Source: a virus. From it: DNA of 30,550 nt. The position numbers and the translations under genes are program-made. A model generated the notes under the pieces. The model made no database searches. It worked only from the letters and a program-made list of their open reading frames with translations, and had not been told where the DNA came from. Location of the stretch: positions 1 through 30,550 of IMG/VR virus record IMGVR_UViG_3300023481_000008; one strand, 5' to 3'. Below, one piece after another: positions 1 to 30,550 of this stretch. Numbering within the stretch: position 1 is the stretch's first letter; each line of letters opens with the position of its first letter.

Positions 1-6
1 ACCTAT

Positions 7-41
7 TTATATTATATTATATTATATTATATTAAATTAAA
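7..41. repeat. AT-only pentanucleotide tandem repeat
   Basis: Five perfect copies of TTATA (7-31) are followed by two copies of TTAAA (32-41). The run is entirely A/T and sits upstream of a nested inverted repeat and the first gene. Such tracts melt easily and occur at origins and promoters, but nothing here proves either role. It could also be simple slippage near a contig edge. Confidence 0.8.
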
Positions 42-78
42 TACTTATCTCTTATTAACTACTATTCTATGATTAAAC

Positions 79-118
79 CTATAGTTCAACCAAAGTAGGT
101 TGAATCGTAGAACTATAG
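79..118. other. Nested inverted repeat upstream of the first gene
   Basis: CTATAG (79-84) pairs with CTATAG (113-118). Inside, TTCAACC (85-91) pairs perfectly with GGTTGAA (98-104) around the loop AAAGTA. An alternative fold pairs CTATAGTTC (79-87) with GAACTATAG (110-118). The two folds share bases and exclude each other. It lies about 60 nt ahead of the plus-strand gene at 182, where an operator or leader structure would be expected. The function is inferred only from position. Confidence 0.5.
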
Positions 119-181
119 CTATTTTCATCCTGATTCTTTTAATGATGGAATTATTTAATGACTAAAAAATTGAGGAATAAA

Positions 182-475
182 ATGAAATTACAAGACATTG
201 TAAAGACCCTGCATCAAGTATCGAGATTGAGAATGCCAGAACATCAATTAGCTGCGAGAATTCTTGATGTTGGGATTAAAGACTCGATTAGAATTGATTT
301 CTACAGACGTGAGCACCACCGGGAATATGATTCTGCAAATTTATGGATAAAGTCGCATGATAAATCTCATGTTTTTGACTTCGAGAACATCTGTGAATAC
401 TTATCTATTCCGCCCGATATACTCAGAGATTTAATCAAGAATGATCCTGACCGTTTTCGTGATCGAGTAATATAG
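182..475 (+). CDS. Small phage protein of unknown function
   Basis: This encodes 97 residues. The ATG at 182 is preferred over the in-frame ATG at 158 because GAGG lies about 7 nt upstream of it, while 158 has no clear ribosome binding site. The protein is charged and predicted helical. Its C-terminal half contains the pattern W-I-x-S-x-D, then F-x-F-x-x-I-C-x-x-L, then P-x-x-L-R. From memory this resembles small regulatory-type proteins common in phage genomes, but no function is assigned. The gene converges on the ribbon-helix-helix gene and their 3' ends overlap by 41 nt (435-475), so the two transcripts would be antisense at their ends. It is the only plus-strand gene in the left 3 kb. 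Confidence 0.6.
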   Translation: MKLQDIVKTLHQVSRLRMPEHQLAARILDVGIKDSIRIDFYRREHHREYDSANLWIKSHDKSHVFDFENICEYLSIPPDILRDLIKNDPDRFRDRVI

Positions 476-647
476 CAATAATTTTGTCGAGTTTTCGAAT
501 CACCTCGGGTTTCAGCTTACCTAAAACCGCATCCATTAGGTATTGCTTTTTACTGATACCCAGCTTGTCTGCCTCCTCTTTTAATAGCTCGTTAAAATCA
601 TCGGGAAACCGAGCTGTGAAATTCACGTTCTGTTGTATCCTTGCCAT
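435..647 (-). CDS. Ribbon-helix-helix (Arc/MetJ-type) DNA-binding protein
   Basis: This encodes 70 residues. The start at 647 is chosen because AAGGAG lies just upstream in the right place; an in-frame ATG at 674 falls inside a long hairpin and has no ribosome site. Residues 5-12 form a polar strand ending FTARFP, residues 15-29 a helix, and residues 31-44 a second helix with the turn LGISKKQYL. That is the expected order for a ribbon-helix-helix dimer such as Arc. The family uses the paired strand to read DNA and usually represses nearby promoters. The gene is last in the leftward operon and directly follows the 663-730 inverted repeat, a possible operator. Its target is not shown by the sequence. 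Confidence 0.7.
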   Translation of the reverse strand: MARIQQNVNFTARFPDDFNELLKEEADKLGISKKQYLMDAVLGKLKPEVIRKLDKIIAILLDHENGQDHS

Positions 648-662
648 ATGCTCCTTAAATAA

Positions 663-730
663 CCCGTGGTTCAATCTTGGTTCCTAGCCTAGCTCTTTCT
701 ACTAGGAAGCTATAAAGATTGAACCACGGG
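663..730. other. Long inverted repeat / hairpin ahead of the RHH gene
   Basis: The 16-bp arms 663-678 and 715-730 are perfect complements (CCCGTGGTTCAATCTT against AAGATTGAACCACGGG). A second perfect 7-bp stem follows inside (681-687 with 702-708), separated by a small asymmetric bulge, with a 14-nt loop. It lies between the stop of the 40-residue peptide gene (748) and the RHH start (647). On the leftward transcript the stem is followed by TTATTT, so it could act as a weak terminator or attenuator, shield the mRNA end, or be an operator for the downstream RHH protein. Confidence 0.75.
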
Positions 731-747
731 TCTGTTCTGCTCGTTTA

Positions 748-870
748 TTAAGATGTTGGAACCATCAGTGCTAATATTTGTGATAATTGCAGTAAATAAA
801 GTATTCCGCATCCAGCTAGTGCTGAAATTAGAAAGAATGTTAGTTTTTCAAGTGTTGATAGAGTGTTCAT
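748..870 (-). CDS. Small membrane peptide (40 aa)
   Basis: The ATG at 870 starts 1 nt after the stop of the upstream gene (872-874) on the minus strand, with AGGAA upstream. The 40 residues read MNTLSTLEKL, then a hydrophobic segment at about residues 11-34 (TFFLISALAGCGILYLL and onward), then a short polar tail. One membrane-spanning helix is likely. Tight packing between neighbours and the ribosome site support it as a real gene. Function is unknown. Similar one-helix peptides in phages include holins, superinfection-exclusion proteins and inhibitors of host membrane enzymes. Confidence 0.5.
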   Translation of the reverse strand: MNTLSTLEKLTFFLISALAGCGILYLLQLSQILALMVPTS

Positions 871-871
871 T

Positions 872-1081
872 TTAGTATTTCCTAATCAGAGCGTTTAGTT
901 GTCCTTTATCTTCTAGTGTGTGGTTTTCCAGTCTTGCTCGTTTTTTTCCTCGGTTCACTTCTTTTAGATATGAAGTGGAGCCAATTACTACTGTATCACT
1001 TATTTTTACTCCGCAACTTGTGCTCCCAAGCGCTGCCAATACGATTGAGGCTTTGATATAATCCCGTACTTTATAGCTCAT
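872..1081 (-). CDS. Small protein with hydrophobic N-terminal segment
   Basis: This encodes 69 residues. Residues 8-23 are hydrophobic (ending AALGSTSC), followed by a polar, lysine- and arginine-rich C-terminal half. The segment could be a signal or anchor. The cysteine at residue 23 does not sit in a proper lipobox, so a lipoprotein is not claimed. The gene is flanked closely by two tiny membrane-peptide genes in the same leftward operon. No family is recognised. Confidence 0.55.
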   Translation of the reverse strand: MSYKVRDYIKASIVLAALGSTSCGVKISDTVVIGSTSYLKEVNRGKKRARLENHTLEDKGQLNALIRKY

Positions 1082-1092
1082 GATTTTATTCC

Positions 1093-1170
1093 TTATTTTA
1101 TAACCATATTAACTACCAAAAACGTGATACAACTTGCTAATACAAATGTCATTATGCTAATATCACTCAT
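1093..1170 (-). CDS. Micro-protein with one membrane helix (25 aa)
   Basis: The ATG at 1170 is preceded by AAGGAA at suitable spacing. The 25 residues begin MSDISIM and continue as one hydrophobic stretch (TFVLASCITFLVVNMV) ending in a lysine. The stop at 1093 is followed 12 nt later by the start of the 69-residue gene, whose own ribosome site lies in the gap. The ribosome site, hydrophobic profile and fit between neighbours support translation. Function is unknown. Confidence 0.45.
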   Translation of the reverse strand: MSDISIMTFVLASCITFLVVNMVIK

Positions 1171-1190
1171 AGTTATTTCCTTATTGGTTC

Positions 1191-1225
1191 CCCCGGCAGT
1201 CCCCTGCTAGAGGGGATTGTCGGGG
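1191..1225 (+). terminator. GC-rich hairpin, possible intrinsic terminator on the plus strand
   Basis: The 14-nt arms 1191-1204 and 1212-1225 enclose a 7-nt loop. As plus-strand RNA all 14 positions pair (two G-U pairs), and a U-rich stretch (TTTATTCATTTT) follows. As minus-strand RNA the same two positions become A-C mismatches and no U-run follows. The bias suggests it acts on rightward transcription, blocking read-through antisense to the leftward operon. It lies in the leader of the 25-residue gene. Confidence 0.5.
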
Positions 1226-1232
1226 TTTATTC

Positions 1233-1279
1233 ATTTTGATGTATTGAACATTCGTTTGGTTCTTTTTTATTTATAATCA
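1233..1279. repeat. 47-nt repeated intergenic element, intact copy
   Basis: A 33-nt block (1233-1265) directly abuts a 14-nt block TTTATTTATAATCA (1266-1279). The same two blocks recur at 1876-1908 and 1949-1962 with only two mismatches in the 33-nt part, but there a 40-nt insert separates them. The element overlaps the end of the clamp-like gene, and the other copy overlaps the end of the gene before it. Each copy therefore sits at a gene junction in the leftward operon. A regulatory or RNA-processing role is likely but unproven. Confidence 0.8.
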
Positions 1280-1860
1280 AGTATTTCAGCGTATAGATTC
1301 TTTGCTTTCGTTTTGTCGTCTAATCTCATAGGTATAATAAAACCAATGGATTGATCATTCATTGATGCGAGCACCGGTTTATATTGGTCTTTACTATCAA
1401 ATTGCAGAGTCACACCAACACCAATGTTTTTCAGTTTTGTCCTGCCAGTCCTTTCATCCAACGCCTTACATAATTGATATAGCTTATTAATATCAATCGT
1501 TATAGATGCGGTGGCACCTTGTTCTGCATCTATCACTTGCCTATAGTCCGGGAACTTTATTTTTCCGTTATTTATTGCTGTATTTTTAGGGTTAATAGTT
1601 CCGCATAACTGCTTTTCTCCTAGTTCCTGATATAATTCAAGGCCGAATCCTTTTGAGTTAAATTGTGTTGCGTTATTAAATTGGATATTAGTATTCTTTG
1701 GTTCCGTTTCTTCTGTTTTTCGTATTGCTAAGATGTCTCCATCGGTAGCTATTGCAATTTTATCTTCGAATTGCACTCCGGTCAGATTATATTTAGTAGC
1801 ATCTAACGATGATGCGAATTGTAGTCGTTGTATTTCTTTAGTTATTTCGTATTTTACCAT
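1267..1860 (-). CDS. Sliding-clamp-like protein (DNA polymerase III beta C-terminal-like)
   Basis: This encodes 197 residues, preceded by GAGG at about 8-nt spacing. Motifs resemble the C-terminal half of bacterial and phage beta clamps: ATDGDILAI (residues 38-46), FPDYRQVI (103-110), a strand-helix unit IDINKLYQLCKAL (about 123-134), a strand VGVTLQF (148-154), and a terminal IPMRL (176-180) like the clamp ending that contacts binding partners. A full clamp is about 370 residues with three domains, so this would be a short form covering roughly half. Phages carry such short forms; they might assemble with more subunits or compete for the host clamp pocket. The assignment rests on motif order and not on overall identity. 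Confidence 0.55.
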   Translation of the reverse strand: MVKYEITKEIQRLQFASSLDATKYNLTGVQFEDKIAIATDGDILAIRKTEETEPKNTNIQFNNATQFNSKGFGLELYQELGEKQLCGTINPKNTAINNGKIKFPDYRQVIDAEQGATASITIDINKLYQLCKALDERTGRTKLKNIGVGVTLQFDSKDQYKPVLASMNDQSIGFIIPMRLDDKTKAKNLYAEILDYK

Positions 1861-1875
1861 TTTTATTGCCTCTTT

Positions 1876-1962
1876 ATTTTGATGTACTGAACGTTCGTTT
1901 GGTTCTTTATCATTAAATCTTTCAGGAGCTTTTAGATCCGCAATCTGCTTTATTTATAATCA
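1876..1962. repeat. 47-nt repeated element, copy split by a 40-nt insert
   Basis: The 33-nt block at 1876-1908 matches 1233-1265 except at two positions, and the 14-nt block at 1949-1962 matches 1266-1279 exactly. Between them lie exactly 40 nt absent from the other copy. The element holds the palindrome GAACGTTC (GAACATTC in the other copy). It lies between the stop of the 123-residue gene and the start of the clamp-like gene. Confidence 0.8.
1908..1948 (-). other. Inverted copy of a portal-gene fragment
   Basis: Read on the minus strand, these 41 nt are identical (41/41) to 7793-7833 inside the portal gene, which encode portal residues about 562-574. The copied piece forms the 40-nt insert that splits the repeated element, plus one shared base. 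The leftward operon transcript would carry this piece in the same sense as portal mRNA; rightward transcription would make antisense to portal mRNA. Its ATG also opens a 16-codon reading frame (1863-1913, minus strand) that stops 2 nt before the clamp-like start. Function is unknown. Confidence 0.9.
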
Positions 1963-2331
1963 GGTATAGTAATAATAGTTTTTATTATCCTTTGATTTAC
2001 CTATCCTACCGCCGAAGTTTTCATTCCATTCTGAGAATCCTTCAGTTTTTTCATATCTTAGGTATTCCCTTAAATCCCCGCTAACCATTTGAAGAATTAG
2101 TGCATTTGTTTCGTTTAAACCCCATTCTTCTATTTCCGATTCCTCCCATGCACCAAATTCTTTTAGATAATCTTTACATGTTCGCAGCTCTTCTTTGTTT
2201 TTGATTAAACAAATGTCTGACTTGAGAGCATTCTCCCACGTTATTCTTCCGGCATTTTGCCCTATTTCCGCAGGAGATGCGCTGAATTGCATTAGGTCTA
2301 TATCTATTAATTCAGTAATGTTTATTTCCAT
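1960..2331 (-). CDS. Conserved-type phage accessory protein
   Basis: This encodes 123 residues from the ATG at 2331, which has AGGTGA at good spacing; a GTG at 2340 would add three residues. The N-terminal half contains FSASPAEIGQNAG and ITWENAL. The middle has a helical block with F-G-A-W and EIEEWGLNETNALILQMVSGDLRE. This W-N-A-x, FGAW, then N-A-L-x-x-Q-x-V-x-G-D-x-R-E pattern is familiar from small accessory proteins of many phages, but I know no function for them. It is acidic and soluble in appearance, with an odd run of tyrosines at the C-terminus. The second copy of the repeated element overlaps its stop. Confidence 0.6.
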   Translation of the reverse strand: MEINITELIDIDLMQFSASPAEIGQNAGRITWENALKSDICLIKNKEELRTCKDYLKEFGAWEESEIEEWGLNETNALILQMVSGDLREYLRYEKTEGFSEWNENFGGRIGKSKDNKNYYYYT

Positions 2332-2371
2332 TTTATTCACCTATTTAGTTAGTTATTAATTTACCCCTCAA

Positions 2372-2396
2372 ACCCGGACTTTCTCAGAGTCCAGGT
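2372..2396. other. Short hairpin between two leftward genes
   Basis: GGACT (2376-2380) pairs with AGTCC (2388-2392), extended by ACC/GGT outside one mismatch. Only a short T-run follows in the leftward direction, so it is at best a weak terminator or attenuator between the 43-residue peptide gene and the next gene. Confidence 0.3.
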
Positions 2397-2412
2397 AAAA
2401 GCAGAAAACTAT

Positions 2413-2544
2413 CTAATTACTCAACAATGCAACCACGAATAATACACACGTAACTACGTGTAGGAATCTCAGGTACCCACTGGTAGCACACGCAAGAGCG
2501 CGTTCCCTGTCTGACAGTGATTGAAGATTATTCTGATTTCTCAT
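2413..2544 (-). CDS. Small membrane peptide (43 aa), first gene of the left operon
   Basis: The ATG at 2544 is preceded by GAGGAG about 9 nt upstream and by a sigma70-like promoter. The N-terminal 20 residues are polar (MRNQNNLQSLSDRERALACA). The C-terminal part (YLRFLHVVTCVLFVVALLSN, residues 24-43) is one hydrophobic helix, so the peptide would sit with a cytoplasmic head and one membrane span. It is the first gene after the promoter, a common place for phage genes that act early on the host. No homologue is recognised. Confidence 0.5.
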   Translation of the reverse strand: MRNQNNLQSLSDRERALACATSGYLRFLHVVTCVLFVVALLSN

Positions 2545-2576
2545 AATTTCTACTCCTCATTGATTACCTATCTACT

Positions 2577-2604
2577 ACTATACACCAACGTACATAGATT
2601 GCAA
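2577..2604 (-). promoter_or_regulatory. Sigma70-like promoter for the leftward operon
   Basis: On the minus strand TTGCAA (2604-2599) and TATAGT (2582-2577) are separated by 16 nt. This places transcription start near 2570, about 25 nt before the first ATG at 2544. Both hexamers are close to consensus. It is supported by its position at the head of an otherwise promoterless run of leftward genes. Confidence 0.5.
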
Positions 2605-3268
2605 CAATAAAATACAAGCCGCTAAAAATAACTACCAACTGCTCCACAATCTACCTGGTAAGAAATATATTGACCGAAGATTTCCCTCATGATAAGGATA
2701 TACACGATTAAAAGGCTGTCTTATCTATTGCATGAGTAGCTACCCGTTCATTTAAAACCAGCATCTTTTTAGTAAGCTATCAGTGCGCGAATGTGGTGAT
2801 ATGTCAGTTATGCAATTCCTACACACTCACCCTCACCCCGTCTTCAGGACAATTCAGATGTTTCTAATGGTAAAATAAGCTTCTCAGGCTCTCAGCATTG
2901 AGTTTGCTTTTCCTGATAGATTTCAAACACTTACCCACGTTAATCCGCATCTTTCTTATCAGAAACCGGGGAACAGGAAAGGAGTAGCGCGTGAAACGCG
3001 TCTGTGTTTGTTCTAATCAGCAAACTACACACGAAGTGTGACATCTTTTGTCTTTAAACTAACAAACTACAGGCGATAGCCTGACTACCTTAATACCAAT
3101 GATACTAATACCACTATGATACACCCCCCCCTATGGGGTGGGAAGAATCCGGTTGGGGGTATAGTACTCGATCCCGAATTTTACCCAAGTATTTCCTTTC
3201 CGAGTATTATTATATTAATTATATCTAAGAATATTACTTGATTAAACGGGGATGGGTATGTCCATATA
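2605..3268. other. Gene-poor control region ahead of the packaging genes
   Basis: No convincing gene of useful length is present. A 25-codon plus-strand frame (2801-2878) with GGTGAT upstream is too weak to call. The right part holds three short hairpins (2989-3083), a tandem imperfect repeat (3091-3105 and 3106-3122, sharing TAATACCA and ATGATAC) and a C-run next to CTATGGGG (3124-3138). Next comes an AT-rich stretch (3190-3240) suitable for a promoter, though no clear -35/-10 pair was found. The divergent neighbours imply that it drives transcription both ways. It could also hold the packaging start site or an origin. Confidence 0.6.
2989..3083. repeat. Cluster of three short hairpins
   Basis: The stems are CGCGT/ACGCG with loop GAA (2989-3001), CACAC/GTGTG with loop GAA (3029-3041), and CAGGC/GCCTG with loop GATA (3070-3083). 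The second and third are preceded by the same CAAACTA. The three stems differ in sequence but keep 5-bp length and a 3-4 nt loop, so structure rather than sequence is repeated. Spacing is about 40 nt. Such sets occur as protein-binding sites in packaging or replication regions and as REP-like elements. Confidence 0.6.
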
Positions 3269-3274
3269 GTGAAT

Positions 3275-4105
3275 ATGAGCAGAGGAAGATTAAAGTCACC
3301 TACGGAAGTGGGGAACAAGGAAGGTGTGGTGAGGAAGGCCGAGGCTATGTTGGGGATAACGGAGGATGAGGAGGCGAAGAGGGAGGCGGTAAGGTTGAGG
3401 AATGGTTCTTTATATGACTCGGAGATAGCGGTGTTGAGTGATTTCTATCCTAGGAAGTCGAGAGATGCTGCTGAGGGGATGTTAAGAGCGTTAATTGCGT
3501 ATGCGGGGAGTTATTTTAGTTGGAAGAAGGTGATTGATGAGGGGGTTGTGTGTGGAAGAACGTTGCAGAGGTATTTGCAGGATGACGTATTTAGGGAGAA
3601 GTGTGACAAGTGCGGGCATGTGATGGCTCAGTTAGCTATTAGCACGTATCACCAAGCGATGTTTGAGGCTCCGTGGAGTGAGAGGATCAAGGCAGCGGAT
3701 CGGGTATTAGCTGCGTATCATCCTGAGAAGTATGATGGGAGGGTAAGGGCTGAGGTGTATAAGGCGAAGGTGGCGTTAAGGGGGGATATCTTGGGGGATT
3801 TGAGGAAAGCGGCGGAGGGGAATATTGTAGATATTAGTAAGAAGCCCATTGAGTATAATGATGAAGAGCTTAAGAAGATTGAAGGAACTGTTGAAGGAGG
3901 GAAGAAGGATGCCAATGGAAGCCAGGAGCAAGCTTCGCTTGATCCTGTATTCGAAACTATCAATAAAGAAGGAGGAAAGAAAGATGCCAATGACGGAGCA
4001 GAGCAAAGCATTTGCGAAGAAGAATTTAAAGCCATCGGAGCCGAGGGGGATGAGCGAGAAGGAGTTTCTGGAGGGGGTGAAGGAGAACGCGAAGAAGTTC
4101 TTTAA
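3275..4105 (+). CDS. Probable terminase small subunit
   Basis: This encodes 276 residues from ATG 3275; a GTG two codons upstream (3269) is possible, and neither has a strong ribosome site. Residues about 63-105 look like a helix-turn-helix (AYAGSYFSWKKV, then GVVCGRTLQRYLQ). Residues about 115-158 form the helical segment expected for oligomerisation, with WSERIKAADRVLAAYHP typical of small terminases. The C-terminal 80 residues are acidic, low-complexity and partly a tandem duplication. Small terminases form a ring that recognises the packaging site and stimulates the large subunit. Identification rests on fold pattern plus location ahead of the large subunit. The last 122 nt overlap the next gene in another frame. 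Confidence 0.7.
   Translation: MSRGRLKSPTEVGNKEGVVRKAEAMLGITEDEEAKREAVRLRNGSLYDSEIAVLSDFYPRKSRDAAEGMLRALIAYAGSYFSWKKVIDEGVVCGRTLQRYLQDDVFREKCDKCGHVMAQLAISTYHQAMFEAPWSERIKAADRVLAAYHPEKYDGRVRAEVYKAKVALRGDILGDLRKAAEGNIVDISKKPIEYNDEELKKIEGTVEGGKKDANGSQEQASLDPVFETINKEGGKKDANDGAEQSICEEEFKAIGAEGDEREGVSGGGEGEREEVL
3894..4007 (+). repeat. 75-nt tandem duplication carrying a ribosome site and start codon
   Basis: Bases 3894-3932 resemble 3969-4007 at an offset of 75 nt, with several mismatches. Each copy contains GGAGG, an 8-nt spacer, and ATGCCAATG (ATG at 3909 and 3984). Because 75 is a multiple of three, the duplication stays in frame in both overlapping frames. It gives EGGKKDAN twice in the small terminase, and MPMEARSKL then MPMTEQSKAF in the other frame. 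Confidence 0.65.
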
Positions 4106-4472
4106 GTTCAAGGTGGATAAGCCAAAGTCGCTTGAGCCTCATAGATTGAAGGCGAGGGTGGTTAAGTTCTTACTGGCTTATGATTACTGGCCTGATGGAA
4201 AGGGGCATAAGAATATTAGTGAGATTTGTAATGTGGATCGGTTGGCTGATGAGTTATGTGAGATTGAGCCGAAGCCGATATTGGCTACGCACAAAGATAT
4301 GGAAGCTGCGTTTGGAATGCAGAAGGCTGAACTTCAAGCTAAGCTTGCAACGCAAGATATAAAAAGGGGCCGTGGGCGACCGAGAAAGATTGAGGAACCT
4401 AGCGGCGGAGAGTCGGTCAAAGTCGATGACTCCCAAGCAGTTGCGGGAAGCGATTCAGTGCTCTCTTCATAG
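3984..4472 (+). CDS. AT-hook protein between the terminase genes
   Basis: This encodes 162 residues. ATG 3984 is chosen for GGAGG with 8-nt spacing; ATG 4050 would reduce the overlap with the small terminase to 56 nt, and ATG 3909 has an equal ribosome site in a duplicated copy. The protein is basic in its first 60 residues. It has a central predicted-helical segment (LKARVVKFLLAYDYWP, then ISEICNVDRLADEL) and a clear AT-hook, KRGRGRPRK (about 127-135), that would grip the minor groove of AT-rich DNA. Its place between the terminase subunits suggests a helper in packaging or site recognition. A frameshift-made fusion with the small terminase is a less likely alternative. Its 3' end overlaps the large terminase start. 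Confidence 0.6.
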   Translation: MPMTEQSKAFAKKNLKPSEPRGMSEKEFLEGVKENAKKFFKFKVDKPKSLEPHRLKARVVKFLLAYDYWPDGKGHKNISEICNVDRLADELCEIEPKPILATHKDMEAAFGMQKAELQAKLATQDIKRGRGRPRKIEEPSGGESVKVDDSQAVAGSDSVLSS

Positions 4473-5874
4473 AGACTTTAGACCTTTTCCTGCTCAGGTT
4501 GAAGTGGCGCGTGCTGTATTTGTTCGTGGGTGCAGAGTTATTTTTTTGAGGTGCGGTAGGGGGTGGAGCAAGACCACGACTGCTGTGTGGATAGCGAGTA
4601 AGTTTGCATTGGAGAAGCAGGGAAGTTTTGTATTGCATTTAATGCCTCAGTTAAAGCAGGTGAGGAAGAATGTATGGCGAAGGAAGTTATATGAGAAGTT
4701 CATAATTCCTGAGTTCATAAAGAAGAAGAATGATGCAGATACGTATTTCGAGTTATTCCATGGCAGTCATATTGAGTTAGACGGTAGTGATAATTTCGAC
4801 GCCCATCGAGGATTGATTGATCTTGACTTAGTGATTGCGGATGAGTATGCGGATTTTAGTCCAGAGTGGATAGATGTGATGTTTCCTAATGTGGGTAAGA
4901 GCGGGGGCACTATTCTTTTTCTGGGCACTCCTCCGAGGTTTCCTAAATTGATGAATGGGAAGGACCATCATTACGTATTGTGGGACAGGCAGTGTCGGGC
5001 GTGGATGAAGAGAGATCCTAGTAAGTTCTTCTGGTCGCATTTACCTACAAGTTCTAATCCTTATTATTCTAAACAATTTCTAATAGATGAGAAGTATAGA
5101 CTTGAATCAATTGGGATGGGCTATCGGTATGAGCGGGAGTATTTAGCTAATATTGTAATTGGTTCTTCTAGGGTTATTTTCAAAACGTTTTCAGAAGCAA
5201 AGCATATGGTTCCGCATGAGGACTTAATGAACAGGTTGTGGGAAATGGGAGATGACTTTGAGTATTATGCGATATGCGATCCGGGAACCACTACTAGTGC
5301 TTTTGCAGTGCTTTTCATGGCCGTTGATACTAAGCATTCTCGGGTAGCTTTTTTAGATGAGATTTATGAGACGGATCAGGCGAATAAGACGGTTAAGAAT
5401 ATCGTTTCGGGAATGGAAGAGGCTTGTAATGACCTTACTCCCGGCAAGCCTTTAGGGGCGTGGAACGTATATTATGATAATGCTGCTGCTTGGTTTGGGG
5501 CTGAGGTGAGCAATAACTATGAGTATTCGTTTATTCCCACTGTTAAGAGGGTGGGGGATAAGGAGGATGGGATTGGATTATTGCAAGAGGTGTTTAAGAA
5601 AGAGGGAAAGATTGTTAGTGATAGGTGTGAGAACTTTGCTTTAGAGCTGATTAATTACAGGACTGACGACAAAGGAAGATTGATTAAAGACGCTGACCAT
5701 TTGATTGATGCTGCAAGGTATGGATTAAATGCTTCTGGTTTTCAGCTTGAGGGGAAAGTGGTTGAGGGGCAGGAATTTTTGGAACTTGATACGCCTTGGG
5801 ACAGAATGATTAAGAGAGTGGAAGGAGAGACCAGTGGACAAGATTGGACAAGAGGAATCATTAACATCCATTAG
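4426..5874 (+). CDS. terL: Terminase large subunit (packaging ATPase/nuclease)
   Basis: This encodes 482 residues from ATG 4426; a GTG at 4372 would add 18 residues but overlaps the previous gene by 101 nt. The ATPase half has a Walker A-type loop GRGWSKTT (44-51), Walker B LDLVIADE (133-140) with the catalytic glutamate, and coupling motif LGTP (166-169). The RNase H-like nuclease half has ICDPGTT (D285), YYDNA (D351) and ADHLIDAARY (D424, D428), giving the acidic metal-binding set. It docks on the portal, translocates DNA into the procapsid and cuts concatemers. Length and motif order are normal, so it looks complete and active. Its last 41 nt overlap the next gene. Confidence 0.93.
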   Translation: MTPKQLREAIQCSLHRDFRPFPAQVEVARAVFVRGCRVIFLRCGRGWSKTTTAVWIASKFALEKQGSFVLHLMPQLKQVRKNVWRRKLYEKFIIPEFIKKKNDADTYFELFHGSHIELDGSDNFDAHRGLIDLDLVIADEYADFSPEWIDVMFPNVGKSGGTILFLGTPPRFPKLMNGKDHHYVLWDRQCRAWMKRDPSKFFWSHLPTSSNPYYSKQFLIDEKYRLESIGMGYRYEREYLANIVIGSSRVIFKTFSEAKHMVPHEDLMNRLWEMGDDFEYYAICDPGTTTSAFAVLFMAVDTKHSRVAFLDEIYETDQANKTVKNIVSGMEEACNDLTPGKPLGAWNVYYDNAAAWFGAEVSNNYEYSFIPTVKRVGDKEDGIGLLQEVFKKEGKIVSDRCENFALELINYRTDDKGRLIKDADHLIDAARYGLNASGFQLEGKVVEGQEFLELDTPWDRMIKRVEGETSGQDWTRGIINIH

Positions 5875-6118
5875 GATTGAGGTTGCTGAGTTAAGAGGAA
5901 GAGTGGAGGAGCTTAGTAAGTTTGTTATGCATAAAGACATTCCTGGGCACGCTCCAGGGGGCCTAGCTTCTCCGACCTTCGGGGCCGCTGTTCCGTCCTT
6001 TGCTACTACTGAATCGATAGCTGCCCAAATGGCCGAGGAAGGGAATAAGGAAGAGGATTTATTGTCTAAGGAATTTTTAAGCTCAGTATATTTAATTAAG
6101 GATAATCCTAATGGCTGA
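5834..6118 (+). CDS. Small coiled-coil protein between terminase and portal
   Basis: This encodes 94 residues from a GTG start at 5834, chosen for GAAGGAGAG ending 4-5 nt upstream. Residues 9-33 form a short heptad helix (IRIEVAELRGRVEELSKFVM), followed by a Gly/Pro/Ala-rich linker and a second acidic helix. It overlaps the terminase by 41 nt and the portal start by 8 nt, so translation is probably coupled across all three. No family is recognised. The position suggests a small head-assembly or packaging accessory protein. Confidence 0.65.
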   Translation: MDKIGQEESLTSIRIEVAELRGRVEELSKFVMHKDIPGHAPGGLASPTFGAAVPSFATTESIAAQMAEEGNKEEDLLSKEFLSSVYLIKDNPNG

Positions 6119-8207
6119 TATTTTAGATTTAGAGACATTCGGTGGTTCTCAGTTTGGAAAAACAAATCCTCCTCTTTGGACTGTTAAGCACAAGAAGGGA
6201 AAGGATAAGAATTATTTAGAGTGGTTAAAGAATGAATACAACCAAAGGATGGTGGATAATGCGAGACGAGCAAGTGTTCAGTTTCGTAATTCTCTTTTAT
6301 ATGAGGGCTTGCAGTATACTGGAATGTTTTCAAGCATTAGGGGAGATGAGGCCCTCATGCCCTCTACGTTGCCGAAGGGGTTTAGTCCTGTAAATGTGAA
6401 TGAGTTGTTTGATACTGTCCAACAGAGAAGCGCAAAGTTATCTCAATTTAATATCACAACGATTCCGATTCCTCATTCGAATGAGCATAGTGACAGGGAA
6501 GGGGCGAAAGTTGTTGAGCAGTTATTTGAAACGATTAAATATAATAATAATATGCGAAGGTTGTATCGGGAGATGGTGGAGGACGCTGTTGTTTTTGCGT
6601 ATTCTTTTATTCTCACGTTATGGGATAAAGATAGAAGTAATATTGACGAGAGGTGGTTAGCGGCGAAGAAGAAAGCGGGGGACAAGAAGTTTAAGATAGA
6701 ATTAGAAGGGGAGGTTTACAATCAAGATGAGCCTAGAAGGATTGGCGATATTAGGTATAGCAGGCCTTTACCTTGGTCTGTTATTTTGGATGATGGCGGA
6801 TTAGGGCCCGAAGACTGTATGCATATGATATTGCCCAAGTGGGTGCATATAGATGAAGTGAAATTTGATTATCCTAAGCTTGCGAGTAAGATTACTGCTG
6901 AAAGCAATGCGATGTATTTTGACGTAGATACGTATTCATCGAGGAAGTTAGCGGATCATGTGTTGGTGCTTGAGGTGTTTGCAAGGAATTCCAGGTTTTT
7001 AAATGATGGTTTGTATTTCAAGGCCACACCAAGTGTTATGCTGGAGCCTCCGACGGAGAGTCCTTACCCTAGATTTGAAGCAAGTCCTTGGGGGAATCTT
7101 CCTATTGAGTGGTTGACTGATATTGACCTTAGAAGGAAGTTCTATCCGATAAGTTCTTTTCAGATTCTAGGGCCATTACAGCACTTAGAGAATCAGATTT
7201 TCTCTAAGTTCAAAGAGAATATTATGTTAAACATGCATCCTAAGATGCTTATTCCAAAGCAGAGTGGGATGCAGCAGGTGCTTGCAAACTCAGCAATGAA
7301 TTATATTTACAATGCTCCTTTCAAGCCTGAGTTAATGAGCATGAATTCCATTCCACCGGAAGGATTTAAGATTGCTGAATTAGTTGCAGGAAAGATTACA
7401 CAACTGCAAGGGCTTCAAGGAATTTCGAAAGGGGAGATAGGTCCTAATATTAGAAGCGGAAAGCAGATTAGTTTATTACAAGAGCTTGAGAGTGTAAGAA
7501 GCACGCCCGTTACACAAAAGAAAAATGATTTAGTTGTTGCGGTCGACAAAAAGACTCTTTCTATTATTGGCAAGTTTTACAGAGAGAATGATAAGAGGCT
7601 GTTATTTATCTTAGGGAAGGACAAGAAGTTTTTGGTGGAGAGTTTCAAGCATAGTGTGTTGAATAAGAGTTATGATGTAAGGATGTTGCAGGCTGATGCG
7701 TTCCCTGAGAGCCCTAGCGCAAGGTTAGAGGTGATTGATAACTTAACGCAGAATCCTAATTTCTTTTCTCTTCTTGAGCCTGAGCAGTGGGCGCAGATTG
7801 CGGATCTAAAAGCTCCTGAAAGATTTAATGATATTGTGACTGTATCGGTGAATAAGGCTGAGTGGGAGAACGTTCAGTTCATTGAGGGAAAAACTCCACC
7901 GTTGCCGACGGACGAGGATGATCATATTATTCATTGGAGGGTATTGATGACTGTCATGCGGGGGCAGAACTTTCTTAAGTTCTCGAAGAAGGTTCAAGAG
8001 GCAATGCGGGATCATTTATTGGTGCATGAGGATATTATGATGAGAACGTTAAGGGTGCATCAGAATCCTGTTTATGCAGAGAAGCTTGCCAAGCTGGAAG
8101 CCTTTCCCGTTAGCTTTACGAATCCAGATCCAGAATTATCAGCAGAGCAACAAGCACAAGCGCAGCAAGCGCAAGCACCACAAGCACCACAGACGGGAGG
8201 ACAATAA
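6111..8207 (+). CDS. Portal protein (head-tail connector)
   Basis: This encodes 698 residues, within the range of podovirus portals. It starts with a polar arm and a helical region (ARRASVQFRNSLLYEG). A mixed central wing domain follows. The conserved-type connector region is ILGPLQHLENQIF, then LNMHPKMLIPK, then QGLQGISKGEIGPN with SGKQISLLQELESVRSTP, the long tunnel helix of portals. The C-terminus ends in a Gln/Ala/Pro tail. A dodecamer would form the DNA tunnel at one capsid vertex, binding terminase during packaging and the adaptor later. The order terminase, portal, scaffold, capsid supports the call. Bases 7793-7833 recur exactly, inverted, at 1908-1948. Confidence 0.88.
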   Translation: MADILDLETFGGSQFGKTNPPLWTVKHKKGKDKNYLEWLKNEYNQRMVDNARRASVQFRNSLLYEGLQYTGMFSSIRGDEALMPSTLPKGFSPVNVNELFDTVQQRSAKLSQFNITTIPIPHSNEHSDREGAKVVEQLFETIKYNNNMRRLYREMVEDAVVFAYSFILTLWDKDRSNIDERWLAAKKKAGDKKFKIELEGEVYNQDEPRRIGDIRYSRPLPWSVILDDGGLGPEDCMHMILPKWVHIDEVKFDYPKLASKITAESNAMYFDVDTYSSRKLADHVLVLEVFARNSRFLNDGLYFKATPSVMLEPPTESPYPRFEASPWGNLPIEWLTDIDLRRKFYPISSFQILGPLQHLENQIFSKFKENIMLNMHPKMLIPKQSGMQQVLANSAMNYIYNAPFKPELMSMNSIPPEGFKIAELVAGKITQLQGLQGISKGEIGPNIRSGKQISLLQELESVRSTPVTQKKNDLVVAVDKKTLSIIGKFYRENDKRLLFILGKDKKFLVESFKHSVLNKSYDVRMLQADAFPESPSARLEVIDNLTQNPNFFSLLEPEQWAQIADLKAPERFNDIVTVSVNKAEWENVQFIEGKTPPLPTDEDDHIIHWRVLMTVMRGQNFLKFSKKVQEAMRDHLLVHEDIMMRTLRVHQNPVYAEKLAKLEAFPVSFTNPDPELSAEQQAQAQQAQAPQAPQTGGQ

Positions 8208-9476
8208 ATGACAGAAGAAGCAGGGGCAGAAGAGCTACAGGAAGAGAAAGCTGAAGAAAAGCAAGCGCAAGAAGAAAGCACTGAAGCCGATTGGGTGGAA
8301 GCAGAGGAAGATGACTTGCTTCCTAAGAGCTATCGAGAGGCTATTAAAAATGCAGGACGAAATCATAGCGAAGAAGAAAAGAAAGAAGAAGGTCAGGCAG
8401 ATGAAGAAGTCCTCGACCTTACGCCGGGAAAAGAAGCGACTGAGGCTGAAGATGAAAAGACAGAAGAAGCTGAGTATGTCGATCTCGGAGAAGGGAAAAA
8501 AGCCCTTAAATCAGAGGTTATTGAAGCCTTTAACAAGCTTGATACCCGCTATGGAACGCTAGGCCAGCAAGAAGAGGCTTTAAAGCAGAAACTTGCTGAG
8601 TTTAGTGAGAATAAGAAGCAGGTTGATCAACAATACAAGATTGCAGGTGATTTTCTTTCTTCTTTGACTAAGAGTGTTCAGAGCGGAGATCCGAATGGCC
8701 TGATTGAGCTTCTTGCTTCTTATACTGACGTAGATGAAGAGGAATTTGCTAAAAATCTCTATACCTCCGTCCTGGAAGAGGCTCAGAAACGAGAAGAGAT
8801 GACCGATGAGGAATATCAGGCCCTTCGGGAAATAAAGTCTACAAAAAGACAGCAGAAATCCCTAGAAGCCGAAAGGGCTGAGATTGAGAAGCAGAAACAA
8901 GCTTTATTAGATCAACAGAATCAAACTCAGCTTTACAATGAATCCATGACAGCTATTTCTCAAAGCGGCTATTCTCAGCAGCAATTAGAAGCTGCTTGGG
9001 GGGACTTAGAGACCTTGGCTACCCAAGGAAAGCTCACACAGGCCCATGTTGATACCCTGAAGGCCACAGAAGGGGCAGGGAGAGTTAGTGAGGCGGCTAA
9101 ATTTATACAAGCAAGAGAAAATGTATTAAGAGTTGACAAAGTTCTTGATTCTGTGGATAGTGAATTAAAGAAGGATACCAAACTGGTCAACTACCTAGAT
9201 GGTTTACTTAATATTAAGATGCCATTTTCTGTTAGCGACGAAGATTTGGTAGAAATAGCGAAAGGCTATAAGCCTTCATTGGAAGGCGCAAAGCCCGGTT
9301 CTAATGGGATTGGGAAGGATCAAGAAGCCAAGCCTTCAGAAGCGGCCCCGACGGAAGAAAAGAAAGAAGATAATTCTGCCGGGACTAATAACGAAGAGGG
9401 GCGGGTAAAGCCCAAACCAGATGATCCAAGCACTTGGAAGCCGATCTCAGCTAAAGAGCTGATGGACCGCTACTAA
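8208..9476 (+). CDS. Scaffolding protein
   Basis: This encodes 422 residues. The ATG immediately follows the portal stop, with GGGAGGA upstream. It is very acidic and Glu/Lys/Gln-rich, with an unstructured N-terminal 100 residues and long coiled coils (roughly residues 110-150 and 190-250, including KSLEAERAEIEKQKQALLDQ). A short, partly basic C-terminal segment (KPISAKELMDRY) is where scaffolds contact the capsid shell. Composition, size and location between portal and major capsid genes are typical. It would guide procapsid assembly and then leave. Confidence 0.82.
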   Translation: MTEEAGAEELQEEKAEEKQAQEESTEADWVEAEEDDLLPKSYREAIKNAGRNHSEEEKKEEGQADEEVLDLTPGKEATEAEDEKTEEAEYVDLGEGKKALKSEVIEAFNKLDTRYGTLGQQEEALKQKLAEFSENKKQVDQQYKIAGDFLSSLTKSVQSGDPNGLIELLASYTDVDEEEFAKNLYTSVLEEAQKREEMTDEEYQALREIKSTKRQQKSLEAERAEIEKQKQALLDQQNQTQLYNESMTAISQSGYSQQQLEAAWGDLETLATQGKLTQAHVDTLKATEGAGRVSEAAKFIQARENVLRVDKVLDSVDSELKKDTKLVNYLDGLLNIKMPFSVSDEDLVEIAKGYKPSLEGAKPGSNGIGKDQEAKPSEAAPTEEKKEDNSAGTNNEEGRVKPKPDDPSTWKPISAKELMDRY

Positions 9477-9568
9477 GAAAGAAAGAAAGCTAGTAGGCCC
9501 TGACTATCCTGGCCGGGACTGAAAAAGAAGAATCATTCTCATTCATTTTTTAATGGAGATTTTCCCTC

Positions 9569-10801
9569 ATGGCAATTACCTACCAAGGTGCTGCGAATTT
9601 TGCTAATACGACCAGTGATTATTTTCTTCAGGTCTATGATAATTCCAGCAAAGATATTTACGACTCGACATTCCCTTATTTGTCGATGGTCAAGAAAACC
9701 CACAATCACGTTGGTAATCAGTTTGAAGCATTGTTTTCATTGTCCCTTGCGGGCGGAACTGGCTCTGGCGTTCTTCCTGAGCCTACTCAGCATCAAACAA
9801 AGAGAGTAAAGATTGGCCGGAAGTCTATGTATTACAGGCAGAAGGTTGACCGGCAAACTCTTATGGCCGGTGTTGGTGATGGTGTTTTTGAGGACATGGC
9901 TGCATTGATGGCAAAACGCGGTCCTCTTAGCTTTTCCTGGAATATGGAAAGAGCTATGTGGGCGCCTCATGCCATTGATGGCTCAAGTAATGTAGTTGGG
10001 TCAGGAAAGCTTGGAACCATTACTGCTGTTTCTGGAACTAATCCCTATACTCTGACTATTGCTAATGACTGGCTTACGGCTCGTTACGAAGTGGGCAGCT
10101 TGGTTAATATTAAAACCGGGAACACTGCTCAGTTTGAAATCCAGAGTATTCTTCCTGATTCCACTCAAATCACTGTTGAGCGCATTGGTGGAAGTCAGGT
10201 TCCTGCCGGCACGGATGAAATATTCATGCAGGGCTCTGAGGACAACGATCCGATTGGTGTTTACGGAGCTGCTGAACTTGCGAGTGGCGAATCTATTTAC
10301 ACACAAGCTCACGCTTGGAGATGGCAGCCAACCAGACTTAATGCAAACTCGGCTGGTATTACTACCGAGCTTATTGATGAGTTGGTGCATGGCATGGTTG
10401 ATATGGCCGGGAGAGAAGCAGCCCCAACGCATCTATGGTGTCATTCCACTCAGTGGCGGAAAATTGCTGCCCAGATGGAAGATACGAAAGATATTCAGAT
10501 GATTCCGCCTCGGAGAAAGGTCGAGGGAGTGCTTGGGTTTTCTTCCCTCAGCTATAAACATCCTTACGGGGAAGCCCCGATAATGGTAAGTAATTTCATT
10601 CCAAAGGATGATTTAATTGCTATTCGGATGTCTAAAGCAGAGATTATGCATGCCCCTGGATTTGGCTGGATGAAAGACACTGCTGGCACTATTTGGTTTC
10701 CGTATCAAGAGGAAGATGCTTTACAAGGTCGCTACGGCGGATATATGGAGCATGTTTTGCCGCCTGCTTATGTTGCGCAGCTTCATACTCTTGCTACATA
10801 A
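9569..10801 (+). CDS. Major capsid protein
   Basis: This encodes 410 residues, preceded by GGAGA at suitable spacing in the only sizeable gap of the head block. The N-terminus is a helical arm (YQGAANFANTTSDYFLQVY). An extended loop region follows, with VDRQTLMAGVGDG and WNMERAMW. A beta insertion spans about 145-215. The C-terminal half contains a helix-rich domain (TTELIDELVHGMVDMAG, W-C-H-S-T-Q-W) and ends with GGYMEHVLPP. This pattern fits an HK97-fold coat protein of the type common in podoviruses. It follows the scaffold gene and precedes a strong terminator, as expected for the most abundant virion protein. Confidence 0.87.
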   Translation: MAITYQGAANFANTTSDYFLQVYDNSSKDIYDSTFPYLSMVKKTHNHVGNQFEALFSLSLAGGTGSGVLPEPTQHQTKRVKIGRKSMYYRQKVDRQTLMAGVGDGVFEDMAALMAKRGPLSFSWNMERAMWAPHAIDGSSNVVGSGKLGTITAVSGTNPYTLTIANDWLTARYEVGSLVNIKTGNTAQFEIQSILPDSTQITVERIGGSQVPAGTDEIFMQGSEDNDPIGVYGAAELASGESIYTQAHAWRWQPTRLNANSAGITTELIDELVHGMVDMAGREAAPTHLWCHSTQWRKIAAQMEDTKDIQMIPPRRKVEGVLGFSSLSYKHPYGEAPIMVSNFIPKDDLIAIRMSKAEIMHAPGFGWMKDTAGTIWFPYQEEDALQGRYGGYMEHVLPPAYVAQLHTLAT

Positions 10802-10835
10802 GAAGAAAGAGATTTCTCGTTGATTGCTCATTTTC

Positions 10836-10881
10836 CCTTGCGGAGCTTTGTTTGGTGGCTCTGCTCCGCAAGGTTTTTTTT
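10836..10881 (+). terminator. Strong intrinsic terminator after the capsid gene
   Basis: A perfect 11-bp stem, CCTTGCGGAGC (10836-10846) with GCTCCGCAAGG (10863-10873), has a 16-nt loop and is followed by eight T (10874-10881). It lies 35 nt after the major capsid stop. Placement matches the T7 terminator after gene 10, which lowers downstream transcription relative to the capsid gene. Confidence 0.92.
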
Positions 10882-10917
10882 CTCACTGAAGTTCGTTTTC
10901 TCACTGAAGTTCGTTTT
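10882..10917 (+). repeat. Perfect 18-nt tandem repeat after the terminator
   Basis: CTCACTGAAGTTCGTTTT occurs at 10882-10899 and again at 10900-10917 without mismatch. It sits between the terminator and the ribosome site of the next gene. It may be a slippage product or a doubled protein- or promoter-binding site; no -35/-10 pair is apparent. Confidence 0.9.
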
Positions 10918-10951
10918 ACTCGCGGCTCGTTAAAATAAGGAGAGCTTAAAT

Positions 10952-11974
10952 ATGCGTCGTCCAATAAGAAGTCCTTTACTTGGTATCCGAGTAATTGCAT
11001 TAAAAGTTAATATTGATACGAACACGGCAACAAGTTCTGTCTTGATTGGGAATGATGATATTAAATCCATTTCCTATGTCTCGACAGGAATTCTTGATGT
11101 TACTTTCTTTCATCCCTTTTTCGAAACCCCGATAGTTCTTGGTAATTCCATTACGTTAGCTGAACGGGCTTGTGGATTAAGAGGAGCTAATACGACTCGC
11201 ACTGGAGCAAGGTTCACTCTTACTGACGCAGCCGGAACTGCTACTGACGGAGATGCTTATTTCTTAATCATTGGAAGAGACTCCCAGTTTACAGATGCCT
11301 TTAATAAGCGAGTTGCTGATGTTAAGGGAACAAGAGTTAATCCGAGGGAGCTGTTGTTCCACGTAGATGGAACCGGAACTGCTGCAATCATAAATGGTAA
11401 GTATGATGCCACGTTAACTGATAACGGCACAGGCAATTACACCCTTACTTTTGATACCAATTTTTCTTCCGTTCCCATTGTAGTTGGATGCGCAACCGGA
11501 ACTGAAGCGAGTCTTGCGGTCACTGCTGCTTCTGTTTCTTCAGTCACGGTTAAAACCACTGACGCTGGAGGCAATGCTGCTGATACTGATTTTTATTTAT
11601 GGGTTAAGGGATGGGATTCAACGAGTGAGCATGGAAGACTGCGAAGAACGTTAAAAAGCACGCAGCGGAGATGCGGCTTGCTTCCTTTTCAGATTACTTA
11701 TGCAGCGGGGGTTCCTTCAGCAACGCTAGGAACAAAACTCGCGGCATCTGTTGATGATGATGGGACAGGTAACTTCGGTGTTAACTTTGCTCATTTATGG
11801 AAGCGAGCTGATTCAGTAGCCATTGCCTGTGCAAGTCAAGTTGCAGGAAGCTTTGCACACGTTGTGGCGAGCGCCACGAGTGCGGAGGTGGATGTGGTAG
11901 ACAATGGCGGAACTGCTCAAGATGAATCTGTGGACTTAGTTGTTTTTACTTTCGACACCCCCGACCAGACTTAA
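10952..11974 (+). CDS. Three-domain beta-rich virion protein (decoration or fibre candidate)
   Basis: This encodes 340 residues, with AAGGAGAG 7 nt before the ATG. The chain is three tandem repeats of about 100 residues (roughly 16-120, 128-230, 240-340). Each has a strand hairpin, a core like GTGNYTLTFDTNFSSVPIVV (residues about 158-177, clearest in repeat 2), a small-residue strand pair, and an end such as DTDFYLWVKGWD or ESVDLVVFTFD. The pattern is all-beta and resembles small beta-sandwich modules of phage fibres and capsid decorations. It is the first gene after the capsid gene, so head decoration is favoured. No enzyme motif is seen. Confidence 0.6.
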   Translation: MRRPIRSPLLGIRVIALKVNIDTNTATSSVLIGNDDIKSISYVSTGILDVTFFHPFFETPIVLGNSITLAERACGLRGANTTRTGARFTLTDAAGTATDGDAYFLIIGRDSQFTDAFNKRVADVKGTRVNPRELLFHVDGTGTAAIINGKYDATLTDNGTGNYTLTFDTNFSSVPIVVGCATGTEASLAVTAASVSSVTVKTTDAGGNAADTDFYLWVKGWDSTSEHGRLRRTLKSTQRRCGLLPFQITYAAGVPSATLGTKLAASVDDDGTGNFGVNFAHLWKRADSVAIACASQVAGSFAHVVASATSAEVDVVDNGGTAQDESVDLVVFTFDTPDQT

Positions 11975-11983
11975 GGATGAAAC

Positions 11984-12355
11984 ATGAATAACGGATGCAC
12001 ACGAAGGATTGAAGTATATAGCGCGGCTGGAATCACAGCTTCGGCGGATACTGCAAGGATTGCCATTCCTTCCGGAGTTTCTAATTTCTACATAAAGACA
12101 ACGTTAACCGAGACGGCTGCGGGCGGTGTTACTGTCACGCTTAAAGGGAATGAACTAGATTCCATTACAGATGCTTTTACGATAGATACCTTAGGGGGAG
12201 CGCAGACCGGAGATAATGTAGACCGGGCATTTCGAGCAGCTTTAAGCACAGTGAATCAAGAAGTTCTTCCTCAGTGGGTATATCTGAATATTGCGAGCAT
12301 TACTGGAACGTGGACTATTCTTTGTGAGATTTGGTATGGGCGATTAGGGAACTAG
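11984..12355 (+). CDS. Small beta-rich virion protein of unknown role
   Basis: This encodes 123 residues in the head-gene block, 9 nt after the previous stop. It is Thr/Ala/Gly-rich with alternating hydrophobic strands (TARIAIP, NFYIKTTL, GVTVTLKGN) and a C-terminal WVYLNIASITGTWTILCE. It has no signal, membrane segment or catalytic motif. The profile fits a small capsid-surface or adaptor protein. No specific family is recognised. Confidence 0.55.
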   Translation: MNNGCTRRIEVYSAAGITASADTARIAIPSGVSNFYIKTTLTETAAGGVTVTLKGNELDSITDAFTIDTLGGAQTGDNVDRAFRAALSTVNQEVLPQWVYLNIASITGTWTILCEIWYGRLGN

Positions 12356-12364
12356 GTAAAGGCT

Positions 12365-12655
12365 ATGCAGAATACTATTGATGCGCTTAGCACAATTGGA
12401 AGCGGGCAAAAGAATGTTACGACAGCAGGAACTCAATTAGTTCTTGCAGGTAATGTGAAATGCGGAACTGTTGTGATTAAAGCTCTCGCAGCTAATACCG
12501 GAAAAATTTACGTAGGGGATTCTACAGTGAGCAGCACGACTGGATTTATCCTAGATGCAGGAGAAACGATTTCTTTTGACATTGATAATCTATCGGATAT
12601 TTATATTGATAGTTCAGTTAACGGAGAGGGCGTGAGTTATGTTTATCTTGCTTAG
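12365..12655 (+). CDS. Small beta-sandwich structural protein
   Basis: This encodes 96 residues. The sequence has regular strands: GTQLVLAG, CGTVVIKALAANTGKIYVGD, and GFILDAGETISFDIDNLSDIY. This A-x-x-x-N-x-G-x-I-Y-V-G followed by G-x-x-L-x-A-G-E-x-x-x-F layout is familiar from small phage structural proteins between capsid and tail genes. It probably sits on the virion surface. Spacing to both neighbours is about 10 nt, consistent with one operon. Confidence 0.6.
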   Translation: MQNTIDALSTIGSGQKNVTTAGTQLVLAGNVKCGTVVIKALAANTGKIYVGDSTVSSTTGFILDAGETISFDIDNLSDIYIDSSVNGEGVSYVYLA

Positions 12656-12666
12656 AGAGGGATGTT

Positions 12667-13038
12667 ATGTCTAGGGCATTTGCATCAAGCGCAGGAGGCG
12701 GCGGAGGGTTGTCCGTTTTTGACTGGACAACAACGGAGCAGACCTATCCACATTGGACTTATAGGGGGGCAGTTGTTTATGCAAAGCTAGTTGCTGCGAC
12801 ATTACCAAACGCCACATCAACTTTTACAAACCACAGCATCACCAACCTTGATTTAGTGCTTGATTATTGGGGGGAGTTTTCGGATGGGACTAACGCAAGA
12901 AAGATTCCTTATATTAGTTCGTCTATTACCAGTAGCATAGATATGTTTGTCAATAAAACGCAATTTCGTTTAAACACTGCCACGGATTGGTCGGCTTATT
13001 CGGGGCATATTTTTCTTTTATACACAAAGACTGCATAG
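12667..13038 (+). CDS. Small virion-associated protein of unknown role
   Basis: This encodes 123 residues. A flexible Ser/Ala/Gly N-terminus (with GGGGG at 11-15) is followed by an aromatic-rich beta domain (WTTTEQTYPHWTYRG, NLDLVLDYWGEF) and the ending HIFLLYTKT. It has no membrane or catalytic signature. By position it is the last of four consecutive small structural genes after the capsid gene. Confidence 0.5.
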   Translation: MSRAFASSAGGGGGLSVFDWTTTEQTYPHWTYRGAVVYAKLVAATLPNATSTFTNHSITNLDLVLDYWGEFSDGTNARKIPYISSSITSSIDMFVNKTQFRLNTATDWSAYSGHIFLLYTKTA

Positions 13039-13048
13039 GGATCATAAT

Positions 13049-13318
13049 GTGGCAGCAAGGACACCTGGAAATAGTAGCTTATGTTCTAAAGTTGTGCTCC
13101 TCGGGATTGCTTCTATTGTCGGTATTGCTGGCTGGGCAACTGCTACTCTCTTTGAGCAGTCGACGGAAAGAACAAGAGAAATCAAAACCGTTCTTGAGAG
13201 CGTTAAAAGCATCGCGGACCATGCAGAAGCAAAGTCAAAATGGAATGAATGGCAGTTACGACAAATTAACAACAGACTCAAAGAAATTGAGCGCAAGATA
13301 AACCAAGGAATCAAGTAA
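13049..13318 (+). CDS. Membrane-anchored coiled-coil protein
   Basis: This encodes 89 residues from a GTG start, with AGGG about 8 nt upstream. Residues 15-35 form one membrane helix (VVLLGIASIVGIAGWATATLF), followed by a long charged helix with heptads (IKTVLESVKSIADHAEAKSKW, then IERKINQGIK). The layout is a short N-terminus, one span, then a coiled coil, like an inner-membrane spanin subunit or a small membrane-bound assembly protein. It is far from the lysozyme gene, which weakens the spanin idea. An ATG only 2 nt upstream opens another frame that also encodes a membrane segment. Confidence 0.6.
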   Translation: MAARTPGNSSLCSKVVLLGIASIVGIAGWATATLFEQSTERTREIKTVLESVKSIADHAEAKSKWNEWQLRQINNRLKEIERKINQGIK

Positions 13319-13321
13319 AAC

Positions 13322-13798
13322 ATGTCTAAGAGTTTTTTAGATGGAATTGGAGATTTTTTTAGCAGCGCGGCTGGAGCATTTACGCAGCCGAAGGGCACTT
13401 CTGCTGCTAATGGGACTGAGCCTAACTTCCTTGGCGATTTAGTATTAGCCTCTGCCCCTTCCGTTCTTAGCGGCTTTGGCTCAGGTCTTGGGGCTTCTGC
13501 CACTGCTGATAGTAATCTTGCTTCCACTCAGCTATTAGTAGATCAAAGGGCACAAGAGGCATCGGACAAATTAGAATTCTTAAGAGACAAGTTATCTGCG
13601 ACTGTGGCAGAAGGAGCGAAGGACAGGGGATTAAAAAAGAAACTAAAAAAGCAGGAGCTTATTCAAAATGCTTTTTTCAAACTTGCTAATGCCGCGCAAC
13701 AGGGAAGACTTGCAGAGTCTAATGCTCTAACGAATTTTGCTTCCCTAACGCAAGGGCCATTACTAAGAGTGGGACAGGGACAAGGAGGGAGATTCTAA
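13322..13798 (+). CDS. Putative internal virion protein
   Basis: This encodes 158 residues, starting 4 nt after the previous stop. The N-terminus is amphipathic (FLDGIGDFFSSAAGAF). A Gly/Ser/Ala-rich mildly hydrophobic stretch follows (SAPSVLSGFGSGLGASA, about 44-61), then a charged helix (about 72-105, LEFLRDKLSATVAEGAKDRG with a KKKLKK patch). Small-residue-rich membrane-active segments plus helices are typical of podovirus ejection proteins. The assignment is by composition and location only. Confidence 0.45.
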   Translation: MSKSFLDGIGDFFSSAAGAFTQPKGTSAANGTEPNFLGDLVLASAPSVLSGFGSGLGASATADSNLASTQLLVDQRAQEASDKLEFLRDKLSATVAEGAKDRGLKKKLKKQELIQNAFFKLANAAQQGRLAESNALTNFASLTQGPLLRVGQGQGGRF

Positions 13799-13799
13799 T

Positions 13800-15044
13800 A
13801 TGCCTATTCTCACCACATCTCAGAATGTATTAGGTAATCAGCCGGGACTTGGCGGCCTTACGCCTGAGCAATTGCAGATTCTTCAGAACCAAAGACAGCA
13901 GGTTTCTAATACGAGTGTTCCTGGTCCCGTGGGGCAGGCAAACATGCCGCAGATTCTCAAACAACAAGCAGTGGACCAGCTAAACGCTCCTCAGCAGACG
14001 CCTATAATGAACCCCGCTGCTCAAGAGCTCCAAGGTCCTAACCCCGCACAGATAGCGGGAGGTGTTACTGGGTCCGTAGGGGGGCATGCTCTTCTGAACG
14101 CTGGAGCCAATGCGCTGTCTAGTTCTACGCCGGCCGCGGCTCCAGCCGCTCTCTCGACGCCCTTTGAGGTAAATGCTGCTGGACAGATCGTAGCACCAGG
14201 AGCCGCTGCCCCCGCTGCCGGGACTGCCGCAGGTTCAAGTGCCATTGGAGCTTTTGCTGCAGCGAATCCTGCTTTAGCTATTCCCGCAGCCGCAGCAGGG
14301 GAGCTTGCTTTAAATGAATTTGCTTTCAAACCTGCCGGAAAAGCTGTCTTAGGAGATAAGTTTGATAACGCAGGGGCTAATATAGGGAATCTTATTTTGC
14401 CTGGTGGTCCGGGTGCTCTTGCAGGTGGAGCTATTGGAGGCTTATTCGGCGGCAAGAAAGGCAAGGACCAAAAAAGGAGAGACGGCCTTAGAGATAACCT
14501 GGAAGAATCGGGGTTTGCTTTCAAGGGGCTTGATGGAAGCCATCGAATTGAATTGGCTGATGGATCTCTTTTTAATATTGGCCTAGACGGAGGAGCAAGA
14601 ATAACTAATGATAAAGGAGAGAAGAGACAGGTCTTTGATGTAGATTTGTCTGACCCAGAGGCAAGGAATGTGGTAGGATTGGTTAATCCTCTTGCGACGG
14701 TAGTTGTTGGGGGAGATGGAAAGCTCAGGAGTGATTTTGCCGGGTATCTTACTAATGCCTCACTTTCCTCGGGGGATACGGTAGCGAATATTCGCAAGTT
14801 TTATTTAGGGCTTCTTAAAGACAAAGAAGGAAACCCGATAACGGATGTCGGGCAGGCGAGAGATATTTACAGAAACCAGATTGAAAAGCTGCGCAACGAC
14901 AAAACGATTTCAGACGGAGAAGCCGATGCAGCAGCAGCGAGCTTGGACAGATTGTTTCTTACGAACGATCCTTTAACTGCTCCCGGTTCAGAGGGCGGAG
15001 GGACTCCGGTAATTCCGGCGGTAGATGAAAAGAGGCTTGTTTAA
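13800..15044 (+). CDS. Putative internal/ejection protein with glycine-zipper segment
   Basis: This encodes 414 residues. The N-terminal 80 residues are Gln/Pro-rich (GLTPEQLQILQNQRQQ). Residues 85-180 are dominated by Ala/Gly/Pro. A glycine-zipper segment follows at about 200-216 (GPGALAGGAIGGLFGGK) and is succeeded by a basic patch. The C-terminal half is a soluble mixed domain (GFAFKGLDGSHRIELADGS, then NIRKFYLGLLKD) ending in a helical pair. Glycine zippers insert into membranes and occur in ejection proteins that form a channel for phage DNA. It shares the L-(S/T)-P-(E/D)-Q-(L/I)-x-I-L motif with the 540-residue protein at 21825. Confidence 0.5.
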   Translation: MPILTTSQNVLGNQPGLGGLTPEQLQILQNQRQQVSNTSVPGPVGQANMPQILKQQAVDQLNAPQQTPIMNPAAQELQGPNPAQIAGGVTGSVGGHALLNAGANALSSSTPAAAPAALSTPFEVNAAGQIVAPGAAAPAAGTAAGSSAIGAFAAANPALAIPAAAAGELALNEFAFKPAGKAVLGDKFDNAGANIGNLILPGGPGALAGGAIGGLFGGKKGKDQKRRDGLRDNLEESGFAFKGLDGSHRIELADGSLFNIGLDGGARITNDKGEKRQVFDVDLSDPEARNVVGLVNPLATVVVGGDGKLRSDFAGYLTNASLSSGDTVANIRKFYLGLLKDKEGNPITDVGQARDIYRNQIEKLRNDKTISDGEADAAAASLDRLFLTNDPLTAPGSEGGGTPVIPAVDEKRLV

Positions 15045-15067
15045 TTATGAAAGGAGAAGAAAGAAAG

Positions 15068-15532
15068 ATGAAACATAAAATGTCGTTATTTATTGGTGGC
15101 CTGCTTGCTGTTCTAACGCTTGTCATTGCATTGAATTACGTAACTATCGCTGAAGCTCTTACTGACGTTGTGCTTTGGAAGAACAAAGAGTTTCAGATGT
15201 TGGGAACAAGTTCTTTGTATAATGCGGGTAATACCACACTTGTCGGAACATTGGCTGTTACGGGAGCTTCTACCCTAACAGGGAATACAGCTGTTACTGG
15301 AACGCTTGGCGTTACAGGAGCAACAACTACTGCTGCGATTGCAGCGAGTGGTGCTATTACTTCGAGTGTGAATGATATGGGATGGGCTGTAGTAGCTGGA
15401 GCTGACACAGCTTGCACAACTACTTGCACATTTGCTTGCTTGTTTGGAGTGAACACTGCTTCTGCAACTGCTGATATTGTTAACTGTGCTGATGCTACTG
15501 CTGATGAATGCCTTTGTGCTGGAGCTAGCTAG
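15068..15532 (+). CDS. Secreted or anchored fibre-like protein with cysteine-rich end
   Basis: This encodes 154 residues from ATG 15068, chosen because GGAG (15053-15056) is well placed for it; an in-frame ATG at 15047 precedes that site. Residues 6-24 are hydrophobic, followed by IAEA, like a signal peptide or N-terminal anchor. Residues about 45-90 contain repeated V-T-G/L-T-G units (TLAVTGASTLTGNTAVTGTL) typical of beta-helical fibre shafts. The C-terminal 45 residues hold seven cysteines (C-TTT-C-TFA-C, then C-x-C at the end), suggesting disulfide knotting outside the cytoplasm. A virion surface appendage or exported protein is likely. Confidence 0.5.
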   Translation: MKHKMSLFIGGLLAVLTLVIALNYVTIAEALTDVVLWKNKEFQMLGTSSLYNAGNTTLVGTLAVTGASTLTGNTAVTGTLGVTGATTTAAIAASGAITSSVNDMGWAVVAGADTACTTTCTFACLFGVNTASATADIVNCADATADECLCAGAS

Positions 15533-15535
15533 ACT

Positions 15536-15781
15536 ATGCCAAGCTTCGAAGAATATACCCGCTTGCTCCGACTGGGTCATTTCCAGTCGGAGCTTAGTGA
15601 GATACTTAGGGCGCAGGGTGATTTCATCGCGAGGACCGGTGAGCGTTTGCTGGACGAAGAAGAAGATGAGGAAGAGGATAAGACAGAGAAGAAGGATGAT
15701 AAAGAAGAAAAGAAGTCTCTTCCTTCTTCTATGCCTGAGAAGATTAAAACTATTCTCATTAAGAAATTAAATACCGGGTAG
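15536..15781 (+). CDS. Small acidic/basic charged protein
   Basis: This encodes 81 residues, starting 3 nt after the previous stop. An N-terminal amphipathic helix (FEEYTRLLRLGHFQSELSEI) is followed by an extreme charged run of Asp, Glu and Lys (about residues 38-61) and a short basic helical C-terminus. It looks like a small adaptor or chaperone-like protein. Its neighbour downstream is the head-tail adaptor. No family is recognised. Confidence 0.5.
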   Translation: MPSFEEYTRLLRLGHFQSELSEILRAQGDFIARTGERLLDEEEDEEEDKTEKKDDKEEKKSLPSSMPEKIKTILIKKLNTG

Positions 15782-15787
15782 CTATGA

Positions 15788-16711
15788 ATGAAATACGTGG
15801 CGGATCTAATTACGAGAGTTCGGGAACACACTCTCAATACCGGCAATACTGCTACGAGCGGAATTCTGGACTCTCATTTTCTTAATTACCTTAATGACGC
15901 TCAAGACCGCCTAGTAAGTCTCATACATCAAACTGGTTCAAATCTATTTGAAACCCAAACGGAAATTAGTTTAGTAGGTGCTCAAAGAACCTATTCAATT
16001 CCCGTTGCCGCTGTCTTAAAGAACAGAGTTAAGCTTGTTGAGATTTCTTCTACGGGGAACGTGAAAGACTATGTTCCCTTAAGAAAGGAAAGCTTCAGAC
16101 AACTTATTAACGACCAGATTGACTTTCCTGTTTCCTATTCTCTTGTAAACGGAAGCATTTACCTAAGCCCCGTTCCTCAAACATCTACCGGGAAGATACG
16201 AGTTACTTACACAAGAAGGCTTGATGCGTTAGACATTAGGAGAGGATCGGTCGCGAGTAAGACTGATTCAGGAACGCAAATAACAGCATTAACATTAAAT
16301 ACATCTGATGACGATACAACCGCTCTTGCTGCAAGCACTTATCTTTGTGTTTGCGATAGGGATGGAGCGGTCACGATGTATAATCTTCGTTACGATTCCT
16401 ATAACAGCACTACCGGAGTTGTGACATTAACTGGAGCTGCTTTTACCTATGCCACTGGAGAGACAATAGCGGTTGGTGATTTCGTAACCACTCAGCCATA
16501 TTCCACAACTCATTCTGACTTAGACGATTTAGCTGAAAGATATTTAGTTAAGTATGCAGTAATGGAGATTCTTTCGATAGAAGATTCCAGTGCCGACTTT
16601 GCACAAGCGCAGCAGATTTTAAATGCCATGGAGCAGGAATTAGTTGCTGCATATCATCCTGATGGAGATGATTTCTTAGCCCCTTTGATTTTTGATAGCT
16701 TTTTTAGATAA
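15788..16711 (+). CDS. Head-tail adaptor / tail tubular protein A-like (gatekeeper)
   Basis: This encodes 307 residues. The N-terminal helices (MKYVADLITRVREHTL, then FLNYLNDAQDRLVSLIHQ), a beta domain with TQTEISLVGAQRTYSIP, KLVEIS and GSIYLSPVPQTSTGKIRVTYTRR, and the C-terminal helices (DLDDLAERYLVKYAVMEIL, then AQAQQILNAMEQELVAAY) match the adaptor that binds under the portal in T7 (gp11) and P22 (gp4) type phages. A beta insertion at about 150-235 is an extra. It sits directly before the nozzle-type gene, as in T7. It would hold DNA in the head and carry the tail. Confidence 0.75.
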   Translation: MKYVADLITRVREHTLNTGNTATSGILDSHFLNYLNDAQDRLVSLIHQTGSNLFETQTEISLVGAQRTYSIPVAAVLKNRVKLVEISSTGNVKDYVPLRKESFRQLINDQIDFPVSYSLVNGSIYLSPVPQTSTGKIRVTYTRRLDALDIRRGSVASKTDSGTQITALTLNTSDDDTTALAASTYLCVCDRDGAVTMYNLRYDSYNSTTGVVTLTGAAFTYATGETIAVGDFVTTQPYSTTHSDLDDLAERYLVKYAVMEILSIEDSSADFAQAQQILNAMEQELVAAYHPDGDDFLAPLIFDSFFR

Positions 16712-16719
16712 AAGGAACT

Positions 16720-19299
16720 ATGGCAGGGCCGTATGTCATTACAAAGCACTACGGAGAGCTAATGGGGCTTGATGCTCGTTCGAATAGCATCACGCTAAAG
16801 CCTACTATGGCTTCTGTTCTTAAAAATGTGCAATATCACATTACCCCAGGGGGCGAGATCCTCGGATGTCGCAAAGGTAATAAAGCTCATGCCCATCTTG
16901 ATAAAGGAAAGGTGGGCAATCCTGGATTATTTATTTTCCAAGGAACTAATGAATTGATTTCAATTGGAGGGGCTGCTGCTACTGGAGTTATTCAGAAACT
17001 AGTTAAGACTACTGTCGTTCTTGATTACGATGACACAAGAGATGCCGGAAACACGAATTATGAAGATTTGGATCTACGAATCGTAACACAATCCCCAGAT
17101 ATACGTTTCCAGGTATTGGCTTCTGATATATCTCAAGAATTTAATTTAGCAGACATAGACTGCAATACTGGATTCGAGACATCCCCAGAACTTCTAAGTG
17201 CAACAAAAGTCACAGTAGACGCTTTGACTGACATGCTTCTTACTATCACAGATAGCGGAGCTACTGGATTCCCTACGGCATTTCTCGATCAGGTCATAGA
17301 AGCCGTAACGACAGTGGCAGGAGCACAGAAAACAATAACGGTCAACTATTGGTATCCGTCAGACATAGAGAAAAGAACTTTTGCCTTCGATGGGACTAAA
17401 TTGCCGGTTTATTCGGCCGTGGTAATCCCTCCTAATCAAACAGCAGAAAAAGCAATTCTTTTTCTTGCCGGAGGAGGAAGTGCAAACCTTGCTAAGTTCG
17501 ACGGGGATCAGTTAGTAAGAATAGGCGCACCGAAGCCTGATAACTTCTCTTCTGTAACCACAAACGGCGCAGGTAATGTTGACACCGGAACGCATGAGTG
17601 GATTTGCACTATCGTTACCAAGGATGCATTAGGGAATAGGGTTGAGAGCGAGCCTAATGATCTGACATCACTGACGGTTACTTCGAACAAGGTAAGTGTT
17701 TCTACGATTCTTAGTGGAATGTCTGCCGCTGGCTACAATGACGGTTATGGACTGGCGAGTAGCAACCAAACTGGAGTTACTACTATAAACTGCCTTGCCG
17801 CTGGTGGGACTGCTCCCACTCTAAAAAAGGGAGATACGGCATATTTCTTAGACAGGTCTACAAACCTAATGGCCGAGAGGAGTATCACGGCAGTTACGGC
17901 AACGAGTATCACCATCGCTGGGGCATCTGTGAATGTTAATAACAGCGATCCTATTAGCGCAAACGTAAGAATTGCTCTTTATCGAACAAGGGTGGGCGGG
18001 ACAAGTTTTCTTTTAACCGGGGAGATTGCAGCAAAACCGGCTGAGTATCCATTTGGGAAGACTCTAACTAACCTTGTTCTTACCGATAATGTTGCCGATG
18101 CGGATCTTGGTCCTGAGTATTTATTCCCTATAGAACTTCATACTTCATTAGGGAATATAAACCCAAAGTCAATTGCATCCCATCAAGGTTCTTTAGTTGT
18201 TGGGGGGAAAGACCAAACTGCGAGTTCTCTTGGTCCTGGATTAGTTTGGTATAGTGACGCTGCCGGTCCTGAAATATTTCCGGCGTTAAATAACTTTGCT
18301 GTTAATCCTGAACATCCGGGGGATATTTCAGGACTTGCCTCAGTCGCGGGTATTCTTTATGTGTTCAAACCTAGCTCTATTGATCGTGTTTTTGGGAGTT
18401 TGGCGAGTGATACCTTCGAAGTTTTTCCTCTTAGCCGGGAGGTGGGGTGTGTTGCTCAGGGAACGATTAAGACATTACAGGATGGGGTTCTCTTCCTTTC
18501 TAAGAGCAGTGTTTTTTTTCTTTCTGGAGGTAAGTTAGATGATGTTGGAATACCGATAAGAGATTTCTTAAAGACCATTGAGCCAACTGAGCTGTCAACT
18601 GCCATACTAGATCCAAAAGAAAGAAGATATATTGTTCGCGTAACCGGGGAGGTTATAGGGGACGCTAACACCATTATTTCAAAAACCTTTGCATGGGATA
18701 TTGATAGGAATAAATGGTTTGAATATACAGTAGGGGCGAGCACAGAATCGAGTTGGGATATAGGTTCCGGTGTTTTTTATGACAATCAGATTTGGTGGGA
18801 AGTGGTTCGTTCGGCTGGAGATAAAGCATTATTAAGACAGATACCAGATCGCAAGCCAGGTAATGTGAATACTCCGGTTGCGTTAGGGAATGGGCCTTAC
18901 ACTCAAGTAGATCACACGCAAGCAATCCCTTGGGAAGTTGTGACGGGGTTTGAGTCTCTGGGTGAACCAGACGTTCTAAAACGCTTTTTACGTTCGAAGT
19001 TTCATGGAGCTAGGCAAGCAGTAAGCACTATCCCGGAAAGTGCGACCATTCGAGTTAGAACGAGATTGGATTATGACGACACGACCCATAGCGACTTTAA
19101 CATAACACTAAAGACGACAACTCAGTCAACGAGCGGACAAGTTAATAAGGCTGAAGTGAAGTTGCTTCCCAGAAAGGCTGAGTCTCTCGCTTACCAGTTA
19201 ACACATGCAACGATCTACGAAATGCCTAGACTTGCTGGATGGTCTACGCAAATATCCACTCCTAACCGTCCTAAGATTGGGGCGAACGAGGGCAAATAA
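16720..19299 (+). CDS. Tail nozzle-type protein (tail tubular protein B-like)
   Basis: This encodes 859 residues, close to T7 gp12 in size. It is almost all beta. Features include ANLAKFDGDQLVRIG (about 263-277), IgG-like or fibronectin-like strands near 285-460, and a C-terminal beta-propeller-type region from about 485: SLVVGGKDQ, then ISGLASVAGILYVFKPSSI, FPLSREVGCVAQGTI, GVLFLSKSSVFFLSGG and AWDIDRNKWFEYT. Repeated blades with G-V-x-F-L-S type strands are characteristic of podovirus nozzle proteins. It would form the tube below the adaptor and anchor the fibres. The preceding adaptor gene and following fibre genes fit. Confidence 0.75.
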   Translation: MAGPYVITKHYGELMGLDARSNSITLKPTMASVLKNVQYHITPGGEILGCRKGNKAHAHLDKGKVGNPGLFIFQGTNELISIGGAAATGVIQKLVKTTVVLDYDDTRDAGNTNYEDLDLRIVTQSPDIRFQVLASDISQEFNLADIDCNTGFETSPELLSATKVTVDALTDMLLTITDSGATGFPTAFLDQVIEAVTTVAGAQKTITVNYWYPSDIEKRTFAFDGTKLPVYSAVVIPPNQTAEKAILFLAGGGSANLAKFDGDQLVRIGAPKPDNFSSVTTNGAGNVDTGTHEWICTIVTKDALGNRVESEPNDLTSLTVTSNKVSVSTILSGMSAAGYNDGYGLASSNQTGVTTINCLAAGGTAPTLKKGDTAYFLDRSTNLMAERSITAVTATSITIAGASVNVNNSDPISANVRIALYRTRVGGTSFLLTGEIAAKPAEYPFGKTLTNLVLTDNVADADLGPEYLFPIELHTSLGNINPKSIASHQGSLVVGGKDQTASSLGPGLVWYSDAAGPEIFPALNNFAVNPEHPGDISGLASVAGILYVFKPSSIDRVFGSLASDTFEVFPLSREVGCVAQGTIKTLQDGVLFLSKSSVFFLSGGKLDDVGIPIRDFLKTIEPTELSTAILDPKERRYIVRVTGEVIGDANTIISKTFAWDIDRNKWFEYTVGASTESSWDIGSGVFYDNQIWWEVVRSAGDKALLRQIPDRKPGNVNTPVALGNGPYTQVDHTQAIPWEVVTGFESLGEPDVLKRFLRSKFHGARQAVSTIPESATIRVRTRLDYDDTTHSDFNITLKTTTQSTSGQVNKAEVKLLPRKAESLAYQLTHATIYEMPRLAGWSTQISTPNRPKIGANEGK

Positions 19300-19514
19300 T
19301 GGCAGGATTTGGTTCAGGCGGGCAGTTGGGAGAGGGGCAGTTAATCTCCTCCGTTTTAAATAACGTAGGGACTCAATTAAGGCATCTTTCTTTTAAAAAG
19401 AACTTCAGTCCAGCACCTAAGTTAAATGACCTTGATGATGTTCCTAAGTTCTCTTCTAAGACGGATAGGTTATCAGGATTGGCGGCTATTAGATATACAT
19501 TTTGGATTAGTTAA
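19299..19514 (+). CDS. Small tail-associated protein of unknown role
   Basis: This encodes 71 residues. Its ATG shares one base with the nozzle stop, and its own stop shares one base with the next ATG, so translation is coupled on both sides. It begins with a glycine-rich stretch (FGSGGQLGEGQ). Its residues NDLDDVPKFSSKTD resemble short docking segments of fibre proteins. Probably a small nozzle- or fibre-linked protein. Confidence 0.5.
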   Translation: MAGFGSGGQLGEGQLISSVLNNVGTQLRHLSFKKNFSPAPKLNDLDDVPKFSSKTDRLSGLAAIRYTFWIS

Positions 19515-19849
19515 TGGCGTTTCAGGAAAAACAAATAGGACAAATAAGCCCGGCTAATACAACGGCGGTTAGTCTTTATTCCCCTCCGGCTAACACTGTT
19601 ATGATTGTTAGGACTATTTTTATTTGCAATACGGACACGTCGAATCATAAGTTTCGAATATTTCATGACGATGACGGCAAGGTATACGACACCACTTCCG
19701 CTTTGTTTTACGACGTTACTATTCCAGGGAATTGCACCAGAGAAATCCATACTCATATTGCCATGAATAATTCTAATGGGAACTTGGGAGTAAGATCGGA
19801 TTCTGCCAGCAATCTCACATTCACGGGCTATGGGATGGAGGTTTCTTAA
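19514..19849 (+). CDS. Small beta-sandwich tail protein, paralogue 1
   Basis: This encodes 111 residues. It is clearly related to the next gene: both have IGQ/LGQ, then P-x-N-T-T-A, LYSPP or LYSPA, I-V-R-T-I-F, CNTD or ANSD, a fish-like F-x-I-(F/Y)-x-D strand, I-A-M-N-N-S, and N-L-T-F-T-x-(Y/F)-G-x-E at the end. Strand spacing suggests a jelly-roll or Ig-like head-binding or collar unit. Its position between nozzle and fibre genes suggests a tail-knob or fibre attachment protein. Confidence 0.6.
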   Translation: MAFQEKQIGQISPANTTAVSLYSPPANTVMIVRTIFICNTDTSNHKFRIFHDDDGKVYDTTSALFYDVTIPGNCTREIHTHIAMNNSNGNLGVRSDSASNLTFTGYGMEVS

Positions 19850-20205
19850 TGAGTCTTGATGTCGCGGGAAAATATCCTCAGCCTAAATTTTTAGGACAAG
19901 CAAAGCCAACCAACACAACTGCTACACCTCTTTACTCTCCCGCTTCTGGTGTTACTGGGATAATAAGAACTATTTTCGTAGCCAACTCGGACAATAACTC
20001 TCATAGCTTTACTATTTATTTCGATAACACAGGTTCGTTAGTTGATACTGACCACATTATTTTTCCTACCGTTGCGGTGAATGGGTTAAGCACAGTCCAA
20101 CTTGATGTTTACATAGCGATGAATAACAGCGCAGGAACTCTTTCCGTTAAAACAAATTCAGCGAATAACTTCACGTTTACTGCTTTTGGGGAGGAGTTAA
20201 CGTAA
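19849..20205 (+). CDS. Small beta-sandwich tail protein, paralogue 2
   Basis: This encodes 118 residues, starting on the last base of the preceding stop. It is the tandem paralogue of 19514-19849, with the same motif order (NTTATPLYSP, IIRTIFVANSD, VYIAMNNSAGTL, NNFTFTAFGEEL), and differs mostly in the N-terminal 15 residues and strand loops. DNA identity between the two has clearly eroded, so the duplication is old and both copies are kept, perhaps as partners in a hetero-oligomer. The next gene, the fibre, starts on its last stop base. Confidence 0.6.
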   Translation: MSLDVAGKYPQPKFLGQAKPTNTTATPLYSPASGVTGIIRTIFVANSDNNSHSFTIYFDNTGSLVDTDHIIFPTVAVNGLSTVQLDVYIAMNNSAGTLSVKTNSANNFTFTAFGEELT

Positions 20206-21539
20206 TGGGCATTAAAATTTACCCAGAGAAGTTGGAGAATATTCCTGATGTTAATCTTGGAACGTTATCTGACAACGAGAATGTTACGTGGGACGCTGCA
20301 AGTTCCAGGTTCACCAATCAAGCCGCCGGAACTCCGGGTGCCCATACACATGACACGGTTGATATTGTTTCAGGGACTTTGGCAAATGCAAGGGTGGCTG
20401 AATCGAATGTGACTCAACACGTGGCTGCGATTAACCACGATGCGCTTTTGAACTTTTCCACAACAGAGCATTTTACGATGCTTGACGAGGACAATATGTC
20501 CTCTAATAGTGCGACTAAGGCTGCTACTCAGCAAAGTGTGAAAGCATACGTTGATGCCCAGGTAGCGACTTCCGACACATTGCCTGAGTTGAGTGATGTA
20601 GTCATTACTACAGTCGCGGACAACGAAGTTCTTGCGTATAATTCTGGAACAAGCAAGTGGATTAATCAGACAGCGGCGGAGGCAAGTCTAGCTGCTGCGA
20701 GTCATAACCATGCAGCGAGTGACATCAACAGTGGGACTTTGGCAGATGCGATAGTTGCCCAGAGTAATGTTACACAGCATCAGGCGGCACTATCAGTTAC
20801 AGAATCTCAGATTTCAGACTTAGATCATGACGCGGCAAAGATAAAGGGTGTCGGGATTGTTATTACGTCGGTTGCTGATAACGAGACGCTTACTTACGAC
20901 TCAGCAAGTGCTAAGTGGACCAACCAGGCCGCAGGAACACCTGGTGCTCACACTCACGACACTTCTGATATTGTTTCCGGAACAATGGCTAATGCCCGCA
21001 TATCTGTGGGTAGTGTAACTCAGCATGAAGCCTCGATAGACCATGATGCTTTGGCTAACTTCGTAGCTGCAGAGCATTTGCTTGTTGGGGCCATTGACCA
21101 TGACCAGTTGCTTAACTTTGCAAGCAATGAGCATTTCACTGAAGCGAGTATATCGCAGGTAAATCTAAGTGATGTAACTGCCTGGGCTACCTGGACGCCG
21201 ACATATGGGGCATTTAGTCCGATGACCTTTGGCTCCGTTACCACAACTTATGCCAGGTGGAGGCAATATGGGGAGACTGTCGAATTTGCTATTAGTGCTG
21301 TAGGGACTACGGGGGGATCGGCTAGTCCTTATATTACTTTCACACTCAATAACAACCCAGATGTAGCGAGCTTGCAGTTCGCAACGAGGATTAATGATGG
21401 TGGTGATATTACTGGGTTTTGTTTTAACGGGAGTGGGGCGGATATAGCTAAAGTATTTGTGCAACGGTATGACGGGGCGAACTGGGGCGTTAGCTCAGGC
21501 CGGTCGTTTACAATCACAGGATCATACGAGATAACATAA
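20205..21539 (+). CDS. Tail fibre protein
   Basis: This encodes 444 residues. Three partly repeated shaft modules contain S-D-N-E-x-x-x-(Y/W)-D, W-T-N-Q-A-A-G-T-P-G-A-H-T-H, DIVSGTLANARV and VTQH (around 20-75, 125-200, 215-275). A segment SATKAATQQSVKAYVDA (about 103-119) follows the pattern of many fibres. The C-terminal domain (about 320-444) is aromatic and beta-rich (WATWTPTYGAF, then GGSASPYITFTLNN) and is the likely receptor-binding tip. Adjacent genes fit a tail apparatus. Swapping of such tips sets host range. The host receptor cannot be read from sequence. Confidence 0.78.
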   Translation: MGIKIYPEKLENIPDVNLGTLSDNENVTWDAASSRFTNQAAGTPGAHTHDTVDIVSGTLANARVAESNVTQHVAAINHDALLNFSTTEHFTMLDEDNMSSNSATKAATQQSVKAYVDAQVATSDTLPELSDVVITTVADNEVLAYNSGTSKWINQTAAEASLAAASHNHAASDINSGTLADAIVAQSNVTQHQAALSVTESQISDLDHDAAKIKGVGIVITSVADNETLTYDSASAKWTNQAAGTPGAHTHDTSDIVSGTMANARISVGSVTQHEASIDHDALANFVAAEHLLVGAIDHDQLLNFASNEHFTEASISQVNLSDVTAWATWTPTYGAFSPMTFGSVTTTYARWRQYGETVEFAISAVGTTGGSASPYITFTLNNNPDVASLQFATRINDGGDITGFCFNGSGADIAKVFVQRYDGANWGVSSGRSFTITGSYEIT

Positions 21540-21558
21540 AAGGAGAAATGAATTTCTA

Positions 21559-21822
21559 ATGGCTATAAACTTAAAATGGTTTGAACACACGGAACCGCAA
21601 GTAGCTAATGCACTTGCAAACGCGAAGCAGTATGTTCAAACAAACCCACCTGTCTATCGAGCGATACAGGCAACTGAAGACACTGCGTTGAACGTTCAAA
21701 CAGCCCGGCAGACCGCGACTTATCAAGTGCTAATAGGCCACTGGATGGTTATTAACGACACTGGAGAGATTTCCGTGTATACTGATATTGATTTTAAGAA
21801 TCTTTATGAATTGAAGGTATAA
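21559..21822 (+). CDS. Small protein of unknown function after the tail fibre
   Basis: This encodes 87 residues. It begins with a helix (WFEHTEPQVANALANAKQYV), a second helix near 38-52, and ends with strands (VLIGHWMVINDTGEISVYTD). It lacks membrane or catalytic signatures. Its place directly after the fibre suggests a fibre chaperone or small tail component, but this is only positional. Confidence 0.45.
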   Translation: MAINLKWFEHTEPQVANALANAKQYVQTNPPVYRAIQATEDTALNVQTARQTATYQVLIGHWMVINDTGEISVYTDIDFKNLYELKV

Positions 21823-21824
21823 TT

Positions 21825-23447
21825 ATGCAAGTCTTTACTAATTCTGGGCTGGCTCCTCTCACTAAGAATGGGCAGGTAATTACCGATATCCAGGGGCAGA
21901 CGGGAGCTTTGCAGGGAAGACTCAGGCAAGCTGGAATTGGGGGACTTCTTGGTAAGGGCATTGCTAATAATATCTTTAGCGGGGGGGCTTTTGATGCCTC
22001 TCAACTTTCTCCGGACCAGATTAGAATCTTAGATTCTCTTGGGATAAGACAAGCACAACAGCCAGCACAACAGGTTCAAGCTCCTCAAGCTCCTCAAGCT
22101 CCTCAAGCTCCTCAAGCTCAGGCACAAGGACCGAATATACAAGCTCAAGCTGAGGCCAATGCTGCTTTACCTGCTCTTAGGCAATCTGCGATAGCTAATG
22201 GAACTTATGACGGAAGCCCACAGGCAGAGGCTAGTATTCAGTTACAGGCGGTTCAGCAAGTATCCGCTAGGTTGGGACTTGATTTCAACCAGACCGTAGC
22301 AGGTTCTTTTCCTCAACTTTCTCAGACGCTCCAGACGAATCCTCCGCCTCCGCTTCCCGCACCTCCAGCTCCTCCGGCCAATGCCCCAGGAGCTTCACAG
22401 CCTCCAGGCCCTCCGGGTATTCCTAACACTGGTGCAATTAGTGGTGCGCTTGGCGGATTAACTTCCGATCCCGCAGTTCAGGGCGGCTTGCAATCAGGGC
22501 TTGATATAGGAAATCAGTTCTTTGGGGACGGGGCACTTGGTCGGATAGGAGTAGATCCTAATACGCAGAGCTTTATAGACAGGAATTTAGTAGCCAGTCG
22601 AAACAGAGCCATTGATGCTCAGAATCGAGATCCTTTAACTACGGACGCTCTTGCAAGGTCCGGTCAGATAGAGGACATCACAAGGCAGAATCTTTTAAAT
22701 GGCGGAACTGCTCAGGAAAAAGGATTGGTTGATACTGCTCAAGGCCGGTTTGATAATTCTCAACAAATAAGTCCTGAACTACAGGCGGCTTTAGCTGAAA
22801 GACAAGCAAGGCTTAATGGCCTTACTCCTGAAGAGACAACGCTTCTTAGGGAAGGAAATCAAGAGAGTATTAACAGAGGTCTTCAGACTGCACTCAGGGC
22901 TGCTAATATTAGCTCAGGAGTTGCTGGCAGGGTAGGGGGAGCCAGTCAGGCCGCTCTTCCGGGCATTGCTCAAAACTTTGCACAAGCTATTCGTCAAAGC
23001 GAGGGAGATATTGGTCGATTTAATATCGGGTTAAGAGATCAGCGTCTTGGTTCTTTTGAGAACTTAGCCGGTGGAATTGATGCTGCAAAATTCGCAAGAG
23101 GGCAATCCACATTCGGGGACTTATCCAATCTTATAACAACAGGACAGCAGAACAGAGTTGGAAACGCGCTTGGTGGACAGCAATTATTCGGGAATACAGT
23201 CTTAACTGACCAGGCACAGAGATTCGACAACCAACAAAAAACTCAACAGATTTCAAATCAAAATGCCTTTGATACAGGTAGGCTTAGCTTAGGAACTCAG
23301 ATCACAAATCTTGGGTTAGGGGCACAAGAAAAGGCGGGGCTTCTTGGCTCTATTTTCGGCGGGGGTGCTTTTGCTTCAGGAGAGGCAGGAAGAATAGCAT
23401 CAGAAGACCAAGCGAATAGGGCGTTAGGTGCTGCGAGGGCGTTTTAA
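21825..23447 (+). CDS. Putative ejection protein 1 (Gln/Pro/Gly-rich)
   Basis: This encodes 540 residues. The N-terminus has a Gly/Leu stretch (AGIGGLLGKGIANNIFSGGA), then LSPDQIRILDSLG. Low-complexity Gln-Ala-Pro repeats follow (about 84-105) and a proline-rich linker (TNPPPPLPAPPAPPANAPG, about 171-189). The rest is glycine/alanine-rich helices (ALSGALGG, QAALPGIAQNFAQAI, GSIFGGGAFASGE). It is the first of three large proteins before the lysozyme gene, the same place T7 keeps its internal core proteins 14, 15 and 16. The identity as an ejection protein is inferred from order and composition. Confidence 0.5.
   Translation: MQVFTNSGLAPLTKNGQVITDIQGQTGALQGRLRQAGIGGLLGKGIANNIFSGGAFDASQLSPDQIRILDSLGIRQAQQPAQQVQAPQAPQAPQAPQAQAQGPNIQAQAEANAALPALRQSAIANGTYDGSPQAEASIQLQAVQQVSARLGLDFNQTVAGSFPQLSQTLQTNPPPPLPAPPAPPANAPGASQPPGPPGIPNTGAISGALGGLTSDPAVQGGLQSGLDIGNQFFGDGALGRIGVDPNTQSFIDRNLVASRNRAIDAQNRDPLTTDALARSGQIEDITRQNLLNGGTAQEKGLVDTAQGRFDNSQQISPELQAALAERQARLNGLTPEETTLLREGNQESINRGLQTALRAANISSGVAGRVGGASQAALPGIAQNFAQAIRQSEGDIGRFNIGLRDQRLGSFENLAGGIDAAKFARGQSTFGDLSNLITTGQQNRVGNALGGQQLFGNTVLTDQAQRFDNQQKTQQISNQNAFDTGRLSLGTQITNLGLGAQEKAGLLGSIFGGGAFASGEAGRIASEDQANRALGAARAF
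22077..22118 (+). repeat. 9-nt tandem repeat in ejection-protein gene
   Basis: Four perfect copies of CAAGCTCCT (22077-22112) plus a partial fifth encode repeated Gln-Ala-Pro. Perfect identity between copies points to recent slippage, so copy number may vary between isolates. Confidence 0.9.
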
Positions 23448-23449
23448 TT

Positions 23450-24685
23450 ATGGACCAAGCTAATCCGTTAGATGCTTTTAGAGGACTTAATCAGGAGCAA
23501 ATCGTCAAGGTTGGGGCTAAGGCTAATTTATTACAAGATGAAATAACAGCGACTCTTGATGAACTAAAAAAGCCTGCAACTACTGACTTTGGAAAACAGC
23601 TTGCACAAATAATCGGGACTGCTCTTCCGGGCGCAATCTCAGCGTTAGCGGGGGGAGATAAATTTGTAACTTCTGGGCTTCTTTCTGCCGGCGGAACCAC
23701 GCTAGACACTCTCCAAGCCGAAGACAGAGCGAAGGAAGAAGGCCAAAGGAAATTAAATCAGCTCCTTGAGGCCAAGGGTCTAAGCTTAAAGCAAAAAGAA
23801 CTTACTGATCTACAGGGGCAATTGTCTGATCTAGGGGGGAGTGAGCGAGATATACAACAGGAAGCTGCTCTCGCAGCAGCTAAAGCACAAGCCACTTTGC
23901 CTTTTGATATACTAAAAGCGAGTGCAGGAAGACCCGTTACAAAGATAAACACACAGTTACCCAATGATTCAATAGCGGCTCCAGCTAGCGTTATAGAATC
24001 TGTTGTTAATAGATTCCCTGGGCTTAATGGCAATGAAAGAAAAAATTTATCAGAAACATTTAAAAACTCAAATGTTACACTAAGTCAATTAGAAGAACTT
24101 GCAAAGACATCTCAAAAAATCGGAGAAGCTTCGGCAGGTGAAAATCCCTTAATCGAAATAGTTCCGGGATTCAATCCGACTAAAGAGCAAAGAAAGAATG
24201 CAAGAGAATCTTCTGCTGTTTTTCTTTCGATATCTCCTTCTATTAAGGTAATCCAAGACTTGTTTTTTAGTGGGAAAATCAAAGAAACGGATATTTCCGG
24301 AAAAGATGTTCAGATTATTAAGTCGCATTTAGCGAATATAAAGCTAGGCGTTATTAATCTGGAGAAAAGAGGAGCAAACTTTACAAAGAACGAAGAAATC
24401 TTAATTGACAATCTGATTAACGTTGTCAGTGCTGGAACGGGATTCTTTGATGCTGGTATCGCGATATTTAGAACTTATGTAGGAAGAACTGGAACAACTG
24501 GCATCGACACGTTTAAAGGGATTTTTGCTAACAAAATAAAAGCAGATTTAGGGGCTGACGCTTTTAGGATACGGGCTAATAGTCCGAGCATCTCCTTCTT
24601 TGGCATAGATGAGACAGACAGAGAGGTGGAGCTACAAAACGCGCGAAATAAAATCATAGAGGCATTAAAGAGGAAACGGAAATAA
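23450..24685 (+). CDS. Putative ejection protein 2
   Basis: This encodes 411 residues, starting 2 nt after the previous stop. It is largely helical. A charged N-terminus (DAFRGLNQEQIVKVGAKANL) leads into a glycine/alanine segment (IIGTALPGAISALAGG, about 54-69) that could touch membrane. Then comes a coiled coil (about 92-135) with Lys/Glu/Gln heptads, and a helical C-terminal domain containing KVIQDLFFSGKIKETDISG. No catalytic motif is seen. It is the middle member of the three-gene block before lysozyme. Confidence 0.5.
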   Translation: MDQANPLDAFRGLNQEQIVKVGAKANLLQDEITATLDELKKPATTDFGKQLAQIIGTALPGAISALAGGDKFVTSGLLSAGGTTLDTLQAEDRAKEEGQRKLNQLLEAKGLSLKQKELTDLQGQLSDLGGSERDIQQEAALAAAKAQATLPFDILKASAGRPVTKINTQLPNDSIAAPASVIESVVNRFPGLNGNERKNLSETFKNSNVTLSQLEELAKTSQKIGEASAGENPLIEIVPGFNPTKEQRKNARESSAVFLSISPSIKVIQDLFFSGKIKETDISGKDVQIIKSHLANIKLGVINLEKRGANFTKNEEILIDNLINVVSAGTGFFDAGIAIFRTYVGRTGTTGIDTFKGIFANKIKADLGADAFRIRANSPSISFFGIDETDREVELQNARNKIIEALKRKRK

Positions 24686-24686
24686 T

Positions 24687-27221
24687 ATGCCAGGACAATC
24701 CACGACAGAAACAACAGTAGTAGATCCCCTTGCAGTTCCCGAGGGTGTTCCGGGATCTGTTGATCCAATTTCTGTAACTCCTAGCGTATTGGGGCCAGTC
24801 GAGAACATGCCAAGTTCTGACTCGTTCGAAACCGAGCAAGATTTCAATGGTCTTTCCCAACATGAACTTGAGAGGCAGTTACAGATGGTTGATGCTGAGA
24901 TTAGAAGCGGCAAAGGATTTCCTGCTGCTTCCTCTCCGTCTGAGGGAAGCGTTCGAGTTCCAACTCTAACAGAAAGCTTGAACTTTCTTCCTGGGGGTTC
25001 GTTTGTGAAGCCATTTGCAGAAACTATGATCGCATCCGATGCTGCTTTGGCTGGTAGCGCAGTAGGGATGGCCCTAGCAGGGCCACCAGGAGGACTAGCC
25101 GGGCTTCTTATAGGAGGATCTTCGGGAGCAATCAGCACTGAATTATTATTTCGGGGGGCTGATGAAATAGCAGCTTTAATTACAGATGGAACTTACTCAG
25201 AAGCTAGGCCACTTACTTCTAAAGTTATTAGTGACACCCTATTCAAGGGGGCAGCGGATGGGGTGTTTAATAAAGTATTTATGGTTGGTTTTGCAAAAGC
25301 GGCCAAGTCTCTTCCTGCTTTTGCTGATGATGTTTTAGATTTTTTTGACGTAAGAAGGCTTAGGAAGATCGCTAAACAGCCGGCAAAGGCTGAAAGAATC
25401 ACAGGAAAGATTGATCCAGAAGATGAAAAGCTTTTCGAAGCATTACAGCCATCGCTCAAGGAGTTCGACAAAGCTAATTCGTTTCTAGGAGAACTAAGGG
25501 ATAAGTTCGGGTTTCTTGACGATGTTTCTTCTATCAAAGAATTTCTTGGGAAAATCCAGTCATCTGAATTTCTTGGAAAATTCTCAAATGAGTTCAATTC
25601 CCTTAAGGGAGTATTTCAAAGCACCTTTAAGCAAGGTGAGCTTGGGAAGAAAATTCGCGATACTATAAAAACAGCAGCAAGACAAGAAAAAGGCCTAACA
25701 GTTGCGGCGAGGGATGTTCTAAAACAGAAAGGAGCTTCGTTAGAGCCGGAAGTTGTTGACGAACTTAAGAAACAGGCAGTTGGCGGCATCTCTGTTAAAG
25801 ATGCAAGAAATACTGTGTTCAGGGAAGTAAACGGACTTCTTGAAAAGATTAAAGTCGTTCAAGATGCTGGCTCTGAAACAATAAATAAAACCATACCTCA
25901 ACTTTCTAAGGGGAACGGATTTCTGTCAAGTATAGCGAAGCAATCAAGAAAGATTTTTGATAAATTCTTTAACGACTTAGCCGAAGCCAACCCCGGATTA
26001 AAATCCTTAGTTAAATCTAAGACTAGCCTTAAGCGTAGGATCTTAGATGCTAGTGAAAAAAAGGCTCCTAAGAAAGAGATTCTTCGTCTAAAAAACAAAC
26101 TTCAAATAGTTGAGGAAGATATAGAAAATTTCGCTATTCCCATCGATGCCTTACATACTGCGAAGGTAGGTTTTGGGGGACTTGCAAGTAAGGCCCTGGA
26201 GCAGGAAGGGAGTTCCAGGAATCCTGCAACAGCTGATATTTACAATAGTTTTCGGGAAGGATTTAAAACGCTTGTAGACAGAAGAGTAACGGAAATTTTT
26301 CCTGAGTCAGAAATAACTAGAAAAACCTTCTTTGAGTCAAACAGGCTTTTTGAATTGTTGAAGTTCGTTGAGCCTATGGTTAAGCGAGCTGCTCGATCCT
26401 CAACATTAGCTGTAGAAAAAGAATTTCCTATTATCGGATCAGTGAACCAAAGAAATATTCCTTTTGCTGTAAATAAATTTATCGCAAAACTTCTTCAGCC
26501 GACCGGAGAGGCCGAAGCCCTTTTTAAACAATCTCAAATCGCCAATTCGCTGAGAACCGGCAAAGAATTTCCGGCTGGACTAAAATCAACGGATACTGGG
26601 CTATTCGCCGACAAGGCGACTGGGTTAATGAGAAGTGGTCTAGTAAAATCGCTCTCTGTCCCTGCTGGAAAGGCATCTGTTTTTATCGCAGAAAACAAAG
26701 CTGTAAGGACCGCTGTCGTTTCTAAGTCTACTGATAGTTTCTCTAGGTCTATTGAGGATTTCTTTAAAGATCCAGACAAGGCCAGTAGCTTGATAGTGCA
26801 AAAGATCCTTGGCACGCTAACCCCGGAACAGCAACAACAAATTTCAGAAGAAGAATTGCAAGCTGAGGCTGAGAAGTTATTAGGACCAGTAAAAGAGGCT
26901 GAAACTCGTTTTGGACAAGATAGCGTTGAAGCACAAACGGAATTTAGCAAGGTGCTAGATAAGTTAGGGGCAAATGTAAACAAGTCTAAAAGTGGGATAG
27001 CGGGGGAAATCAAGATTAAAGGTAAAATCTTTATTCCCGATCCGGGCAGCCAAGTTTCATTCCTTCGCAAACTGGCTTTGGACTCTTCGTTAGATCCTTT
27101 GCCGAAGGCAAAGAAAAGACAAGCTATGATCAACAGAGGGGAAGTGCTACCTAGCGTTAAAACCACTAAGCCCCCGAGCGTAAAGGGCGCTCCTCAGCCC
27201 ATCTTGGAAGCTGACCTCTAA
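24687..27221 (+). CDS. Putative ejection protein 3 (large internal virion protein)
   Basis: This encodes 844 residues, separated from the previous gene by one base. A Ser/Glu-rich N-terminus and a short helix (about 55-68) lead to a strongly hydrophobic glycine-zipper region at about 118-150 (GSAVGMALAGPPGGLAGLLI, then GGSSGAISTE). Long charged helices then run for about 600 residues. No transglycosylase or lysozyme signature was found, unlike T7 gp16, so a wall-cutting role is not supported. The zipper plus long helices fit a subunit of a trans-envelope DNA channel ejected at infection. Its stop abuts the lysozyme ATG. Confidence 0.5.
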   Translation: MPGQSTTETTVVDPLAVPEGVPGSVDPISVTPSVLGPVENMPSSDSFETEQDFNGLSQHELERQLQMVDAEIRSGKGFPAASSPSEGSVRVPTLTESLNFLPGGSFVKPFAETMIASDAALAGSAVGMALAGPPGGLAGLLIGGSSGAISTELLFRGADEIAALITDGTYSEARPLTSKVISDTLFKGAADGVFNKVFMVGFAKAAKSLPAFADDVLDFFDVRRLRKIAKQPAKAERITGKIDPEDEKLFEALQPSLKEFDKANSFLGELRDKFGFLDDVSSIKEFLGKIQSSEFLGKFSNEFNSLKGVFQSTFKQGELGKKIRDTIKTAARQEKGLTVAARDVLKQKGASLEPEVVDELKKQAVGGISVKDARNTVFREVNGLLEKIKVVQDAGSETINKTIPQLSKGNGFLSSIAKQSRKIFDKFFNDLAEANPGLKSLVKSKTSLKRRILDASEKKAPKKEILRLKNKLQIVEEDIENFAIPIDALHTAKVGFGGLASKALEQEGSSRNPATADIYNSFREGFKTLVDRRVTEIFPESEITRKTFFESNRLFELLKFVEPMVKRAARSSTLAVEKEFPIIGSVNQRNIPFAVNKFIAKLLQPTGEAEALFKQSQIANSLRTGKEFPAGLKSTDTGLFADKATGLMRSGLVKSLSVPAGKASVFIAENKAVRTAVVSKSTDSFSRSIEDFFKDPDKASSLIVQKILGTLTPEQQQQISEEELQAEAEKLLGPVKEAETRFGQDSVEAQTEFSKVLDKLGANVNKSKSGIAGEIKIKGKIFIPDPGSQVSFLRKLALDSSLDPLPKAKKRQAMINRGEVLPSVKTTKPPSVKGAPQPILEADL

Positions 27222-27635
27222 ATGAGAGCCATAGCTCTAAACCTAATCAAGAAACACGAAGGGCTTCGCCTACGGCCTTATTTCGACTCCCTTGGGCATG
27301 TAACCATAGGATACGGAAGAAACTTACAGGAGAGGGGCATTTCAGAAGCCGAAGCAGCCTCCATGCTTGATTCAGATATAGATAATTGCATAGAAGAACT
27401 TAAGAATACCTATGATTTCTGGGAGCTTTTAAACGAAGTTCGTCAAGCCGTGCTTGTGGATATGTGTTATAATTTAGGCATTAAAAGGCTAGGACAATTC
27501 AAGAGAATGGAAGAAGCCATTCGTTTGAGGACTTGGTCGAAGGCATCTTTTGAGATGTTAAATAGTGTGTGGGCAAGACAGGTGGGAGGTAGGGCCAAAG
27601 AGCTTGCTTTGCTTATGAAGACTGGAGGACTATGA
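27222..27635 (+). CDS. Endolysin, T4-type lysozyme (GH24)
   Basis: This encodes 137 residues. It has the family catalytic triad in order: E13 in KHEGLR, D22 in YFDSLG, and T28 in VTIGYGR (E11, D20, T26 in T4 lysozyme). It lacks an obvious signal peptide, so a holin would release it to the wall. At 137 residues it is shorter than T4 lysozyme (164). The C-terminal helices contain the family-type pattern around RRQAVLVDM and a final W-x-R. It cuts the glycan strand between N-acetylmuramic acid and N-acetylglucosamine. It directly follows the ejection genes and starts the lysis block. Confidence 0.9.
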   Translation: MRAIALNLIKKHEGLRLRPYFDSLGHVTIGYGRNLQERGISEAEAASMLDSDIDNCIEELKNTYDFWELLNEVRQAVLVDMCYNLGIKRLGQFKRMEEAIRLRTWSKASFEMLNSVWARQVGGRAKELALLMKTGGL

Positions 27636-27994
27636 CGTTGAAAAACAAAATACTATCATGGCTGATTCCCAGTAAGTGGATTCACTGGCTGAATGGAAAG
27701 AAAAGAATCCTTGGGGCAATTCAACTTGGCCTATGGGTGCTTATTTATGCCATTCCAAGAGTCAAGCCTGAATGGACGTTCATTGCTGCTGCTGGAATCC
27801 AAATTCAGGGCTTCTTAATGAATCTTGGCCTTGATATGGGCAATGAACTACTTACCGGGGGTGTGGGATTCACTGCTGTTGGGCTTATTGACTGGGTTCT
27901 TGATCACTTTCCAAGTAAGGTGGTGATTGGAGCGCTAAAGAAAATAGAAGCTCCTATTGCCAAACTATCTAATGGCCAAGAGAAAATCGAATAG
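27632..27994 (+). CDS. Three-helix membrane protein (holin candidate)
   Basis: This encodes 120 residues. Its ATG overlaps the lysozyme stop as ATGA, a coupled arrangement. A basic amphipathic N-terminus (KNKILSWLIPSKWIHWL) precedes three hydrophobic stretches (about 27-41, 49-66, 76-92) and a charged C-terminus. Length, spans and the position immediately after the endolysin fit a class I-type holin, although the helices are less hydrophobic than usual. It could instead be a small envelope protein. Its last 23 nt overlap the start of the cationic peptide gene. Confidence 0.55.
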   Translation: MTLKNKILSWLIPSKWIHWLNGKKRILGAIQLGLWVLIYAIPRVKPEWTFIAAAGIQIQGFLMNLGLDMGNELLTGGVGFTAVGLIDWVLDHFPSKVVIGALKKIEAPIAKLSNGQEKIE

Positions 27995-28103
27995 CTTTTC
28001 ATTCACCATTCCTATTGGGTGGCTGCTGAAATGGATAGCTAAAAAGCTAATACACGTCCCTTGGCTTTTCCCAAAGAAAAGAAAGAAAAGGAGATTACCA
28101 TGA
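27972..28103 (+). CDS. Highly cationic 43-aa peptide (candidate disruptin)
   Basis: This is an uncalled small frame that fills what otherwise looks like a 105-nt gap. Its 43 residues contain 13 Lys/Arg and no acidic residue. A central Trp/Ile/Leu/Lys-rich amphipathic helix lies at about 15-29 (IGWLLKWIAKKLIHV), and the C-terminus ends in FPKKRKKRRLP. The ATG overlaps the preceding gene by 23 nt. The stop overlaps the next ATG as ATGA (28100-28103), which strongly suggests coupling. No Shine-Dalgarno is clear. Disruptins, such as phage phiKT gp28, are cationic peptides that break the outer membrane at lysis in phages lacking spanins, and no certain spanin pair is seen here. Function is inferred. 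Confidence 0.5.
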   Translation: MAKRKSNSFSFTIPIGWLLKWIAKKLIHVPWLFPKKRKKRRLP

Positions 28104-28873
28104 CATCATATGCAGATGGAGGAATGCTGAAACGGTTTTTAGCGTGTTTGATCTTGGTTTTACTTATGGCCATGCGAGCAACTCCATCTGCTCAAGCACA
28201 AGTGGTATTTAATAACTACAATGACATGCCATGTGTCGAGAATAACGTTCTTGATTATGATTGTATTATTCAAAAAACTTGGCCTTGGCTTTTCCAAGAT
28301 GGGCAGTGGAAGGCGCTTGCACAGAACGGAGAGAATTTCGACTTAGACAACAACTTACTTCCGGAGTCCATCCCCCCAGATGTGCATATGTTAGTAGTTA
28401 ACTCAGAGCCCGTAACCGCCTATAGGCATTGGATAGCCTCGGGTCATACCATTGATTTCCTTGCGGAGCAGCTTGTTTCATATCAATTAGCTACAAGTTT
28501 CTGGGGCAAGTTATACGATGAATGTATTGGTAGTCTTCCTCCCCCTGATCCCACTCAACCTGGAATAGATTGCGACGTTCGACATTCTTGGAGCGGGGGG
28601 AATTTATGGAAACCAAGAAGCGATAATACAGGAAGGCCAGTATTTTTAGTTGATGCTGACTTTGCTAAAGCGGAGGCATGCGATGTGTTCAATCAAGATG
28701 CTGACAAATTACTTTCTTGCCGTTTTAGGACTTGCTGTCCTAATGGCGGTCGTGCTCATTTTGATGTGGGGCGTAGTTGCCGCGACTTGGGTCGTGATAC
28801 AACTGTCGTTCTTACCTTAAACGGGGAAAGACATTGCTGGAATGTCTCTCGCCCGTGTAGTAGAATGGACTAA
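28100..28873 (+). CDS. Secreted cysteine-containing protein of unknown function
   Basis: This encodes 257 residues from ATG 28100, with AAAGGAGA upstream; an upstream in-frame ATG at 28061 is less favoured. Residues 9-33 are a clear signal peptide (basic start, LACLILVLLMAM, then PSAQA cleavage). The mature part is aromatic and has cysteines near positions 42, 51, 143, 157 and 200 plus a cluster in the last 50, suggesting disulfides in the periplasm. No enzyme motif is recognised. The stop lies 2 nt before a tRNA. A hydrophobic frame (28683-28820) lies inside its 3' part, so the C-terminal 65 residues may be constrained by overlap or be less reliable. Confidence 0.55.
   Translation: MTSYADGGMLKRFLACLILVLLMAMRATPSAQAQVVFNNYNDMPCVENNVLDYDCIIQKTWPWLFQDGQWKALAQNGENFDLDNNLLPESIPPDVHMLVVNSEPVTAYRHWIASGHTIDFLAEQLVSYQLATSFWGKLYDECIGSLPPPDPTQPGIDCDVRHSWSGGNLWKPRSDNTGRPVFLVDADFAKAEACDVFNQDADKLLSCRFRTCCPNGGRAHFDVGRSCRDLGRDTTVVLTLNGERHCWNVSRPCSRMD
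28683..28820 (+). CDS. Embedded hydrophobic peptide frame (45 aa)
   Basis: This frame lies out of frame inside the secreted-protein gene. The ATG at 28683 has GGAGG (28672-28676) with an ideal 6-nt spacer. The 45 residues are MCSIKMLTNYF followed by one long hydrophobic stretch (LAVLGLAVLMAVVLILMWGV and onward, about 12-40). That makes one long or two short membrane helices with almost no charge. Nested genes of this kind occur in phage lysis regions, such as Rz1 inside Rz, but the peptide lacks a lipobox, so a small holin-like or antiholin role is more plausible. Alternatively it is a chance frame. Confidence 0.4.
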   Translation: MCSIKMLTNYFLAVLGLAVLMAVVLILMWGVVAATWVVIQLSFLP

Positions 28874-28875
28874 TA

Positions 28876-28947
28876 TGCGAGGGGGACGGTTCCCGTTTGG
28901 GTCTCATAAGTCTAAGCTTTCGGGTTCGACTCCCGGCCACGCAACTA
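28876..28947 (+). tRNA. tRNA with anticodon CAT (Met or Ile2)
   Basis: The acceptor stem TGCGAGG (28876-28882) pairs 6 of 7 with CCACGCA (28937-28943). The T arm is TCGGG-TTCGACT-CCCGG, and the anticodon loop is CTCATAA. The anticodon stem relies on G-U pairs, and the D arm is short (15 nt between acceptor and anticodon stems). The discriminator A (28944) is followed by CTA instead of CCA, so the host enzyme would have to repair the end. It begins 2 nt after the secreted-protein stop. It could read AUG as elongator Met, or AUA if the C is modified to lysidine. Confidence 0.7.
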
Positions 28948-28954
28948 ATAGGCA

Positions 28955-29395
28955 ATGAGTTTTACAATGATGGGATGGAGCCAGTTTAGGGATAAGGATG
29001 GAAACATTGTTACCGAATATTTTAGACCAATGAAATCCCAAAACTCAATCGACCTAAAAGCTCTTACAAAAAAGAAGAAAGACCTAGCCCGCACCAGATG
29101 GGAAGGCCACTTCGAAGCTCAGTTAAAATTCGATAACATCAATGGATATGAGCGTGAATATAGAATGTTTAAGGACCGAAGATTTCGGTTCGACTTTGCT
29201 TGGCCTGATAAGAAAATAGCCGTTGAGATACATGGAGGTATTTATTCAGGGGGTAGACATACTACCGGGAAGGGTTTTGAGAACGATAGAGAGAAAATGA
29301 ACTTAGCGATAGTTGATGGTTGGAGAGTCTTTGAGTTCACACCTAAGACAGTCAAGGAAGGAACGGGGATATTGATGCTGAAGAAGATGTTATGA
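28955..29395 (+). CDS. Vsr-like / DUF559-type endonuclease (PD-(D/E)XK fold)
   Basis: This encodes 146 residues. The core EYRMFKDRRFRFDFAWPD (about 68-85, with D80 and a preceding acidic residue E67) is followed by KIAVEIHGG (87-95, E91). RHTTGKGFENDREKMN (101-116) and GWRVFEFT (122-129) complete a fold familiar from phage Vsr-like nucleases. Such proteins nick or cut DNA, for example in mismatch repair, host DNA breakdown or branch resolution. Substrate cannot be read here. It follows the tRNA on the same strand and converges with the right-hand leftward operon, its stop 9 nt from theirs. Confidence 0.75.
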   Translation: MSFTMMGWSQFRDKDGNIVTEYFRPMKSQNSIDLKALTKKKKDLARTRWEGHFEAQLKFDNINGYEREYRMFKDRRFRFDFAWPDKKIAVEIHGGIYSGGRHTTGKGFENDREKMNLAIVDGWRVFEFTPKTVKEGTGILMLKKML

Positions 29396-29404
29396 AGGTT
29401 TAGT

Positions 29405-29656
29405 TCAACGTGTTCTTTCAATTTCATAGCTCCCAGAAATTACCGCTATCGGTTTTCCGTATCTTGTGTTCCAGGCTTTAATTGCTTCCTCCTTGCTTCC
29501 CTCCTCCTTCATAACGCTATTCCCCCCGGTGCTGCACTCGAAACTTCCGCATTGGATTATCCAATAAAGAACTTCCCCATCTACTTCGTCCATAGAGCCG
29601 CGAGATTCGGGCTGTTCTCCACAAAACGGGCAGGGTATAAGTTTTTCTGGTTTCAT
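29405..29656 (-). CDS. Zinc-ribbon protein, Lar/restriction-alleviation-like
   Basis: This encodes 83 residues from ATG 29656, which has AGAGGT just upstream; a longer in-frame start at 29707 lies inside the neighbouring gene. Residues 5-12 hold LIPCPFCG. A second cysteine pair follows (QCGSFECS, near 36-43), and the C-terminal part holds EAIKAWNTR, the signature end of Lar-family proteins. That family includes the Rac prophage protein that eases type I restriction. The metal-binding pattern is intact. The actual role here is uncertain, since most phage members are uncharacterised. Confidence 0.7.
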   Translation of the reverse strand: MKPEKLIPCPFCGEQPESRGSMDEVDGEVLYWIIQCGSFECSTGGNSVMKEEGSKEEAIKAWNTRYGKPIAVISGSYEIERTR

Positions 29657-29657
29657 T

Positions 29658-29960
29658 CTACCTCTTAACACTAAGCCCATACCAGCGGTCTGCTTTGAAG
29701 TCGCCATCTACGATTAAGTCAGTCACAGCTTCGTGACTCGGCAGCGACAACCGCATCCAGCCAAAGCCGTCGGAATACCGAGTAGCACAAATAATGACGA
29801 AATCGACTTGTGCCCGGCCTCCTGAAACAAGTGAAGTGGCAGGGTAGCTCGGCAAAGTCGCGGGCTTTTTCATAATCATATATTCATGCTTCTCAGTTAG
29901 CTCCTCGATCGTGACTATCTCGCCATGTCTTAGTGCGAATACCTCATTGTTGATTTTCAT
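29658..29960 (-). CDS. Small early-type protein of unknown function
   Basis: This encodes 100 residues. Its stop is next to the Lar-like start, and its ATG overlaps the upstream stop as ATGA, so it belongs to the right-hand leftward operon. Residues 6-30 form strands (VFALRHGEIVTIEELTE). The middle (SLVSGGRAQVDFVIICATRY) and end (DFKADRWYGLSVKR) are mixed alpha/beta. No motif is recognised. Confidence 0.55.
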   Translation of the reverse strand: MKINNEVFALRHGEIVTIEELTEKHEYMIMKKPATLPSYPATSLVSGGRAQVDFVIICATRYSDGFGWMRLSLPSHEAVTDLIVDGDFKADRWYGLSVKR

Positions 29961-30163
29961 GCTTCCTCTTCTAATTTATCTAGTGCGTTTTTCAGGTCAT
30001 CAAATGTCAATTTAGTCCACACACTAAACCGAGCTTTTGCTGCATCAGCTATTTCCATAAGCAACAGAAAATCCTCAGATCGAATTTTCACAAAGTTATA
30101 ACCGCCCTTTGGCTGAAGTTGCGTTTGCTCCTGAAAGAATTTAAGATTTTCTAGTTTAGTCAT
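29957..30163 (-). CDS. Small early-type protein of unknown function
   Basis: This encodes 68 residues and overlaps both neighbours as ATGA. It is helical and charged: FFQEQTQLQPKGGYNFVKI, then an amphipathic helix (EDFLLLMEIADAAKARFSVW) and LTFDDLKNALDKLEEE. It could be a small protein-binding domain. Nothing in it indicates a specific function. Confidence 0.5.
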   Translation of the reverse strand: MTKLENLKFFQEQTQLQPKGGYNFVKIRSEDFLLLMEIADAAKARFSVWTKLTFDDLKNALDKLEEEA

Positions 30164-30417
30164 GACAGCAACAGATCCTCTAGTTCGTCTTTCCCTTTTT
30201 CTATTCCAGCGGAATAGGCATCTCTAGCTTCTCTGTCCGAGTTCTTTTCCAACGTGCGTAGCTCCTTACGCGCTAGGTCTAATAGTTCAACTAATGCTGA
30301 TACATCAGAACGTGTAAAATGAACCGTTCCGTGAATAAATTTCTCTCGACAATCCTTCTCAATTTTTCTTCGCTCCCTAGAGCGAGCTTGTAATGCTAAT
30401 ATTTCTTTTCTGCTCAT
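30160..30417 (-). CDS. Small helical charged protein of unknown function
   Basis: This encodes 85 residues, preceded by GGGAG with 6-nt spacing. The N-terminal half is a very basic helix (EILALQARSRERRKIEKD). A short turn (HGTVHFTRSD) is followed by an amphipathic helix (VSALVELLDLARKELRTLEK), as in coiled-coil-type accessory proteins. It is the first conventionally sized gene of the right-hand operon and is translated from its own ribosome site. Confidence 0.5.
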   Translation of the reverse strand: MSRKEILALQARSRERRKIEKDCREKFIHGTVHFTRSDVSALVELLDLARKELRTLEKNSDREARDAYSAGIEKGKDELEDLLLS

Positions 30418-30432
30418 ATTGTCTCCCTTCCC

Positions 30433-30492
30433 TCAGCACGCAAACAACCAAAGGATAATAATAATCACTACAACCCAGATCGGTATCCACAT
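30433..30492 (-). CDS. 19-aa single-helix membrane micro-peptide
   Basis: On the minus strand AGGAG lies about 10 nt before ATG 30492. The 19 residues MWIPIWVVVIIIILWLFAC form one short, almost purely hydrophobic helix. The stop is at 30433, and the ribosome site for the next gene begins right after it. Its position at the head of the visible leftward operon and the ribosome site are the only support. Translation is not proven. Confidence 0.4.
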   Translation of the reverse strand: MWIPIWVVVIIIILWLFAC

Positions 30493-30550
30493 TGTTTTTA
30501 TTCTCCTATTTTTTCTTCCCCGAATCCTTTTAGCTCTAAGCACTTATGGT

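Follow-up and report, generated by a model that had tools for sequence, protein, structure and literature searches.

What is a stretch of about 40 nt, identical to part of the portal gene and inverted relative to it, doing between two leftward genes of a phage genome: is it the trace of a recombination accident, an RNA or leader with a function, a CRISPR-like unit, or an error of assembly? The window that we analysed spans 30,550 bp and constitutes the entire record of an uncultured virus, known from assembly alone. Its plus strand encodes a P22-like portal, the large terminase, a weakly matched head protein and tail genes, and leftward genes occupy both ends. The features on which the argument turns are as follows.

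1234 to 1284, no strand assigned: intact copy of an element of about 51 nt, overlapping the last codons of the clamp-like gene and continuing beyond its stop
1267 to 1860, minus strand: clamp-like gene downstream of the insert, 197 aa, matched by PHROG 947 and PHROG 3007
1863 to 1913, minus strand: 16-codon frame whose start codon lies in the insert and whose end is 2 nt short of the clamp-like ATG; inspection by eye shows no clear ribosome-binding site
1877 to 1907, no strand assigned: left half of the interrupted element copy (repeat search)
1908 to 1948, minus strand (portal sense): the insert, 40 or 41 nt, equal to portal bases 7793-7833 (repeat search, BLAST and exact-match script)
1949 to 1967, no strand assigned: right half of the interrupted copy, overlapping the last codons and stop of the gene at 1960-2340
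1960 to 2340, minus strand: gene upstream of the insert, 126 aa, matching phrog_24784 (function unknown; E 3.1e-16)
6111 to 8207, plus strand: P22-like portal protein gene (Pfam PF16510, E 6e-13; phrog_156)
7793 to 7833, plus strand: source segment within the portal gene, touching codons 561-575, AQIADLKAPERFNDI (repeat search)

A portal-identical insert without counterpart in the genomes compared

The minus strand of 1908-1948 is identical to portal bases 7793-7833 at 41 of 41 positions, an inverted match that was returned independently by the repeat search, BLAST and a maximal-exact-match script, and that bears out what the first-pass annotation had described. It is the longest exact repeat anywhere in the window, and chance identity is negligible, as had also been claimed: the longest repeats in simulated genomes of the same length and composition (first-order Markov, n=15) measure 14-20 nt. 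The reading frame of the donor portal gene is intact. The insert proper is 40 or 41 nt long, the ambiguity arising from a T-run at the insertion site. An additional partial match of 24 nt at 30127-30150 (83%, with a 12-nt exact core) was judged to be due to chance, since we calculate that a sequence of this length should contain about 55 exact 12-mer pairs.

The insert is an outlier among the viral loci and phages compared, because neither set holds a comparable inverted match. Dispersed inverted exact self-matches of at least 22 nt are absent from 56 other viral loci (673 kb), where the longest dispersed direct exact match is 30 nt; these loci, drawn from lysozyme and phrog_503 scans (55 share only that gene with the window, and there is one weak terminase match), are shorter than the window and so less likely to yield such a match. 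At a threshold of at least 18 nt, dispersed inverted exact matches are likewise absent from seven isolate phages (P22, DS1, Sf6, epsilon15, BPP-1, T7 and lambda; 298 kb), whose dispersed direct matches comprise the promoters and terminal repeat of T7, the repeats of BPP-1 (template and variable regions) and one match in P22.

No near relative of the virus was found in IMG/VR (queried with the portal, clamp-like, capsid and terminase proteins), phage records, plasmids or GTDB genomes (queried with the portal), collections that may omit records very close to the window. The searches returned only distant portals, one in IMG/VR (L004, 21%) and one in phages (DS1, 20%). Neither the element pattern nor a codon-degenerate portal pattern gave a match in IMG/VR, and BLAST matches at E 0.08 to 4, obtained with short words, were judged to be chance.

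The insert splits one copy of a direct repeat

The insert lies within one of two copies of a repeated element, which form direct repeats on either side of the clamp-like gene, 643 nt apart. The element had been described as 47 nt long with one intact and one split copy; both copies are indeed real, but the length is about 51 nt and the intact copy runs from 1234 to 1284. Between the two copies there are three transitions and a difference of one T in the T-run that harbours the insert; each overlaps the end of a leftward gene, in different reading frames, and extends past the stop. A third copy is not present in the window, where the next best match scores 21/32 compared with 32/32. In our reading, the clamp-like gene may represent a cassette with repeated borders, and recombination between 1234-1284 and 1877-1967 would delete it.

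The 197-aa protein encoded at 1267-1860 is probably polymerase sliding-clamp-like, judging by its profile matches. It matches PHROG 947, a processivity factor family, at E 3.8e-5 and PHROG 3007 at E 4e-9, whereas the Pfam beta-clamp central domain scores below cutoff and beta clamps in the PDB are reached at E 0.3-0.4 only. The best PHROG match, phrog_3007 (E 4e-9), is named a RusA-like resolvase, yet phrog_947 and Pfam indicate a polymerase clamp; given this conflict, the name of either phrog_3007 or phrog_947 may be wrong. By BLASTP the clamp-like protein does not match the 195-aa annotated clamp of phage DS1, and single-sequence structure prediction was uninformative (pLDDT 33).

Several other structures are present in the window. 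Positions 655-740 form a very strong hairpin (-39 kcal/mol, z -7.7) with perfect 17-nt arms at 662-678 and 715-731, which covers the start of a leftward Arc-like gene (435-674) and the sequence just upstream; it could be an operator, a terminator-like structure or an RNA element. Next to the intact element copy, where the clamp-like gene also ends, 1191-1225 forms a stem-loop with a T-tail on the plus strand and, on the minus strand, a fold of -22.4 kcal/mol (z -3.9) without the T-tail. A 22-nt repeat in two overlapping copies with a period of 18 is located 3' of the head-protein gene (10878-10917) and has no notable fold.

Blunt junctions favour capture of a portal fragment

Aligned with the L004 portal, residues 561-575 show no gap of the kind that an insertion there would leave, so the portal appears to be the ancestral home of the segment and, on this evidence, the portal gene is the source and the insert the copy. 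Given 41 of 41 identical positions within coding sequence, the donor was probably the phage's own portal or a nearly identical one, and capture from the portal of a relative, which had been raised as an option, is less parsimonious. An insert as old as the element duplication would be expected to show zero changes 12-19% of the time, and the absence of change could also reflect selection.

The flanks of the insert and those of the source have 0 nt in common on both sides, the only ambiguous base being in the T-run. After homologous recombination, and in most cases of template switching, some bases are common to both flanks; with 0-1 nt shared at the junctions, neither homologous recombination nor template switching primed by microhomology is indicated. 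In addition, integration of a Cas1-Cas2 or transposon style is disfavoured, as there is no target duplication beyond bases of the A/T-run. Rather, an exact copy of the donor is found at a new place with the donor intact, and the empty site is recognisable at 1234-1284.

We therefore favour, with a probability of roughly 0.6, the interpretation that the insert is a blunt-captured fragment of the phage's own portal gene, illegitimately joined and probably neutral or nearly so. Among the options listed in the first-pass annotation, a recombination scar thus provides the best fit, combining an exact copy, a preserved empty site and blunt junctions. We suggest that illegitimate, homology-independent recombination joined a double-stranded fragment of about 40 bp from the phage's own portal gene into a T/A tract that separates two leftward genes. 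The insertion site would have been one of the two direct-repeat copies bracketing the clamp-like gene, with 40 bp added and no target sequence lost, and the insert would now reside, in portal sense and mostly untranslated, in a leftward transcript between the gene at 1960-2340 and the clamp-like gene. What counts against such a scar is the rarity of inserts of this kind (0 in 56 loci, 0 in 7 phages), which makes the accident itself uncommon; in addition, a target restored precisely and with nothing lost is slightly neater than one would expect of an accident.

The record as a whole stems from an uncultured virus known only by assembly, and the insert could instead have arisen as a sequencing, amplification or assembly artefact, missing from the virus or confined to a minor fraction of molecules. 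A false join in De Bruijn assembly requires long overlaps, near k, and no such overlaps exist at either join; moreover, the outer flanks together give one intact element, which two false joins could produce only by compensating each other precisely. Chimeras formed during phi29 amplification are in many cases inverted, the joined segments being from 0 to more than 5,000 nt apart (PMC4595205), and the inverted source 5.9 kb away is within this geometry. Most of these chimeras, however, have 5-8 nt of overlap at the join (PMC4595205), whereas the overlap here is 0-1 nt at each of two joins. Since the junction overlaps fit assembler joins, phi29 chimeras and homologous routes poorly, blunt capture remains the best explanation; we consider an artefact unlikely and expect the insert to be present in the virus population.

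The 41-bp inverted pair might also provide the arms by which the 5.9 kb separating 1908 from 7833 inverts or recombines. The required perfect inverted repeat exists, but flipping would split the portal gene and attach the two parts to the region of leftward genes, and neither recombinase nor invertible-gene anatomy is seen around the insert, leaving this proposal with next to no credibility.

Transcription of the insert and candidate functions

A distance of 11 nt separates the upstream stop from the start of the insert, and 47 nt lie between its end and the clamp-like ATG. Because both flanking genes are leftward, the likely transcript of the insert is leftward too and has portal sense, which would prevent it from pairing with portal mRNA. 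A control RNA antisense to the portal, as had been envisaged, is disfavoured not only by the flanking genes but also by rightward promoter-like matches being at shuffle level: positions 1-3400 contain 11 promoter-like matches compared with 11.3 expected from shuffles, and from the best rightward match near the insert (10/12, 1931-1960) transcription would start downstream of it.

The insert, leader and element fold no better than shuffled sequences (z +0.35 to +1.0; plus-strand leader -0.57), and no Rfam family of any kind has a match at E<=1 anywhere in the window. Rfam, Pfam, PHROGs and PADLOC yielded nothing suggestive of a dedicated system around the insert, and defence-system models gave 0 matches among nine proteins of the two end regions. 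A functional role for the insert is unsupported rather than excluded.

Two such roles deserve mention. As an RNA decoy, another of the options first listed, the portal-sense stretch in the leftward transcript would soak up a host or competitor antisense or guide RNA, or a protein, and thereby shield portal mRNA. Sense orientation in a leftward transcript together with perfect identity is what a decoy requires, and the match is an outlier relative to other phages; there is, however, no known antisense partner and no RNA structure, and one exact 22-mer of the segment, searched for as the trace that a host guide might leave, is unmatched in the genomes of 84,980 bacterial and archaeal species (one each; GTDB). 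We regard a decoy as very unlikely. Alternatively, the insert may have been kept as a leader, for the longer gap and for a 16-codon frame through which translation would be coupled to that of the clamp-like gene. The frame (1913-1863, minus strand), with its insert-supplied ATG and its end 2 nt before the clamp-like gene, is real, as first proposed, and its stop just short of the clamp-like ATG would suit such coupling. By eye, though, its ATG is not preceded by a clear ribosome-binding site, and an AGAGG is already present outside the insert, 8 nt 5' of the clamp-like ATG, so the chance that it acts as a functional leader seems slim.

If nothing more than a scar, the insert documents the uptake by a phage genome of 40 bp of its own sequence, at a precise point and without homology; such events usually escape notice, since few leave the empty site preserved. 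Should relatives carry different inserts here, or inserts that track their own portal, this would instead be a new kind of self-derived RNA element.

Comparison with known systems

As possible cassette borders, the direct repeats around the clamp-like gene may be likened to the boundary sequences annotated in phage Sf6. With P22 and its sar antisense RNA (annotated in NC_002371), the window has in common a P22-like portal, an Arc-like protein gene and a short stretch that matches a phage gene; sar, however, is antisense to the adjacent ant gene, whereas the segment here has portal sense and lies 5.9 kb from the stretch that it matches.

A length of 40 nt, close to the spacer range, and an intergenic position would be compatible with the spacer of a virus-borne mini-CRISPR unit or with a solitary repeat (Racr-like), units that viruses are known to carry (PMC6858448, PMC10651486). 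The mini-CRISPR arrays of SPV1/SPV2 hold 1-2 spacers between whole repeats and have leaders with promoters, and virus-borne spacers hit relatives, the carrier being mutated or deleted at the target (PMC6858448). The window shares with SPV1/SPV2 an intergenic site and a short fragment of viral sequence beside a repeated element, but differs in having no whole flanking repeats, no leader promoter and a target that is unaltered in the carrier (PMC6858448). Indeed, a single element is split by the insert rather than repeated on each side, its sole hairpin comprises 4 bp (-1.4 kcal/mol), and no Rfam family at E<=1 and no defence-system model among the 9 end-region proteins was matched; a spacer perfectly matching its own carrier would, moreover, be self-harmful if functional. 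The repeat-plus-spacer unit put forward in the first-pass annotation is thus contradicted by an element that is split, not duplicated, by the lack of an Rfam match and by the perfect match of the insert to its own carrier, in contrast to the spacers of PMC6858448; a comparison with known CRISPR repeats, as advised there, gave no match to any CRISPR family in Rfam.

RNA anti-CRISPRs and solitary repeat units resemble the host CRISPR repeat and often have a promoter just upstream (PMC10651486). A non-coding repeat element in a phage genome is common to these units and the window (PMC10651486), but here no likeness to CRISPR repeats was found in Rfam, and the element extends over the ends of genes within a pair of leftward genes. 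For the Racr or solitary-repeat type, the window offers no Rfam match, a fold at z +0.35 and promoter matches at shuffle level. A CRISPR-like unit is accordingly extremely improbable: the anatomy fits the definition of neither a mini-CRISPR nor a solitary repeat, and a short insertion scar is the best description.

The closest parallel is with short templated or captured insertions at breaks, which, like the insert, are short exact inverted copies of a distant segment with a clean two-sided junction. Template-switch events usually show a few nt of microhomology, in contrast to the 0-1 nt observed here. Unlike templated or captured insertions, the insert is accompanied by its empty site, preserved as the second copy of the element in a phage intergenic region.
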